NCBI GenBank assembly: GCA_030704845.1
Contig: JAUYKZ010000019.1
Location: 1-60,904, forward strand
Origin: an archaeon
GTDB taxonomy: Archaea > Nanobdellota > Nanobdellia > Woesearchaeales > GW2011-AR9
DNA: 60,904 nucleotides
Reading direction: 5' to 3'
The position numbers and the translations under genes were made by a program. Shown here piece by piece: positions 1-60,904 of the stretch. A model generated the notes under the pieces. It saw only the letters and a program-made list of their open reading frames with translations, was not told the origin of the DNA and made no database searches. The first letter of the stretch is position 1, and each line of letters starts with the position of its first letter.

Positions 1-142
1 TTTTTGTGAACTTTTCGTTGGTATATACAAACGCTAAATGAATTAAGTTCCAAATTTCATTTAGCGTTGAGTATATATTAACGCATTTTATATATATAAA
101 GTGCAAAAAATAAGTTCGAAAGCTTTGGCACTTTAGTATAAT
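1..142. repeat. Right part of a nested two-hairpin TATA element
   Basis: Positions 1-77 are the distal part of a 91-bp two-hairpin unit (U2), including the hairpin with arms AACGCTAAATGA/TCATTTAGCGTT at about 30-69. Positions 78-142 are the distal part of a second unit (U1): the arm TTAACGCATTTT followed by a hairpin AAAGTGC..GCACTTT whose loop contains AAGTTCGAAA. U2 lies inside the first loop of U1. The left part of an identical composite ends the window, and positions 1-96 match 60809-60904 exactly. No protein is encoded. Confidence 0.85.
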
Positions 143-149
143 AAAAAAA

Positions 150-569
150 TTATGCAGTTTCTGGAGTTGAACTTTCACCTAATTTCTGTGATCCTTCTTT
201 AACAACTTTAACATTAACTTGATGAATTATTTTTGTAATTCTTTCTCCACAAACAGTTATTCTTTTCAATAAACCATATTGAGTTTTTCGAGTGCTTTTC
301 TTTCTCAATTTTCGTTTCTTACCACAGAAACCTACTCCGCCACCGATTAAAACTCTCTTCCTAGGTTCTTGGATACCTTTACGCATTGGAAATCCACATT
401 TGTCAGAACCACCAGTTATTAAGAATTCGTAGCCAGAAAATCCTAAATTATCTCCCGCTAATGTTTCACCGATTTTCATTCCATGAAGAACTGCTGCTTT
501 ATCTTCAGTTAATACAACTTGATGAGATTTCCCATCTTTTGCTCCAATTACTAATTTTAAATCTGCCAT
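150..569 (-). CDS. rps6e: Small-subunit ribosomal protein S6e
   Basis: Archaeal/eukaryotic-type protein of the small ribosomal subunit with no bacterial counterpart. The 139-residue product has the family pattern: a beta-rich N-terminal half with the block SGYEFLITGGSDKCGFPMRKG (around 45-65) and a basic stretch GFCGKKRKLRKKSTRK (about 81-96). The last 15 residues are a hydrophilic tail, a little longer than usual. A TATA box at 651-660 gives a leader of about 55-60 nt, and GGGGAG lies just before the ATG. It appears monocistronic and ends next to the repeat that begins the window. Confidence 0.96.
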   Translation of the reverse strand: MADLKLVIGAKDGKSHQVVLTEDKAAVLHGMKIGETLAGDNLGFSGYEFLITGGSDKCGFPMRKGIQEPRKRVLIGGGVGFCGKKRKLRKKSTRKTQYGLLKRITVCGERITKIIHQVNVKVVKEGSQKLGESSTPETA

Positions 570-649
570 TTTTATTTCTCCCCGAGATCTCAGGACTTAT
601 CAGCCCAAACCAATTAGGCGATCTCAGCTAATTAGCACTATTTTAATGG

Positions 650-661
650 TTATTTAAAAAG
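650..661 (-). promoter_or_regulatory. TATA box and structured leader of S6e
   Basis: On the minus strand CTTTTTAAATAACC matches the archaeal TATA box and lies about 85 bp upstream of the S6e ATG, so transcription should start near 627. The predicted leader contains GAGATC and GATCTC (about 580-635), which can pair around an internal loop. A leader structure is inferred from this pairing only; no autoregulatory site can be demonstrated. Confidence 0.45.
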
Positions 662-729
662 TCTTCGGTAGAAAGAGAGCATTCGCTAGAATTATGCCGT
701 AATCTGGAGGTTGTTTATTCTTACCATCT

Positions 730-906
730 TTACTGTAAACCTTGAAGTTCCGTCTTTAGATTTTGATGTTCTTCCTGAATTTTTGCCAGTCTTTGTCGTT
801 TAAATTCATTTATCTGGTTATGGTCAAGATCCCATCTTAACGGTCTCATGTTACGTTCCAAATCAAGCAATAGTACTTGAATTTCTATCATTCTTTCTTG
901 GGACAT
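730..906 (-). CDS. Small coiled-coil hypothetical protein (58 aa)
   Basis: An ORF of 58 codons beginning MSQERMIEIQVLLLDLERN and ending KTELQGLQ. It is almost entirely charged alpha-helix with a heptad-like pattern and no cysteines or membrane segment. A TATA-like TTTAAATA lies about 26 bp upstream of the ATG (920-930), so the message would be leaderless or nearly so. That promoter placement and the absence of any competing ORF in the 570-981 gap favour a real gene. I recognise no family, and the function is unknown. Confidence 0.5.
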   Translation of the reverse strand: MSQERMIEIQVLLLDLERNMRPLRWDLDHNQINEFKRQRLAKIQEEHQNLKTELQGLQ

Positions 907-981
907 GGATATAGGTAAAACCCCTATTTATTTAAACATTTGTAAGAAAACTAGATAAAAGAGTGCTTGTAATCAGATAAA

Positions 982-1326
982 ATGGATGAAAAAAGTCTTC
1001 AAAAACTAGCTATGATTACGACAATAGTCGGTTTATTGATATTATTCTTCTATGCTCAAGAGGTTAATCTTAACGTTGTAAATCAGATTGATGATTTGCC
1101 ATCCTCAGAAAATGTAAGAATTCAAGGAGTGATTACCAAACTTACACAGAAAGAAAAAGTTTATTTCCTTACAGTCGAAGGACAAAAACCAGAGATTATG
1201 GACGTAATTCTTTTTCCCGACAAAGAAATTTATCTTAAAGAGGGAAGTTTTGTAGATGTGTCCGGAACCGTTGAAGAGTATAATGGAAAAAAAGAAGTTA
1301 TCGCTGAAGAGATTGTGATGAGATAA
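982..1326 (+). CDS. Membrane-anchored OB-fold protein
   Basis: The 114-residue product has one N-terminal membrane helix (about residues 9-25, MITTIVGLLILFFYAQ). The remainder reads as a small beta barrel: NVRIQGVITKLTQKEKVYFLTVEGQKP, then FVDVSGTVEEYNGKKEVIAEEI. That spacing is typical of OB-fold nucleic-acid binding (tRNA_anti-like) domains. The membrane anchor on an OB domain suggests a surface-displayed or membrane-tethered binding module; the ligand is unknown. It stops one base before the convergent surface-protein operon. Confidence 0.7.
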   Translation: MDEKSLQKLAMITTIVGLLILFFYAQEVNLNVVNQIDDLPSSENVRIQGVITKLTQKEKVYFLTVEGQKPEIMDVILFPDKEIYLKEGSFVDVSGTVEEYNGKKEVIAEEIVMR

Positions 1327-2412
1327 TTATTTCTTTTTAGTTCCGCCATTTAATTCCTTGAACACGTTTACTAATTCTTCGTCGTCCCAACCAGTTTTTT
1401 CTGAAAGAACATCTTTTATCTCTTCTTTTGAAGCCCCTGCTGCCTTCTCCTTAGCTATCCATTGCTTAAGATCATTAATGTTATATGCCACTTTTTTCCG
1501 ATTCTTGAAATATAATATTGCTAAGATTAAAGCTGCAAGTAATATCAATAATAACAATCCGCCCCAAATAAATACCCCATATTTACTAAAGAAACTTTCC
1601 TCAACGGAAGGCGTTACAATTGGTTGTCTTGGCACTTGAGGTGGTTGAACTAAGGTTGTTCCACAAGATTGTTGTTCAATTGGTTTAAATAAAGGGATTT
1701 CACAATTATTAATATCATTACAGGTTCTTACCTGAAAATTATTTCTGCAATCATTCCATTCAGTACATACCCACGACGACCGACAATCCTCACTATCTTC
1801 CGTGTCATCAGTTACCGTTAAACAACCAGGATCATCAGGATAATCTATCAAAGTGTCATTATCATTATCTTTAAAATCAGAACATTCATTGAATATACCT
1901 GTTCTTGTATTTGGCTGTCTATCACTACCACCTCCGCCACCGCCACCACTTGGACCAGGAGCAACTCCGGGAGGAGGACCAGCATTTAATTTACATTGAT
2001 TATCACATGCATCCGCATCATTTCTATTTCCATCGTCACATTCTTCACCATCAGCAACGTTTCCATCGCCACAAAAATTTGCAGCTTGAGGTTGTTGACA
2101 TTTAACACCAACACATGCTTCTCCTTGTTGAGAGTTTTCTCCCGCACATGCTACCACAAATGTATAAGTCCCATCTTGAATTGGCGTTACCAAAAAAGTG
2201 TATGCCTTTAAATTATTTGCAACGGTTTCAGAAACAAGAACTGTATTAATACCTAATGCTACTTGAAGCCCAACTTTAACATTTGGATTATCACACTGTC
2301 CGCTTACCTGAAACTGATTATTTGCAAAACCTATCGGTTCTTTTAACGTCGTTGCGAATGCAAACGGCAATAGAATTAGTACTAGGAGGATACTAGTTGT
2401 TAATAACCTCAT
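1327..2412 (-). CDS. Secreted, C-terminally anchored DUF4215-type surface protein
   Basis: The 361-residue protein starts with a cleavable signal peptide (about 1-20, ending PFAFA). A beta domain follows, then a Myxococcus-type cysteine-rich repeat (DUF4215) around residues 113-141 with the signature CGDGN...GEECDDGN. A Gly-rich spacer leads to acidic, EF-hand-like and Cys/Trp segments (CRSSWVCTEWNDC, thrombospondin-1-like). Near residues 279-304 there is a membrane helix, then a cytoplasmic helical tail. It is the last gene of the operon and overlaps the gene before it by 20 nt, so the two are probably translationally coupled. Exact role unknown; surface display is inferred from topology. 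Confidence 0.8.
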   Translation of the reverse strand: MRLLTTSILLVLILLPFAFATTLKEPIGFANNQFQVSGQCDNPNVKVGLQVALGINTVLVSETVANNLKAYTFLVTPIQDGTYTFVVACAGENSQQGEACVGVKCQQPQAANFCGDGNVADGEECDDGNRNDADACDNQCKLNAGPPPGVAPGPSGGGGGGGSDRQPNTRTGIFNECSDFKDNDNDTLIDYPDDPGCLTVTDDTEDSEDCRSSWVCTEWNDCRNNFQVRTCNDINNCEIPLFKPIEQQSCGTTLVQPPQVPRQPIVTPSVEESFFSKYGVFIWGGLLLLILLAALILAILYFKNRKKVAYNINDLKQWIAKEKAAGASKEEIKDVLSEKTGWDDEELVNVFKELNGGTKKK

Positions 2413-4102
2413 AGTTCCCCCTTACCTCGTCAAGTAATGATTGCCATGCTCCAGCATCTGAAGGCCATTGATTCCAAACGAGAATATCTATTTCCATGTT
2501 TCCGGCAATAACAGCTGGAACTTTATGAATAAATTCAATGATTTCTGGTTGACCTTGTTGTAGCGCATCCCTTCTTTCCGAGAATAGTGTTCTAGTTACC
2601 CCGTCATATTTTACTTGCGCAATTACAAGATGATTTGCAAGATTTATTCTTGGCGTAATTGTAGCTCTAATCGTGTGACTATTTCCACTAACTGCACTTT
2701 GGACAACTGCATTGTTACGAAGTAATTCTAGTGTGATTATATCTGGTTGTTGCTGGTTAATCGGCGGTTCAATTTGACATAAGTTATCACACCCGTCGCT
2801 ATTTATTAAATTACCATCATCACAAGTCTCGCCACCAGCAACATTTCCATCACCACAGAAATTTGCAGCTTGAGGTGGACCAGCAATACCAAGGTCTAAA
2901 TCGGTTACAGGACAGGTAGAATCAAAATAATCTGAAACTAAAGACACAGCATTATCGATACATCTTTTTGCTTCAGCAAAAGTACTTGGTGTCCAATCAT
3001 TTTGATTTACACCAGGACAAAGAGAACGCCAACCAGTTTGAAGATAAGGTTGACCGTTGTCAGCATATAAGTAAGCGAATTGTAAATAACCCTCGCTGAT
3101 TCTTTCAATTACAGGAATTCCACGATAAACTGCAACACAACTATAGGTTGAAAAACGGTCATCATCAATTTGAACTCCATTTGACATGAGTTCTAATAAC
3201 CTTTGCGTGCAAACACTATCGCTTTCAACACGACCAACTAAATCACCATCACCACTAACTGAACAAAGTTGAATTACAGGTTCTTCTGCTACTGGAGATT
3301 GTTGTAGCCTACACTGACCAGTCCCAACATCACAACCAACAGGACACTCGATTGCTTCTCCAATTACTTTAAAGCAATTAGTTTCAACCTCATCACAGAA
3401 AACCTGGTGCGTAAATCCCGGAGGTATAATGCAGCTATTACCGGCTCGCCCACCACAACCATTATCTGAAATACATTGAACTACAGGTTCTTCAGCAACC
3501 GGAGCTACAAAATTTAATCTTCCATCACTTCTAGAATTAATCAATTCATTACCACCTAAATCAAGGACGCTTAATTCATCAATAGTAATTGTATATTCTC
3601 CAGGAACAGCGGAGGTAAAAGGAACATTAAATAATTCTACTGAACCGGTTAATGCATTTGAACATTCAGCATCAGCGCATAACCAAGAATACTCGACTGT
3701 AATTTGGCTATTATCACACCCAACTTCTTCGCCAACAATTAAATTATTTCCACCAATTAAAACATATGGCGCAATATCTAATGCATAAAAAACGTTACAA
3801 TCTGGAGATAGACCGGCTGGATAAGATAACCTAATTCTCCAAGCAGTAGATTGACCATCACCAAGATTCACACTAACCGGCACATTAACAACAGTACCAA
3901 CAGTTTCATCACCACCAGTTACAAAAATCCCACCTTCCCCAACTCCAGCTTGACCAAAATTAATAACTTGACCAACTCTAGGTCCATACATGAATAACAA
4001 AAGTGCAAGAATCATTACTGCGACTATAGAAATAACAGCAATAAAATAACTTTTCCTCGCCTCTATTAAATGGGGCGGTTTAGGGGTTTGTGAAGGTACC
4101 AT
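2393..4102 (-). CDS. Membrane-anchored surface protein, cohesin-like plus DUF4215 repeat
   Basis: The 569-residue protein has a short cytoplasmic N terminus and a membrane helix at about 17-41. The exposed region begins with a cohesin-like beta sandwich (about 60-200: VGTVVNVPVSVNLGDGQSTAWRIRLSYP). Cysteine-rich segments follow, then a DUF4215 repeat near 415-445 (CGDGNVAGGETCDDGN) and a C-terminal beta domain. CARDB-like is possible for that last domain but unproven. The residues after the helix (RVGQVINFG) match the G-Q-A/V motif seen in sister proteins. It probably has its own promoter in the 75-bp upstream gap. Confidence 0.8.
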   Translation of the reverse strand: MVPSQTPKPPHLIEARKSYFIAVISIVAVMILALLLFMYGPRVGQVINFGQAGVGEGGIFVTGGDETVGTVVNVPVSVNLGDGQSTAWRIRLSYPAGLSPDCNVFYALDIAPYVLIGGNNLIVGEEVGCDNSQITVEYSWLCADAECSNALTGSVELFNVPFTSAVPGEYTITIDELSVLDLGGNELINSRSDGRLNFVAPVAEEPVVQCISDNGCGGRAGNSCIIPPGFTHQVFCDEVETNCFKVIGEAIECPVGCDVGTGQCRLQQSPVAEEPVIQLCSVSGDGDLVGRVESDSVCTQRLLELMSNGVQIDDDRFSTYSCVAVYRGIPVIERISEGYLQFAYLYADNGQPYLQTGWRSLCPGVNQNDWTPSTFAEAKRCIDNAVSLVSDYFDSTCPVTDLDLGIAGPPQAANFCGDGNVAGGETCDDGNLINSDGCDNLCQIEPPINQQQPDIITLELLRNNAVVQSAVSGNSHTIRATITPRINLANHLVIAQVKYDGVTRTLFSERRDALQQGQPEIIEFIHKVPAVIAGNMEIDILVWNQWPSDAGAWQSLLDEVRGNYEVINN

Positions 4103-4130
4103 CTCTTTTTATCTTCTTATTAATTATTTG

Positions 4131-4143
4131 AGGTTTATAATTG
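4131..4143 (-). promoter_or_regulatory. Probable internal promoter of the surface-protein operon
   Basis: On the minus strand CAATTATAAACCT is a TATA-like element about 35 bp upstream of the ATG at 4102. It lies in the only sizeable gap (75 bp) of the six-gene operon. It would let the last two genes be transcribed separately. Confidence 0.45.
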
Positions 4144-4177
4144 TTACTGTTTTCTTCACTATAAAAACCAATTTTAG

Positions 4178-7100
4178 TTAAGAACAAACACCGCCAATAC
4201 AACCATTCGGACAATTTATCACTTCTTTTTTTGAATCAGAATTAGGAAGACAAGATAAATGCATGCCTTGATTATTACTAAGACAATAATCGCTTCTTCG
4301 ATAAATATAATTTTGGAAATCACCAGCTTCAGTTTCTCTTTCAAATTGAAGTAAGATAGAAGGCGCTTCACCTAATTCAGCTTGTTCTACCGTACATACC
4401 CTATTTCTAACAAGCAATGCTTTTAATGGGAAAGGCAAATCAGGCAAATTAATTTCACAAACATCTCCAAAACCATTACCGTCAACATCTTCTTGATTAG
4501 GATTATTTACTCTAGGACAATTATCATCAGCATCAAGAATTCCATCACCATCAAAATCTTGTCTAAATTGATCAATCTCTATTATTTTACTAATAATAAA
4601 TTCTCGAAGATTACCATAATCCTCATCCGATAAAGCAATCCAGGCATTAATGTTTCTGAATGGATCTAATTGTAAATTCAATTGAGCAGTAATAGAATTA
4701 TATAACTGCAGATTACTTACACGAATTGAATCAAGACGATTTTGCAACGTAACCAAATATTTTAAATCATCAATACCTTCCCGTATACCTTCCCATTCTA
4801 AAGTTGGAATAGGACCTTGCTGTGACGGATAAGTTGCCAGTTGTGGCGGTAGGTAACCTTTATTATCAAAGTTTTCTGAACCAAATTCAAGGAACGGCGG
4901 ACCAGTGTAAGAATTAAAAGAAGCAAGATGCTGATAGGCATAAGGAATAAATCCTTTGGCTTTTGTAAGCCATAAGACTAAACCGACTCTGTGACGAGTC
5001 AATTTAGGATACTGCTGACCGATCTGCCAATAATACCATTCATCTGCTGCAAAAGTATCTGGTTCTGCTCCCTGCATGATTGCATTATACCTTTCAAATC
5101 CCCGACCGGGATGAGATTTAACAGGCATAGCGATGGCAGCAATATCTGGATGCATGGTGGTATATTCCGGATTCGTTACTCGAATCGGATCAACTTCTCC
5201 CGAATAAACCTGACTATACATTTCACTATTTGGATCACCATAAAATTTGGCCGTTTCATAAATTAATGTGAATAAACTTTTAGCACCAGCATTATTGATA
5301 TTAGGAAGATAAGAAGTAAAAATTCCCCTAAACCCATCAGCATATGGATCACGGAAATAGTTTGCCTCGTCAGGACCGAAGAAAATTGATTCAAAGCCAA
5401 CTTGTTGAGTTAATTGAACCTGTTTTTCTAAATCACCGCATCCATAAGTAGAACCATCTGCATAAAGAAAATAACAAGTTTGAATCACTTTTTCAAAACC
5501 AATATCTTTAGCCATTTGTAAAGTTGTTTGCATTTCAGGTTCAAGTTGACCCCCAGTAAACAAAGTTAGAGCATTAAACCCATGATCTTTAATGTCTTGC
5601 ATTTGCAGTCGCATCAGATTTTCTGGAAGAACTTCAAGATAATTAACCGGCTTACGTGGAAAACGACTAAAATCTGGAGACAAAATAGCACGATAATATA
5701 TCGCTCTCGTCTGGGTCGGTTCATCAAGAGTAAACGGTAAAACACGAACAGTAAATGGAATTTCTCTGACAGATTGACCATTTGAAGTAAGAGTAAAAAT
5801 TCCACTATAATCACCTGGCGGAGTACCTTTGGGAACTTCAACCGTAATCCAAAATTGTTTCGATGTTCCGGCAGGAATCTCAGTCAATAATTGTGTTGAA
5901 ATCTCTGGCGAAATATAAGTTCCTTGCTCATTAAAACTATCTAAATAATTTTCTTGATCGTTGTAAACTAATAATTCAGGAACTAACACACCACTTTTAT
6001 CAAAAATGCCAAATTCAGTCCATGGCATTTGCGAAGCTATACCCCCCACTTGACCTGACCAGCTTTGTAGCTCATACCCCGTTTGTTTCCAAACTTTTAC
6101 AACGCGAATATCAATATTGTCTGTTGAAATAGAATTTTGTCCAAATGTTAACGACGTTATTGAAGCAGAGACTGAAGATAATTCTTGCGGAGAATAAATT
6201 ACAAAAGACGCTGGTTCGAATTCACCCGGAGTTGCACTTATTTCTAAATGATCGATAATCTCTTCCATCTTTGGTTTTGATGTTGGAAAAACTAAATTAG
6301 TTTTACCTTCTTCACCAAAAAGAGGTTTCTGATAAATAATTGGACCTTGCGGATAACTATCACATGACGGACAGAATTCAGTAACAAAATTATCATGTAC
6401 TCTTAGTTCATCATAAGTTCCGGCAGCAGTTATACCTTGACGAAAACCCAAAGTAAAATATCGATACATATCCAGTGGTAATTTAGCGATATGACCTGGC
6501 TCAATTGTGGCTGATAAAGAATTATCAGTCAGAATTTGTGCATCATTCGTGGAAAACTCAGTTTTCATAACTGCTTCTCTACCGTTAATGAAAATATGTA
6601 TCTCATCCGGAACATCATCAGCATTTCTTCTCCAACTAAAAGCAAGATGATACCATTCTCCCGGCTTCAGAAAAATATCTTCTGAAACTAAAGTACCGAG
6701 ATTTGGCTGATCTAAATCACTCTGATTACTATAAAAAGCTACAGTGAGTTGTGAACCATATAAATAACTCATTTTTAAATAATTATTTCCAATAGGCCAA
6801 GTGGTAAATAAATTTCCTTGAGCATTTTCATCTGGTTTATACCAAAATTCAATTGCTCCTTGATCTGGAAATAAGTAATAGGTGGGTTTATTGAGCTGTG
6901 TACCATAAACTGAAGATGGACCATAAGCATAAGTCTCAGCAGGGATATGAATCGCATTTCCTTCAACACCAGGAACATAATCTACTACACCTGCTGGAAT
7001 TAAACTAATTCCACCATCACAGTTTGCATTTCCTTCAAATGAACAAGAAACTAATTCTCCCGGTTGCAAGATTGCTTGTCCAGCAACAGCACTTTCTCTT

Positions 7101-7363
7101 CCAGAATAAAAGACTAAAAAACTTGAAATTAATATAACAATAATAAAAATAATTAAACCAATCTTTTTTTTATTCCTCGTTGGGTCCAATACCCCTTTGT
7201 TCGCAACGACCAACGAGGAATGACCAGAAATCCGTCTCGAAAATCGCCGTAATACCCCCCAGCTTGCTGTGAAGCGACTGCAAGGAGCGATAGGATAGGC
7301 AATTTCAGGATTTCTGTGTTTATCTACACTTCCTTTCTTAGTACGATTATTTTTTGATGCCAT
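4178..7363 (-). CDS. Large membrane-anchored protein with LamG, DUF4091-like and TSP3 modules
   Basis: The 1061-residue protein has these parts in order. A basic N terminus contains a 48-codon repeat-derived insert (about residues 16-63). A membrane helix follows (about 66-86). A LamG/concanavalin-like sandwich spans about 105-330 (IEFWYKPDE, WYHLAFSW). A large region about 345-920 resembles the DUF4091 glycoside-hydrolase-like family and ends in its typical WEGIREGIDDLKYLVTLQNR. One thrombospondin type 3 calcium repeat lies near 930-965 (DGDGILDADDNCP), then a Cys-rich tail. A carbohydrate-binding or degrading role outside the cell is inferred. The motif AVAGQAI follows the membrane helix. 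Confidence 0.82.
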   Translation of the reverse strand: MASKNNRTKKGSVDKHRNPEIAYPIAPCSRFTASWGVLRRFSRRISGHSSLVVANKGVLDPTRNKKKIGLIIFIIVILISSFLVFYSGRESAVAGQAILQPGELVSCSFEGNANCDGGISLIPAGVVDYVPGVEGNAIHIPAETYAYGPSSVYGTQLNKPTYYLFPDQGAIEFWYKPDENAQGNLFTTWPIGNNYLKMSYLYGSQLTVAFYSNQSDLDQPNLGTLVSEDIFLKPGEWYHLAFSWRRNADDVPDEIHIFINGREAVMKTEFSTNDAQILTDNSLSATIEPGHIAKLPLDMYRYFTLGFRQGITAAGTYDELRVHDNFVTEFCPSCDSYPQGPIIYQKPLFGEEGKTNLVFPTSKPKMEEIIDHLEISATPGEFEPASFVIYSPQELSSVSASITSLTFGQNSISTDNIDIRVVKVWKQTGYELQSWSGQVGGIASQMPWTEFGIFDKSGVLVPELLVYNDQENYLDSFNEQGTYISPEISTQLLTEIPAGTSKQFWITVEVPKGTPPGDYSGIFTLTSNGQSVREIPFTVRVLPFTLDEPTQTRAIYYRAILSPDFSRFPRKPVNYLEVLPENLMRLQMQDIKDHGFNALTLFTGGQLEPEMQTTLQMAKDIGFEKVIQTCYFLYADGSTYGCGDLEKQVQLTQQVGFESIFFGPDEANYFRDPYADGFRGIFTSYLPNINNAGAKSLFTLIYETAKFYGDPNSEMYSQVYSGEVDPIRVTNPEYTTMHPDIAAIAMPVKSHPGRGFERYNAIMQGAEPDTFAADEWYYWQIGQQYPKLTRHRVGLVLWLTKAKGFIPYAYQHLASFNSYTGPPFLEFGSENFDNKGYLPPQLATYPSQQGPIPTLEWEGIREGIDDLKYLVTLQNRLDSIRVSNLQLYNSITAQLNLQLDPFRNINAWIALSDEDYGNLREFIISKIIEIDQFRQDFDGDGILDADDNCPRVNNPNQEDVDGNGFGDVCEINLPDLPFPLKALLVRNRVCTVEQAELGEAPSILLQFERETEAGDFQNYIYRRSDYCLSNNQGMHLSCLPNSDSKKEVINCPNGCIGGVCS
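7173..7316 (-). repeat. Double-palindrome repeat inserted in frame in the surface-protein gene
   Basis: Two palindromes lie side by side. ATTCCTCGTTGG (7173-7184) pairs with CCAACGAGGAAT about 35 bp away, and CAGAAATCC pairs with GGATTTCTG (ending 7316). The 144-bp segment is a whole number of codons with no stop. It encodes a stretch rich in Arg, Ser and aromatic residues between two Lys/Arg-rich pieces that otherwise read as one ordinary pre-membrane segment. It shares ATACCCC-containing words with the element near 19000. This resembles the Rickettsia palindromic elements that survive inside proteins. Confidence 0.65.
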
Positions 7364-7378
7364 ATTCTTAATTCTGAA

Positions 7379-8476
7379 TTAATTATTTAAACTACAAAGC
7401 GGATCATAATAACATCTTAAATCAGCTGCAATTGAAACTGTTTTTTGAATATTGCTCAGCTCAGGATTTCCCATTTTTGTTTTTGCAATTATTAATAACC
7501 CTTCCATCCTAGCATTTCCAGAATCCACATCAGAAGATTGACCAAATTCAACACAGGTTCCATCAAAGTAACATCTTAATGCTCCGGCAGTTCTAGCAAC
7601 TTGCGCTAATTTTCCATCTTGTGTTAAAATGAAACGAAGACGAGAAACTAATTGATCTTCTTTTGTTGGTAGTGGTGGAGGATTATTACACGAATACTCT
7701 TTTGTACCATCTACTGGGCCACCATTACTTCCAACAGAACCATCATTAAGATAATATACCACATCCTTAACTATAGTTGGATAATTTTCTCTTAGACTTG
7801 ATTGACAATAAGTAATTAATAATTCTTGATATATCTGTTCGTTACAATTTGATCGTGCATCTGCTATATGTCGTTTAACATAACCCGCCCCAACATCAGG
7901 TAAATTCGCTAAAGGAGCATCTGTCGCATAATCTCTCAAGACGCAGGCATTAAGAAATTGTTGTTCTGTTCTACAATCAGAACTACACCCATCACCTCCT
8001 ACCGGGTTGCCATCATCACATTCTTCTCCTGCTTCCATTTTACTGTTTCCACAAACCGGACCAACATCATTAAGAGGAGGATTAGGAGCTTGAACACCTA
8101 TATTTAAATTCCCGGTAACAGGAACCGTGTTTGATTCAGCAGCATCAATATTTTGTGCATCTAATGTTCCACTAACGGTTCCAACCCCAATAGTTCCGTA
8201 ACTAATTGGATTACCCAATACATTTAAAAGCCCAACCTGAAGATTACAAATTAAAAGTTTGGGATTATTTGCATTAATTTGACAGACTCCAACATTAGTC
8301 GAATCAAAATTAACATCTCCAACTAAAGTTTCAATCAAAGTAAGATCTGGTCGTGCATTTGAAGTATCCACATTTATTTTAACTGTGTTTCCTTCAATAA
8401 CTCTGTCTGCTCCCCAAGAGAAAACGCTAGTAGCCATTAACAAAATCAATATAACTGGAATCATTATTTTTTTCAT
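7379..8476 (-). CDS. Secreted cohesin-like protein with a DUF4215 repeat
   Basis: The 365-residue protein has a clear signal peptide (about 1-20, ending SVFSWG). A beta-sandwich domain with cohesin-like strand pattern follows (about 25-130: NTVKINVDTSNARPDL through GVGTVSGTL). Next is one DUF4215 cysteine-rich repeat (about 143-172, CGNSKMEAGEECDDGN), then a helical C-terminal part with paired cysteines. No C-terminal membrane helix is present, so it is probably free or held by partner proteins. It lies 8 nt downstream of the TSP3-repeat gene in the operon. The exact function is unknown. Confidence 0.78.
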   Translation of the reverse strand: MKKIMIPVILILLMATSVFSWGADRVIEGNTVKINVDTSNARPDLTLIETLVGDVNFDSTNVGVCQINANNPKLLICNLQVGLLNVLGNPISYGTIGVGTVSGTLDAQNIDAAESNTVPVTGNLNIGVQAPNPPLNDVGPVCGNSKMEAGEECDDGNPVGGDGCSSDCRTEQQFLNACVLRDYATDAPLANLPDVGAGYVKRHIADARSNCNEQIYQELLITYCQSSLRENYPTIVKDVVYYLNDGSVGSNGGPVDGTKEYSCNNPPPLPTKEDQLVSRLRFILTQDGKLAQVARTAGALRCYFDGTCVEFGQSSDVDSGNARMEGLLIIAKTKMGNPELSNIQKTVSIAADLRCYYDPLCSLNN

Positions 8477-8484
8477 TTTATCAC

Positions 8485-11367
8485 CTAATTATTTGGACAC
8501 CATTGTGCGCCGTTGAAATTACCACTAAAAGCATTTTTGAAAGTATTATATTCGGCTGAAGTGTAACAATTATCTGGCCCAGCAAAAGGAAGATTAGAAC
8601 AAGCTAAACCTCTAGCGATTACATCTGGGCACCACTTTATACCATCGAAATTACCACTAAAGGCATTTTTGAAGGTATTGTATTCGGCAGATGTGTAACA
8701 ATTGTCAGCTCCAGCATGAGGAAGTTCTGCACAAACTACTTCTCCGTTAGGTGTTTGATCACAAACATTTCCAATCCTGTCTCCATCTGCGTCAGCTTGA
8801 TCTAAATTAGCATTATTAGGACAATTATCAACATTATCGGCAATACCGTCATTATCAATATCAGGTAGATTAGTACATCGACCATTTTCCATTGGCTGAC
8901 CAGCATTCCAAGTCCAAGCAAAATTCAAATTGTCTGGAAGAGCAAGACAACCAGCTAAATCACAACCAGAAACATCATTAGCATTACAAACTGGAGCAAG
9001 AGGAACTACTTCAACTGGTTCACAAGCATCACCGATACCATCACCATCACTATCACGTTGATCAACATTTCTTATTAAAGGACAATTGTCATTATAACCA
9101 ATTGCCGGAGGATTGAATTTAACCCCCTCACCAATACCCGCACAATAGAAATCACCATCTACATCGTTAGCTTGATCATTTGGACAAATATCACAATTAC
9201 CACCCATACCATCACCATCAGCATCGTCTTGTAACGGATTAGGGTTCAATGGACAATTATCATCAATATCTAAAATGGTATCACGATCACTATCATCACA
9301 AGCATCACCTATACCATCGTTATCAAAATCTTCTTGAAGAGAATTAGCAATTAATGGACAATTATCTTCTACGTTTAATTTTCCATCACCATCAATATTA
9401 TTATCACAAACGTCACCTAACCCATCACCATCAATATCGGATTGTAACGGATTTATTATAAATGGACAATTATCATCAATATCTATTCTTCCATCATTAT
9501 CATCATCCGGATCACATGCATCTCCCGGTTGGTCATTATCAGAATTTGTTTGATCTAGATTTACTACAGCCGGACAATTATCACGGAAATCTTCAATACT
9601 ATCTCCGTCACGATCTGGCAATAAGGTTTCTGGATCACAAACATTCCCGATACCATCACCGTCATCGTCATCTTGAGCGGAATTAGAATCGTTCGGACAA
9701 TTATCCATATAATTTTGAATTCCATCTCCATCACTATCAACAAAATCTAAAACATTATCACATGCATCTCCTAGACCATCTAAATCTCTATCGAGTTGAT
9801 CCCGATTAGGAGTTTGTGGACAATTATCACCTTCATTAGGGATACCGTCACCATCACCATCAAATAAGTCACATACATCCCCTAAGCCATCACCGTCAGA
9901 ATCCAACTGATTAACATTTGAAACGGCAGGACAATTGTCACAGAAATTTCCTAATCCATCAAAATCTGCATCACCTTGAGCTTGATTAGATACAAATGGA
10001 CAATTGTCAAAATTGTCTTCAACTCCGTCACCGTCACGATCCGACACTCTAAGAGAACAATCATTAAAATTTTTCTCAAGTAATGGGAAACCATCACCGC
10101 AAGAAACTACTTTTGCCGGACTGAAATAATTTCTGATACCATCCCAGTTAGTATTCTGACACAAGAAATCAGCAGCAAAATTACTACATGCCACATTATC
10201 ATTTATCAAAACATCTGCTTGATCCGCGATAGATATTCCCCGGACGTTCACAAATAGATTATTCTGTAAAAGGCTAGCCGAACCGCCAATGACTGAAATC
10301 CCAATATTATTACCAGTAAATAAGCTATTAGTAACCACTGTTAATGTAGACTGAACTGAATTAATACCAACATCAAAATTCCTAATCACACAGTTCTGCA
10401 CTACAACACCTATAGCGCTTCCAATAAATATGCCACTGCCAATTTTATCACCTAACTTTTCAATAGTATTTCCTTGACAATCAATAACTACATTATTTAC
10501 TTGTTGAGGGACATTATCAATCACAATACAATTAGGCGAATCAGTATTAACAGATCTCGTTAAACGATAAGAACCCGATTGATCAATGTTTATACAACCA
10601 TCAACATCAATAATTCCATCGCCAAGTTGCCCCTCAGGAACAACCTCTACTGGAACTTCTTGCGGTCTTACAATGACTGGGAATCTCAAAAAATCATTAG
10701 CGTTATCTATTATTACCGGAGCTTCTCCCATCTCATTTGGTTCTCCAAGAGCAACAAAATTATCTACTGCAATTTCAACTTCGTCAGAAAGATCTTGAGG
10801 CACTAACATTACTCTAACCACTTCAACAGTACCACCTAAAGGAACATTTAATGGACCAACAAAACCACGAATTGTAACTCGGTTATCTAATACTTCTGGC
10901 AAACCATCATTAACAATCTCAAGAGTTATTCCATCGGAAGCTATGATTGGTACAGCCTCAACAATTAATTGTGGACTAGCCAACATCACTTCTGGCGGCA
11001 AAATTAAGTCAAACTGAAATGTTCTAGTGGAGAATGGTATATTCATGTAAAGATTTATTGAAAAAATATCTGGAAGATAAACTGACGAAACAATTCCATT
11101 TGAGATTGGACCAACAATATTAATATCATCCCCTACTGGAACTAAAGGACCACTTAATCCTTGAACTGCTTGTCCAACACCACGACCAAAGAAAAGGAAA
11201 AGAACAATTAAAAGAAAAACAACTAGAGTAGCACCGATTATAGCCCAGAGTTTCTTATTTTGGAAAAGCGGATGTGTTTGTTCACCTAATAGATATTTCT
11301 CTGAAACATTTAATTGTCCTTTTTTCCTCTTCAATAGAGCCCATAGTTTTCGTAACATTATGAACAA
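8485..11367 (-). CDS. Giant surface protein: cohesin-like, beta-helix and calcium-binding TSP3 repeats
   Basis: The 960-residue protein has a Lys-rich cytoplasmic start and a membrane helix at about 41-65. A cohesin-like sandwich follows (about 75-235), then a NosD-type right-handed beta-helix (about 245-420: VVIDCQGNTIEK, GVVVQNCVIRNFDVGI). Between about 440 and 875 there is a run of thrombospondin type 3 repeats with ten DNCP signatures and many DxDxDG calcium loops. Two near-identical copies of a 40-residue Cys/Trp module (DNCYTSAEYNTFKNAFSG) end the protein; they are also duplicated at DNA level (8503-8590 and 8640-8730). It overlaps the preceding gene by 10 nt. A rigid, calcium-dependent extracellular stalk is inferred. 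Confidence 0.85.
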   Translation of the reverse strand: MFIMLRKLWALLKRKKGQLNVSEKYLLGEQTHPLFQNKKLWAIIGATLVVFLLIVLFLFFGRGVGQAVQGLSGPLVPVGDDINIVGPISNGIVSSVYLPDIFSINLYMNIPFSTRTFQFDLILPPEVMLASPQLIVEAVPIIASDGITLEIVNDGLPEVLDNRVTIRGFVGPLNVPLGGTVEVVRVMLVPQDLSDEVEIAVDNFVALGEPNEMGEAPVIIDNANDFLRFPVIVRPQEVPVEVVPEGQLGDGIIDVDGCINIDQSGSYRLTRSVNTDSPNCIVIDNVPQQVNNVVIDCQGNTIEKLGDKIGSGIFIGSAIGVVVQNCVIRNFDVGINSVQSTLTVVTNSLFTGNNIGISVIGGSASLLQNNLFVNVRGISIADQADVLINDNVACSNFAADFLCQNTNWDGIRNYFSPAKVVSCGDGFPLLEKNFNDCSLRVSDRDGDGVEDNFDNCPFVSNQAQGDADFDGLGNFCDNCPAVSNVNQLDSDGDGLGDVCDLFDGDGDGIPNEGDNCPQTPNRDQLDRDLDGLGDACDNVLDFVDSDGDGIQNYMDNCPNDSNSAQDDDDGDGIGNVCDPETLLPDRDGDSIEDFRDNCPAVVNLDQTNSDNDQPGDACDPDDDNDGRIDIDDNCPFIINPLQSDIDGDGLGDVCDNNIDGDGKLNVEDNCPLIANSLQEDFDNDGIGDACDDSDRDTILDIDDNCPLNPNPLQDDADGDGMGGNCDICPNDQANDVDGDFYCAGIGEGVKFNPPAIGYNDNCPLIRNVDQRDSDGDGIGDACEPVEVVPLAPVCNANDVSGCDLAGCLALPDNLNFAWTWNAGQPMENGRCTNLPDIDNDGIADNVDNCPNNANLDQADADGDRIGNVCDQTPNGEVVCAELPHAGADNCYTSAEYNTFKNAFSGNFDGIKWCPDVIARGLACSNLPFAGPDNCYTSAEYNTFKNAFSGNFNGAQWCPNN

Positions 11368-12152
11368 CCTTCACCCCACCTTTTACTTAAATCCCATAAA
11401 TAATAATTAAGATCATTAATACCTAATCTCATTTCTTTAATTCCAGCAATTGAAACATCATCCTCATTAACACACCCATCGCCATTAGAATCAATATTAG
11501 AATCAATATTCAAATAATTCCCAGAAGTATACACCCCTCTAAAGATATAAATCTTTTTTGTACCACCTGCTTTGTTGATACTAAATGGGATCGCTTGTCC
11601 GTTAGAATCACTTGCGGTGAAACTAGCAATAGAAAGTGTAGTTCCTCTTGGAGCTGGATCAACTGCATTAAAATGAAGAGTTCCAATCTTAACCAAACCA
11701 TTTAAACCAGCTTGTTCTGGTGGGATTGTAGCAGAAACTCTGACACCAGTTGGTATCTGTTCAAAAGTTGTCGGAACATAAGGTTCTGGATTAAAATAAC
11801 TGAATGATAATGGTGAATTTATTTCGAAAGAATATGAATTTACCGGCACATTTGTATTAATGTAAACATCAATCTGACCCATATTGTTAACTATAAAAAA
11901 ATCTTTTGTTCCCATATAATCTCCCGGCTGAGATAAAGCTACTTCACCTGGATTTATCGCCGGAGCTGGAATTCCAAAAGCAAAGCCAGTAACTAAACTA
12001 GCTCCATTATATCCTGAAAACATCATCACAATAACTAAACTAAGAACTAAAGTAATCACGCCAATCATTAAAGGTTTATCTGTTCCAGAATAGATATGTC
12101 TCTTAGAACTTCTTCTAACTACACCTTTCGACCTTACAGCCCCTTTTTTCAT
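11358..12152 (-). CDS. Membrane-anchored cohesin-like protein with dockerin-like C terminus
   Basis: The 264-residue protein starts with a very basic segment and a membrane helix at about 28-48. A beta-sandwich of cohesin/type A carbohydrate-binding character spans about 65-200. The C-terminal 45 residues contain an EF-hand-like loop, DSNGDGCVNEDDVSI, and a helix as in a dockerin half. A cohesin-like and a dockerin-like piece in one small protein, at the head of an operon of cohesin-like proteins, suggests it links subunits of an extracellular complex. That is an inference. It is the first gene of the operon. Confidence 0.78.
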   Translation of the reverse strand: MKKGAVRSKGVVRRSSKRHIYSGTDKPLMIGVITLVLSLVIVMMFSGYNGASLVTGFAFGIPAPAINPGEVALSQPGDYMGTKDFFIVNNMGQIDVYINTNVPVNSYSFEINSPLSFSYFNPEPYVPTTFEQIPTGVRVSATIPPEQAGLNGLVKIGTLHFNAVDPAPRGTTLSIASFTASDSNGQAIPFSINKAGGTKKIYIFRGVYTSGNYLNIDSNIDSNGDGCVNEDDVSIAGIKEMRLGINDLNYYLWDLSKRWGEGCS

Positions 12153-12176
12153 CTGTCAATTAGAAAACATTCTTCC

Positions 12177-12189
12177 CTTATAAAGTTTT
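12177..12189 (-). promoter_or_regulatory. Promoter of the six-gene surface-protein operon
   Basis: On the minus strand AAAACTTTATAAGGG is a good archaeal TATA box, about 30 bp upstream of the ATG at 12152. Transcription is predicted to start near 12158, so the leader would be very short. Confidence 0.6.
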
Positions 12190-12357
12190 AGTCTTTTAGT
12201 CAAGTGAAACTTAATGTCAATCAAAAAATCACAAAGAACTGTTCAATAAACCAAAAAAAGATTCTAATTTAATCTCCATTTTCGTCCCTTCAAATAATCC
12301 CCAAACAATAAATACCATTAAAACTTTCTTTTGGCTTAACTTAATTAGAATCAGATT

Positions 12358-12379
12358 TAATAAAAAGAAAAAAGCGCCA
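12358..12379. repeat. Distal copy of the tRNA-Ser 3'-end repeat (att-like) and fic terminator
   Basis: Twenty-two bases are identical to 13771-13792. On the minus strand they read as the last bases of tRNA-Ser (TGGCG) followed by CTTTTTTCTTTTTATTA. The pair of copies encloses the fic gene, as expected for a tRNA-targeted integration. The T-rich stretch also lies 33 bp after the fic stop and would serve as its terminator. Confidence 0.7.
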
Positions 12380-12412
12380 TGGATGTCAACTCCACCAGTG
12401 AAAAAACAGATT

Positions 12413-13603
12413 TTACTTTTTATCAAGCTCCTCATGAACAATTAATTCTAATAATAGCTGGTTCAATAAAGTGTCATCACGCTTCCCTGACAGTTTAGTG
12501 AGGGACATGTACTCGTCAAAACTTCCCATTTTTAATACCACGATCGGCAAATCGTGCTTGAGTAAGACCCAGTTAAGAATTAACCTTGTTGTCCTGCTGT
12601 TTCCATCAGCGAAAGGATGAATCCTCTGTAAATCATTATGAAGCTTTCCGAGGAGAGTAAGACATCCTTCACGGGAATCTATTGTTTCGACTATACGGCA
12701 AAATTCCTGCATTAGTTGGAGAACTTCGGAAGGCCGAGCAGTTTTAAAAGAAGGATTTCCTTGAATTTTATTCTGCGTGAGTTTATATTTTCCAGCATGA
12801 GTATGTAAACTAAACATAATCAATCGATTAATCTCTTTAATAGCTTCTTGATTGATCTCTGACTCCACATTATTTAAAACGTATTTTAAAGCTTCATTGA
12901 GATTTTTTACCATTTGAATATCTTTTGCCGGCTTATCAGGATAAATATCTTTAACCAGAAGTTCTCTGGTGTCTCCTTCTGTTATGGTACTACCTTCAAG
13001 CTGGACTGAACCGGCAAGAAAAGCAAAAACCTTCTCTTCAAATGGGTTGAGAGGTTTTGTTTTTATCTGTAATATTTTTTGGGTTAAACCAATTTGTTTT
13101 GGTTTTTTAATGTCGATTGTTAGGTGATATAATGAAGATAAATAGCCCAATATTTGATGCTGCAATAATCTTCCCCTCGCAGGCTTCCGGGCGTATTTTA
13201 AGATAAACTGGTTTTTCTCCAGATAGACTAAGACCCGGTTGATCTCTTTATTATTGCTAAGCATTTTTGGTCTCAGATCAGGTATGCTTTTAGGCAGTAT
13301 CTTCAAAATTCTCCCCATGCTTTTCGTAAACAGGATGTTGTAGTCCAATCCGTGGTTCAGGCAATATTTAATAATTCTAAAGATAGGAAGAGTTATTTCA
13401 TTTTTAACCGGTGTCAGCAAATTTCTTTTATTTTGCACCCAACCTTCTTTTTCCATTTCTGAGATATGGTAGTAAATGGGGGTTTTAAACTCCAGACTTT
13501 TTATCCTGCAGGGAGCTTTCTCAATCAGGGTAGCAAATACATCATATTTGGTTGGCATTTTCATTGAAAAGCAGAACTGCCTTATATAATTAACTATTTC
13601 CAC
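12413..13603 (-). CDS. Fic-domain protein (probable AMP transferase) with self-inhibitory helix
   Basis: Fic enzymes usually move AMP from ATP onto a target protein. This 396-residue protein has the catalytic motif HPFADGNSRTTR near residues 325-337 (consensus HPFx[D/E]GNxRxxR, with Ser replacing the usual second Gly). It also has the inhibitory-helix motif SVQLEG near 198-203, which fits the [S/T]xxxE[G/N] pattern of intramolecularly inhibited (class II) Fic proteins. The N-terminal third has a winged-helix look (IYYHISEMEKEGWVQNK). Residue 17 (MPTKYD) is a possible alternative start. It stands alone between two copies of the tRNA-Ser 3' end, so acquisition by transfer is likely. Its target is unknown. 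Confidence 0.88.
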   Translation of the reverse strand: MEIVNYIRQFCFSMKMPTKYDVFATLIEKAPCRIKSLEFKTPIYYHISEMEKEGWVQNKRNLLTPVKNEITLPIFRIIKYCLNHGLDYNILFTKSMGRILKILPKSIPDLRPKMLSNNKEINRVLVYLEKNQFILKYARKPARGRLLQHQILGYLSSLYHLTIDIKKPKQIGLTQKILQIKTKPLNPFEEKVFAFLAGSVQLEGSTITEGDTRELLVKDIYPDKPAKDIQMVKNLNEALKYVLNNVESEINQEAIKEINRLIMFSLHTHAGKYKLTQNKIQGNPSFKTARPSEVLQLMQEFCRIVETIDSREGCLTLLGKLHNDLQRIHPFADGNSRTTRLILNWVLLKHDLPIVVLKMGSFDEYMSLTKLSGKRDDTLLNQLLLELIVHEELDKK

Positions 13604-13770
13604 ACATTTATTATAAAAAAAGTTAATTATAGCCGTAAAAGTCCTAGCGTATTATCCTAGAAAGATACAAAATATCGGCAGAGTGGTTGAAGATTAATAT
13701 TTTAACTTTAGTGATTATATTAGACAAACTAACCGTAGAGAAATATTTAAACCACCTTGTAATGTAAGTA

Positions 13771-13792
13771 TAATAAAAAGAAAAAAGCGCCA
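13771..13792. repeat. Proximal copy of the 22-bp repeat overlapping the tRNA-Ser 3' end
   Basis: Identical to 12358-12379. Here it forms the authentic 3' end of tRNA-Ser (acceptor end TGGC, discriminator G at 13788) and its T-rich terminator. It would be the attachment-site core if the fic segment was integrated. Confidence 0.7.
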
Positions 13793-13983
13793 CGGGCCGG
13801 ACTTTCACGACCCCCAGGTCTTATGAACGGGAACACGAGTGACCGTGAATCCCCCTACCAGATCTGGGAGATCTGTTTTGAACCGGCGATCCCAAAGGGA
13901 CAGGATGTTTGATATTCGAGGAAATCTGAAGGACAGATCAGCCCTTAGCAATCCTGCGCAATACCAGATTATGCGACCGTGGC
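13788..13983 (-). tRNA. tRNA-Ser(GCT) with anticodon-loop and T-loop introns
   Basis: Read by hand on the minus strand. The acceptor GCCACGG pairs with CCGTGGC, with discriminator G. The D stem is GCA/TGC. The anticodon stem is CAGGA/TCCTG around the loop TTGCTAA, anticodon GCT. A class II variable arm TCCC-TTT-GGGA follows, then the T stem GCCGG/CCGGC. Two insertions must be removed: 39 nt after position 37 (13907-13945), and about 75 nt in the T loop (within 13801-13882), which itself contains the hairpin CAGATCT-GGG-AGATCTG. The mature length is then 82 nt, normal for tRNA-Ser. All helices are perfect, which makes a pseudogene unlikely. Confidence 0.9.
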
Positions 13984-14093
13984 GCGAGACGCGGACGCGA
14001 CCAAAAGGAAGAATTTCCTTTTTAGTATGCGACCGTGGCGTGAGACGCGGACGCGACCAAAGGAAAGAATTTCCTTTCAGTATGCGACCGTGA
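13970..14093 (-). repeat. Tandem partial copies of the tRNA-Ser 5' end
   Basis: Units of 56 bp (13970-14025) and 55 bp (14026-14080), plus a 13-bp remnant, are nearly identical. Each carries the first 14 bases or so of tRNA-Ser (CACGGTCGCATA). The joining segment is GC-rich (GGTCGCGTCCGCGTCTC) followed, one unit on, by an AAAGGAAATTC palindrome. The real tRNA begins at the copy nearest the gene body; the other two lie in its leader. The GC-rich composition contrasts with the AT-rich surroundings. Confidence 0.8.
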
Positions 14094-14118
14094 CACAAAG
14101 AATCGATTCTTACTCGAT

Positions 14119-14128
14119 ATATATAAAG
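14119..14128 (-). promoter_or_regulatory. TATA box of the tRNA-Ser transcript
   Basis: On the minus strand ATCTTTATATATATCG is a strong TATA box. A start about 25 bp downstream falls near 14098, next to the outermost 5'-end copy (14094) and not at the true tRNA 5' end (13983). The precursor should therefore carry a leader of about 115 nt holding both partial copies. Confidence 0.55.
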
Positions 14129-14171
14129 ATTACTGTGATAATTGAACTATTATTCCAAAGAACATTCATAA

Positions 14172-14369
14172 TTAAAGCAATCCTATTGAACGCAGATATT
14201 TCCTCGATTCTTTTTTAAAATTCTTCTCAGAAAACCTATTTTTAAAAAGAGATGAACTTGCTTTAATTTGTGAATCAATTAACATTTTCTGCTGTATAAA
14301 GAACTTATTATCTTCCCTAAGCTTTTTAGCATAAAAACTTACATAATCCAACTCTGTCATTTGTTTCAT
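14172..14369 (-). CDS. Small helical protein paired with a nucleotidyltransferase
   Basis: The 65-residue, Lys-rich helical product (MKQMTELDYVSFYAKKLRED...) has no known motif. Its ATG overlaps the TGA of the upstream nucleotidyltransferase by 4 nt, so the two are translationally coupled. A small basic protein coupled to an AbiEii/MNT-like nucleotidyltransferase resembles a toxin-antitoxin arrangement; that function is inferred from architecture alone. Confidence 0.6.
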   Translation of the reverse strand: MKQMTELDYVSFYAKKLREDNKFFIQQKMLIDSQIKASSSLFKNRFSEKNFKKESRKYLRSIGLL

Positions 14370-14953
14370 ATTTCAAGCTTTATGAGCGTCTCAAACTCTT
14401 TAAACTTTTCGTTTCTAAGAATGTCTTTAAAAAATTCTCTAAGATGTCTAGCATCCGCCAAATCTTTCTCACCACCAAGAATCATCTCTTTATATAATAT
14501 TTCAAATTCCAGGGGAGGTATCTTAAATACAAAATCCTTTATTTTTATGTCTTGAGGATGATTTAGCTCAAACCATTTTGTTTTTCTTTCCGGTGTCACT
14601 GGAATTACTTCCATGTTTGGAAATACTTCTCCTTTTCTTGCAAAGCGTACACTCATCATCTCTTTAAGGTAAGAATATACTTCCTTAGCATCATTGCCTT
14701 GGTAACACCAAAAACCATGCTTATCAATTTCATCAAAAAACATTCTAAATTCTTCAAACTCTAAAAGCGGAACAAGAACATCAATATCTTCTGTTCCCCT
14801 TGTTCTTCCGGTCGATATACTTACAAAACCACTAACAATTAAAAAACTAGAATGTTTTTCTAAAATATCTAAAAAATTTTTAACAAAGAAATCTAATTCT
14901 GTCAAGTCCCGGTTTATGATTATAGTGCCATTTTCAACATTATATCCTTTCAT
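14366..14953 (-). CDS. Nucleotidyltransferase-fold protein (AbiEii/MNT-like)
   Basis: The 195-residue protein has the polymerase-beta nucleotidyltransferase signature. A helix-turn ending SGFVSISTGRTRG (41-53; Phe where Gly/Ser is usual) is followed by TEDIDVLVP with metal-binding Asp56 and Asp58. The C-terminal part (LEFEILYKEMILGGEKDLADARHL) matches the helical region of minimal nucleotidyltransferases that modify nucleic acids or proteins. It forms a two-gene unit with the 65-residue ORF. The location next to tRNA-Ser fits an accessory module. Substrate unknown. Confidence 0.75.
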   Translation of the reverse strand: MKGYNVENGTIIINRDLTELDFFVKNFLDILEKHSSFLIVSGFVSISTGRTRGTEDIDVLVPLLEFEEFRMFFDEIDKHGFWCYQGNDAKEVYSYLKEMMSVRFARKGEVFPNMEVIPVTPERKTKWFELNHPQDIKIKDFVFKIPPLEFEILYKEMILGGEKDLADARHLREFFKDILRNEKFKEFETLIKLEI

Positions 14954-14982
14954 ATTAAAAACAAGTTAAAAAAAACTAAAAA

Positions 14983-15378
14983 TTAATCGTCTTCAGGTTG
15001 ACCCTGATTCTGCCTATGAATTCTTGCAAAGTAAGGAACAGCTACAACATAATCTTCGCCGAATCCTGCAATATCTCCATCAATGGCAGTACAAGTCTTC
15101 CTTAATTTAGAAATTGCCCGTTTAAGTTCTACCAAATCTTTTTCTTTTAACGGACGAATATTTATTAATGCAATTGTTGATCCTTCCCTGATAGCATCAA
15201 GAATGTCTTTAATATCTTCAAATTCTTCCATTACAAATGGACGAACAATAACTCTTGATTTTTCTTCCCTTTGCGAAGGAGAATCTAACTCAACATAATC
15301 GGAAACTTGTTCCATATTATCTTCTTCTTCAACTGGTTTTGCAAACCGGTCTTTTAGCTGTAAAAAAAAGTCTCTCAT
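14983..15378 (-). CDS. sepF: Cell division protein SepF (archaeal)
   Basis: SepF links FtsZ to the membrane during archaeal division. The product (131 aa from the chosen start) begins with an amphipathic membrane-targeting helix, MRDFFLQLKDRF. An acidic linker follows, then the DUF552 core (SRVIVRPFVMEEFEDIKDILDAI ... INIRPLKEKDLVELKRAI ... DGDIAGFGEDYVVAVP). The frame is open 15 codons further upstream, but that ATG lies inside the TATA box at 15423-15430. The ATG at 15378 has GGAGG at a good distance, so it is chosen. FtsZ is not in this window. Confidence 0.9.
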   Translation of the reverse strand: MRDFFLQLKDRFAKPVEEEDNMEQVSDYVELDSPSQREEKSRVIVRPFVMEEFEDIKDILDAIREGSTIALINIRPLKEKDLVELKRAISKLRKTCTAIDGDIAGFGEDYVVAVPYFARIHRQNQGQPEDD

Positions 15379-15422
15379 TTTCGCACCCACTCCTCCTATC
15401 TCTTCAAGAGATAGAGACCTCA

Positions 15423-15431
15423 TATATAAAG
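15423..15431 (-). promoter_or_regulatory. TATA box of sepF
   Basis: On the minus strand ACCTTTATATATGAGG. The predicted transcription start near 15402 lies downstream of the first in-frame ATG (15423). This fixes the true sepF start at 15378. Confidence 0.6.
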
Positions 15432-15450
15432 GTTTTTATTGTCCAAACTC

Positions 15451-15526
15451 CGTGTTGAATCCTCAGCATTAAATGCTACTAATTACGACCTTAGTTTCAG
15501 CATTAAGCCGACATCAATTTAACACG
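15451..15526 (-). ncRNA. Candidate box C/D-like small RNA
   Basis: A 76-bp segment lies between the end of the NEW3-like gene and the sepF promoter. It is closed by a 10-bp stem (CGTGTTAAAT with ATTCAACACG on the minus strand, one G-T pair). Inside are TTGATGT just after the stem (weak box C) and two CTGA boxes, each preceded by TTAATG (D' and D positions). The order fits an archaeal C/D methylation guide, but box C and C' are poor. It could instead be a terminator-like hairpin of the upstream gene. Confidence 0.25.
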
Positions 15527-15528
15527 AA

Positions 15529-16974
15529 TCATGCTCTTAACCGGAACATGTTTGAATATGCTTTTCCTTTCTTTCCTTTTCCTTTTGCGTAACTTACAAT
15601 TACCCTAGGAAGACTGAACGTACCTAATATATTTAATTTCGCTCTTACTTTATACGTTATCAACCTATGCTCATGTGCATCAAGTTCTGCTAATGCCCAA
15701 GTTACTTTTGTACCTGTTTGCAGATGTCTTATTTCTTGTGGCCTTAATGAACCAAGATCTAAACTTCTTTGAACATTTGCAATTGCCGGAACAGTGTCAA
15801 TAATTTCAACATGTTTAAGCGGCTTCAGAGTTCTGTTGTGAATCTCTAATGTAACTTTGATTTCAGATAACCCCGCATCATTACTACTGCTTCGGGTTGC
15901 TGTTTTAATAACTATGATTGGCGATTTTACTGAATAATAAAATATTAAAAGGGCTAGGATGATAATTGCTAGATATAATGGAATCCGGTAATTTACAACT
16001 GCATTAAATGTTTTTTCTTCACCAGGCCCAAGAGATAATTCCCAAACCAAACCAGACACATCTCCGACTTCACCGTGTTTTGCTTCATCTCCTTTTGCAA
16101 ATATTTTCTCCCACCAATGAAGAGGAAGAACTGCTTCCTGTGTATTTCTTACGTTCCCATTATTCTCAACTGTAACGCTCATAAATTTTTTAAGAAATAT
16201 TGTTTCTTCAGAATTGATAGATACATCAAATTCAGGTAGAAGAGATAATACTTCAACTTTCTTTTCTACAATTTTAATTACTTCTCCATCAATTTCAAAT
16301 ACAAAGAATAGTTTATACTCTTTCGGTTGTTGATGTAAACTTGGAATTACCGAGAAATCAATCGTCTTTTTACCTAACGGTTCTAAATCAACTTGAACTT
16401 CCTTATTAAACTCGTTCATCTCACTTTCAATTCTAACAACCATCTCAGTTAAATCTCTTCTATTTTTATTTTCAATTTGTAATTTAATTGGAACCGTATC
16501 GGTTGGTTTAAAACGATCAACCATGTCAACTGAAACTTTTAATGTTGGCACATATCTTTGAGAATTTTCTGGACGAAGATAAATTTTAAGATTTAAAGAA
16601 TAATGATCTCCTTGATCTCCTTCAATGATTACAGGAAGATTATAAATTCCGGGAGTAAATTCTTCTAAGGCTCTTGCAAAGATAGCGGTGGTATATGTCC
16701 CACTTGGAGCAATAGTAATTATTCTATCGCTTAATGGTGATGTTGAAACTGACCATCCGCCCATTGCCTGTTGAGTAAAAATGGTATATCTTTGAGTTTT
16801 ATCTTCATTGTTATTAATAGTTAAAGAAAATCCAGCATCTTCATAAGGATGAACTTCATTTTGAATTGTAGTTAATTGAACTGACGGTTCCTCTGCTGAA
16901 ATCACTAAAGAACTAAATACTGCAGTTAATAGTACAGCTAATAATAAGAGTAAATTCCACCTCACGCGGCCCAC
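15529..16974 (-). CDS. Secreted NEW3-like repeat protein with membrane anchor
   Basis: The 481-residue protein has a signal peptide (about 6-26). Beta-sandwich domains of the NEW3/CARDB kind follow (about 30-330: TLKVSVDMVDRFKPTDTVPIKLQIENKNR). A membrane helix lies at about 335-353 (LYLAIIILALLIFYYS). The C-terminal 125 residues again look like a beta domain (VTLEIHNRTLKPLKHVEIIDTVP). The start is GTG; a second GTG three codons later has the better-spaced AAGGTGG and may be used. It faces away from the three paralogous membrane proteins and may belong to the same surface machinery. Function unknown. Confidence 0.78.
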   Translation of the reverse strand: MGRVRWNLLLLLAVLLTAVFSSLVISAEEPSVQLTTIQNEVHPYEDAGFSLTINNNEDKTQRYTIFTQQAMGGWSVSTSPLSDRIITIAPSGTYTTAIFARALEEFTPGIYNLPVIIEGDQGDHYSLNLKIYLRPENSQRYVPTLKVSVDMVDRFKPTDTVPIKLQIENKNRRDLTEMVVRIESEMNEFNKEVQVDLEPLGKKTIDFSVIPSLHQQPKEYKLFFVFEIDGEVIKIVEKKVEVLSLLPEFDVSINSEETIFLKKFMSVTVENNGNVRNTQEAVLPLHWWEKIFAKGDEAKHGEVGDVSGLVWELSLGPGEEKTFNAVVNYRIPLYLAIIILALLIFYYSVKSPIIVIKTATRSSSNDAGLSEIKVTLEIHNRTLKPLKHVEIIDTVPAIANVQRSLDLGSLRPQEIRHLQTGTKVTWALAELDAHEHRLITYKVRAKLNILGTFSLPRVIVSYAKGKGKKGKAYSNMFRLRA

Positions 16975-17179
16975 CTTCCTAAATTATCGAACCCAAGCTT
17001 GTATTTAAAGGCTTCTATTCTCTATTAGAATGTTTCTATGACGCTTAATTACCACATTACATTTTAACGTAGAAAAATTTACAAATAAATATTCAAATGG
17101 TTTATCTTTGGTAATTGTGTTACATTTTTTACTTTCCATACCTGGTTATTTACGCTGATTGACCGTGATTATTAGAAAA

Positions 17180-17191
17180 CATTTATATACT
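17180..17191 (+). promoter_or_regulatory. Promoter of the three-paralog membrane operon
   Basis: CATTTATATACTAATC is a good TATA box about 48 bp before the ATG at 17233. The rest of the 258-bp gap (16975-17232) holds a weak inverted repeat AATTACC..GGTAATT (about 17050-17125) and no ORF I can support. Confidence 0.55.
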
Positions 17192-17232
17192 AATCTTTTT
17201 TCTTAATACCTATAAAAACGAGGCGATAATAG

Positions 17233-17799
17233 ATGGTTGAACAGAGCGGATTCCGGAATGTTATAGATTTTTTAGTTACAGTTGGTGTCTATGATGTTAT
17301 TTTACCGTTCTTATTAGTATTCACAATTATTTTTGCTATCCTTGAGAAAACTAAGATTCTTGGTGTTGAGAAGGATAAAGATGGAAGACAATGGACTAAA
17401 AAGAATCTTAATGCTGTCTTTGCTTTCGTATCAGCTTTCCTGGTAGTTGCTTCGGTTAGGCTTGTTGGAGCAATCAATGAAATCATGGCTAATGTGGTAT
17501 TGTTAGTCCTTCTCGGTGTTTGTTTCTTAATGTTAGTTGGAGTTTTCTATGGTGACAAAGAATTTACTCTCGAGAATCATAAGAAATGGCTTGCTTTCTT
17601 TATCATAATTATGTTTACAAGTATCGTTGCAATATTCTTGAATGCACTAGACTGGCTACAATTCATATTTGCGTTATTCGTAAACTTTGATATCGAAATC
17701 GTTGGAGCAATATTATTCTTTTTGATAATTATTGGATTTATCGTATTTATTACCTGGGACACAGGACCAAAAAAACCAAGCGGAGATAGACCGAATTAA
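17233..17799 (+). CDS. Multi-pass membrane protein, paralog 1 of 3
   Basis: The 188-residue protein has about five membrane helices and a short polar C terminus (TGPKKPSGDRPN). The N-terminal block VYDVILPFLLVFTIIFAILEKTKIL is repeated with variation in the next two genes, so the three are tandem paralogs. No catalytic motif is visible. It is the first gene of a tight three-gene operon (gaps 15 and 7 nt). Its neighbours are SepF, coiled-coil proteins and a pilus ATPase, which suggests membrane components of a cell-surface machine; this is inferred only from context. Confidence 0.82.
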   Translation: MVEQSGFRNVIDFLVTVGVYDVILPFLLVFTIIFAILEKTKILGVEKDKDGRQWTKKNLNAVFAFVSAFLVVASVRLVGAINEIMANVVLLVLLGVCFLMLVGVFYGDKEFTLENHKKWLAFFIIIMFTSIVAIFLNALDWLQFIFALFVNFDIEIVGAILFFLIIIGFIVFITWDTGPKKPSGDRPN

Positions 17800-17814
17800 A
17801 AGGAGGACATAATC

Positions 17815-18393
17815 ATGGCAATTGACTTTACAAACTTAGTAAGAATCTTTGATGCATACGGAATTACGGAGTTCTTACTTCCGTTCTTCTTGATATTTAC
17901 AATACTTTATGCTGTATTAGCAAAAATAAAATTATTTGAAGGAAATAACAAATTTCCAGTAATCCTCGCCACAGTATTATCTTTTTTGGTTATTATCCCC
18001 CACATCACGGGAAATTATCCAGCTGGCTATGATCCAATAGATGTGATCAATCAAACTTTACCTAGCATAGCTTTATTTGCAATTGGAGCTATTTTCCTAT
18101 TTATTCTTCTTGGTGTTTTCATCCCAGAAGGAACTTATCCAGAATGGCTTATAAAAACTACCGTATTCGCAGTGGTAGCATTTGTAATTTATGTATTCGG
18201 TTCATCATTAGGCTGGTGGTCAGACCCAAGCAATACATTCTCATGGTGGACAGATGAATTAAGTGAATTATTACTCATCTTAGGTGTCTTCGGATTGATT
18301 GGATGGTTTATCACTAAATCCTCGCCACCAACAGGTCAACCTCCACCAAAAGGCTTTTTGAAAGATGCTTTAGCTTGGTTAGGTACAAAATAA
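17815..18393 (+). CDS. Multi-pass membrane protein, paralog 2 of 3
   Basis: The 192-residue protein has about five membrane helices. It begins with a block that aligns with paralog 1 (FDAYGITEFLLPFFLIFTILYAVLAKIKLF). Between helices there is an unusual Trp-rich loop (GWWSDPSNTFSWWTDE, about residues 127-142), likely at the membrane surface. A strong AAAGGAGG ribosome site lies 8 nt before the ATG. The C terminus is a Pro-rich tail and short helix. Function unknown. Confidence 0.82.
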   Translation: MAIDFTNLVRIFDAYGITEFLLPFFLIFTILYAVLAKIKLFEGNNKFPVILATVLSFLVIIPHITGNYPAGYDPIDVINQTLPSIALFAIGAIFLFILLGVFIPEGTYPEWLIKTTVFAVVAFVIYVFGSSLGWWSDPSNTFSWWTDELSELLLILGVFGLIGWFITKSSPPTGQPPPKGFLKDALAWLGTK

Positions 18394-18400
18394 TTAAACA

Positions 18401-18973
18401 ATGGCAACCATACTCGATGTAAGTTTACTGAACACGGTAGGAATAATATTTCCAATCTTGATAGTTTGGGCTGTAACCTGGGCCATATTAAGAAAAACAA
18501 AATGGTTAGGAAATGCTCCAGCTATCGATGCAGTGATTGCATCTGCAGTATCGTTAATTGTTTTAATCAGTCCAAAACTGGTTCATTTTCTTAACTTCAT
18601 CATACCTTGGTTTGCAGTTGCCATTATCTTTTTCATTCTTTTGCTGTTGGTATTCAGAATCTTTGGAGCCGAAGAAAAAGATTTTGCCAACGCTGTGAGA
18701 AATAGTTCCGCTTTAATGTGGACTCTTATCGCAATGGGATTACTTATTTTAACTGCTGGAATCTTTAGCACCGTTGGCCAAGATTTCACCAATCTTGCAT
18801 TTGACAGCACAGCTCCAGTTGAAAGTACCACAACCGGAGGAGTTGCTACAAGTAGTTTTGACACTAACATCGCAAATATTCTTGTCAATCCTAAAATATT
18901 AGGCGTAATGATTGTCTTTGCAATTTTAGTATTTGCTGTGGCTCTTCTTACTGGAAGCGATATACCTAAATAG
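18401..18973 (+). CDS. Multi-pass membrane protein, paralog 3 of 3
   Basis: The 190-residue protein has four to five membrane helices. Its N-terminal block (LNTVGIIFPILIVWAVTWAILRKTKWLG) aligns with the two preceding genes. A Ser/Thr-rich loop (APVESTTTGGVATSSFDT, about 130-147) lies before the last helix. It starts 7 nt after paralog 2 ends, so translation is probably coupled. A T-rich terminator follows directly. Function unknown. Confidence 0.82.
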   Translation: MATILDVSLLNTVGIIFPILIVWAVTWAILRKTKWLGNAPAIDAVIASAVSLIVLISPKLVHFLNFIIPWFAVAIIFFILLLLVFRIFGAEEKDFANAVRNSSALMWTLIAMGLLILTAGIFSTVGQDFTNLAFDSTAPVESTTTGGVATSSFDTNIANILVNPKILGVMIVFAILVFAVALLTGSDIPK

Positions 18974-18988
18974 ATATTTTTTTTGATT
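18974..18988 (+). terminator. T-rich terminator of the three-paralog operon
   Basis: ATATTTTTTTTGATT follows immediately after the stop codon, typical of archaeal poly-T termination. Confidence 0.5.
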
Positions 18989-18995
18989 ACTTTAC

Positions 18996-19028
18996 GCCGG
19001 GTCTTATACCCCGAAGCTCTGCTTCGAT
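18996..19028. repeat. Small palindromic element with ATACCCC core
   Basis: GGGTCTTATACCCCGAAGC followed by TCT and GCTTCG forms a perfect 6-bp stem (CGAAGC/GCTTCG at 19012-19026). The word GGGTC(N)2-3ATACCCC recurs inside the insert at 7173-7316, suggesting a shared dispersed element. Confidence 0.4.
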
Positions 19029-19074
19029 TTGGTTTTTGATTAAATTTATATATTCTTTCTAACTACAATAATCC

Positions 19075-19338
19075 ATGACACGACATCCCAGATATGTTGA
19101 AGGATTTGAAGGTTCATTGGAACAATTAGCTAACGCCGTAGGAAATATGACTTACGACCAGACGGCATCTTTCATAGAAAAACTTGCTGATGATATCAAA
19201 CGACAAGCTGATGCAGATTCTGCGAGAGGCAGAATAAAACTTGCTTCAGAATTATATGCTACTGCTGAAAGACTTTACAAAGCAAAAGAAACAATGGTTT
19301 TAGCTTGGGAGATTTGCAAACCTTATATGAACAATTAA
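19075..19338 (+). CDS. Small helical hypothetical protein (87 aa)
   Basis: A wholly helical, soluble protein: EGSLEQLANAVGNMTYDQTASFIEKLADDIKRQADADSARGRIKLASELYATAERLYKAKETMVLAWEICKPY. The pattern of small residues suggests a compact helical bundle. A TATA-like TAAATTTATATATTC lies about 27 bp upstream of the ATG, giving a leaderless message. It ends one base before the convergent coiled-coil gene. I do not recognise a named family. Confidence 0.75.
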   Translation: MTRHPRYVEGFEGSLEQLANAVGNMTYDQTASFIEKLADDIKRQADADSARGRIKLASELYATAERLYKAKETMVLAWEICKPYMNN

Positions 19339-19339
19339 T

Positions 19340-19951
19340 CTACTTCTTCTTTTTTGCGCTTTCCGTAAGCCTAGAGAACTCTTTAACATTGTCAACAAAT
19401 TCAGGTATGACATCTTTGAAAACTTTACCAACAGCCTTTAATTCAGTTCCTACATCTCTCATTCGACCGTCGTAATCTTCTAATTTACCTAGAACTCCTT
19501 GATAAAGAACTTTAAAATCTTCTTTCAATGTATCAAAATCATGCTGAAGTTTTAATTGTCTTTCTTCGATTTTATTTTTCCATTCGATGATTTTTTTAAC
19601 TTCATTAATTAATTCATCCCATTTCTCGTCAATCATCTGTTCGGTAATTTCTTCTATTCTCTCGTAAAGATTACCATCTTGTGCTGATTGTTGTCTTGGT
19701 GAAGACATTGAAGAAGCTGGCATAGAATAATCTTCAACTGGCATCTCAGCACCATAAGACATATCATCGCCATAACCTGGAGCAGGTGGAGGCATTGGAT
19801 TATCTAAATCAGAAATTGCTTGCTGGACATGTTCTTCTGGATGTCCTCGTCGAGATAACTCTCCCGTAATCATCGGATCTGAAAGCCCGCGTTGCCTTAA
19901 TTGTTGAACATCTTCATGAAGTGGAGTTTGTTGTTGTGAAAATAATGCCAT
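19340..19951 (-). CDS. Coiled-coil protein with N-terminal UBA-like helices
   Basis: The 203-residue protein starts with a small helical domain (LHEDVQQLRQRGLSDPMITGELSRRGHPEEHVQQAISDL, about 11-50) like those that sense helix ends. A Pro/Met/Ser-rich linker follows (about 51-90), then a long coiled coil (about 92-200). With the next minus-strand coiled-coil protein and the ATPase at 20783, it may be a cytoplasmic accessory of a pilus-like system, in the way FlaC-E are for the archaellum. This is inference from layout only. Its upstream region is filled by a two-hairpin element. Confidence 0.72.
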   Translation of the reverse strand: MALFSQQQTPLHEDVQQLRQRGLSDPMITGELSRRGHPEEHVQQAISDLDNPMPPPAPGYGDDMSYGAEMPVEDYSMPASSMSSPRQQSAQDGNLYERIEEITEQMIDEKWDELINEVKKIIEWKNKIEERQLKLQHDFDTLKEDFKVLYQGVLGKLEDYDGRMRDVGTELKAVGKVFKDVIPEFVDNVKEFSRLTESAKKKK

Positions 19952-19969
19952 TTGATCACCTGTTTTATA

Positions 19970-20057
19970 ATAAAAATCCTTAAATTTCTATTCAAAATCA
20001 AAGGATTTTGGTATATACCAAAGGATTAGTTCGAAACCTAATTCCTTTTAGTATATT
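19970..20057. repeat. Two-hairpin TATA element (U3)
   Basis: The unit lies between TATA (19966-19969) and AGTATAT. The first hairpin has arms AAAATCCTT/AAGGATTTT, the junction is GGTATATACC, and the second hairpin has arms AAAGGATTAG/CTAATTCCTTT with loop TTCGAAAC. The architecture matches the units at 23503 and 60795 but the arm sequences differ. It sits directly upstream of the coiled-coil gene at 19951, where it could affect the promoter. Confidence 0.65.
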
Positions 20058-20098
20058 ATTCTAAATATTTAAAGATTAATAAATCTTTACCTTGTTTC

Positions 20099-20221
20099 GG
20101 CTAATATGAAACCTTCTTTATCTTTTGTATTAGCGCCCTGTCGGAGACGAGGCGGGTACTCGTAAGAGTACGATATCCGCCGTGCTCTAATACAAAGATT
20201 ATTGAGGGTTTCATATTAGCC
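20099..20221. mobile_element. MITE-like palindrome with 15-bp inverted ends and 9-bp target duplication
   Basis: The ends are perfect inverted repeats, GGCTAATATGAAACC and its complement, with a second nested pair (TTTGTATTAG/CTAATACAAA) and a central hairpin GTACTC-GTAA-GAGTAC. The direct repeat CCTTGTTTC flanks it at 20090-20098 and 20222-20230. Removing the element and one repeat restores a TAA stop directly after the Arg codon of the neighbouring coiled-coil gene. No transposase is encoded, so movement would need one supplied in trans. Confidence 0.85.
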
Positions 20222-20626
20222 CCTTGTTTCCGGAGTAATTGTGCTAGTTTTTCTAACCTCTCGTTCTTGTAATTTTGCTTCAATGACTTTATCTAAATCT
20301 TGCCTAGTTACAAAATTCATTGGATTCCAGAAATCAACATATTTACGAAGGGTCATAACTTCTTCAATACCCGCAGTTTTCTTTAATTCTTTGATTATTA
20401 AATCCATTTTTTGGAGTGTCATCTCTTGGTCATGTTTAGCATTAACTAAATCTTCAGTAAGAGTTTTCACTTCTTTCTTTAAATCATTATTTTTTCTGAT
20501 TGAATCATTCTTTAAGACCGTAACTTCTCGCAGAAGATTATTTACTTTTCCTTCTAAAGCTTTAACCCAGACATATAGTCGTGCATCAGAAAATCCTGAA
20601 GGATCCGAAGGTGGTTCGTTTGTCAT
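20216..20626 (-). CDS. Coiled-coil protein near the pilus ATPase
   Basis: The 136-residue protein has an N-terminal acidic/Pro segment, a continuous coiled coil (about 15-95), then a short conserved-looking block VDFWNPMNFVTRQDLDKVIEAKL (about 98-120). That block loosely recalls archaellum accessory proteins, but not well enough to name it. The last residue (Gly) and the stop codon are contributed by the inserted MITE-like element; the ancestral protein would have ended at ...TPETR. It is divergent from the ATPase gene, sharing a 156-bp promoter region with two copies of GAAAATATAATAAA. Confidence 0.72.
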   Translation of the reverse strand: MTNEPPSDPSGFSDARLYVWVKALEGKVNNLLREVTVLKNDSIRKNNDLKKEVKTLTEDLVNAKHDQEMTLQKMDLIIKELKKTAGIEEVMTLRKYVDFWNPMNFVTRQDLDKVIEAKLQEREVRKTSTITPETRG

Positions 20627-20782
20627 AATTGATGTAAGAGAATGAAAATATAATAAAGTTATGTTAGTCTTTAATAGTAGTTAGTATCATTCTCAGATCA
20701 TTTTCATCTCAAATTCAGATTGATTATACTAAAACCACAGAAAATATAATAAACCCTCTTCCTCTTCATCGTAAAGAAAAAG

Positions 20783-23077
20783 ATGATAGATGATATAAAA
20801 GCCTGTTTTGAGTACGAGACTTACCATGAAGGAGAAAATAAAATCCTGAAAGTTTCCATGGAACATTGTAATTTTCCTCCATCCATTGAATATAGTGAGA
20901 TCTGCATGGGGAAGCTGATAGATATCCTTGAACGTAATTCAGGTATAAACATCATAATTCTTACCCAACTGAGAGAATATGAATATGATTTCTCACAAGT
21001 TTCTTTGTTAATTGAATTAACTGCACTTTACAGAAAATTAACTCGCGAAGAAAGAAAATATCATTCTCAACTTATTGTTGACCCTAACCATGAACGGTAT
21101 ATCAAAGGTTCTTATGCTGAATTTCAGAAAATTATTTCTAAAACATTGAAAGAAGATCCATTTGCAGCTTTTGTAGAATTAAAACGATTCCATAGAAGAG
21201 AAAAAACAAAACTCAACATTATCAACGATCAACGACATTCAATGACTCAACAGATGTTTGTAAGAATTGTTGAAAACATCCTTGAACAAATTGAACGATT
21301 AAAAATCATAAATCTACTTTTACCTCATGCAGATAAATATGAAGTTGGTTCCAGAGATTTATACGGCAACATTTTCCATCCAACAACTAGACCTGATTTC
21401 ATGTATACTAAACTCGTTACAGAATTCCCTGACGGAAATTTGCAAGATAGTTACATTTTCAAATCTGGGCAAGATGACTGTGAAGTAAACATTTTCCAAT
21501 TTGAAGGAAATATTCGAACATTATACCACTTAATTCCTCCCGAATTTTTATTTGAAGAAGATTTATATCAATTATTAGATGATGCGAAAAGAATTTTATC
21601 TGAACATAAACCTACCCAAGAAGAATTTGTTAACCCTGAAAGAATGCGGGAAGTATTTCTTAACATCGGTAAAGATTTGTTAAATGATTTGATTCAACAT
21701 AAAAATCTTAACGTAAGCGAGGAGATGGTAGATCAATTAGCTCAAGCTCTCTTAAGATACACGGTTGGTTTTGGAATTATTGAACTCCTGTTAGCCGATC
21801 CGAAAGTTCAGGACGTAAACATTAATTCACCAAACGGAGAACTTCCAATTTTCATTGTCCATCAAGATTATGGTGATTGTTACACTAATGTTTTCCCGAC
21901 ACGGTTAGAAGTTGAAAGTTGGGCTACTAAATTACGTTTGATATCCGGAAGACCGTTAGATGAAGCTAACCCCATCCTTGATACCGAATTAAAAGTTACC
22001 GGATTTAGTTCAAGAGTTTCCGCGTTAACTGCTCCCCTTAGTCCTTTAGGTCTCTCCTTTTCATTCAGAAGACATCGTGATTATCCTTGGACATTTCCAT
22101 TATACATGCAAAAAAATATTGGTTATATGAATTCTCTTGCTGCCGGATTGTTAAGTTTTCTTCTTGACAATAACGCAACTATTCTCATTGCCGGAACAAG
22201 AAGTAGCGGTAAAAGCAGTTTATTAGGTAGTTTCCTCGTAGAGTTATCTCGTAGAACTAGAATAATTACTTTAGAAGATACTTTTGAATTGCCACAGGAA
22301 TCTTTACGTAGATTGGGATACAATTTAGAATCATTAAAAGTTGCTTCGGCTTTATCTTCACCTGGATCTGAAGTTGATCCATCCATTGGAATCCGTTCAA
22401 CTCTTCGTCTTGGAGATTCCGCAATCTTTGTGGGAGAAGTTAGAAGTAAGGAAGCTATCGCTTTATTTGAAGCAATGAGAGTAGGTGCAGCTGCTAACGT
22501 TGTTTCCGGAACAATTCACGCCGATTCTCCTTATGGAGTATATGATAGGGTGGTTAACGATATTGGAGTTCCTAAAACTTCATTTAAAGCAATCGATATT
22601 ATTGTCACAACTAACCCGGTCATTTCCGGTTTAAAGAAATATAAACGAGTTTTAAGAATTACCGAAGTTCGGAAAGAATGGGAAAATGATCCGTTACAGG
22701 AAAAAGCATTCGTTGATTTAATGGTATATAATCCGAAAACCGATCAGTTAGAATTCAGTGACGAATTAATTAACGGAAATTCTGACATCCTTAAACGGAT
22801 GGCTAGCCGAATTAAAGAATTTGCTGGAGATTGGGATGCCATCTGGGATAACATCAATTTGCGTAGTAATTATAAACAAGCGATTGTCGATTCTTGTCTG
22901 GAAGCCGGAATGAAAAATTTACTTGAGGCCGATTTTATCGTGCAAGCTAACGATCAATTTCATCTAATTTCAGATAAAATTAAAAATCGGGAAGGTAAAC
23001 TTAACAGTGAAAGAATTCTTTTCGAGTTTAAAGAATGGTTACAGAAAGAAATTAGAAAGAGAAAAACTGAAATTTAA
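20783..23077 (+). CDS. Type II/IV secretion or archaeal pilus assembly ATPase (TadA/FlaI-like)
   Basis: Hexameric ATPase that powers extension of archaeal pili or protein export. The 764-residue protein has a long N-terminal domain (about 1-330) and a GspE/VirB11 core. The Walker A AGTRSSGKSS is near 470-480, the Asp box LEDTFELPQ near 500, the Walker B-like AIFVGEVRS near 549-557, and the His-box region VSGTIHADSPYG near 573-584. A C-terminal extension of about 130 residues follows the core. A FlaJ/TadC-type membrane partner is encoded at 34303, not next to it. The leader appears short. Confidence 0.93.
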   Translation: MIDDIKACFEYETYHEGENKILKVSMEHCNFPPSIEYSEICMGKLIDILERNSGINIIILTQLREYEYDFSQVSLLIELTALYRKLTREERKYHSQLIVDPNHERYIKGSYAEFQKIISKTLKEDPFAAFVELKRFHRREKTKLNIINDQRHSMTQQMFVRIVENILEQIERLKIINLLLPHADKYEVGSRDLYGNIFHPTTRPDFMYTKLVTEFPDGNLQDSYIFKSGQDDCEVNIFQFEGNIRTLYHLIPPEFLFEEDLYQLLDDAKRILSEHKPTQEEFVNPERMREVFLNIGKDLLNDLIQHKNLNVSEEMVDQLAQALLRYTVGFGIIELLLADPKVQDVNINSPNGELPIFIVHQDYGDCYTNVFPTRLEVESWATKLRLISGRPLDEANPILDTELKVTGFSSRVSALTAPLSPLGLSFSFRRHRDYPWTFPLYMQKNIGYMNSLAAGLLSFLLDNNATILIAGTRSSGKSSLLGSFLVELSRRTRIITLEDTFELPQESLRRLGYNLESLKVASALSSPGSEVDPSIGIRSTLRLGDSAIFVGEVRSKEAIALFEAMRVGAAANVVSGTIHADSPYGVYDRVVNDIGVPKTSFKAIDIIVTTNPVISGLKKYKRVLRITEVRKEWENDPLQEKAFVDLMVYNPKTDQLEFSDELINGNSDILKRMASRIKEFAGDWDAIWDNINLRSNYKQAIVDSCLEAGMKNLLEADFIVQANDQFHLISDKIKNREGKLNSERILFEFKEWLQKEIRKRKTEI

Positions 23078-23807
23078 TTACACCTCTCGCAAATAATACC
23101 CATAATACATTACTAAACTTATCGCTTTAGTCATATCATCTGCGGCACCCTTCGAATGCGGAATCGAATCAATCATCTGGTCTCTCACTCGACCACGACG
23201 AGAATATAACCCAGATAACGCTAAATCATGTAGGTGATGAGGACGCAACGTTGATAACAATCGATTTTGAGGATATAATTTTATAGTTTCAATAAAATCA
23301 ACTCTTTCCTTTTCTAATTGCTCTATAGCTTTAGTAAAATCAGCCTCTGCTTTTTCTAATTCACCTATAGCAAATAAGACGCATCCTCGACCGTTATAAC
23401 TTTCCCAGTTAGTTCCATCAATTCTGATAGCTCTAACAAAATCATTTAATGACTTATCATATCGCCCTTGTAAAGCTTTAGTGTTTGCTCTATTGTGATA
23501 TACTAAAATGCGTTAGATTTCGAATATATTAACGCATTTTATATATATAAAGTGCCAAAAATAAGTTCGAAAGCTTTGGCACTTTAGTATATATTACCCA
23601 ATCAGTTTTATCCAATTTTAATGCATTTGCATAATCCCTTAAAGCTTCATCATATCTGCCTAGAAAAGTAAAAACATTTCCCCGACCGATTAATCTATCT
23701 AGAGATTTCTGAGTCAGACTCATTGCAGTCATATCACATCTCAGTTCATCTACTTCTGATTCAAAAAGATTAAGTTGCAATTCTAGATTGGTTTTAAATA
23801 TGGTCAT
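23078..23807 (-). pseudogene. TPR-repeat protein interrupted by a two-hairpin element
   Basis: The N-terminal part (23594-23807) encodes TPR units ending ...LDKTDWVIY. The same protein resumes at about 23500 with YHNRANTKALQGRYDKSLNDF and runs to a stop at 23078. A 91-bp insertion separates them, adding stops and shifting the frame (91 is not a multiple of 3). Without it one continuous protein of about 213 residues with three or four tetratricopeptide repeats is restored. TPR proteins are protein-binding scaffolds. The N-terminal 92-residue fragment could still be translated. Confidence 0.8.
23503..23593. mobile_element. Two-hairpin TATA element (U1) inserted in the TPR gene
   Basis: A 91-bp insertion directly after TATA (23499-23502) that ends in GTATATA. 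The first hairpin has arms AAAATGCGTTA/TTAACGCATTTT. A TATATATA junction follows, then the second hairpin AAAGTGCCAAA/TTTGGCACTTT with AAGTTCGAAA in its loop. Deleting the 91 bp restores the TPR reading frame exactly, so the boundaries are known. It encodes no protein. Confidence 0.85.
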
Positions 23808-23924
23808 TTTAACTGAGAATCAAATCGGCTTTTATAAATTCTATCTCCGTTTTTTTAAATATTTAATAGATAGTATTAAATCAGAATAACAACCTTTTTA
23901 TAACACCTCTTCTAAAAGCAAATA

Positions 23925-24929
23925 ATGGCATATAGAATCGTAACTCACGCTAATTGTACAGATGGATTCTCAAGCGCGTTTGTGATTAAAAAATATTTCA
24001 ACATTCTTCTTGGAAAAGACCTTTCCCAGAAAGAAATTGATTCTATCCAGATTGTAGGAGTAATGCCTCCAGACATTCAAACTGGCTCATTTAAAACTAC
24101 TGTGGATGATATTGTGGTTGACCTTCCGAATCCGGTTACAAAAGTATTGTTCTGGTGTGATCATCATGACACTTCCAAACCAAAAAGCGAACTTTCAGAG
24201 AATTATTATTGGAAACCTACTCCAAGTTGTACCGGTTACTTGTTAGAACTGGTAGAAGAGAAAGGTGGTAAATTATCAAAAGAAACTTTTGATTTTAAGA
24301 GAGCTATTGATACGATGGATAGCGCATCTTATTCTCCTGAACAAATTAGGTTATGTTATTATAAGCAAGAGAATTATGATTCAACCAATCCATTATTACA
24401 ACTGCATATTATTGGATCTATGTTTAACACACGTGATAGAGTTCTTAACGATGAAATCTTTAAAACTCTTCTAAGTGGAAAACTAGGAGAAACCCCATTA
24501 TCGGATGAAAATCTTTGGAAACTTAACCCGTTAATGTTTCATAAAGCACAACTGGAAAGTTATGCTCAATGGAGAGATGTTGTAGATCCGTATTTAGAAT
24601 ATAAAGAAGATATCAAAGTTGTGGTTCAAGATGATCGAAAAGCAACAATCTCAAGAGGAGTTGCAGATAGATTCTATGTTTACATTAAATTTCCGAATGC
24701 TAAATATAGTGTTAATTTGAGATTGATTGATAATGAAACTACCCGGTTTGGTGTTGGTTCAAACATTTTCCATAAAGATTGGTGTGATGTAAACATTGGA
24801 AAAATTTGTTTTGAAACTGGTAAAAAATTCGAAGGCGCTGGTGGTGGTCATCCTGCAGTTGGTGGAGTAAACGTAAAGTCTAAACATACCGATGAAGCTT
24901 TGCAGTACATTCTTAATGGACTTAAATAA
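23925..24929 (+). CDS. DHH/DHHA1-family phosphoesterase
   Basis: Members hydrolyse short oligonucleotides, cyclic dinucleotides or phosphoesters using two metal ions. The 334-residue protein has the first metal site in THANCTDGFSSA (7-18), DHH at 79-81 (WCDHHDTSKP), and the C-terminal DHHA1 glycine motif GGGHPAVGG at about 306-314. The length suits an oligoribonuclease/NrnA-type enzyme. It is a single gene with a TATA-like sequence upstream and no partner. The exact substrate cannot be told from sequence. Confidence 0.88.
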   Translation: MAYRIVTHANCTDGFSSAFVIKKYFNILLGKDLSQKEIDSIQIVGVMPPDIQTGSFKTTVDDIVVDLPNPVTKVLFWCDHHDTSKPKSELSENYYWKPTPSCTGYLLELVEEKGGKLSKETFDFKRAIDTMDSASYSPEQIRLCYYKQENYDSTNPLLQLHIIGSMFNTRDRVLNDEIFKTLLSGKLGETPLSDENLWKLNPLMFHKAQLESYAQWRDVVDPYLEYKEDIKVVVQDDRKATISRGVADRFYVYIKFPNAKYSVNLRLIDNETTRFGVGSNIFHKDWCDVNIGKICFETGKKFEGAGGGHPAVGGVNVKSKHTDEALQYILNGLK

Positions 24930-24962
24930 GATCCCAGAAGAGTTTTCAAAGATTTTTTAAAA

Positions 24963-25337
24963 TTATTTGACAGAGCCAGAATAACAGATATCACAAGAAT
25001 TTAACCCACCCTCTAAAGCCGCATGAATTTTACATAAAGCTTTACTTTTTCTGATATAATCGCTGATTGATTGTATTTGTTGGTAAGCCGTTTTAGTATC
25101 TTTAATTTTGTCAGCACATTTTCTAATGAAATCTTTAACTTCTTTTGGGAAAACAACTTCCCCGCCACGTTTCCCGGTTAAATATTGAGAAACCGCAGAT
25201 TGAGCTATTCCCACCATCTCCGCTATTTTCTTCTGAGAAGTTCCTCTTTCTTTCAGAACAACAACTAATTCTCTTCTAATTGCCGGAAGAATATACCACA
25301 CTTCAATTTCCTGTGGATGTTTTAATGGTGATGTCAT
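24963..25337 (-). CDS. HTH transcriptional regulator (COG2522-like) with C-terminal Cys motif
   Basis: The 124-residue protein has an XRE-type helix-turn-helix (about 31-62: GTSQKKIAEMVGIAQSAVSQYLTGKRG). A helical linker and a C-terminal cysteine cluster follow (CKIHAALEGGLNSCDIC). The combination is typical of a widespread archaeal regulator family. The cysteines may bind metal or sense redox state. The SUF operon and a protease lie downstream, but no operator can be assigned. Confidence 0.82.
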   Translation of the reverse strand: MTSPLKHPQEIEVWYILPAIRRELVVVLKERGTSQKKIAEMVGIAQSAVSQYLTGKRGGEVVFPKEVKDFIRKCADKIKDTKTAYQQIQSISDYIRKSKALCKIHAALEGGLNSCDICYSGSVK

Positions 25338-25383
25338 TAAAAACTAAAAAGGAGCCGTGGGTTAAAAACTTATTGGAAAAAAA

Positions 25384-25412
25384 TGAAATTAAAAAAAAAG
25401 AAAAAAACAATT
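25384..25412 (-). terminator. T-rich terminator of the subtilisin gene
   Basis: On the minus strand the 9-40 bp after the protease stop read as TTGTTTTTTTCTTTTTTTTT, a typical archaeal poly-T termination region. Confidence 0.5.
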
Positions 25413-25420
25413 CTTATAAT

Positions 25421-26569
25421 CTATTCAAACAAAGCATCAACTAACCCAAATCCAAATGAATTATCTCTTCCTGCTTCACCTAAATCATTCGCAGTTGTTT
25501 GAAGTAATGTTCTAATCTCATTAACATCAAACCCTGGATGAGATTGAATTGCTAAAGCTGCTACTCCGCTTACATGAGGTGTCGCCATACTTGTTCCACT
25601 GATGGTGTTATATCCATTATTCAGCCAAGTTGATAATATCCCTACCCCCGGAGCTGCTACTTCTACTTCCGCACCAACATTACTAAATGAAGCTAGATTA
25701 TCATTGCTATCTGTAGCTGAAACCGCTACAACTGAGCCATAAGCAGCAGGGAAAATGACTGGACTAGCATATTCATTACCAGCAGCCGCAACTAATAAAA
25801 CCCCATTAGCAAAAGCTGCATCCATTGCATCATGTACCGATTGTACGTCTGAACTTGTACCTAGGCTCATTGAAATAACATCAGCTCCTTGCTGAACACA
25901 AAAATCAACACCAGCAACTACATCGCTCATGTATCCTGAACCGCGACTGTTAAGTACTTTTGCAATTAATAGTGATGCTTCGGGAGCAACTCCAACAACC
26001 CCTATATCATTGTTTAAAGCAGCAATAGTTCCTGCAACATGAGTTCCATGCCCGTTATCATCATCCCATTTGTTAACATCGACAGATCTTCCTTTCGCTA
26101 CAAAGTTTTTTCCGCCAACAATGTTAGCTTGTAAATCTGAATGATCTTTATCAACTCCAGTATCTACGATACACACTTTTACGCCTGCTCCAGATTGAAT
26201 ACTTTGATCTGCTCCAATTCTTGAAACGCCCCAAGGTGTTTCTTGTGCAGGGGGTGGAGATGGAATCGGTTTAGATTTTCCCATTGTATGAACTTCTGCA
26301 TCTAATTCATATCCAACCACATTTGGGTTGCGTAATAAACCTGCTAAAGAATGTTCTGATACTTCAATCACAAGTACGTTATCTAATAAATCAAATTGAT
26401 GGATTACATTTCCACCAAAAGCATGAACTAATGCTGGATTTGCTTTGCCATTAAATTCAAGGAAAACTCTTACCTTTTCAGGCGCATTTCCATTATCATT
26501 TCCTGCGGCCGCTGCGGTTATTGAAAATACCAGCAACAAAATTGTTAAAATTACCGTAAATCGTTTCAT
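25421..26569 (-). CDS. Secreted subtilisin-like serine protease (S8)
   Basis: The 382-residue preproprotein has a signal peptide (about 1-22, ending AAAAG). An I9-type inhibitor prodomain follows (about 30-92, KVRVFLEFNGKANPALVHAFGG...). The catalytic domain has Asp in VCIVDTGVD (near 137), His in NGHGTHVAGTIAA (near 176) and Ser in SGTSMATPHVSG (near 323). The oxyanion Asn is in AAGNEY. All catalytic residues are present. It has no membrane anchor, so it should be released outside the cell. It is monocistronic with its own terminator. Confidence 0.94.
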   Translation of the reverse strand: MKRFTVILTILLLVFSITAAAAGNDNGNAPEKVRVFLEFNGKANPALVHAFGGNVIHQFDLLDNVLVIEVSEHSLAGLLRNPNVVGYELDAEVHTMGKSKPIPSPPPAQETPWGVSRIGADQSIQSGAGVKVCIVDTGVDKDHSDLQANIVGGKNFVAKGRSVDVNKWDDDNGHGTHVAGTIAALNNDIGVVGVAPEASLLIAKVLNSRGSGYMSDVVAGVDFCVQQGADVISMSLGTSSDVQSVHDAMDAAFANGVLLVAAAGNEYASPVIFPAAYGSVVAVSATDSNDNLASFSNVGAEVEVAAPGVGILSTWLNNGYNTISGTSMATPHVSGVAALAIQSHPGFDVNEIRTLLQTTANDLGEAGRDNSFGFGLVDALFE

Positions 26570-26626
26570 TATAATACCTCCTAACTAATCAAAAATTTTG
26601 ATTAAAGCATTTAAATAGTTTGTGGT

Positions 26627-27748
26627 TTAAGAAATTTTCCTCAACGATTCAACTATTTCTTGTAATGCTAAAATAACAATCACTAATTGTTCTTTCGTTG
26701 TTTCTTTGCCAAAACTAAATCTAATTGTTCCGTTCTGATTCTCTGCCTCGATTGCTTCCAGAACATGACTTACCCCAATGATTCCAGCATTACAGGCACT
26801 ACCACTGGAAGCATAAATCTTCCTTTCATTAAGATAATCTAAAACTTTCTCTCCTTCAACATCAGCAAAAGATAAATTAATATTATTCGGTAACCTTTGC
26901 TCGGGATGACCGTTAAGTGTAACTCCTGGAATTCTTGAAATGATCTCAGATTTGAAATAATTCTGTAATTCTCTTAATCTTACATCTTCCCGTCCAAATT
27001 CATTGCGATACAATTCCAAAGCTTTAGTAAACCCAACTATTCCTGGAACATTTTCTGTTCCAGCTCTTTTCCCAAATTCCTGAGCTCCGCCATGTATCAA
27101 AGGATGTAACGAAACTTCTGAACGCACTGCAAGAATCCCAATCCCTTTCGGTCCATAAATTTTACTTCCATTCAAAGTTATCAAATCAAACATATCTAAA
27201 AAATCTAAACCGGCAGCTTGACAAGCATCGGTATGAAATAATATTTTATTCCGTTTTGCAATTTCTGAAACCTCTTTCATTGGTTGAATCGTCCCAATTT
27301 CATTGTTAGCATAAATGATCGAAATTAAAATCGTATCATCGCGGATAGATTTTTCTAAATCATCTAAATTAATTAAACCAAATTTATCTGCTGGCAAATA
27401 GGTCACTTCAAACCCTTCACCCTCCAAAAATTTACAAGTATTTAGAACCGATTTATGTTCAACTGAAGTTGTAATGATATGTTTTCCCTTATCTTTTAAT
27501 GCTCTAGCTGTTCCAGTTAATGCAAGATTTACACTTTCTGTTCCGCCAGAAGTAAAAATTATTTTAAAATCTTTAAGCCCCAGTAATGAAGATATCTTTT
27601 CTTTAGATTTAGTTATTGCTTCCTTAGCATCTAACCCTAAATCATGCTTAGAACTCGGATTACCAAATCTTTCTGTAAAAAATGGTAGCATGACATCTAG
27701 TACTTCTTTTCTTACTGATGTTGTCGATGCGTAATCAAGATATATCAT
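26627..27748 (-). CDS. iscS: Cysteine desulfurase (IscS/NifS type)
   Basis: PLP enzyme that takes sulfur from cysteine for Fe-S clusters or tRNA thiolation. The 373-residue protein has the group I signatures: MIYLDYASTT at the start, TSGGTESVNLAL for PLP phosphate binding, HTDACQAAG, the PLP lysine in NGSKIYGPKGIG (about 195-205), and the catalytic cysteine loop SSGSACNAG (near 315). It is the last gene of the SUF operon (9-nt gap after the DUF59 gene). It is a second desulfurase besides the SufS-SufU fusion, perhaps with a separate acceptor such as tRNA modification. Confidence 0.93.
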   Translation of the reverse strand: MIYLDYASTTSVRKEVLDVMLPFFTERFGNPSSKHDLGLDAKEAITKSKEKISSLLGLKDFKIIFTSGGTESVNLALTGTARALKDKGKHIITTSVEHKSVLNTCKFLEGEGFEVTYLPADKFGLINLDDLEKSIRDDTILISIIYANNEIGTIQPMKEVSEIAKRNKILFHTDACQAAGLDFLDMFDLITLNGSKIYGPKGIGILAVRSEVSLHPLIHGGAQEFGKRAGTENVPGIVGFTKALELYRNEFGREDVRLRELQNYFKSEIISRIPGVTLNGHPEQRLPNNINLSFADVEGEKVLDYLNERKIYASSGSACNAGIIGVSHVLEAIEAENQNGTIRFSFGKETTKEQLVIVILALQEIVESLRKIS

Positions 27749-27757
27749 TTTGTAATT

Positions 27758-28042
27758 CTAAACTCCTAAAATGGCTCTTAATTCATCCGAAGGTTTCCAC
27801 GGCGGATCAAATGTGATCTCTACTTTTACCGTCTCTGCTCCAGCTTCCTTCAATTTAGTTTCTATTTCATCAACCATCTGTGGACCAAATGGACACATGG
27901 GAGAAGTGAATGTCATTTTTACAAAAACGTTTTTACCATCCACTTTATGTTCATAAATTAAACCAAGAGTCCACACATCAATATCAAGTTCCGGATCAAC
28001 ACATTGTTTGAATACTTCAATTACTTGTTCACTAGTTAGCAT
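27758..28042 (-). CDS. DUF59/MIP18 Fe-S assembly protein (SufT-like)
   Basis: A small accessory factor of Fe-S maturation. The product (94 aa from the chosen start) has the family core: SEQVIEVFKQCVDPELDIDVWTLGLIYE, then KMTFTSPMCPFGPQMVDEIETKL with the conserved TxPxCP segment, and ITFDPPWKP. The ATG at 28042 is preceded by GGAGG at 11 nt; an ATG 10 codons earlier lacks such a site. It overlaps the end of sufC by 11 nt, so the two are probably coupled. Confidence 0.88.
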   Translation of the reverse strand: MLTSEQVIEVFKQCVDPELDIDVWTLGLIYEHKVDGKNVFVKMTFTSPMCPFGPQMVDEIETKLKEAGAETVKVEITFDPPWKPSDELRAILGV

Positions 28043-28769
28043 TTTCAAATCCTCCAAATCCTTCATTCTCAATCTTCTTAGCTAACTCATATCCACCAGA
28101 TGCAACTATCTTCCCATCAATCATTACACTCACAGCTTCCGCCTGTAAGAATTCTAAGAATCTATTGTAATGAGTTATAACAATAATTCCCATTTCTTTT
28201 TTTTCTCTAACTTGCCGTATTCCTTCAGCGACAATCTTAATCGCGTCAACATCTAATCCGGAATCTGTTTCATCCAATAAAGCATAACTAGGTTCAAGCA
28301 TCATTAATTGTAACATCTCTGCTCTTTTCTTCTCACCACCTGAAAAACCATGATTCAAATAACGTCTAGAGAAGGATGGATCTATTTTTAATTCCACCAT
28401 CTTTTCTTTAAGTAAAGCATGAAAATCCATTACTGATAATGGAACTTCTCTTCGAGCATTTACGGCAGTTCTTAACAAACTGCTGATGGTAACCCCAGAT
28501 ACTTCAGCGGGGGATTGAAATGATAAAAACAAACCTTTCTTAGATCTTTCTTCAGGTTTCATTTGTAATACGTTTTCACCATCAAGCAAAATTTCCCCTT
28601 TGGTAACAACATATTTTGGATGTCCCATGATAGTGTTAGCTAATGTAGATTTACCAGAACCATTTGGGCCCATTAAAGCATGAACTGTATTTGGAGAAAA
28701 TTTCAAATTTATCCCATGCAAAATTTCTTTCCCTTCAACTTCCACGTGAAGATTAATTATCTCAAGCAT
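28032..28769 (-). CDS. sufC: Fe-S cluster assembly ATPase SufC
   Basis: ABC-type ATPase that drives the SufB scaffold. The product (245 aa) has Walker A GPNGSGKSTL (near 34-43), the signature FSGGEKKRAEM, and Walker B YALLDETDSGLDVDAI with catalytic Glu and D-loop, then the switch His in VITHYNRF. The ATG at 28769 follows GGAGGAA at a good distance. The frame extends nine codons upstream (28796) without such a site. It overlaps the 3' end of the sufSU fusion by 8 nt. Confidence 0.94.
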   Translation of the reverse strand: MLEIINLHVEVEGKEILHGINLKFSPNTVHALMGPNGSGKSTLANTIMGHPKYVVTKGEILLDGENVLQMKPEERSKKGLFLSFQSPAEVSGVTISSLLRTAVNARREVPLSVMDFHALLKEKMVELKIDPSFSRRYLNHGFSGGEKKRAEMLQLMMLEPSYALLDETDSGLDVDAIKIVAEGIRQVREKKEMGIIVITHYNRFLEFLQAEAVSVMIDGKIVASGGYELAKKIENEGFGGFENAN

Positions 28770-30387
28770 TTTCTTCCTCCAAACTAGTAAGTCCATTTCT
28801 AAGAGCTTTCAATGAAAGTAACGCACATTTTTGCCTAGTATGACTTATTGGTATTCCCAACAAATCATAAACATCTTTTTCGGTGTAAGTCTTAACAACA
28901 TTCAACGTTTTACCTTTAATCAAATCTGTTAGCATAGATATTGACGCCTGGCTAATCGCGCATCCATCTCCTTGGAAAGAAACATCCGTTATAATTCCAT
29001 CAACTATTTTAAGATACAAAACAATTTTATCCCCACAAAGAGGATTTAATTCTGGATGTTTAACAGTACAATCAATCATCTCCAGTTTATTATGAGGGTT
29101 CTTGTAATGGTCAAGAATATTTTCTTGATATAACTCTTGATCTATCGTTTCAGTTGTTTCAGTTGTCTTACTTATTTCTTTGTTTATCGAAACATTCTGT
29201 TTAACTTCAGAAATGGCGTTTACTAAAGCATCAACATCTTCCTTGGTGTTATAAAACGAAAAGGAAGCTCGAGTAACTCCAGAGAGATTTAATTCAGTAA
29301 GTAACGGCATCGCACAATGATGTCCTGCTCTTACCGCAATCCCATTCTTGTTTAACATTTCTGCAACATCGTGAGGATGAATTCCTTCAACCGTAAACGA
29401 AACTACCGGGCCTCTCATAAGACTTTTCCCTGGACCAATAATTTTCACTCCGGGAATTGCAGATAATTTATCTAACGCATAATTTGTTAATTCACGACAA
29501 TAAGTTTCAATTACATCAATCCCAATTGATTGAATATATTCTATGGCAACCGCAAGCCCTATCGCACCAGCCACGTTTGGAGTCCCTGCTTCAAATTTCT
29601 CAGGGAGATCTCCCCATTTAGCGGTTTCTAAAGTTACTCCATTAACCATTCCACCACCGAAGTTTATTGGAAGTAATTTCTTCAACAAATCCTTCCTACC
29701 GTATAAAATTCCAGTCCCCATTGGACCATACACTTTATGTCCAGAGAATGCTAAAAAATCGCATCCTAAATCTTTAACGTCAATCTTCAGGTGTGGAACT
29801 GATTGAGCTGCATCTACAATAAGATATGCTCCGACTTTATGAACAATATCCGCAATCTTAGTAATTGAATTTATAGTTCCAAGAACGTTTGACATCTGAG
29901 TAATCGCAACAATTTTTGTTTTCTCCGTGATTAATTTATCTACCTGATCAATAGCTAAACCATAATTTTCATCAACCGGGATAAACTTTAACACTGCGTT
30001 CTTCCGCCTAGCAAGTTCCTGCCAAGGAATAAGATTACTGTGATGTTCCATTACACTTAGAACAATTTCATCTCCTTCATTAATATCTTCTTCAAGCATC
30101 CGGGCAATCATGTTAAGACTCTCGGTAGCTCCGCTAGTGAAAATTATTTCTTCCTTTTCTGCCCAAATAAATTTGGCAACAGTTTCATGTGCTTTCTCAA
30201 ACTTCACCGTTGATTTCTCAGATAAAGTATGGATTCCACGATGTACGTTAGCGTTATCATTTTCATAGAATGAAGTCATTGCTTCAATTACTTTCTTCGG
30301 TTTCTGGGAAGTTGCAGCGTTATCTAAATAGATTAAAGGTTTACCAAAAATATTCTTGTTCAGGATTGGGAAATCTTCTTTGTTCAT
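28762..30387 (-). CDS. SufS-SufU fusion: cysteine desulfurase joined to sulfur-acceptor/scaffold
   Basis: The 541-residue protein joins two enzymes usually made separately. Residues 1 to about 400 are a group II cysteine desulfurase: YLDNAATSQKPKKVI, TSGATESLN, the PLP lysine in SGHKVYGPMGTG (near 215), and the catalytic cysteine in RAGHHCAMP (near 360). A Thr/Glu-rich linker follows. Residues from about 425 are a SufU/IscU domain with all three cysteine motifs (NPLCGD, GCAIS, QKCALLSL). Direct sulfur transfer within one chain is expected. It overlaps sufB by 4 nt. Confidence 0.93.
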   Translation of the reverse strand: MNKEDFPILNKNIFGKPLIYLDNAATSQKPKKVIEAMTSFYENDNANVHRGIHTLSEKSTVKFEKAHETVAKFIWAEKEEIIFTSGATESLNMIARMLEEDINEGDEIVLSVMEHHSNLIPWQELARRKNAVLKFIPVDENYGLAIDQVDKLITEKTKIVAITQMSNVLGTINSITKIADIVHKVGAYLIVDAAQSVPHLKIDVKDLGCDFLAFSGHKVYGPMGTGILYGRKDLLKKLLPINFGGGMVNGVTLETAKWGDLPEKFEAGTPNVAGAIGLAVAIEYIQSIGIDVIETYCRELTNYALDKLSAIPGVKIIGPGKSLMRGPVVSFTVEGIHPHDVAEMLNKNGIAVRAGHHCAMPLLTELNLSGVTRASFSFYNTKEDVDALVNAISEVKQNVSINKEISKTTETTETIDQELYQENILDHYKNPHNKLEMIDCTVKHPELNPLCGDKIVLYLKIVDGIITDVSFQGDGCAISQASISMLTDLIKGKTLNVVKTYTEKDVYDLLGIPISHTRQKCALLSLKALRNGLTSLEEENA

Positions 30388-31802
30388 CTTACACTGTCCC
30401 CCATTTCTAACGCAATAAGTTTGTTTAATTCAACTGCATATTCTAACGGTAATTCTCGAACTATCGGTTCAATGAATCCGGAAACAATTGTTTGCATAGC
30501 TTGCTCAGCTGTTAATCCTCTACTTTGCAGATAGAATATTGCTTCCTCGCTAATCTTACCCACCTTAGCTTCATGAGCTGCGGTTACATCATTATTACCT
30601 ATCTCTAAGGAAGGAATAGTATTTGATTTTGAATCGCCATCAAGAAGAAGACCGTCACATATAACACTAGTAGTCGATCCTTTAGCACCTGGCAAAATTT
30701 TAACTAATCCACGATAAGTAGAAATTCCCCCATGTTTACTGATACTTTTAGAAGTGATAGTTGAACTGGTATTTGGAGCAACATGAATTGCTTTCGAACC
30801 AACATCTTGAATTTGTCCTTTACTAGCAAACGCAATACCTAAACTATCTGATTTAGCTCCTTCGCCCCTTAGTATAGAGCAAGGGTATAACATCGTTGTA
30901 CTCCCACCCATATTCCCTGAAACCCATTCAATAATTCCATTCTTATCAACTAATGCTCTCTTAGTGTTCAGGTTGTAAACATTCCTGCTCCAATTCTCGA
31001 TACTGCTGTATCTTACTTTAGCTCCTTCCTTAACAAAAATTTCTACACACCCAGCGTGAAGAGAATCTTGACTATACCTGGGAGATGAACAACCTTCGAT
31101 ATAATGTAATTCTGCTCCTTCATCAACAATGATTAACGTATGTTCAAATTGACCTCCCCGTTGTTCATTCATTCTGAAATATGCTTGCAATGGAAGATCT
31201 AACTTAACTCCCTTAGGAATGTAAATAAACGTTCCTCCACTCCATACTGCCGCATGAATCATGATGAACTTATGATCATTAATTGGAATACAACTCGTCA
31301 TAAAATATTGTTTAACTAATTCTGGATATTTTTGAACGGCAACATCCATATTTTCAAATATCACTCCTTTCGCTTTAAGAGATTCCTGGATATTGTGATA
31401 AACAACTCCGCTGTCATATTGTGCACCGACACCTGCCAAAGATTTTTTTTCTGCTTCAGGGATTCCTAATTTGTCAAATGTTCTTTTAATTTCTTCCGGC
31501 ACATCTTCCCATCTCGTAGCTTCTTTAGCATTAGGATCTACAAAATAAACAATCTCGTTAAGATTTAAATTAGTAAGATCTGGACCCCATTTTGGAAGAG
31601 AAGTTTTCTGAAACAATTCGAATCCTTTCAATCGTTTCTGAAGCATCCAGTCTGGTTCTTTTTTAGTGGCAGAGATGTGTCTAACAATTTCTTCATCTAT
31701 TCCTGGTTTCGCAATAAATTTAGCTTTATGGTTGTCTGCATCATCATAGAGCGATCTATCTATTTCGATGCTTTTTGCTTCTAATTTTATTGTCTCAACC
31801 AT
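30384..31802 (-). CDS. sufB: Fe-S cluster scaffold protein SufB
   Basis: Beta-helix scaffold on which Fe-S clusters are built with SufC. The 472-residue protein is full length. Seen: the N-terminal helical part (EPDWMLQKRLKGFELF), YFMTSCIPINDHKF, the beta-helix core (GAELHYIEGCSSPRYSQDSLHAGCVEIFVKEGAKVRYSSIENWS) and the end VTAAHEAKVGKISEEAIFYLQSRGL. No SufD is encoded in this operon, so a SufB2C2 complex is likely. It is the first gene of a five-gene operon; -strand transcription starts after a short gap downstream of the lipoprotein gene. Confidence 0.95.
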   Translation of the reverse strand: MVETIKLEAKSIEIDRSLYDDADNHKAKFIAKPGIDEEIVRHISATKKEPDWMLQKRLKGFELFQKTSLPKWGPDLTNLNLNEIVYFVDPNAKEATRWEDVPEEIKRTFDKLGIPEAEKKSLAGVGAQYDSGVVYHNIQESLKAKGVIFENMDVAVQKYPELVKQYFMTSCIPINDHKFIMIHAAVWSGGTFIYIPKGVKLDLPLQAYFRMNEQRGGQFEHTLIIVDEGAELHYIEGCSSPRYSQDSLHAGCVEIFVKEGAKVRYSSIENWSRNVYNLNTKRALVDKNGIIEWVSGNMGGSTTMLYPCSILRGEGAKSDSLGIAFASKGQIQDVGSKAIHVAPNTSSTITSKSISKHGGISTYRGLVKILPGAKGSTTSVICDGLLLDGDSKSNTIPSLEIGNNDVTAAHEAKVGKISEEAIFYLQSRGLTAEQAMQTIVSGFIEPIVRELPLEYAVELNKLIALEMGDSVR

Positions 31803-31854
31803 AACCCATTCACAATTGTGAATTATTTATAAAAGTTACGGTGTTTTTGATATC

Positions 31855-31886
31855 AAAATTAAGAAAAAGAAAAAAGAAAGAAAAAA
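31855..31886 (-). terminator. T-rich terminator of the lipoprotein gene
   Basis: On the minus strand the bases after the stop at 31887 read TTTTTTCTTTCTTTTTTC, a typical archaeal poly-T terminator upstream of the SUF operon. Confidence 0.5.
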
Positions 31887-34181
31887 TTATCTTCTTGCTC
31901 GACCGCCAGCAGGATCTCCTTGAGGAGCTCCGCCTTGTCCTCCTCCACCAACAAATTCAGGACAGGCACATTGTCCAGTAGCAGGATCAACTTGATCAGG
32001 ATTACACTGTTGGACCATTGCGCCGCAGGTTTGTGCGGGCGGTGAATCTTTAAGATTTTCAAGATTCACACCACAACAAGTTCCAGGGTTCTTAGCAGCG
32101 TTGCTTGAACATTGGATAACACCACACGTTTGATCTGTTGCTCCAAGTCCACCAAAGCAAGTGTTCTGTTGACCAAGAGGTTTACTGCCAGCACCATCTT
32201 TGATTAAAATCAAACCAGGGGTTGTTCCCGGTGGTGGTTGGCCATCGGCCGCTTGTCTGCCAGGTCTACCCATCTTGGCTGCCAAATCGTTAGCAGTCAT
32301 ACCGGAACATTCAGCCATCTTAGCTGTTTCTCTTCCTACTGGGTTGCAAGTATCGCTGCATGAACCATCTTCTGGTATGCAATTAGCAACATTAACTTCT
32401 TTATTGGCATCAGCATCAGTCTTAACATTGTTATTATTGGCATTGGCCTCATTTGACGCTTTCTCACCTGTTTGATCTTGCACATTAACATTAGATTCAC
32501 TTTCTGGACTTCCAGTTTTTTGTGGGACGTTTATATTATCTTTTCCTTCACAAGAAGCGCCAGTACAGCGTTGGACTTTACCATCCGTTCCATGAATCGC
32601 TTTAGATACAGTCTCACCAGTGTTAGGGTTTACAGTTTCGGTGGTCCCCCCTTGATAATGTTCTTTTCCGTCCTGGCCAATACCAAATTCTTTTGTCTGT
32701 CTAATCTGACCAACCAGAGTGGAGTAACTATATCCCTTGTCTGTTCTTACTTTGACCCAAGTCTTTTTCGGTCCAGAACTAATTGCACATCCATCTCCAT
32801 TCGGCATTCCCCGCATCGGCTGTAATGAAGTTTCAGCACCAACACCAACATCCTGCTTGCTACCCATAGCACAAGCTAACATAGATCTCTGGAAATCATT
32901 CGATTTAGCAGCTCCTGAAACACAGGAGTCGGTAGCTATTCCTCGATTGATACCTTGTAAGCTAGCATCCCTCTGCTCATTGGAAGGTTTACAATTTTGT
33001 TGTTCCATCTGTTCGAAATTCTGTTCGGTAGCCGCCGCACCCCATTTTAATTCAAGAGAATCTTTAGCATTGACATTCAGCTGCCCACAGGCCATAGTCG
33101 GACAAACATAAGCATCATCTCTTACTTTTGCTTTGCCTTTCGGCGCACCAACTTTCTTCTTACCACTACTAACCATGTAAGCAAGACTACAATCTCCTAA
33201 ACCAATTGCTTCCATGCCAAATGAATTAGCTAAAGCTTTTCCATCAACATTTGAAACTGCAACAAGAGCACCATCAATTCTATCATAAACAAATAGAGCA
33301 TTGTTTGGCAAACCTTTCTCAGTTAATACATTAGCTATCTCTGTTTCATGCTGTTGTAAAAACTGCACTAAAGCGGAATTTACTCCTCTGTATTTTGTTG
33401 CATCTACTACTAACAAAGTTGGCTGTAACATTACCCGTAAGAAATGTGGCTTCAGATAAGCCAGATTACGTCTTTCTAGTTCCCTGAAAACAACATTATA
33501 AGATTGTACCATAGCATTTTCAAGCCTTACTAATTGATTTTCACTTAAAGCCATAGTTTGTTCGGCTATCTTTTCAGAAGCATCCCAACCAGCCGGTTTA
33601 TTATAAGTATTACTTAAAGCATTCAATTTACTGAGATCAGTAATGTTTTCAACATATTGGTAGAAAAGATCATTACCAAGAACATCATTTTGATAATACG
33701 ATGATGATAATCCTCTCACCTCAGATACCAAAGAACGACCTAACTGTCTTTCTAATTCACTCTGGAACTGCCAAGCAGCGACCCTTAATGGTTCACTTAC
33801 TACAACATTAAAATCTCCTCTAGGAATTTTCAAAGAACTCCATGCTTGAGCTGGAGTAGACCTTTTTATTTGTGCAGAGGACAATCCAGTTATAGCTGTG
33901 AAAGGTTTTCTTTGCGATATTACAATATTAGCTTGTTGTTGAACTCTATTAGCCGGTGCTTGAACTCTTCCCACCCTTACAAGCCTATTTCTATTTACTG
34001 CTTGCCCCGCTAAAGCTTTCTGTTCATCAACTTGGCCTTCTTCAACGAGTGCATTTAACTCTTCATCAGATAATTGTTGAAGCTCAGAATCTAATTGTTC
34101 ATCCGTAACAGTATCACATGCTGTAATTAAAAGCATAAGAACCGAAAGTATTGAAAACACGATTAAATTTCTTTTTAACAT
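31887..34181 (-). CDS. Large secreted lipoprotein, unknown function
   Basis: The 764-residue protein has a lipoprotein signal, MLKRNLIVFSILSVLMLLITAC, so Cys22 may be lipidated. An acidic helix follows, then the motif ALAGQAV near 57-63, which is also seen after membrane helices of other surface proteins here. The central region is helical (about 85-280) with a second mixed domain. The C-terminal third is Asn/Asp-rich (NANNNNVKTDADANK) and then cysteine-rich (at least 14 Cys), ending in a Gly/Pro tail. No known domain is recognised. Long ORFs on the opposite strand are shadows. Confidence 0.75.
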   Translation of the reverse strand: MLKRNLIVFSILSVLMLLITACDTVTDEQLDSELQQLSDEELNALVEEGQVDEQKALAGQAVNRNRLVRVGRVQAPANRVQQQANIVISQRKPFTAITGLSSAQIKRSTPAQAWSSLKIPRGDFNVVVSEPLRVAAWQFQSELERQLGRSLVSEVRGLSSSYYQNDVLGNDLFYQYVENITDLSKLNALSNTYNKPAGWDASEKIAEQTMALSENQLVRLENAMVQSYNVVFRELERRNLAYLKPHFLRVMLQPTLLVVDATKYRGVNSALVQFLQQHETEIANVLTEKGLPNNALFVYDRIDGALVAVSNVDGKALANSFGMEAIGLGDCSLAYMVSSGKKKVGAPKGKAKVRDDAYVCPTMACGQLNVNAKDSLELKWGAAATEQNFEQMEQQNCKPSNEQRDASLQGINRGIATDSCVSGAAKSNDFQRSMLACAMGSKQDVGVGAETSLQPMRGMPNGDGCAISSGPKKTWVKVRTDKGYSYSTLVGQIRQTKEFGIGQDGKEHYQGGTTETVNPNTGETVSKAIHGTDGKVQRCTGASCEGKDNINVPQKTGSPESESNVNVQDQTGEKASNEANANNNNVKTDADANKEVNVANCIPEDGSCSDTCNPVGRETAKMAECSGMTANDLAAKMGRPGRQAADGQPPPGTTPGLILIKDGAGSKPLGQQNTCFGGLGATDQTCGVIQCSSNAAKNPGTCCGVNLENLKDSPPAQTCGAMVQQCNPDQVDPATGQCACPEFVGGGGQGGAPQGDPAGGRARR

Positions 34182-34302
34182 AAAATAACACCTCTGTTTT
34201 AATTTTTAATTAAGCAAAGAACTATATAAGACTATTTATTTAACCAAAGAAAAACAACAGGTACATTTTTATATCCCCGTCAATTAATACAAAACGAGAT
34301 AG

Positions 34303-36501
34303 ATGGTAGACCAAGAATATCAAGATCTTCTGGAGAAGTACAAAGCAAGACTTAGAGATGAGTTTGGTGAAACCTCGCAACAGAAAATCAAAGTTACTTC
34401 TAGAGAATATAGTGAATTCAAGAGAGAACTTTTCCCGGCCCATTACACTTTCTTTGAGAAATCGTGTAACCTCTCAGAAAAGATTCTCAACCTTAAACAA
34501 GATCCAACAAAAGCTAAAGTTGTTCAGAAAGATTTAGATACTTGTCATTTAAACTGTACCCCGTCAGGTGTTCTTTCTTTTGCAGTTCTCGCTGGACTAG
34601 CTATGATTGTCTTTGGATCATTGATTGCATTCGCTATTCCAGTTCTATTTGGTCTTCCTCCGCTAATTTTCCTGGTTGTAATTACATCCATCGGTGGGTT
34701 TCTGATCATCCCAGTTATTCTTAGGATACCCGATTTCATGGCCAACACTTGGAGAATGAAAGCATCTAACCAGATGGTTCAGAGTATTTTTTATATCGTC
34801 ACTTACATGCGTCATACTTCTAACTTGGAAAGAGCTATCGAGTTTGCTGCCGATCACCTTGAACCACCGTTATCTCTAGATTTCAGAAAAATTTTATGGG
34901 ATGTTGAAACTGGAAGATTTAGTACCATTCGTGATTCTGCTAATGCTTACCTTCAGTTATGGGAAGAAGCTAACAAAGATTTTGTAGAATCTTTTCATCT
35001 TGTTGAATCATCTTTATTTGAAGGTTCTGAAGAACGACGATTGTCATTATTAGATAAATCATTAGAAGTTATTTTAGATGGAACTTACGAAAACATGCTC
35101 CATTATGCTCACAATCTTAAATCTCCAATGACCATGCTTCATATGTTAGGAATTATTCTTCCTATTTTGGGATTAGTTATTCTTCCGTTAGTTGTAAGTT
35201 TCTTAGGTAACGAAACCAGCCCATTTGTTATGGCCATTTACATCTCTTCGTTGTATAACTTTGGTCTGCCAATCGGAGTTTATTATCTTGGAAGAACCAT
35301 CTTAGCAAAACGTCCAGCTGGTTATGGTGCCGTTGATATTGGCGAAAAACCAGGGATGAAAAAATTCAAGAATGTTAATTTATCTCTCGGGAAAAGCGTC
35401 TCAATAAGTGTTAATCCGTTATACTTCAGCGTGATGGTTTTCATAGTTACTTTTCTGATTGGTTTCAGCCCATTATTAATTCATTCAGCTGACCCTACTT
35501 TTGAAATTCAAAGTGAAGATGGCAATTTGAAAATGATGGATTATATTTGTCCAGCTGACAGACTTACTTGTGAAGAAAGCGAAAAAATTGGACCTTACGG
35601 TATCGGCGCATCAATTTTATCAATCTTATTTGTAGCGGGTTTAGGTGGAAGTCTTGGTTTATTTTACTTATTAAGATCAAAGAATGTTATTAAAATCAGA
35701 GAACGAACAAGACAATTGGAAGACGAATTTTCTTCTGCTTTATTTCAGTTAGGAAATCGGTTAGGAGACGGTCTTCCTGCCGAGATAGCATTCGCTAAAG
35801 TCGCTCAATCAATGAGAGGAACAGTTTCCGGTCAATTCTTTTCATTAGCTGAGAGGAATATTACCAAACTAGGAATGGGATTGGAAGAAGCTATTTTCCA
35901 TCCTAGAGTTGGAGCACTTGTAACTTTCCCTTCAAACGTTATCCAATCTTCAATGAAAGTTCTTATTGAAAGTATCCGTAAAGGTCCAAGAATCGCTGCT
36001 CAAGCTTTATTATCAATGTCACGATACATCAAAGAAATTCATCGGGTAGAAGAAAGATTACAAGATTTGATGGCTGACGTTATTTCATCCATGAGAGCCC
36101 AAGTTAAATTTCTAACTCCCGCTATTGCCGGAATTGTTATCGGAATAACTTCAATGATCTCAACCATATTAACAAAACTAAGCGCTCAATTAAACACGTT
36201 ATCTTCGCAAGGCCAGCAAGCCGGAGGAGGATTTGGTGACCTTCTAACCATTTTCGGGATTGGTATCCCTACGTTCCATTTCCAGATTGTTGTGGGAGTA
36301 TACGTAGTTCAATTGGCTTATATTTTAACTGTTCTCAGCAACGGAATTGAAAATGGAGCAGATAAACTTGGCGAGCGGTATGCTCTCGGAAAGAATTTGA
36401 TTAATGGAACTCTTTTATATTGCATTATTGCAGCCGTCGTAATGATTTTGTTCAACTTATTTGCCAGCAGAATTATCGGAAGTTCTGGGATTGGGATTTA
36501 A
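34303..36501 (+). CDS. Type II secretion F / TadC-FlaJ-like pilus assembly membrane protein
   Basis: Membrane platform for pilus or secretion ATPases. The 732-residue protein has an N-terminal soluble part and two copies of the T2SSF helical domain, each followed by membrane helices (about 85-330 and 450-690). In each, the cytoplasmic helix pair has family features (ERAIEFAADHLEPPLSLDFRKI and LGDGLPAEIAFAKVAQSMRG). About eight or nine membrane segments are visible. The partner ATPase is probably the gene at 20783. A TATA-like TTTTTATATCCCC about 35 bp upstream serves as promoter. Confidence 0.9.
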   Translation: MVDQEYQDLLEKYKARLRDEFGETSQQKIKVTSREYSEFKRELFPAHYTFFEKSCNLSEKILNLKQDPTKAKVVQKDLDTCHLNCTPSGVLSFAVLAGLAMIVFGSLIAFAIPVLFGLPPLIFLVVITSIGGFLIIPVILRIPDFMANTWRMKASNQMVQSIFYIVTYMRHTSNLERAIEFAADHLEPPLSLDFRKILWDVETGRFSTIRDSANAYLQLWEEANKDFVESFHLVESSLFEGSEERRLSLLDKSLEVILDGTYENMLHYAHNLKSPMTMLHMLGIILPILGLVILPLVVSFLGNETSPFVMAIYISSLYNFGLPIGVYYLGRTILAKRPAGYGAVDIGEKPGMKKFKNVNLSLGKSVSISVNPLYFSVMVFIVTFLIGFSPLLIHSADPTFEIQSEDGNLKMMDYICPADRLTCEESEKIGPYGIGASILSILFVAGLGGSLGLFYLLRSKNVIKIRERTRQLEDEFSSALFQLGNRLGDGLPAEIAFAKVAQSMRGTVSGQFFSLAERNITKLGMGLEEAIFHPRVGALVTFPSNVIQSSMKVLIESIRKGPRIAAQALLSMSRYIKEIHRVEERLQDLMADVISSMRAQVKFLTPAIAGIVIGITSMISTILTKLSAQLNTLSSQGQQAGGGFGDLLTIFGIGIPTFHFQIVVGVYVVQLAYILTVLSNGIENGADKLGERYALGKNLINGTLLYCIIAAVVMILFNLFASRIIGSSGIGI

Positions 36502-36549
36502 TTTTTCTCACAGAATCTTTTTAAAGTAACCTTCATCTAAAGCTCATAA

Positions 36550-37431
36550 ATGGCAGAACAGCAATTAAAACGTCTGAGAGTTGGAAAGAGGGAAGCAAAG
36601 AAAGCCTTAGTTAGGGCCAGATTAGCTAATGTTAAAACTAACGAACAATTAACATACTTAGAAGCTTTAGTTGAATCTGTTGGAGAATTACATCCCGAAG
36701 ATAAAGAAAGATTTCTTAAAGAATTATTTGAAGATAAAGAAAGACAACTTGATTCTTACGATTCAGTTAAAATGGAGATGACTTTAGTTGAAAAACTGCC
36801 CGAACATTTGCCAGAGATGGTTAAATTCTATCGTGATGAGAATCCTAAAGGATTGAGTGCATTAAAATATTTGAGTAAAGCTGGAATTTTATCTGAAGAA
36901 GACGTTGATAATTATCTGAGAACTGAGAAGAATATTAGGAAAGCTCTAGGGAAAGAAAGGTATTTGAATAGTAGATCTTCATTTCAGAGTGATATGGCAG
37001 TTGATGTACTTTCTGGCACCGCTATATTCTTTTCAGGACTTTTCATGAGTTCAATAACTAAAGAGCCAGAATTTGTACAATTATTACTTTATGTTAGTTC
37101 TTGTTGGATGATTATTGGGGGATACAGTATTTACAATACGTTCAGGGGAGGTTATCAAGGAGCATTAAAAAGACACGCCAATAAAACCTGCAGAACTCTT
37201 CCGTTAGACCTTGAAAATGCGGTTAAATATTCTAAATCTTTAGAAGAACAACTTGAAAATCCACAAAATATTGATCCAAAATATAAAAGAAGATTAGACA
37301 AAATCCATCAAGAACAAGAGAAAGCTAGAACTTACCTCCATGCAGCCGTACCTCTATATGAACTACTTAAAGAAGAAATGGATATCCTTCTTTCCGAAGA
37401 TTCACTGCTTTCTCTACCAAAAACATTATAA
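36550..37431 (+). CDS. Helical membrane protein downstream of the TadC-like gene
   Basis: The 293-residue protein has a basic helical N terminus (LKRLRVGKREAKKALVRARLAN), a long helical domain, two closely spaced membrane helices (about 155-175 and 180-200), and a C-terminal coiled-coil part (about 225-280). It starts 48 bp after the pilus platform gene in the same direction and may share its role. The 3' end carries the TATA box of the tRNA-Phe gene (about 37425). No known family is recognised. Confidence 0.75.
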   Translation: MAEQQLKRLRVGKREAKKALVRARLANVKTNEQLTYLEALVESVGELHPEDKERFLKELFEDKERQLDSYDSVKMEMTLVEKLPEHLPEMVKFYRDENPKGLSALKYLSKAGILSEEDVDNYLRTEKNIRKALGKERYLNSRSSFQSDMAVDVLSGTAIFFSGLFMSSITKEPEFVQLLLYVSSCWMIIGGYSIYNTFRGGYQGALKRHANKTCRTLPLDLENAVKYSKSLEEQLENPQNIDPKYKRRLDKIHQEQEKARTYLHAAVPLYELLKEEMDILLSEDSLLSLPKTL

Positions 37432-37461
37432 ATACTCCTTAATCTTGACTCATTCTAAGCT

Positions 37462-37591
37462 GGGGATATAGCTCAACCTGGGACACGTTTATCGTGCAGG
37501 ACAGAGCACTAGACTGAAGATCTAGGTGTTCAGGGTTCAAATATTTTCCGAATAATGAATTTCGGAGGAATTGAAAGTCCCTGTATCCCCA
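37462..37591 (+). tRNA. tRNA-Phe(GAA) with D-loop and T-loop introns
   Basis: The acceptor GGGGATA pairs with TATCCCC, discriminator A. The D stem is GCTC/GAGC. The anticodon stem CTAGA/TCTAG encloses CTGAAGA, anticodon GAA, with no intron there. The T stem is CAGGG/CCCTG. The D loop is 29 nt, so an 18-nt insert containing CACG-TTTAT-CGTG must leave (within 37475-37503). The T loop is 43 nt, so a 36-nt insert containing TCCGAA..TTCGGA must leave (within 37536-37578). The exact splice points are ambiguous by a few bases. The mature length is then 76 nt, which fits. Confidence 0.9.
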
Positions 37592-37595
37592 CTTT

Positions 37596-38201
37596 TTATT
37601 TTCTTTCTTCAATCTTTTCTTTCAGAAATCTCAATAATCCAGACCAATTAGCGACTCTGATAAACCCTTCCTTTTCGGCATCGAGACGAATATTCCAACG
37701 TTGAGTATAAAGGATTGGTTTTATCCCATTCTTAACAGCATCTCGGTTATGGTCTGGATGATCATCAACAAGATAATCTACGCCTAAAGATCGACATTGT
37801 TCGCCTTTAGTAGAATGATGATGTTCCCTATATCCAGAATAAAATACGTTTTTTTCAGTAAATAACTCTTGACCAAAATTTTTTTGAAGCCATGCTACGG
37901 TATAAGCATATTTACAAGTCACTCTTGCCGTTACCACATAAGGTTTGACACCCATTTCAACTAACGATTGCATTCCGTTGACGGCACCATCCATTGGTTC
38001 CATGTTCAAGATGTAATCTCGATCTAAATACAATTGAGTTATATTTTTCTCAGCGTTATCTCCAAGAACTTTCATTAATTCATCATAAGATGGAACTACC
38101 TCATACCAATTAATCCTTGTTCCAAACCGCCGATTATATTCTCTAGCGAGATGACCAGTAAATATCGCTAGAACATCATCACAATCGAAAGCAATTTTCA
38201 T
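37596..38201 (-). CDS. HAD-superfamily hydrolase (5'-nucleotidase-like)
   Basis: The 201-residue protein has all HAD phosphatase motifs: DCDDVLA (motif I, residues 6-12), VTAR (motif II, near 93), a Lys region before YRDHHHS-like sequence, and VDDHPDH (motif IV, near 143-149). The cap segment resembles the deoxyribonucleotidase/NLI-type family. Likely substrate is a phosphorylated small molecule such as a nucleotide; this is not determined. It ends 5 bp from the tRNA-Phe 3' end on the opposite strand. Confidence 0.82.
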   Translation of the reverse strand: MKIAFDCDDVLAIFTGHLAREYNRRFGTRINWYEVVPSYDELMKVLGDNAEKNITQLYLDRDYILNMEPMDGAVNGMQSLVEMGVKPYVVTARVTCKYAYTVAWLQKNFGQELFTEKNVFYSGYREHHHSTKGEQCRSLGVDYLVDDHPDHNRDAVKNGIKPILYTQRWNIRLDAEKEGFIRVANWSGLLRFLKEKIEERK

Positions 38202-38300
38202 GAAGAACTGGGAAAGTAATTATTTTAAAAACTTATCGGAAGTTTTCGAGAATATCAATCCCAGTTAAATTTATATACTTTTAATAATTCATAATATCTA

Positions 38301-39065
38301 ATGCCAAGCAGAAAAAGAGGAAGAACTAGCACTAAGCAACCTTTAAAAGTACACCGTAGAGAACAGAAAACATTTTCACACAAACATTTTTGGATAGTTT
38401 TTGCTAGCATACTTATTGTTTCTACAATTAGCATCCTTAGTTCTCTTAACGACGATTCAATTACCGGGAGAGTAGCTATTCAATCATTTGGATTTGAACC
38501 GGAAGGAAGAACAATTCTCTTTGAAGCTAGTGAAGGTGGGATTAAACAAGGAACTATTACTTTTGCATCTGAAACTAAAGGAGGAAAGATTTTCCTTGAA
38601 GTTGATGATTCTATTTCATTTGAAGGAAAAGCGTATTCAAAAGTTCGAGTAAGTACTCAAGATTTAGAATTCAGCAATTTAGATTTGATCTTAAAGTTAG
38701 AAGATAGTAAATTAAATCTTGCTGGTTTAAACAGAAATGAAGTCTCTCTTTATGTTAACGGAAAAAGATTCCCTGCAGTATTAATTGAACTTAAAAAAGG
38801 ACACGTTACTTATGCTGTTCAAGGAATAAAAGAAGCCGGAGAATATGTTATCGGAAAATCTATTCCGGTAGAAAAAGCAGCAGCGATAACAACGGCGATA
38901 GAAGATCGACCTGTTGAGAAAACTCCTGCTGTTGAAGTAACAAACGATAAACAAGCACTTGCCGGTAAAGCTGTAGAAAATGAAGAACCGAAAGAACCTG
39001 GATTCGTTTCAAGAATGATAAATGGAATAGTTGATTTCTTTAAACCATTATTTGTAGTTAATTAA
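38301..39065 (+). CDS. Membrane-anchored surface protein with post-helix G-R/K-V/A motif
   Basis: The 254-residue protein starts very basic (MPSRKRGRTSTKQPLKVHRREQK). A membrane helix lies at about 31-48. It is followed by SITGRVAIQSFG, the short motif shared with other surface proteins in this window. A beta-rich domain spans about 60-195. A second similar motif, ALAGKAV, lies near 221-227, and a C-terminal amphipathic helix (RMINGIVDFFKPLFVV) ends the protein. Function unknown. A TATA box (TTAAATTTATATAC) lies about 30 bp upstream of the ATG. Confidence 0.75.
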   Translation: MPSRKRGRTSTKQPLKVHRREQKTFSHKHFWIVFASILIVSTISILSSLNDDSITGRVAIQSFGFEPEGRTILFEASEGGIKQGTITFASETKGGKIFLEVDDSISFEGKAYSKVRVSTQDLEFSNLDLILKLEDSKLNLAGLNRNEVSLYVNGKRFPAVLIELKKGHVTYAVQGIKEAGEYVIGKSIPVEKAAAITTAIEDRPVEKTPAVEVTNDKQALAGKAVENEEPKEPGFVSRMINGIVDFFKPLFVVN

Positions 39066-39533
39066 TTTGGATATTTGTTCCAAAACAATTTATTTTTAGG
39101 TCTATCTGAATCAATCAAGAATAAAATATTTAAAAAAATAAAAAAAATAAAAGAATTAATAACCGCGGCAATTGTTACAGTACCGTCGATTAGCGTTCTC
39201 GACAACAATTCTCTGCTGACAACGCTGACAAGTCTTCTGGATTTTAAACTTCTTTACGTCCTGAAAGACATGTTGTTTCAGTTTCGATCACCTTCTTTTT
39301 TTTTAAAAAGACGGCCTAAAGGTTTCACCTTTAACTACCTTCTTTTTTTTAAGAAGAACCAAAAATTATCTTTTGCCAATCCTCTTTTTTCCGCACTCTC
39401 TCTTGGAAAGATTAAAATAAACACCTATCGTTTTAATCTTTCACTTAAAATAAAAACAGACTTTAAAATATAGGGAAATAAATAAAGTATATAAACTTAT
39501 CGACGAAAATGCCGATTTTATCGTCGATTGACG
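39066..39533. other. 468-bp gap with no convincing gene; remnants only
   Basis: On the minus strand a short open stretch ending at 39156 reads ...QKTCQRCQQRIVVENANRRYCNNCRGY, a CxxC..CxxC zinc-ribbon end. It has no in-frame start codon before an upstream stop (about 39290), so it looks like a decayed gene. The plus-strand frame 39075-39473 is Lys/Phe/Leu-rich from poly-A/T runs and unlikely to be translated. A hairpin ATCGACGA/TCGTCGAT lies at 39499-39528 beside AGTATATA. It recalls the two-hairpin elements but lacks the conserved loop. Confidence 0.5.
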
Positions 39534-40154
39534 TTAAAAGAAGACAAAGTAAACCCCGAATAAAACCATCGCAGACCACACGTAACGATTCCAATAGAGT
39601 ATTTTTTTCCCGTCGAAATTACCGAAGGGAATCAGGTTAAATAATCCTAACCACATGTTAATTCCAACCCCTACACCTGCAAAAAATCTCCCTGCTGGAA
39701 AGAAAATACTAACTGCTAAGAAGATCATTGCTAAGACATAATTTGTTAAAGGACCAGCGACACTAATTATCCCGTTTTCTTTTCTGGTAATCATTCCACT
39801 AATCATCACTGCTCCTGGAGCTGCAAAAATAAATCCAATAAATACGGCCAATCCGACGGCAAGATATAACATCTGATCAAATGCTCTAAATTCAGCTACG
39901 CACCCATATTTTTGAGCAACAAATTTATGCGATAATTCATGTAACAAAAAACCTAATCCCGCCGTAAAAAGAGAAACAATAAATAATTGGAGAAAGGTAG
40001 TAGAAAATATTCCATTAATATTTCCTCTTACTAAACTAATCCCGGAATAAACAAAAGCAAAAGCTAAAGATAACGCTAGCCAAGATTTAGTAATATCAAC
40101 TAGCTCTACTTTAGAAGTTCTAATCTTCCCCAGTTTGATCATCTTGTTCATCAT
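39534..40154 (-). CDS. Site-2-protease-like membrane metalloprotease (M50)
   Basis: Intramembrane zinc protease of the S2P/rhomboid-like M50 family. The 206-residue protein has about six membrane helices. The zinc site is FLLHELSHKF (HExxH, near 71-80) and the third ligand is in NLIPFGNFDGKKIL (NxxPxxxxDG, near 171-184). Length is typical of the minimal archaeal form. The start overlaps the preceding zinc-ribbon gene by 35 nt; the second or third Met (MIKLGKIRTSK) may be the true start. Substrates may include the many membrane-anchored surface proteins here, an inference. Confidence 0.85.
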   Translation of the reverse strand: MMNKMIKLGKIRTSKVELVDITKSWLALSLAFAFVYSGISLVRGNINGIFSTTFLQLFIVSLFTAGLGFLLHELSHKFVAQKYGCVAEFRAFDQMLYLAVGLAVFIGFIFAAPGAVMISGMITRKENGIISVAGPLTNYVLAMIFLAVSIFFPAGRFFAGVGVGINMWLGLFNLIPFGNFDGKKILYWNRYVWSAMVLFGVYFVFF

Positions 40155-40323
40155 TCATCTTCTCTTCGAGAAATTTCTTAAGTTTTTGTGCTTCTTCTTC
40201 TACTTTTACCAACAGAGTTAAATCTGCAAAACTTTCTTCCGCACATCCCTTGCAATAATAATCTGGAGTATCTTTTATCTTGTACTCCGCTTCCTCACCG
40301 CAAATAATACATCTTTTAGCCAT
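40120..40323 (-). CDS. Small zinc-ribbon protein
   Basis: The 67-residue protein has two CxxC pairs (CIICG and YYCKGC) forming one zinc ribbon in its first half, then an acidic coiled-coil tail (VEEEAQKLKKFLEEKMNDEQDDQTGED). Such archaeal mini zinc fingers often bind nucleic acid or proteins. It precedes and overlaps the M50 protease gene, so the two are likely cotranscribed. Confidence 0.75.
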   Translation of the reverse strand: MAKRCIICGEEAEYKIKDTPDYYCKGCAEESFADLTLLVKVEEEAQKLKKFLEEKMNDEQDDQTGED

Positions 40324-40368
40324 CTAAATACCTTCAAAGTCGATTTCTTTTAAAAAATTAACTAAAAA

Positions 40369-41130
40369 TTAATGCATTAAAGTGTCAATTATCTCTTTTA
40401 CTTCATGACCTGTAACAGCAGCACCGTTAAATTTGGTGTTCCATAAAACTGCTTCTAAAAGTATTCTTTTCGAGCCCTTGCCATTTTGAGGAAGATAAGA
40501 ATCAAGTAAACCAAGTTTATAAGCAACTGAAACAAGTTCCACTGAACGGATAATTTTGATATTTTTAAGAATATTACTGAACTGATCCATTAATTTTTGA
40601 TCAGATTCAACCTTAGTTCTAAATCTTTTCTCAAGAAGACTTCTCAAGTTCCGGTTATCTTCAATAAATAAGCGTAAAGTTCTTTCATCCATGACGACTG
40701 CATCAGCTCCAGTTTTTAACGCGGCTACAACGGATTGAATTTCTCCTTCTTGAATAACGTCCATTGGCCGATTTTGAATTTTAAACGAATTATTTGCAAG
40801 ATAAATCAATTGAGATATTTGTTCTTCAGGAACATCATTATACACTTCTAAAGTTCCTTCTCTGATTAGTTTACTTACTTGTAATGCCTCAAACTGGAAA
40901 CGTTCTATTGTTAATGGACGATCAATAAGCTCAAATTTTACCGCGGGAGTGATATAGAAAGAACCACCATATTTTTTTTTTAATTCCGGAAGAATCCAAC
41001 CTAAACGAGACATAATCAAAGTAATTATCGGTCCAGCATCAAAAAATAGATGTTTGCCGATAGGTTTAACTGTTTTTTCCACAGATTTTACTGCCAACTT
41101 TCTGATTCCTACTTTTTTCTTTATCGCCAT
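40369..41130 (-). CDS. PIN-like domain protein (putative nuclease)
   Basis: The 253-residue protein carries PIN-type acidic residues: FFDAGPIITL (first Asp near 31), YITPAVKFELID (Glu near 67), QEGEIQSVVAALKTGADAVVMDERTLRLF (Glu and Asp near 127-150). The N terminus is a basic extension and about 90 residues of helical C terminus follow. PIN proteins are typically magnesium-dependent RNases. The gene follows a helical HTH-like protein by 12 nt, so the pair may be a toxin-antitoxin or RNA-processing unit. Which applies cannot be decided from sequence. Confidence 0.75.
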   Translation of the reverse strand: MAIKKKVGIRKLAVKSVEKTVKPIGKHLFFDAGPIITLIMSRLGWILPELKKKYGGSFYITPAVKFELIDRPLTIERFQFEALQVSKLIREGTLEVYNDVPEEQISQLIYLANNSFKIQNRPMDVIQEGEIQSVVAALKTGADAVVMDERTLRLFIEDNRNLRSLLEKRFRTKVESDQKLMDQFSNILKNIKIIRSVELVSVAYKLGLLDSYLPQNGKGSKRILLEAVLWNTKFNGAAVTGHEVKEIIDTLMH

Positions 41131-41142
41131 ATTATCTTTAAA

Positions 41143-41697
41143 TTAAACTCCAAATATTTTCAAAGCATATGCAACTCTTCTTTTTGCCAACACTTTCTCA
41201 TGATGTCCTTCAAATGCAGTAGTTTTTGACGCATACTGTTGAAGATCCCAGTTTGTTAAACCCATTAATCCTGCTGCTTGTCCTATCGATAAACCTCTTT
41301 GTAATAAGGCAGTACCTTTCTTGATTCTCGCTGCGTGCATTACGTCTTGTAAATGCTCTTTAACTTTAGCCGAACATCTGTTAACAATATTATATAATAA
41401 CTTCACACTACGATTATATTGGCCAAATTCATTATTTGTTAAAGCACTTTCTGCATTTTGTAATTCTTTAACTAGATTATCATAATTATTACCTTGTAAA
41501 CAGTTAATAACTTTATAAATGGAATAAATTAGAACTGTTACTGAAATCACATCTAGATTTTTATGTACCGCAACATCTTCGATTGCATGGTCACTAAGAA
41601 CTTTGAGCTCCTCTAAATCTTTGTTCTCACGTATTTTAAGAATTTTGATAGTCTCGTGTAAATCATAAAGAATCTCTTTCTTAATTTCCTCTTTCAT
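41143..41697 (-). CDS. Helical protein with HTH-like segment, partner of the PIN gene
   Basis: The 184-residue all-helical protein has an acidic N-terminal bundle (about 1-120). Near 130-165 a helix-turn-helix-like segment follows (GTALLQRGLSIGQAAGLMGLTNWDLQQYAS), of the AbrB/UPF0175 kind seen in some antitoxins. It lies 12 nt upstream of the PIN gene and is cotranscribed. The arrangement suggests that it binds the PIN protein or regulates its operon; no homologue is recognised with confidence. Confidence 0.7.
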   Translation of the reverse strand: MKEEIKKEILYDLHETIKILKIRENKDLEELKVLSDHAIEDVAVHKNLDVISVTVLIYSIYKVINCLQGNNYDNLVKELQNAESALTNNEFGQYNRSVKLLYNIVNRCSAKVKEHLQDVMHAARIKKGTALLQRGLSIGQAAGLMGLTNWDLQQYASKTTAFEGHHEKVLAKRRVAYALKIFGV

Positions 41698-41784
41698 GAC
41701 TTGATGTAAGTGAATGTATTTTATTAATGTTTGGTTTAATTGGGATAAAACTATTTAAAGAGAAAGCTCATCAGTTTCCTTTAA

Positions 41785-41900
41785 GGGCTCGTAGTCTAGT
41801 GGTAAAACACTCGGTTGGCATATGAAAAAATGAATCTTTTAAGATTTATTTTTACAAATCCAGAAATCGGGAATCCCGGGTTCAATCCCCGGCGAGTCCA
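41785..41900 (+). tRNA. tRNA-Ala(GGC) with anticodon-loop intron
   Basis: The acceptor GGGCTCG pairs with CGAGTCC and contains the G3-U70 pair that marks alanine tRNA, with discriminator A. The D arm is GTCT..AAAC (one mismatch). The anticodon stem CTCGG/TCGGG has two wobbles and encloses TTGGCA, anticodon GGC. A 45-nt intron (41821-41865) sits after position 37. The variable loop is AATC, and the T stem is CCGGG/CCCGG with loop TTCAATC. A TATA box ACTATTTAAAG lies about 30 bp upstream. Confidence 0.88.
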
Positions 41901-41914
41901 TAAATTTATTCTTC
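41888..41914. repeat. 27-bp direct repeat over the tRNA-Ala 3' end, copy 1
   Basis: This exact 27-bp sequence recurs at 41967-41993. The first copy contains the tRNA-Ala 3' end (CCCGGCGAGTCCA) and its AT-rich flank. Confidence 0.8.
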
Positions 41915-41937
41915 AATTAACACTTCTAAAACAAGTC

Positions 41938-41979
41938 GGGCTCAAAATGCGGGGTCATTTTATTTGCCCGGCGAGTCCA
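41938..41979 (+). other. tRNA-Ala-like acceptor minihelix or deletion remnant
   Basis: GGGCTC (41938-41943) pairs with GAGTCC (41973-41978), followed by A, exactly as in tRNA-Ala and keeping the G3-U70 pair. In between lies only one small hairpin (AAAATG-CGGGGT-CATTTT) and 11 unpaired bases. It looks like a tandem second copy of tRNA-Ala with most of its body deleted. Whether it is expressed is unknown. Confidence 0.55.
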
Positions 41980-41993
41980 TAAATTTATTCTTC
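41967..41993. repeat. 27-bp direct repeat of the tRNA-Ala 3' end, copy 2
   Basis: Identical to 41888-41914. It overlaps the stop codon of the convergent gene at 41985, so that gene's C terminus was probably set by this duplication. Confidence 0.8.
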
Positions 41994-42503
41994 TAATTTG
42001 TCTTCTAAAGGAACAATATCATATCTACAAAAAAGAATCTCTAAATCCTCAAAATGTAACCGTTCTGAACCACCAAGATCAGTTCTACCAGTTAAACAGA
42101 AATTATAATCAAATTCTCTTACTTCAGATTTTTTGTAAAAAAACTCTTCCATGAACATCGGAGGAAGATTTACTCGAACCCTAATCGGTTCTTGATTTTC
42201 TATTACTAATTCTTTTCGTTCAAAATATTTCGGACAAGAAGACGTTTCTTCTCCAGAATGTATCGTAACATAACTTGAATTTATGCCAGGATGCTGTTCT
42301 TTAAGGTAAGGCATGATAACTTCAATTTTTCTCTGTTCATTAGCTGATTCAATTGCTGAAAGATCGATGTATGCCACAATTTTAACCGGCTCTAGAACAG
42401 CTAATGTTACAAGACCACCGATAAAAATTCTTCTTCCCCACCGGTTTATTTTTTCCGGGTTAAATTTTTTTAAATATTCTTCTAAAAATCTCATTAAAAA
42501 CAA
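41985..42503 (-). CDS. Membrane-anchored hypothetical protein
   Basis: The 172-residue protein has a basic N terminus and one membrane helix (about 26-44, IFIGGLVTLAVLEPVKIVAYI). The rest is a soluble mixed domain with one Cys pair, ending in an acidic tail (PLEDKLEE). No domain is recognised. Its stop codon is inside the second copy of the tRNA-Ala 3'-end repeat. Confidence 0.65.
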   Translation of the reverse strand: MFLMRFLEEYLKKFNPEKINRWGRRIFIGGLVTLAVLEPVKIVAYIDLSAIESANEQRKIEVIMPYLKEQHPGINSSYVTIHSGEETSSCPKYFERKELVIENQEPIRVRVNLPPMFMEEFFYKKSEVREFDYNFCLTGRTDLGGSERLHFEDLEILFCRYDIVPLEDKLEE

Positions 42504-42525
42504 ACAATGTTGCTTGATATATAAA

Positions 42526-42936
42526 TTATTTCTCAGAAAATGGATTAAATTCTTGTTTCAACAAATTTTGAATTGGAATAAATAAAGGTTGAGGAAGGTC
42601 ATGCCAACTACACCACCCCCATTCTTCGCACTTTTCCGGTTCCATTATTTGAGGTTCTCCTTCATATTCTGTAACAAGCATAAAAATAGTGATGTAATGT
42701 TTTCCTTCAACCTTAAACATGTCATTAGTAATTGCAACAAATTTTGCGTTTTTAATATTGATTCCTAATTCTTCTAGTGTTTCTCTTCTGGCACAATCTT
42801 CTAATTCTTCATTAAATTCTAAATGTCCGCCTGGAAAACTCCACGTTCCACTTCCATGAGAATTAATTCTTTTCTGTAACAAAACCTTTCCATCTTTAAC
42901 AACAATTACCCCCACTCCAACTTTTGGCATTTCCAT
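42526..42936 (-). CDS. NUDIX hydrolase
   Basis: The 136-residue protein has a complete Nudix box, GGHLEFNEELEDCARRETLE through ELGI (residues 36-59), fitting Gx5Ex7REUxEExGU. The preceding HGSGTWSFPGG is typical of the MutT/nucleotide-pyrophosphatase subgroup. It probably cleaves a nucleoside diphosphate derivative. It lies 35 bp after the radical SAM gene, so cotranscription is possible. Confidence 0.93.
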   Translation of the reverse strand: MEMPKVGVGVIVVKDGKVLLQKRINSHGSGTWSFPGGHLEFNEELEDCARRETLEELGINIKNAKFVAITNDMFKVEGKHYITIFMLVTEYEGEPQIMEPEKCEEWGWCSWHDLPQPLFIPIQNLLKQEFNPFSEK

Positions 42937-42971
42937 AATTAATCAGAAAATTTAATCATTTAAATTAATTT

Positions 42972-44429
42972 CTAAACAACTTCCCCAACAATACTTCTTA
43001 ACATATGCCCAATGATTCTAATATTGATTTTCTGTTTCAACGGAATTCTTCCTTTAACCCCAATAACTAACGGATATGTTGCCATCTGTCGACAGAACGT
43101 AGTTTTTCCGTCATACATCTCCGTGAAAACATCTTTAACTATTGTTCCGAGAGGTAATATCTTCTGGAGCATCGGATAATCAATGTTCTGCCTGATATCA
43201 TTTCGCCATTTCCAGTAATACTGTTTGTTTTTTCTAAGATACTTATTGCCACCATGTTTTTCTAAATAAGTATCAGGTAAAACTGCTACCTGACGAATGT
43301 TTATCCTTCTAAGCAATAATCCTTCATTAATGATATCTTTCAGTGCTTGCATATCTTTTTCATGAGTACTTTTCGTTTCTTCCAATAACCCAAAAATTAT
43401 GTTTATTCCAGGTAAAAATTTATGCATCCCATTCTCTCCTCTTACCGCTCCATATTTATTTACAATCCTTATTGCTTTCATTGCGATTAACGGGGAAGTG
43501 TTAAGTAAATTGGCCTTAACTACGACTGGATCAAAACTTTCCACCCCAAATGCCGCAATATTTCCTGAAGTACAATATTCCACGATTGCTTTAGTTATTT
43601 CTTCCCCACCAGCTTTAACTACTGAATTAGGATTGACATTATCGATATGTAACATTTCAATTTCTGGGCAAGATTCTCTTATTTCTTTCAGCATCTCAAT
43701 TGGTTTATCTGAAGCATAAAAATCAGCTTGTTTACCTAGTCTGAAATATCTTGCCCCCTTTTCATAAAAAAATTTAACTTCATTAACCACGTCTTCTTTA
43801 GACCGATTAACAAACTTATTTTTCAGCGGCTCAGTACAAAAACTACATTTACCAACCGCGCAACCTCTTCCAGTCTCAATTTCGATAACTCTTTTGTCAG
43901 GAATTTGATTAATAATGTTGGTACTATCAGAGATGTAATTTTCTATTTCTTTGAATAGCGCATCATAATTAATTACCTCATCAAATAAACTAGTATCTTC
44001 TTTCTCAGAAAATTTCCCGCCTTCTAATTGAGTTCCAAAAATTGCTGGACCAGTCAGAATCTTTGGAACTTTCAAATCTTTTAATAATGGAATCACTTCT
44101 TTTAGTGTTCCCGGAAGTGCCGTAAGATATTTCCCCGGAACATGAACCCCAAGGATAACCACCAGTTTATCAATATTATTCAGAACATCCTCGGCATTAT
44201 TTACAGTGAGATTATAAACTAAAATATTTGTTTTTTCTTTCACGGAAGGTTCTTTTTTCAAACCACCATATTTCTTCCATAATCTTAAATCATCAATCGT
44301 CAAATATGTTACTTCATGTCCTTCTTTACGAAATTTGCCAAATAAATAACGCGGATAAGTTCCTAAATAAGGAGGCACGCCTAACCCAGATGCTTCATCA
44401 GTGTAACAGTCAAGGATTGTATAATGCAT
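42972..44429 (-). CDS. Radical SAM protein, archaeal B12-domain-like
   Basis: The 485-residue protein has a cluster motif GRGCAVGKCSFCTEP near 185-199. The spacing is Cx4Cx2C, where Cx3Cx2C is usual. The N-terminal region (about 1-160: YTILDCYTDEASGLGVPPYLG, VLGVHVPGKYL) has the shape of a B12-binding Rossmann part, but the usual DxHxxG motif is not obvious. Elements such as FFYEKGARYFRLGKQADFY and NVNPNSV continue the TIM barrel. It resembles uncharacterised archaeal radical SAM families, and the reaction is unknown. Confidence 0.85.
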   Translation of the reverse strand: MHYTILDCYTDEASGLGVPPYLGTYPRYLFGKFRKEGHEVTYLTIDDLRLWKKYGGLKKEPSVKEKTNILVYNLTVNNAEDVLNNIDKLVVILGVHVPGKYLTALPGTLKEVIPLLKDLKVPKILTGPAIFGTQLEGGKFSEKEDTSLFDEVINYDALFKEIENYISDSTNIINQIPDKRVIEIETGRGCAVGKCSFCTEPLKNKFVNRSKEDVVNEVKFFYEKGARYFRLGKQADFYASDKPIEMLKEIRESCPEIEMLHIDNVNPNSVVKAGGEEITKAIVEYCTSGNIAAFGVESFDPVVVKANLLNTSPLIAMKAIRIVNKYGAVRGENGMHKFLPGINIIFGLLEETKSTHEKDMQALKDIINEGLLLRRINIRQVAVLPDTYLEKHGGNKYLRKNKQYYWKWRNDIRQNIDYPMLQKILPLGTIVKDVFTEMYDGKTTFCRQMATYPLVIGVKGRIPLKQKINIRIIGHMLRSIVGEVV

Positions 44430-44532
44430 GGGAGAATATTTTCATTGCAGTTTTATAAACCTGTTGCTTACAAAATATAGACTCCCGAACATCAAACCTT
44501 TTTAACCAATCTTTTTTACTCCACATGAAAAG

Positions 44533-45936
44533 ATGGAAAATTTAAGAATAGGTATCTGCGGAAACATTGGCGTTGGAAAATCTACACTTGTAGAACAAGC
44601 TAGCACAAAACCATTATCAGATTTTCTTCTAGACACGCTTCCTGCAAGAACTAATCAATCAAAAATCCATGTATTTCCTGAAGAATTTAATCCTGAGGTA
44701 TTAAAAGCATTCTATAAAGATCCTGTCCGTTATGCTCTTATGGCTCAGATCGAATTTTTTAACGGCAGAGTTGAACGTCAGAAACTAATTAAGGAAGCAC
44801 AGGGGATTATACTTGAAGATCGTACATTAGCTGAGGATTACCACATTTTTGGAAAAGCTCAGATAATTTCTGGAAATATGAATGAAGCTGAATTCCTGGC
44901 TTACCAAAGAAATTACCGATTACTAGCCGGAGAAACAAGCCATCCCGATTTAATCGTATATCTTAAATCTTCAGTTGATACTACCCTAGATAGAATTGCT
45001 AAAAGAGGAAGGGAAGAAGAAAAAAGTATCCCCAGAGAATACCTGGATGTCTTAAATGGACTTTATGAAGAATTTGTTAAAGACCATGTAGAGTGTCCGG
45101 TCTTAGTTATAGATGCTAATGAAGATTGTGACTTATCAAATAATTATTTTGAAAAAATTATTCGAAGAGTAGCTGAAGAAATTAAAAATCTTAATGTACG
45201 TATTACAACACCAGGAATATCTGAATGGATTTCTCTTCCTCAAACCAGAGCGACTTTAAAATCGATTAAAGCTGAAAAAACCTTACAAAATTATCTAGCT
45301 AATAATCCTAGATTAATTACGATAGCGGGTTTAGTTGGATTGGGTAAGTCTACCCTGGCAGCTATTCTTGAACAAAGTATGCAGATTGGAGCATTATATG
45401 AAAAACCAGAAGAGAATCCTCTCTTAGAACAATTTTTGGGCGATAAAGCAACCCATGCATATGATTTACAATTACACTTTCTTAAAATGCGTTCAAAACA
45501 ACGATTAATTGGTAAAAGCGGAGATAAAAGTTATGTTAAAGATCGGTCATTACCGGAGGATTATTTAACATTCTCCCGAATGCTCCATAACCAAGGATAT
45601 CTTAGCGATGATCAACTAGATAATCTTAGTATTAATTTTAGAAGAAAATGCCAAGAACTTCCCGGCTCAGATTTATTGATTCTTCTAAAAGGAAGCCCGG
45701 AATTGGCTTGGCAAAGAATCGTCCAACGAGGAAGATTAGCTGAGGTTGAAGGTGGCTGGAAAATAGAAGATATAAGACATTTAGCTAGGTCATATGAAAA
45801 TTATGGAAAAGAAGTCAAAAACAATGGATTTCATAATGGACCAGTTCTAGAAATCGACGTAGGAAAGGTAGATTTGCTTAACAGAATTCATCTAGGTTAT
45901 GTATTTGATGAAATCTATAGAGCTTTAAATCAGTAA
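44533..45936 (+). CDS. Tandem-duplicated deoxynucleoside kinase
   Basis: The 467-residue protein is two deoxynucleoside-kinase domains in a row. Domain 1 (about 1-225) has the P-loop GICGNIGVGKST (7-18), the substrate motif LEDRTLAEDYHIF and the lid KRGREEEKSIPREYLD. Domain 2 (about 250-467) has IAGLVGLGKST (near 266-276), VKDRSLPEDYLTF and QRGRLAEVEG. Both keep the ExR/D-R-S/T-x2-E-D signature, so both may be active. The family salvages dA, dG or dC. It is unusual in archaea and resembles phage or Gram-positive bacterial dNKs, suggesting transfer; not proven. Confidence 0.85.
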   Translation: MENLRIGICGNIGVGKSTLVEQASTKPLSDFLLDTLPARTNQSKIHVFPEEFNPEVLKAFYKDPVRYALMAQIEFFNGRVERQKLIKEAQGIILEDRTLAEDYHIFGKAQIISGNMNEAEFLAYQRNYRLLAGETSHPDLIVYLKSSVDTTLDRIAKRGREEEKSIPREYLDVLNGLYEEFVKDHVECPVLVIDANEDCDLSNNYFEKIIRRVAEEIKNLNVRITTPGISEWISLPQTRATLKSIKAEKTLQNYLANNPRLITIAGLVGLGKSTLAAILEQSMQIGALYEKPEENPLLEQFLGDKATHAYDLQLHFLKMRSKQRLIGKSGDKSYVKDRSLPEDYLTFSRMLHNQGYLSDDQLDNLSINFRRKCQELPGSDLLILLKGSPELAWQRIVQRGRLAEVEGGWKIEDIRHLARSYENYGKEVKNNGFHNGPVLEIDVGKVDLLNRIHLGYVFDEIYRALNQ

Positions 45937-45975
45937 AAAGTTTTAAAAAGAAGCCCCTATTCCGCTCATGGTAAT

Positions 45976-46063
45976 GGCCCCGTAGCATAGCCTGGTAGTG
46001 CGCACGACTGATAACTACTAGATAGATATCGTGAGGTCCCGTGTTCAAATCACGGCGGGGCCA
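45976..46063 (+). tRNA. tRNA-Ile(GAT) with short anticodon-loop intron
   Basis: The acceptor GGCCCCG pairs with CGGGGCC, discriminator A. The D stem is GCA/TGC. The anticodon stem CACGA/TCGTG encloses CTGATA..A, anticodon GAT. A 14-nt intron (46014-46027) follows position 37. The T stem is CCGTG/CACGG with loop TTCAAAT. The mature length is 74 nt. A TATA-like AGTTTTAAAAAG lies about 30 bp upstream. Confidence 0.93.
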
Positions 46064-46073
46064 TTTTTTATTC

Positions 46074-46451
46074 TTAATATTTCTTCGCAGGATTGATTTT
46101 AACCGAATCAATTCTTACAATTCCATCTAAACCATTAAAATAAAATTCTCGGTCTTTATCAAAGTCCTTATAAAATGGAACTTGAACCAAAATAGATACT
46201 GATTGTCCTTCAGAGATCATATATTCTAAAGCCTCAGATTCTTTTGGATAACGATTATGTAATTGTCTTTCAATGCCGTTATTGTTTCTTACTTTAATCG
46301 AATAACTGTCAACTAAACCGCTATGATAATTTTCTTCAAGAACTACACCTTTCACAACATAATGATCCGTTGTTCCCTTTATTACAGCCATAGTTCCAAC
46401 TGTGGAGACCATTCCCAAATAAAGTAATAAATTTCTTATTTTTTTTGACAT
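46074..46451 (-). CDS. Small membrane-anchored hypothetical protein
   Basis: The 125-residue protein begins with MSKKIRNLLLYLGMVSTVGTMAVI, a single helix that may be a signal anchor. A small beta-rich domain follows (HYVVKGVVLEENYHSG, QSVSILVQVPFYKDFD). The fold could be OB-like. No motif is recognised. It ends 11 bp from the tRNA-Ile 3' end, convergent with it. Confidence 0.65.
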   Translation of the reverse strand: MSKKIRNLLLYLGMVSTVGTMAVIKGTTDHYVVKGVVLEENYHSGLVDSYSIKVRNNNGIERQLHNRYPKESEALEYMISEGQSVSILVQVPFYKDFDKDREFYFNGLDGIVRIDSVKINPAKKY

Positions 46452-46514
46452 AATTGAAACTTGCTTAAAATCTAGTTATAAATAATTATTGTTACGACTA
46501 TCCAATCGTTTTAA

Positions 46515-47390
46515 TTAAAAACCAAATCCACACCACAAATCTAAAGTGTCATTACTTCCTTTAACACTTACTGTTTCATGAGCATCACTATCAACTCTTA
46601 ACTGGTATGCATACCACCTTTTTCCGATAACGTTTCTACAGAAATAACCATTATAGCCAAACTCAACGCCCAATCCGGCAGAAAAAGCTAACCCCGGACC
46701 AGAAATAGAAATTGTACCATCTGCATCAATATCAAGTCTTTTCAACCATTCTTTGAAATAATCGTCGACTGGTTCAGCTTTATAATTTATAGAAGTTCTC
46801 ATTATTTCTCCAGAGATGCGTAGCGGAAAAACTATTGCCGCCCTTACCTTTCCTTCCTGATGGTAAAATTGAGGAGTCATACCTATTCCTGCAGAATATA
46901 ATTGTAATGACGATCTTAAACGAAGATCTAATGGAGGAATATTTTCTGGATAAACAGTATTATTATCCTCACGAACACCAGTAATCGCTGGATGCATTAC
47001 GCCCAAAGAAACTCCGCTAGCAACTTCAAAGTAATCAGTTTGTAGAAAATGATCATTAGCAAATGATTCTAAAGTTAAAGTTAATGAGAGGTATTGTACA
47101 TCAGTATCAAGTTCTTCTGCAACATCTCCCACCCTTTCATCAAGAGTTTTTAAAATTGGAAGAAAATCTAAACTACTTAACTGCAAACCAAATCCAATAA
47201 AATAAGTCTTTTTTTCTGATTCTTTTGACATTGTCCGTGATTGTGTTAAATTATTTCCAGATTCCTGCCCACTACTTTTAGCTATATTAGGCATAGCTAA
47301 GATGCCTGCTAGAACTGCCGGAGCGATTAATTTGTTCATATCGATAGCTAAATTTGATTTTTTTTTAAAAAACCAACGTCTATACAACAT
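46515..47390 (-). CDS. Secreted beta-rich hypothetical protein
   Basis: The open frame runs to 47453, but its first codon there is GTG and lies between a TATA box (about 47463-47472) and the predicted transcription start (about 47443). The ATG at 47390 is therefore chosen; a later ATG at 47339 directly precedes a cleavable signal peptide (MNKLIAPAVLAGILAMPN) and is equally possible. The mature part is beta-rich with repeated SLGVM/LRLRSSLQLYS patterns, like a secreted barrel or sandwich. Function unknown. Confidence 0.65.
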   Translation of the reverse strand: MLYRRWFFKKKSNLAIDMNKLIAPAVLAGILAMPNIAKSSGQESGNNLTQSRTMSKESEKKTYFIGFGLQLSSLDFLPILKTLDERVGDVAEELDTDVQYLSLTLTLESFANDHFLQTDYFEVASGVSLGVMHPAITGVREDNNTVYPENIPPLDLRLRSSLQLYSAGIGMTPQFYHQEGKVRAAIVFPLRISGEIMRTSINYKAEPVDDYFKEWLKRLDIDADGTISISGPGLAFSAGLGVEFGYNGYFCRNVIGKRWYAYQLRVDSDAHETVSVKGSNDTLDLWCGFGF

Positions 47391-47526
47391 AATTAAAAAA
47401 CTGTTTTTATGGAAGTTAATTCCTCTTTGTATAGTTCTCTGAGTATATTTCACTGCCTATAAATCTTTAAATACCAATCCCACTCGGGAGTAGATAACTA
47501 CCATAATGTAGGGGGGGTGTTTCAGT

Positions 47527-48552
47527 ATGAGAAAGAGTTTAATTGTTACAGTATTCTTATGCGCAGCAATCTTAATTATTGCTGGATGTATAAATTATAA
47601 AAGTTATGATACAGTGTCCGGAGATACTCCGGAAGAATTGAATCTAATTAATGAAATTGCTCAAGTTGAGCAACAATTAGCAACAGAAAGTGTTTCTAAA
47701 GATGAATCTGAAGTAGCTATCGAAGAACCAGTTGTTGAAGAAAATGTTATTCTACCTGAATTAAATGAAGAACAAACGTCAGTAAGTGATTCTTCCACAA
47801 CTGAGATTCATGTGAAAGAAAATGAAAAATTAAAATTAAATGTAAATGTTATTGATCCAGACAATGATCCAATTAAATTTACATTCTCAAAACCAATGAA
47901 CAACTTCGGAGAATGGAAAACAGAATATGGGGATGCAGGAGATTACCTTGTAACTATTACTGCTAATGATGGCAAGTTGACTTCTAAGAAAGAAGTGCTA
48001 GTTGTTGTTGACAGAGTTAACGTTCCTCCAATAATTAGCGGAATAAAAGATCTTACAGTTCGTGAAGGAGAATTAGTTAAATTCACTCCAACTGTTTATG
48101 ATCCAAATAACGATAAAGTTACTATAACTGTCTCTGAACCATTAAAAGATGGTAGTTTCAAAACCGATCACACAAGTAGTGGAGATTACTTGGTAACAGT
48201 TGTTGCAAGTGATGGCGAACTTGAAACAAAAGAACAGTTTACTCTAAAAATATTAGATGTTAACGAAAAGCCAGTTATCGTTAATCTGAAAGATATAACT
48301 GTCGATGAAGGAGACGTTGTAAGAATAAACCCAGAAATTACTGACCTAGATGGTGATAATCTTGCGATTACAATCTCTAGTCCGGTAAATAGCGATGGAA
48401 TCTGGGAAACAGGTTATACTGACCACGGAGCATATAAAGTAACAGTAACAGCAGACGACGGAAAGGACAAAGTAACCCAAACCATTACCGTAACCGTTCG
48501 TGACGTCAACAAAGCTCCAGTCTTTGTTTCAGTAACCCATAAAACGGGTTAA
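47527..48552 (+). CDS. Secreted lipoprotein with tandem cadherin-like repeats
   Basis: The 341-residue protein has a lipoprotein signal (VFLCAAILIIAGC). After a Glu/Val-rich stalk come three tandem beta-sandwich repeats (about 100-330) with the pattern DPDNDPI..FS.P..GEW.T.Y.DAGDYLVTITANDG and linker V..VN..P.I. These are cadherin/Big-like adhesion repeats. GGGGGG lies 10 nt before the ATG. The last repeat ends abruptly (VSVTHKTG), and a long T-tract follows. It is the likely partner of the related gene downstream. Confidence 0.82.
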   Translation: MRKSLIVTVFLCAAILIIAGCINYKSYDTVSGDTPEELNLINEIAQVEQQLATESVSKDESEVAIEEPVVEENVILPELNEEQTSVSDSSTTEIHVKENEKLKLNVNVIDPDNDPIKFTFSKPMNNFGEWKTEYGDAGDYLVTITANDGKLTSKKEVLVVVDRVNVPPIISGIKDLTVREGELVKFTPTVYDPNNDKVTITVSEPLKDGSFKTDHTSSGDYLVTVVASDGELETKEQFTLKILDVNEKPVIVNLKDITVDEGDVVRINPEITDLDGDNLAITISSPVNSDGIWETGYTDHGAYKVTVTADDGKDKVTQTITVTVRDVNKAPVFVSVTHKTG

Positions 48553-48572
48553 TTTTTTTTTCTTTTTTTTAC
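48553..48572 (+). terminator. T-rich terminator between the two repeat-protein genes
   Basis: About 17 T's interrupted by one C follow directly after the stop at 48552, a strong archaeal poly-T terminator. Confidence 0.6.
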
Positions 48573-48605
48573 TTCAATTATCAATTATCAAACGGAACTC
48601 CGGCC

Positions 48606-50915
48606 ATGGAAAACAGAATTAAATCTTTAATTATTGGAATCATTATTGTATGTCTTCTTCTTAGTAGTGCGTATGCAGCCACCAGAACTTTTAGAGTGCA
48701 AGAGACAGAATTTGTAACACTTTTCCCCCAAGCTATCGATCCAGATAACGATCAAGTTAAATATCATTTTTCAAAACCATTAGATAATAATGGGGAATGG
48801 CAAACAGATTACGGAGATGCTGGTGAATATCGGGTAGAAATTACAGCTACCGATGGTGTGAGTAATACAACTGAAGAAGTTTTATTGATTATTGAACCGA
48901 AAAATAAACCACCTCAACTTGTAAAAAGTAAGGTGCAGGGTCAAGAAACCGAGATTATAGATGTCAGCAATGTTTTTTCTGATGACGAAGGTAATGTTTT
49001 AAGATTGTCATATGAAAAACCTTTTGACAAAAAAGGAAAATGGGAAACAAGTTATGAAGATGAAGGCGTTTACATTACCAAAGTTACTGCAAATGATGGC
49101 GAATTTTCTACCACCGGATTAGTAGAAATAACTATACTTCCAAAAAATCAACCTCCAATAGTTGTAAACGATTTTTCAACTTCAACAGAAATGGAATATA
49201 ATGAAGGACAAACTCTTGAATTTTTTGCAGAACTAAGTGATAAAGAGAATGAGCCGATAACTAAGGTATGGTTATTTGATGGAAACGAAATAAGTAAAGA
49301 AGAAAAAGGTAAAAAATATTTTGATTATGAAAGTGAAGGAAAACATTATTTGAGATTAATAGTAAGTGATGGAACTTCGACCATTGAAAAAGAATGGATT
49401 ATTAATGTAATGAATACAAATCGAGCTCCAGTGATTGAACATTTGCCCATTTCAGTATATGAAGGAGAAACGGCTGTCCTTGAACTTCCCGCCGTAGATG
49501 AAGATGGAGATTTTTTAACATACGAATTTGGCCAACCATTTAACGAAAGCAGTTGGCAAACAACATATGATGATGCCGGAACATATCAAATTAAAATAAC
49601 TGCATCAGATGGGAAAACAACTAGTAGAATTACTGTTGAAGTGACGGTAATTGATGTTGATAGAGCCCCATTGATTGTTTCTCCTAAAGAAGTAGTTCTT
49701 AATGAAGGAGAAAAAAGAGAATGGACTATCATCACAGAAGACCCAGATGGAGATGAGGTTAATATTTCATTTTCAGGATTACCGGAGGATATAATTTACA
49801 ATCAAAATGAAGGGTTATTAACTTGGCAACCAACGTTTGATTTAATAAAAAGAAAAGGCGGAGTAATTAGTAATGTTCTTAATATGTTACGCTTAGAACA
49901 TTATTTCCTGATTAAGAAAAGTTTCCCAGTTACAATTAATTCATGCGGAAAAGATCTCTGTAGAACAGAAATAATGAATCTGGTTGTACGTAACGTAAAT
50001 AGACCTCCAGTTTTGGAGAAATTTCCATCATTAGCATTAAACGAAACTGAAAAAGTTATCCTTGCTCCAGAAGCTTTCGATCCGGATGGAGACATAGTTA
50101 CGTTTTCTTATTCCAAACCTGTTAATTCCAAAGGCGAATGGTTAACAACCCATCAGGATGATGGAGAATATAATTTAACTGTAACTGCAAGTGACGGAAA
50201 ATTAACTGATACAAAGGATTTTAAAGTTCTTGTTAACCGAGTTAATCAAGGTCCGCAGATATCTTCATTAGACAGAGTAATCGTACAAGAAGGAGAAGAA
50301 TTTTATCTAACAATCAGTGCAAACGATCCTGATGAAGATAATGTAGTTTTAACTGCTTCCAATCTTCCCCCTGGATCTTCATTTGCTAACGGTGCTTTCC
50401 ATTGGACGCCATCATATGACACAGTTGTTAATACGACTCCAACAATATTTAGTAAATTAATTTCAAAGAGTGTTTACTTAACAAAAAGATTTAGCTCTGA
50501 AGAAAAAGTTCACTGGATTGAGTTTAATGCTGGTGATGGAAAAATTCAAACAATTAAACCTGTTGAAATTCTCATTAAAAATAAAAATGTGCCGCCAGTA
50601 ATTACTTTTGTAAATCCTGAACAAAAAATCCAAGCAACAACATTCCAGCCAGTAACATTTACAGTTGATGCCATTGATGCTGATCAAGATGAATTAACTT
50701 ATACTTGGAGCTTTAATGCACACGAACCAAAAATTCATGCAACTAAAACTCTTGAAAGAACTTTCACAACTCCCGGCAATAAACAAGTTAGCGTTACCGT
50801 AAGCGATGGTAGAGACAGTGAAACATATGTCTGGAACATCTTGGTTAGTCAAGCAGAAAATCCTTTAGTATTAAATAATCAAGAAGGATTTGCGGTTTAT
50901 CTGCTGGAAGGGTAG
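48606..50915 (+). CDS. Secreted protein with about eight cadherin-like repeats
   Basis: The 769-residue protein has a signal peptide (about 1-25, ending SSAYA). It is then a chain of beta-sandwich repeats of about 85-100 residues with the pattern DxDGDxLTYxFxxPxxxxxxWxTxYxDxGxYxxxITASDG and linkers NRAPVI, DRAPLI, NRPPVL, NQGPQI, NVPPVI. Two repeats (near 410 and 620) are longer, with hydrophobic inserts. No C-terminal anchor or sorting motif is seen. It shares the repeat with the 341-residue lipoprotein, so the two probably form one adhesive surface layer. Confidence 0.82.
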   Translation: MENRIKSLIIGIIIVCLLLSSAYAATRTFRVQETEFVTLFPQAIDPDNDQVKYHFSKPLDNNGEWQTDYGDAGEYRVEITATDGVSNTTEEVLLIIEPKNKPPQLVKSKVQGQETEIIDVSNVFSDDEGNVLRLSYEKPFDKKGKWETSYEDEGVYITKVTANDGEFSTTGLVEITILPKNQPPIVVNDFSTSTEMEYNEGQTLEFFAELSDKENEPITKVWLFDGNEISKEEKGKKYFDYESEGKHYLRLIVSDGTSTIEKEWIINVMNTNRAPVIEHLPISVYEGETAVLELPAVDEDGDFLTYEFGQPFNESSWQTTYDDAGTYQIKITASDGKTTSRITVEVTVIDVDRAPLIVSPKEVVLNEGEKREWTIITEDPDGDEVNISFSGLPEDIIYNQNEGLLTWQPTFDLIKRKGGVISNVLNMLRLEHYFLIKKSFPVTINSCGKDLCRTEIMNLVVRNVNRPPVLEKFPSLALNETEKVILAPEAFDPDGDIVTFSYSKPVNSKGEWLTTHQDDGEYNLTVTASDGKLTDTKDFKVLVNRVNQGPQISSLDRVIVQEGEEFYLTISANDPDEDNVVLTASNLPPGSSFANGAFHWTPSYDTVVNTTPTIFSKLISKSVYLTKRFSSEEKVHWIEFNAGDGKIQTIKPVEILIKNKNVPPVITFVNPEQKIQATTFQPVTFTVDAIDADQDELTYTWSFNAHEPKIHATKTLERTFTTPGNKQVSVTVSDGRDSETYVWNILVSQAENPLVLNNQEGFAVYLLEG

Positions 50916-50921
50916 AAGACC

Positions 50922-50931
50922 TTTTAAAATA
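50922..50931 (+). promoter_or_regulatory. TATA box giving a leaderless helicase transcript
   Basis: ACCTTTTAAAATAAC is centred about 25 bp before the ATG at 50952. Transcription should therefore start at or next to the ATG. The promoter shows that this gene begins here as an independent unit. Confidence 0.6.
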
Positions 50932-50951
50932 ACTCCAATTCTTGCTCGTCA

Positions 50952-52490
50952 ATGGATAGTGCAATTTATCTCGCTCTGGAAACTATAGAAAAAAATAAGC
51001 AAGCGATAGTTTTTGTTCCAAGCAGAGCCAGTGCTGAAAAAACGGCGGAAGATATTGCAAAAATAGTTAAGTCTGCTATGCCTGAATTAGAATCTGGAGT
51101 TCTTAAAGGAATTGGAACACCTACCACCCAATGTAATCGGTTAGCTAAATGTATGAAAAAAGGGATAGCTTTCCATCATGCCGGTTTAACTAATTCTCAG
51201 AAAGATTTTATTGAAGAATCATTCAAAGAAGGAAAAGTTAAAATTATTTGTGCAACACCAACCCTTGCTGCCGGCTTATCTCTCCCCGTGTTTAGAGTTA
51301 TCGTAAAATCTCTTAAAAGATATTCTGGAAGATGGGGAATGGATTGGATTCAGGTTCTGGAATATTTACAAATGGCAGGTAGAGCAGGAAGACCTGAATA
51401 TGAGAAATATGGAGAAGCCATCACCATTGCCAAAAATGATTCTGAGAAAGAAGAGATTTATCAACGCTATATCTGTGGAAAGCCGGAAGACATTTATTCA
51501 AAACTTGCAGTTGAACCAGTCTTAAGAACGTATTTACTGTCATTAATTTCGTCCAATATCATTCGCGACGAAAAAACTATGAAAGAATTTTTTGGTAAAA
51601 CATTTTGGGCTCAACAGTTTAAAGATATGAATAAACTTGAATCGATTATGGATAGGATGTTATCATTACTTGAAGAATGGAAATTCATCGTAATTAATGG
51701 AAAGAAAGAAGATACCGGAGATTTTGTAAGTGCTAGTAATATTGGTAGTAACAACAACAATAAAACCATGAAAGCTACATTACTTGGTAAGAGAGTATCA
51801 GAATTATACCTTGATCCATTAACCGCAAGACATCTTATAGATTGTACTGCAAAGTGGCATGAAAAAACAACTCCTTTTTCACTCCTTCAAATTGTTTCTA
51901 ATACTATTGAAATGCGACCGTTACTTAGAGTAAAAGGTTCAGAGCAAGAAATAATTAATGGAGAATTACTTCAAAGATATGAAATGCTGCTTATGGAAGA
52001 ACCGAGTGCATTTGATTTTGAATATGAAGATTTCATCAACTCAATTAAAACATCATTATTTTTTGATTCCTGGATTGATGAAAAAAAAGAAGACTTCTTG
52101 CTTGAGAAGTATGGTATAAGGCCCGGTGAAATTCGAGTGAAATTAGAAACTGCTGATTGGCTTCTTTACGGTACTGAAGAACTAGCAAGAGTTGAAGGTT
52201 ATAAAGAAGTTATCAAAGAGATACATAAATTACGATTACGCTTAAAACACGGAGTTAAAGAAGAGTTACTCCCATTGCTTAAGATTAAAGGTATTGGAAG
52301 AGCTAGGGCAAGAAAATTGCATAACAATAATATTAAAGATATTGGCGATTTATCAAAAATTGACCCAACTTCGCTCAGCCAGATCTTAGGTACAGCCGTG
52401 TCTGAAAACGTAAAAAAGCAGCTTGGAGAAGAAATTAAGGAAATACCTAAAGGAAGAAGGACTGGACAGCTGAGTTTAACCAAATTCTAA
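50952..52490 (+). CDS. C-terminal half of a Hel308/Ski2-like DNA helicase, encoded separately
   Basis: Hel308 unwinds DNA at stalled forks. This 512-residue protein starts exactly at the second RecA domain. Seen: IVFVPSRASAE (motif IV, near 18-28), GIAFHHAGL, ATPTLAAGLSLP (motif V, near 102-113) and QMAGRAGRPEYE (motif VI, near 140-151). Winged-helix and ratchet domains and a helix-hairpin-helix follow (LLKIKGIGRARARKLHNN, near 437-455). The C terminus GQLSLTKF fits a PCNA-binding QxxLxxF box. Walker A, Walker B and the whole first RecA domain are absent and not encoded in the window, so the helicase is split. It has its own promoter. Confidence 0.88.
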   Translation: MDSAIYLALETIEKNKQAIVFVPSRASAEKTAEDIAKIVKSAMPELESGVLKGIGTPTTQCNRLAKCMKKGIAFHHAGLTNSQKDFIEESFKEGKVKIICATPTLAAGLSLPVFRVIVKSLKRYSGRWGMDWIQVLEYLQMAGRAGRPEYEKYGEAITIAKNDSEKEEIYQRYICGKPEDIYSKLAVEPVLRTYLLSLISSNIIRDEKTMKEFFGKTFWAQQFKDMNKLESIMDRMLSLLEEWKFIVINGKKEDTGDFVSASNIGSNNNNKTMKATLLGKRVSELYLDPLTARHLIDCTAKWHEKTTPFSLLQIVSNTIEMRPLLRVKGSEQEIINGELLQRYEMLLMEEPSAFDFEYEDFINSIKTSLFFDSWIDEKKEDFLLEKYGIRPGEIRVKLETADWLLYGTEELARVEGYKEVIKEIHKLRLRLKHGVKEELLPLLKIKGIGRARARKLHNNNIKDIGDLSKIDPTSLSQILGTAVSENVKKQLGEEIKEIPKGRRTGQLSLTKF

Positions 52491-52512
52491 TTTTCTTTCA
52501 AAAAGCTTATAA

Positions 52513-52755
52513 ATGGGATGTAGGCACTGCTGTTTTATGATAGAATACCACATATCAACAGGAGTTCCGTACTCTAAAATTTCTGAAATCAAGCTTCTTG
52601 GCTTTGCAGACGGTTTAATTGGCAAAAGACAATTAACCTTTATAGAAGGGGCTCCTCAAAGCGATATTATCGCCTTAGGAAGACTTTACGAAGCATTTTT
52701 CGAAAAAGGAAGACAAAAAAGGCCAGAAATTGATGATGTAGCTAGGCTTTTTTGA
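52513..52755 (+). CDS. Small hypothetical protein after the helicase half
   Basis: The 80-residue frame begins with a Cys/His-rich stretch (MGCRHCCF). A second ATG at residue 9 (MIEYHISTGVPYSKIS) may be the true start. The remainder is a compact mixed alpha/beta protein with a polar C terminus. A TATA-like AGCTTATAAATGGG overlaps the first ATG, which favours the second start. It follows the helicase by 22 bp. I do not recognise a family. Confidence 0.6.
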   Translation: MGCRHCCFMIEYHISTGVPYSKISEIKLLGFADGLIGKRQLTFIEGAPQSDIIALGRLYEAFFEKGRQKRPEIDDVARLF

Positions 52756-52787
52756 GTCGTCACTGCCAAGTGGCACAAACAACGAAA

Positions 52788-52799
52788 GGTTTATATATC
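52788..52799 (+). promoter_or_regulatory. TATA box of the acidic two-gene unit
   Basis: AGGTTTATATATCAG lies about 42 bp upstream of the ATG at 52837 and should drive the two acidic-protein genes that follow. A short palindrome TGCCA-AG-TGGCA (about 52763-52774) lies just upstream. Confidence 0.5.
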
Positions 52800-52836
52800 A
52801 GTGCCTACACTTTAGTAGCAAGAGGTAAAAATTACA

Positions 52837-53880
52837 ATGGAAATGAATACATACACCGTAAAAACTGATAGAAATGGCAATATTGCTTATCTAGCTTATC
52901 TAGATAGTAGAATCCCATTTACCGGACATCCGGAATATGAAGAATCAGAAGGTCTTAACCTTTTATTAAGAAATAACCCTTTTAGCACTCAAAGATTTAA
53001 TTTAAGATTTGAACCAGATTATACTGGAGACAGGACTTTAGTAGATATTAAAGATTCTTACTCTGACGACACCCTGGATATGAAATATGTAGCTGGAATC
53101 AGAGCATTAAAAGCAAAAATTGCAGAAAATGATGCCAGAGTAAATATTAACTCACTAATTGAAGAAACATTAGCAGAGTTAGAAGATGCTACTGAAAAAA
53201 ATAAACCTTATAGAGTAACAGCTAATAACGACAAAGTTTACGAAGTAACTGAAGTAACTGATGATATGATTATTAAATCAGAATACATTCCTCAAGCAGT
53301 TCCGGAAGCTTATGGTAATAAAGATGAGAATTACTTCTTAATTCCATTAAGAGAAGGCGAAGTTGGAGATGTTCCTTATGCAGTTGTAGAAGCTGTAGAA
53401 AGTGACGAAGTAATCGAACTTTCTTTAGATGATCTTATCTTTGATGATAATACTGAGACTAACCAAGTAAGAAACCCAGCTTCACAGTACGAAGTAGATG
53501 TCGATTTAGACGATAATAGTTCCGTAACATATAATGAATCTGCAGAATGGGAAGAATGGAACGCGATAATCAATAATGTACCAATTGATAATGAGGATGA
53601 CACTTTAAGAAATAGTAGACCAATACCAACTGTTGTGAAATATTTAGACCAAGTTCAAGAACCGACTACAAAATATGGAAGAGATACTAAACACTATGAT
53701 GATGACAAATTAGTTGCTTACAACCCAATAGACACGAGAATGGAACCTGAGGAGTCAATCATAATTGAAGAATCTTTCAGACCAACTCAAATAATTAGAA
53801 ATCCATTACCAAATGAAAAGGTTTCACTTATTGACAGATTAAAAGGAATGGGTAAAAGATATTTCACCGGAAGAAAATAA
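52837..53880 (+). CDS. Acidic soluble hypothetical protein
   Basis: The 347-residue protein is highly acidic (many Glu and Asp; pI low by eye) with no signal peptide, membrane helix, Cys or known motif. The first 60 residues are beta-like (NTYTVKTDRNGNIAYLAYL), the centre is low-complexity and acidic, and the last 40 residues are basic (SLIDRLKGMGKRYFTGRK). It is followed after one base by a similar gene, so the two form a unit. Function unknown. Confidence 0.72.
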   Translation: MEMNTYTVKTDRNGNIAYLAYLDSRIPFTGHPEYEESEGLNLLLRNNPFSTQRFNLRFEPDYTGDRTLVDIKDSYSDDTLDMKYVAGIRALKAKIAENDARVNINSLIEETLAELEDATEKNKPYRVTANNDKVYEVTEVTDDMIIKSEYIPQAVPEAYGNKDENYFLIPLREGEVGDVPYAVVEAVESDEVIELSLDDLIFDDNTETNQVRNPASQYEVDVDLDDNSSVTYNESAEWEEWNAIINNVPIDNEDDTLRNSRPIPTVVKYLDQVQEPTTKYGRDTKHYDDDKLVAYNPIDTRMEPEESIIIEESFRPTQIIRNPLPNEKVSLIDRLKGMGKRYFTGRK

Positions 53881-53881
53881 A

Positions 53882-54250
53882 ATGGCTGATAACAGATCTA
53901 GTTCAGTTCTTGATTCTTTAGCATATGTAGCTAATAGACTTCCAAGATCAGATCAAGAAGTAGAAGTAGATGTTCCCTCATTATTTGAAGAAGCTATCAC
54001 TGCTTATTGTGATGATGAAGATAAAACTATCGAAGGTATTCCTAGAGCTTTATGCGCTTCAAAAGTTCTCAAACCAGGTAGACGAAAACCAAAAGTAATT
54101 CAGGTAAAATCAACAGGGATGGAAGAGACATATCTTCCGACCCCAAGATACGAAGGTACAGATAATTTTCCTTACGCAATTACTCCAGAACAATTCCACA
54201 CTGAAGAAGATATTGCAGTAATTCCAAATTATTTCAAAAATTTAATTTAA
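53882..54250 (+). CDS. Acidic hypothetical protein, second of a pair
   Basis: The 122-residue acidic protein starts with a helical segment (NRSSSVLDSLAYVANRLPRSDQ). A basic patch (SKVLKPGRRKPKVIQVKSTG) lies in the middle, then a Pro/Glu-rich end. It starts one base after its acidic neighbour, so both are cotranscribed. No family is recognised. Confidence 0.68.
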   Translation: MADNRSSSVLDSLAYVANRLPRSDQEVEVDVPSLFEEAITAYCDDEDKTIEGIPRALCASKVLKPGRRKPKVIQVKSTGMEETYLPTPRYEGTDNFPYAITPEQFHTEEDIAVIPNYFKNLI

Positions 54251-54266
54251 TTTAATTTATTATTTT

Positions 54267-55472
54267 CTAAAGAACAAAATACAATATTACCGGCAATATA
54301 AGACAGCCCATTAAATGATTTTTGCCAATATTCCAGAAAGAAGCTATCAACCCGATAGCAGTAGCCGTAATCAAAACTAACAAACCAAGAATTCCGTCGA
54401 AATAAACGGTTAGTAAAGTTATGAAAATAATTATTCCCCAAATAACCGCTAAATAATTTATTCTCGAAATATATTTTGAAAATGTTTTAGATAATTTAAT
54501 TCCAAGAAGTAAAGAAATACTTCCGACAATTAATGCGACTACTAAAAACAATACCATCTCCTTAAATCCAACTATCCCTAATAATTCATCAACGGCAACA
54601 ATCGCCCCATTTCTAGCTTTATCCAACATGTAAACCGTGCCTATGCTAAGAAGCATATTAGCGGTGTTAATCCCGCCAACTAACGAAAGAAATCCTTCAT
54701 CTCCAATATCTCCAACGATATTTGTAGCGACGATAGCAGCTTGACTTGAACCAAATCCTGGAAGAAATGCAGCAATGAATCCAACTCCGGAAGCTGCTGA
54801 AATTGATTTAATAGCATTTTTCTTTGATAGAGTTAACGGTTTGTCATTATTCTGCTCAGGGACAACTGATTTCTGAAGAAGACTTACAATCAATAAAGAA
54901 AAACCAAACAGCCCAGAAAGAAGCGGAAACAATGGTTGTCTCAAGTGAGGAATATTAAACACAATTAAACCAAGCAATCCAGAAAGTAAAAAAAGAACCA
55001 AACTTCTCAATCTTTTCCCTTTTTCTTTGCCAATCATGTAAATCATTATTCCAATTAGTAAAAAACCAACAATCGGCTGAATTATAGGAGATAACCATTT
55101 CATCCCGAAAAGAAAAACTGGAAATAAAGCAAGACTAAATAATAAAGAACCGAATGATCCTATAAGCGTATAAATTACAGCATTATGCCCTTCCCCCTTG
55201 TGAAGTAGGCGATGTCCAGGAAGTACATTAAGAGCCTGAGCTTCATCTGGAGCACCAAGGTAAATACTTGGAATAGAATCAAGAAAAGAATGAGTGATAG
55301 CTAAGCTAATTATGTATACGGCTACAACTATTGGAGAAGTTATAGAGACTAAAATTGCTGAAAATGAAAGTAGAAGAACAGTAATTAAATTGACATGAAT
55401 ACCAGGAATTAAGCCGGTTATAATGCCCGAAGCTATACCCAAAAATAACGCTAATAAAAACTCCCCTAACAT
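54267..55472 (-). CDS. TctA/COG1784-type membrane transporter
   Basis: The 401-residue protein has about ten membrane helices. The N terminus (LALFLGIASGIITGLIPGIHVNLIT) and the repeat VGFIAAFLPGFGSSQAAIVA carry the G-xxxG-LPG pattern of the tripartite tricarboxylate transporter TctA family, here in the COG1784-like archaeal form. IYLGAPDEAQALNVLPGHRLL matches the conserved loop. No TctB or TctC partner is seen nearby, so it may work alone. The substrate is unknown. Confidence 0.82.
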   Translation of the reverse strand: MLGEFLLALFLGIASGIITGLIPGIHVNLITVLLLSFSAILVSITSPIVVAVYIISLAITHSFLDSIPSIYLGAPDEAQALNVLPGHRLLHKGEGHNAVIYTLIGSFGSLLFSLALFPVFLFGMKWLSPIIQPIVGFLLIGIMIYMIGKEKGKRLRSLVLFLLSGLLGLIVFNIPHLRQPLFPLLSGLFGFSLLIVSLLQKSVVPEQNNDKPLTLSKKNAIKSISAASGVGFIAAFLPGFGSSQAAIVATNIVGDIGDEGFLSLVGGINTANMLLSIGTVYMLDKARNGAIVAVDELLGIVGFKEMVLFLVVALIVGSISLLLGIKLSKTFSKYISRINYLAVIWGIIIFITLLTVYFDGILGLLVLITATAIGLIASFWNIGKNHLMGCLILPVILYFVL

Positions 55473-55570
55473 ATATTATTCGAGAAGTAAATCATTAATA
55501 TCTATTCTGACATCACTCTAAAGTGACTAAAACCGGAACATTTATATACTATTATTCCTCCTAGAAATCC

Positions 55571-56371
55571 ATGACTCACGAATCATTCGAAGATGATTTA
55601 CAATGTATCAGAGATGCAATTAGTGGCAACCCTCAAGCAGGAGAAGCATTAGAGCAATTAGTAAAGCTAGTTGGTAATGCCAATAGAAACCCAGTTACCG
55701 GAGCTGCAGATGGTAGAGAGTTAGAAAACGACCTTAGAATACGTAGATCCGAAGATTTCTATGGAGAAAAAGCAAATAATCGATATTTTGTTGCTATTGA
55801 CATTGATAATTTTGGAAAATTTAACAAAGTTTACGGCCAAGATATCGGAGATCTTGTTCTTAGAACTGTAGAAAAAGTTATTCGAGAGACTGTGAGAGAG
55901 AATGATTCTGTTAACACCCAAAAAAGCAAACATTACCACCCCCATGGAGAAGAGTTTATTGTAACATATGAATGTCAAAGTCTTGACGGAGCAATTGAAG
56001 CTGCTAATCGTCTACGTGAATCTGTAGAAAATAAAGTAATTAAAAGAATAAAGGACAATATAAAACATGATACCGGAAAAGAAATTAAAAAACCGATTAC
56101 AATTTCTGGCGGAGTTACGGCATATCATCCATCTGTTGAAAGTGAAGAACGAGCAATGAAAAGAGCCGACAGATATATGCAAGTTGCTAAAACTGAAGGA
56201 AGAAATAAAGTTTATTGTGGAGAGATTGATCCGTTATATGAAATTAAAGAAAAACTCTACCAACCAGGAATTCTGGATGATGCAGCTAGTGTAATCGCAG
56301 GAACTTTAAGAACTGCTAAAGGTAAAGTTGGAAGTAAAATTACCAAGCTATATCAAAAATTGTTCGATTAG
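55571..56371 (+). CDS. GGDEF-domain protein with variant HGEEF active site
   Basis: GGDEF domains usually make cyclic di-GMP and are common in bacteria but rare in archaea. The 266-residue protein has the fold's landmarks: NPVTGAADGRELENDLR (near 38-54), FVAIDIDNFGKFNKVYG (metal Asp near 76) and PHGEEF (near 124-129). The first Gly of GG[D/E]EF is replaced by His. ISGGVTAY and RADRYMQVAKTEGRNKVY complete it. A helical tail follows, and there is no N-terminal sensor. Activity is uncertain because of the His. A TATA-like TTTATATAC lies upstream. Confidence 0.82.
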   Translation: MTHESFEDDLQCIRDAISGNPQAGEALEQLVKLVGNANRNPVTGAADGRELENDLRIRRSEDFYGEKANNRYFVAIDIDNFGKFNKVYGQDIGDLVLRTVEKVIRETVRENDSVNTQKSKHYHPHGEEFIVTYECQSLDGAIEAANRLRESVENKVIKRIKDNIKHDTGKEIKKPITISGGVTAYHPSVESEERAMKRADRYMQVAKTEGRNKVYCGEIDPLYEIKEKLYQPGILDDAASVIAGTLRTAKGKVGSKITKLYQKLFD

Positions 56372-56458
56372 AAGACATTCGTCCATCTAATCCAATTCTC
56401 AAACAATAACCTTTATAAATTCCATTTCTTATATTCTTTATAAAAAGAGGTATATTGG

Positions 56459-58177
56459 ATGGCTACAGTTTCTGGTAATCTATTTGTAGATATTGGTTTA
56501 ACCATTATTATTGCTGCTACTGCTGCATTTATTCTTAGATATCTAAAACAACCAAACATCCTTGCTTATGTTCTTACCGGGATAATTCTAACGCCAGTTC
56601 TTCATCTGGTTACTGATACAAGCATTATTGAATCGATGTCTATCGTTGGAATCGCTTTCCTCTTATTCATAGTTGGACTTGAAATGGATTTAAGTTCACT
56701 AAAAAATGTTGCCTTAGTTTCAGGATTTGGTGGATTAATCCAAATAATCATCCTCTTTATTTTAGGATACCTTGTATCATTCCTCCTCGGTTATTTAAGC
56801 ATTGAAGCTGCTTACATCGGGTTAATGATTGCTTTCTCATCCACGATGGTTGTGTTAAAACTTCTTTCAGATAAAAGGGAATTAAATACTCTCCATGGAA
56901 GATTGTCCATTGGGATTTTATTAGTACAAGATATTGTTGCCATTCTAGCCCTATCCATCCTTAGCTCTATAAATCAATTTAATTATTTTATCCTCGCTTA
57001 CGCTTTCTTGAAATTCGCAACTTTATTCCTGGTAGCTTACATCACCAGCAAGTTTATTTTTCCCCACATGTTTCGTTTTGCTGCAAAAAATCAGGAATTA
57101 TTATTGATTACTTCGCTTGCAGTATGTTTTACTTTTTCCTTAGCTTTTTTTTATCTCGGATTTTCGATTGCTGTTGGTGCCTTTTTAGCGGGCATTGCGT
57201 TAGGTAATTTAGAATACAATTTACAGATTATTGGAAGAATTAAAAGTTTGAAAGATTTCTTCTCTTTAATCTTCTTTGTTTCCCTCGGAATGGGAATCTC
57301 ACTTTCAGTGATTAAAGAACAATGGCTAACTCTTCTAGTTCTACTGATTGTAGTAATGGTTATAAAACCTTTCGTGATTATGACTATATGTTCTCTTTTT
57401 CGTTACACCAAAAAACCATCCTTCCTCACTGCTAACGCTCTTGCTCAAGTTGGAGAATTCTCATTAATTCTTGCCGCGCAAGGATTAATTTTAAACCACA
57501 TCAGTAAAGATTTATTTTCCATAATTGTCGTACTTACTTTGATAACTATTGTTTTAACTTCTTATTATATCGAATACAATCAATTCTTCTATAAATTTTT
57601 GAAAGTTCCATTAAAAATATTTGATAGATTTACAACTGAAGGATTAGAATTTCTGCCAACCCAATCTAAACCTAAAATAATTTTATGCGGATATAACCGA
57701 ATAGGTTATAGCATCCTAAGAGATCTTAAGAAAGTAAAAAAGAAAGTAATGATTATTGATTTCAATCCTGAAGTCATTTCAGAAATGGTTAAGGAAGGAT
57801 ATCATTGTATGTATGGTGATGCAACTGATGAAGAAATCATAGAACGAATGAATCTTGATTCTATCTCCATCTTCATATCAACCATCCCCAGAGAAAAAGA
57901 TAATCTTCTCCTGATAAAACATATTAGAGGAGTTAACAAAAGAGCAAAAATTCTGGTTACCGCTTCAGCCATTGAGGAATCATTAAGATTATATGATGCC
58001 GGAGCTGATTATGTAATTCTACCTCATTTCCTTGGCGGGGAACATGTGTCTCACCTAATTACAAACCTTAGAGCAAAAAAACTTAACCTTAAAGAAGAGA
58101 GAAAGAAACATATCGAACACCTTCACCTGAGAACTAAAGGAAAAGCAATAAACGGTTTAATTTTCAGCAAACTTTAA
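56459..58177 (+). CDS. Kef-type cation/proton antiporter with TrkA-N domain (CPA2)
   Basis: The 572-residue protein has about twelve membrane helices (residues 1-385) with CPA2 family features (ILRYLKQPNILAYVLTGIILTP, LFIVGLEMDL, FSSTMVVLKLL). A cytosolic Rossmann domain begins near 400 (IILCGYNRIGYSILRDL, DFNPEVI, GDATDEEIIERMN), the TrkA-N/RCK nucleotide sensor. The C-terminal RCK_C part is absent, so the protein ends soon after the Rossmann domain. Likely a potassium or sodium/proton exchanger. Confidence 0.9.
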   Translation: MATVSGNLFVDIGLTIIIAATAAFILRYLKQPNILAYVLTGIILTPVLHLVTDTSIIESMSIVGIAFLLFIVGLEMDLSSLKNVALVSGFGGLIQIIILFILGYLVSFLLGYLSIEAAYIGLMIAFSSTMVVLKLLSDKRELNTLHGRLSIGILLVQDIVAILALSILSSINQFNYFILAYAFLKFATLFLVAYITSKFIFPHMFRFAAKNQELLLITSLAVCFTFSLAFFYLGFSIAVGAFLAGIALGNLEYNLQIIGRIKSLKDFFSLIFFVSLGMGISLSVIKEQWLTLLVLLIVVMVIKPFVIMTICSLFRYTKKPSFLTANALAQVGEFSLILAAQGLILNHISKDLFSIIVVLTLITIVLTSYYIEYNQFFYKFLKVPLKIFDRFTTEGLEFLPTQSKPKIILCGYNRIGYSILRDLKKVKKKVMIIDFNPEVISEMVKEGYHCMYGDATDEEIIERMNLDSISIFISTIPREKDNLLLIKHIRGVNKRAKILVTASAIEESLRLYDAGADYVILPHFLGGEHVSHLITNLRAKKLNLKEERKKHIEHLHLRTKGKAINGLIFSKL

Positions 58178-58202
58178 GAAAGGATGACACTTATTTGGAT
58201 TT

Positions 58203-59156
58203 ATGAATTTTCAAAAAATACCGCCAGTCGAAACAAGTAAAGATATTTTAGACATAGCTTTCAGAAAAGCAAGGGAAAGAGGCAAACAAAAAAATCTTAA
58301 AGGGAACTGGTTAGAAATTATTCGTAAAAAAGAAAGTCTTAAATTAGACATAGTTAAAGAAAGTATTACATCCAGATTACAAAAGATTTACGAGATTTTT
58401 CCTAAATTTGATGAACTCCCGCCATTTTACACTTCTTTATTCAAATTAACCCAGGACGATAAATTATATCTTGAATCGTTATATTCAGTAAAATGGGCTA
58501 TCAAGCAAGTTTCTGATCTTCACAAAGACCATGTAAGAAGAGTAGTAAAAGTTAAAACTCGAGATGATGCTAAAGAAATTCTCACTCAGTTTTATGGAAG
58601 AGCATCTTCAGTTCTGAAACAAATTTCTAAAAGATTGAAAGTATTAGAAGAAGCAAGAAAAATCATGCGAACTTATCCCGACATTAAAGAACTATTTACA
58701 GTCTGTATCTACGGTTTTCCAAATGTGGGGAAAACTACCCTTCTCAACCAATTAACCGGTACAAAGGCTGAGACAGCCGCCTACGCTTTCACAACTAAAA
58801 GTATTAATGCGGGATACATGACAATCAATAAAGAAAAAGTACAAGTCTTAGATGTCCCTGGAACTCTTGCTAGAGATAACAAAATGAATGATATTGAACG
58901 ACAAGCTGAGTTAGTTCTGAGCGATCTAGCAGATGTTATTATTTATGTATTTGATGTCAGTGGCACTTCAGGATACTCCTTAGTAATTCAGGAAGAACTA
59001 TTTAAGAAAGTAAAGGAAAGAAAGGATGTGATAATCTATTTAAGCAAAAAGGATATCATCTCCGAAGAAAAGATTTTGTCTTTTAAATATCCCCACCGAA
59101 CTCTCCGAGAAATTAAAAAGGAAATTGGAGAACATTTAAAAAATAAACAGATTTAA
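58203..59156 (+). CDS. Nog1-type GTPase, ribosome biogenesis
   Basis: The archaeal Nog1/Obg-related GTPase acts in large-subunit assembly. The 317-residue protein has the Nog1 N-terminal helical domain (NFQKIPPVETSKDILDIAFRKARERG, 2-27) and a G domain with GFPNVGKTTLLNQ (G1, near 170-182), FTTKSINAGYM (G2) and LDVPGTLARDN (G3). The G4 position reads LSKKDI instead of NKxD. FDVSGTSGYSLVIQEEL is the Nog1-specific segment. It starts 25 bp after the antiporter gene. Confidence 0.9.
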   Translation: MNFQKIPPVETSKDILDIAFRKARERGKQKNLKGNWLEIIRKKESLKLDIVKESITSRLQKIYEIFPKFDELPPFYTSLFKLTQDDKLYLESLYSVKWAIKQVSDLHKDHVRRVVKVKTRDDAKEILTQFYGRASSVLKQISKRLKVLEEARKIMRTYPDIKELFTVCIYGFPNVGKTTLLNQLTGTKAETAAYAFTTKSINAGYMTINKEKVQVLDVPGTLARDNKMNDIERQAELVLSDLADVIIYVFDVSGTSGYSLVIQEELFKKVKERKDVIIYLSKKDIISEEKILSFKYPHRTLREIKKEIGEHLKNKQI

Positions 59157-59181
59157 ATAATCCATAATTCTACTTATTCTC

Positions 59182-59619
59182 ATGGAAAAAAAATCAAAAA
59201 CCAATAAAATTTCCTCCTGGAGCAATCAAAAAGAAGTTCATTACGATAATGAACTTGATGTGATAAACCGGAAATTGGCTAATCTTCATACTTCTACAGC
59301 TTTTCCAAGTATTCGCCCAACAATTCGAATACCTGCCGAAAGAATAAATCCTTTTAGAGAAGTCAAAACTGAAGAAAAGATTAAACCAAAATTGATTAAT
59401 TTAAACCAATTTACTAATCGAACTGAATTTCCGGCTCCAAAAGAGATTCCTATAGATAAAAATAAGGCTGAAATTAAGCTTGAAAATAAAATGCTAATTC
59501 ATCAGTTAGGTAATGCTGCTAATGATTTACAAAATATTCTTATTAATCAGTTCGGAATTACTCCTGAACCTGAAAAGAAATCATTTCTACAAAAGATATT
59601 ATTAAGAAATAATTATTAA
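59182..59619 (+). CDS. Polar hypothetical protein after the Nog1 gene
   Basis: The 145-residue protein is rich in Lys, Asn, Ile and Pro, with no membrane segment or known motif. It reads as a disordered basic N terminus, two Pro-containing segments (SIRPTIRIPAERINPFREV), then a helical end. It follows the Nog1 gene by 25 bp in the same direction. No family is recognised, and the function is unknown. Confidence 0.62.
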   Translation: MEKKSKTNKISSWSNQKEVHYDNELDVINRKLANLHTSTAFPSIRPTIRIPAERINPFREVKTEEKIKPKLINLNQFTNRTEFPAPKEIPIDKNKAEIKLENKMLIHQLGNAANDLQNILINQFGITPEPEKKSFLQKILLRNNY

Positions 59620-59640
59620 AATATTATTAAATTAACCTAA

Positions 59641-60159
59641 TTATTGAGCAACTGCGATTTTACACGAGCAAGGGAATTTTTTAGCTGCTCTTGCCAAAGC
59701 TTCTTTTCCTAATTTTAAGTGAGCTTTGTTAATTTTAAGTTCAATAAGGGTTTGTCCTTCCCGAACTCTTGCTGCACAACCAATTGATTTACCGTACGAC
59801 TTCTTCATACCTGTACTCAGACGATCTGCTCCTGCTCCTGATGCTAATGGATTTTCTCTAAGAATATGGAACGGATATATTTTAATTCTAAGGTGGTACT
59901 CTTTACCGGCTCCTTTCTCTAAAGCTCTGTTTGAAGTCATCCTAGCTGCTTCAATAGCATTCTGACGGATATTCATGCTTCTCTCAGATTTTAAGGTAAT
60001 AACGGTATCATAATCCTTCTGAGGAGTCCCCATATCGAACTTAATAATCTTAATATTAGGAAATCCGCCCCGAACAAAGTTTTTAGTGGTATACTTACTT
60101 ACACGGGTATAAGGTCTTTCTAGATTCTGATACGCTACGAATTTACGTAATTTTACCAT
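59641..60159 (-). CDS. rpl10e: Large-subunit ribosomal protein L10e
   Basis: Archaeal L10e (uL16 family) binds near the A site and tRNA elbow. The 172-residue protein has VKLRKFVAYQNLERPYTRVSK at the start, NIRQNAIEAARMTSNRALEK, YHLRIKIYPFHILRENPLASGAGADRLSTGMKKSYGK and the C-terminal LKLGKEALARAAKKFPCSCKIAV. The frame continues 13 codons upstream to a GTG at 60198, but that lies in the TATA box (60181-60193). The ATG at 60159 is 27 bp from the TATA centre, so the message is leaderless and this start is chosen. Confidence 0.95.
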   Translation of the reverse strand: MVKLRKFVAYQNLERPYTRVSKYTTKNFVRGGFPNIKIIKFDMGTPQKDYDTVITLKSERSMNIRQNAIEAARMTSNRALEKGAGKEYHLRIKIYPFHILRENPLASGAGADRLSTGMKKSYGKSIGCAARVREGQTLIELKINKAHLKLGKEALARAAKKFPCSCKIAVAQ

Positions 60160-60224
60160 AAGTTGCTGGAAATAAGGCCTATTTATAAAAGTTTCCACGC
60201 TAGAGTACGTAGAAAAACCTTAAA

Positions 60225-60656
60225 TCAGCCCTTAAACTCTTTCAATAGCTCACCGTTATCCATAATTATAGAATACGAAATGTTGTCTAAACCTTTACTT
60301 CTAATAAATTCCATGAATTTGTTCTTAGTTTCTTCATTCCAGTCAGCAAATTCCTTAGCAGTTTTACATAGATAATTAACGTTACAATGCCCTTCCCGGA
60401 GATCTTTACCGCTATTTCTAGCCGGATGAAGTGGACAGAAAAAACACCCTTTTTCCTCAATTAAATTTCGACAGACCCCGGATCTAAGATCTGACGGATA
60501 AGCCCTATCACGAAAAGTATCCAAAGAAGTAATCTGAGAATATTCTTTGGTATTTAGGACTATTGCTTCTTTAATTTTTTCCTTTGAAATAAAATCATGA
60601 CCACAACACCCCATGCAACCGCCGTTTAATTGACATAATGGACTAATTATGGGCAT
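60225..60656 (-). CDS. Cysteine-rich hypothetical protein
   Basis: The 143-residue soluble protein has about ten cysteines in clusters: CQLNGGCMGCCGHDF (8-22), GVCRNLIEEKGCFFCPLHPA (about 60-79) and GHCNVNYLC (about 88-96), with His nearby. This suggests a zinc or Fe-S site, as in YkgJ-like proteins, but the family is not certain. The last 40 residues are a mixed domain (DNISYSIIMDNGELLKEF). It ends about 65 bp before L10e begins, same strand, with a TATA-like sequence upstream. Confidence 0.72.
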   Translation of the reverse strand: MPIISPLCQLNGGCMGCCGHDFISKEKIKEAIVLNTKEYSQITSLDTFRDRAYPSDLRSGVCRNLIEEKGCFFCPLHPARNSGKDLREGHCNVNYLCKTAKEFADWNEETKNKFMEFIRSKGLDNISYSIIMDNGELLKEFKG

Positions 60657-60764
60657 ATAAATACCCCTGTTTTTATTTTATTGCCGGCTATGAAATAGAT
60701 AGTAATCATTAAAATCATTGGAAAGACCATTTTTAATAAACGTTTCCTTAGATTTTAAATCTTA

Positions 60765-60904
60765 TATACTAAAATGCGTTAGATTTCGAATATACTGAAC
60801 GAAAAGTATTTTTGTGAACTTTTCGTTGGTATATACAAACGCTAAATGAATTAAGTTCCAAATTTCATTTAGCGTTGAGTATATATTAACGCATTTTATA
60901 TATA
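60765..60904. repeat. Left part of the nested two-hairpin TATA composite (U1 holding U2)
   Basis: U1 begins at 60769 after TATA (60765-60768) with CTAAAATGCGTTAG. At 60795, right after TATA in its first loop, a second 91-bp unit (U2, 60795-60885) is inserted. The U2 hairpins are AACGAAAAG/CTTTTCGTT and AACGCTAAATGA/TCATTTAGCGTT, and it ends GTATATA. U1 resumes at 60886 with TTAACGCATTTT. Positions 60809-60904 are identical to 1-96. Confidence 0.85.

Follow-up and report, generated by a model that had tools for sequence, protein, structure and literature searches.

Miniature two-hairpin elements inserted at TA in an order of Woesearchaeota: paired stems of free sequence between conserved feet and loops

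Genomes of one order of Woesearchaeota, tiny symbiont-like archaea, carry repeats of about 89 bp, each built from two inverted stem-loop halves. Their activity is so recent that dozens of copies are still identical, and it has broken genes. These repeats are probably non-autonomous miniature transposable elements that have spread through the order, moved in trans by an enzyme that needs a hairpin and duplicates TA. The window, i.e., the whole stretch of DNA that was analysed, is a complete contig (C18; 60,904 nt) of an archaeal genome of 1,015,533 bp that is 97% complete; the archaeal proteins of this genome include S6e, an archaeal helicase, NOG1 and L16p/L10e. Three units in the window, U1, U2 and U3, represent three sequence families, A, B and C (Table 1).

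Table 1. Elements and related features in the window, with strand and basis of assignment.
Feature	Position	Strand	Basis or remark
U1, family A element of 89 bp (TACT...AGTA) with two stem-loop halves in inverted orientation	23501..23589	+	about 40 near-identical copies in the genome
U1, left copy of TA duplication	23499..23500	.	pre-insertion sites have TA alone in common; exact base pair ambiguous in the (TA)n flank
U1, right copy of TA duplication	23590..23591	.	pre-insertion sites have TA alone in common
U1 hairpin 1, stem 12, loop 14, CGAA at 23521-23524	23504..23541	+	folding, stem scan, half-model
U1 hairpin 2, inverted half, stem 12, loop 15, TTCG at 23566-23569	23548..23586	-	model match 23542-23591
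TPR-repeat gene broken by U1	23078..23807	-	frame restored only by removal of 91 bp; joined product matches TPR families
U2, family B element, 89 bp	60793..60881	+	nest comparison, folding
Family A copy with U2 in its hairpin 1, truncated by contig end	60765..60904	+	half-model, copy comparison
End of an A-with-B composite, truncated by contig start	1..143	.	minus-strand model matches at 22-75 and 91-140
U3, family C element, decayed, 82-bp core with TATA on each side	19966..20055	+	folding, half-model

A first-pass annotation had described U1 (23503-23593) and U2 (60795-60885) as units of exactly 91 bp with two hairpins each, and this description holds. Each unit adds 91 bp, composed of an 85-bp core (CT...AG) and six bases, and each folds strongly relative to dinucleotide shuffles (z of -6.2 for U1 and -6.5 for U2). 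The fold of U3 is weaker (z of -3.2 on the plus and -4.3 on the minus strand). This unit is 88 bp in size (82 + 6) and begins with TATAAT instead of TATACT; a relative of it was found in a genome from another family of the same order (L067). A covariance model of one half, described below, matches the two halves of U1 with E-values of 3.5e-13 and 1e-11, and U3 with 1e-4. Thirteen hairpins were returned by a perfect-stem scan of the whole window, six of them in U1-U3 or in the composite at the window start. The two halves of an element are inverted copies, and the loop motif read from either outer end is (T)TTCGAAC. The first-pass annotation had seen a conserved loop in the second hairpin; the motif itself stands, but it is not specific to the second loop, since the first hairpin of U1 carries it too. 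Compared with its own reverse complement, the element is 74% identical, which means that terminal inverted repeats are present; they are also visible as paired plus-strand and then minus-strand matches of the half-model.

The left 17-mer of family A occurs in this genome 36 times exactly and another five times with one or two mismatches, and its right half occurs 39 times, which together give about 40 near-identical copies with unrelated flanks. The spread of family A was recent, because most cores are 100% identical. True copy number may differ from this count, because the repeats break the assembly and contigs end inside composites: many ends of contigs C1, C8, C10, C12, C18, C19, C20, C22, C23 and C24 lie in A copies or in A-with-B composites. 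Like MITEs, the 89-bp element is short, multicopy (the roughly 40 A copies) and without coding capacity. The arms of the hairpins are conserved inside one sequence family and different between families. Thus, the earlier statement that arms differ almost completely is correct between families and fails within one, as the A copies illustrate.

Family B elements are also found inside A copies. The sequences flanking U2 are two parts of another U1-type copy (TATACTAAAATGCGTTAGATTTCGAATA ... TATTAACGCATTTTATATATA) at the contig end, a nest that the first-pass annotation had missed. All 11 observed B copies lie within or directly adjoin A copies; most of these loci were retrieved via A, and the four that came from an A-independent listing show the same placement. 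Five of the six TATATATA runs in the window sit in element copies, and this concentration may be enough to account for the placement of B with A.

More elaborate arrangements were encountered as well. At L047:1436-1680 (own genome, C8 at about 205,200), three units stand in a row: one hairpin alone, then an A copy whose first hairpin is different (arm AAAATGCGC), then a B copy. This arrangement suggests that hairpins can be swapped between units. A family C copy at about 993-1140 of L085 (C1:42592-42740 of the same genome) has an extra junction palindrome (GTATGTAAAAGGGAAAACTATCCCTTTATACATAC), which makes it a four-hairpin unit.

The insertion target was addressed by comparing copies with their surroundings. 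Nearly all intact A copies have the form TATA-CT...AG-TATA with flanks that are otherwise unrelated; an exception, L042, has TTCTA at the left of the A copy. At 25 pre-insertion sites, TA is all that the sequences have in common, apart from a mild preference for A in front of it. Where B is nested in A, comparison with uninterrupted A yields 91 added bp every time, and the insertion points are two different TA steps of one loop, plus the junction. Genes give the same size. As the first-pass annotation had noticed, deletion of U1 restores the TPR gene, and this holds for removal of 91 bp only; removing 89 or 87 bp does not return the frame. Among 22 A sites tested, removal of 91 bp produced long spanning frames at L018, L019, L020, L021 and L025, and at these five sites removals of 89, 90, 92 and 93 bp left clearly shorter frames. 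The restored proteins include a methyltransferase with a domain crossing the junction, TPR-repeat proteins and DNA damage-inducible protein D, and these matches span the junctions or lie next to them. Two further loci (L003 and L012) were excluded from the frame evidence, since the junction precedes the likely start codon.

The simplest reading of these sites is an 89-bp element, TACT...AGTA, that inserts at TA and duplicates it, with the proviso that in static sequence a TA duplication looks the same as insertion 3' of TA without duplication. A TA target-site duplication is in keeping with MITEs and with those derived from IS630/Tc1-mariner transposons. No clean empty orthologous site was found between G173 and G174, whose intergenic flanks are too diverged. 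The target was originally given as TATA, and this has to be replaced by TA with duplication. The first-pass annotation had itself named outcomes that would count against its proposal, namely units absent elsewhere in the genome, empty sites that do not match TATA, and arms that form conserved sequence families with ordinary transposon ends. Units are present elsewhere in the genome, and the findings go against the proposal in two points only: the empty sites show TA instead of TATA, and each sequence family has conserved arms.

Relatives exist well beyond this genome. With BLAST, five genomes of this family yielded full or partial relatives of 71-86% identity, and a second family of the order yielded a shorter match; the named records that carry the closest relatives are Woesearchaeota from groundwater. 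Single halves aligned from the outer end have the form TATACTAAAA-arm-(T)TTCGAAC-arm'-TTTT(A/G)TATA. A search with a structure model, as the first-pass annotation had proposed, was made with a covariance model of one half (R1), which matched 36 of 353 genomes of the order; among 371 genomes drawn from the phylum, matches were confined to this same order. The view that these are real mobile units, inserted into genes, is borne out. The Rfam 15 covariance models had no match in the elements of the window or in eight loci, and a search of the literature on Woesearchaeota and DPANN found no account of such elements.

The largest number of half-matches in one genome is 135 (G174), and many of these halves are near-perfect stems of 15-16 bp with CGAAC or TCGAAC as the cap. 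G174 also has another repeat of two hairpins, unrelated to the elements (GTAAGTTGGAAAGCAAAGCTTTCTAACTT-CTCAGGAATCTCTGATTCCCGAG), which adjoins them or is fused with them (L126:1511-1559 and 3137-3190, L229, L230). Single-hairpin forms (L230:6573 and L236:285) and a triple form (L126:2996) also occur, as do longer forms that contain internal palindromes (L242:84-269 and 7042-7299; L103). The longest, the versions at L242 in G038 (about 190-260 bp), have two extra palindromes between the halves, which the short version at L243 lacks; the two look like a parent and its deletion derivative.

The claim that pairing is kept while the arms change is borne out across the order. Among 121 distinct halves, which have 79 distinct 5' arms, 94.5% of stem cells are paired, and 298 cells are compensatory (both sides changed) as against 85.9 +/- 6.5 (sd) in shuffles. 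The covariation score is 0.645, compared with 0.178 when shuffled and a maximum of 0.123 when slid. The alignment of these halves was made to the covariance model and so leans towards structure. A MAFFT-aligned set of 21 halves had the same outcome (0.396 vs 0.137). Some positions are conserved in sequence: the foot is TATACT(A/G)AA, 82 of 120 halves have a CGAA that starts exactly at nucleotide 23, where chance would give 0.6, and the outer foot is exactly one base longer than the inner foot in 94 of 110 scorable halves. Recognition by shape and not by sequence, as first proposed, is thus not supported: paired stems are free in sequence, while the foot and the CGAA at its fixed position are conserved.

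Pairing does not appear to be maintained copy by copy. Individual A copies (L007, L020, L040 and L045) have single-base stem variants that are uncompensated in place, and because they remain so, pairing is not restored locally. In the absence of local repair, it is more likely that pairing is needed for spreading. The variant of L040 and L045 occurs at two sites, which suggests that a G-T mismatch in the stem may be tolerated.

A mechanism can be outlined from these features. The transposase would not be encoded by the element and would act in trans; it is probably a TA-duplicating cut-and-paste enzyme, similar in outcome to those of Tc1/mariner-IS630. It would contact the foot and the apical loop, and the hairpin, either as an extruded cruciform or as a single strand, would bring these two contacts together. 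That the hairpin matters is argued by the fact that unrelated arms keep matching partners. The inner ends lack the extra base, which might explain why the two halves move together. A more specific version, that this is an undescribed structure-guided system in which a TA-duplicating enzyme reads each end by its hairpin fold (foot, extra base and CGAAC loop) and accepts any paired stem, is offered only tentatively and is on the doubtful side. If structure-guided reading is true, new families would arise through joint change of both arms.

The search for the enzyme itself returned one transposase gene in this genome. In agreement with the first-pass annotation, no transposase is present among the window proteins scanned; none was seen either in the frames of the short contigs, inspected by eye, where C2 and C3 read as N. 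The only transposase found is in a single IS4/IS5-type insertion sequence (L205:1376-2310, contig C8 at about 4 kb), which has 14-bp ends GGCTCTGTCCAGAA, an 8-bp duplication ATAGATTA and an internal stop in the transposase. IS4/IS5 (DDE_Tnp_1) was rejected as the mobiliser on account of these different ends and the 8-bp duplication. A relative of this insertion sequence in G001 (L207) is 83% identical, and a 14-bp palindrome, AGTGTATACTGAAT...ATTCAGTATACACT, surrounds the start codon in both. The half-element model had nothing better than E of about 1 near 12 DDE_Tnp_1 loci. Among the 72 transposase loci examined, no autonomous element shares the ends described here, and no autonomous version with a gene between two halves was seen among the matches listed. 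Five exact-pattern scans of viral contigs gave no match. The enzyme could have been lost, could reside on a virus or plasmid, or could belong to another family, and an unsampled partner is possible.

Several other explanations of the elements have to be weighed. Inverted hairpins, a foot tag, an extra foot base and variable but paired stems resemble REP doublets (PMC3116915, PMC3733652), and the elements might be REPIN-like, with ends read by a single-strand transposase of the Y1 (HUH) type. Such enzymes, among them TnpA_REP and those of IS200/IS605, recognise a hairpin with an extra-helical base. Y1 genes are common enough in the order (125 of 353 genomes). However, this 97%-complete genome has dozens of identical copies and no Y1 gene, Y1 genes are not associated with the elements across the order (14 of 36 genomes with elements, 111 of 317 without), and nothing better than E of about 1 was found with the half-element model near 30 Y1 loci. 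Enzymes of the IS200/IS605 type use a tetranucleotide guide and target and make no duplication, and targets of four or five nucleotides characterise the IS200/IS605 and REPIN/RAYT group, whereas the sites described here have only TA in common and gain 91 bp. In addition, a survey from 2018 recorded no TnpA_REP classes for Archaea (PMC6006769). Y1 was rejected as the mobiliser on its absence here and the lack of association, and the single-strand transposase first suggested seems unlikely; the telomere-resolvase-like and RNA-guided enzymes suggested with it found no support either.

Ordinary IS630/Tc1-mariner MITEs would explain the TA target with duplication, the inverted ends of about 27 bp and the fixed spacing. 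The end would then be a duplex site of two boxes, TATACTAAAA and CGAAC, 22 bp apart, for which a fixed 22-nt spacing is equally expected; the hairpin would be unnecessary for movement and pairing would be kept on other grounds, for example the termination of transcription, the folding of RNA, or the repair of palindromes when DNA is replicated. One IS630 element of the order (L151 in G135) has ends TATAGTAAGGGAG(G/T)TT...TCGGA, with TATA(C/G)TAA and TCG(A/G)A in the register of the halves; this resemblance, confined to two boxes, is a possible lead. On the other hand, a duplex site would leave unexplained why 79 different arms keep partners that match, and the stem variants in A copies stay unrepaired where they are. 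The ends of IS630 elements in the order are without strong hairpins. DDE_3 (IS630-type) transposase is absent from this genome and shows no association with the elements across the order (four of 36 genomes with elements, 32 of 317 without), grounds on which it was rejected as the mobiliser, and the half-element model had nothing better than E of about 1 near 30 DDE_3 loci. This explanation is judged quite unlikely. Finally, nucleic acid intermediates or host recombination might spread the elements, a route that has been proposed for mitochondrial hairpin elements and would dispense with a dedicated transposase; it would agree with the lack of an identified enzyme, and the architecture is like that of double-hairpin elements and yeast GC clusters (PMC4478555, PMC2800124). 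Yet nearly every intact copy has exact ends and a clean TA duplication, which points to a single precise enzyme, and such a route is very improbable.

Miniature elements usually keep their end sequences, since the enzyme reads the ends. Against this background, 79 stem arms across an archaeal order, with pairing, loop and foot kept, amount to a natural experiment on what the machinery reads. For Woesearchaeota, which have few genetic tools, the elements provide a recently active mobile element that breaks both genes and assemblies, and the identity of the enzyme that moves it becomes a directly testable question.

The elements correspond to the general definition of MITEs in all but a known partner. 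RUP, which is associated with IS630-Spn1, inserts at TA (PMC2229807), and together with Correia/NEMIS and ERIC it resembles these elements in being about 100 bp, AT-rich, with TA ends, without transposase coding and found both inside and between genes. In contrast, those repeats form one long stem-loop with conserved ends, while the elements described here form two, with free but paired stems and a conserved apical CGAAC, and have no matching insertion sequence found. CIR elements of Caulobacter have two stem-loop arms from long inverted repeats, a linker, TA termini and a motif in the terminal loop (PMC2229807). They share with the present elements the two arms and linker, the TA termini and a motif exposed in the terminal loop, but differ in their bacterial host, a GANTC loop motif in place of (T)TCGAAC, and their absence from the inside of genes; their description there mentions no order-wide arm turnover. 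REP doublets and REPINs, which occur with RAYT (TnpA_REP), consist of inverted hairpins with a foot tag, and compensatory changes have been reported (PMC3116915, PMC3733652). They share the two inverted hairpins, foot tag and unpaired base, the tag here being TATACT, but have a GTAG or CGTC foot, no TA duplication and, for GTAG types, a linked Y1 gene. Mitochondrial double-hairpin elements and GC clusters are likewise short hairpin-forming mobile units; GC clusters have short direct repeats (PMC4478555), whereas the double-hairpin elements of Allomyces have no flanking duplication (PMC2800124). Both belong to organelle genomes and are unrelated in sequence, and the repeats of GC clusters are AG or ACT. 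As far as these sources describe them, CIR elements and REP doublets come nearest in form, and RUP, Correia and ERIC in target (PMC2229807, PMC3116915, PMC3733652, PMC10969869). By those same descriptions, the Woesearchaeota elements stand apart from all of them in combining a duplicated TA with two stem-loops in inverted orientation, an apical loop that is conserved, and a turnover of arms across the order.
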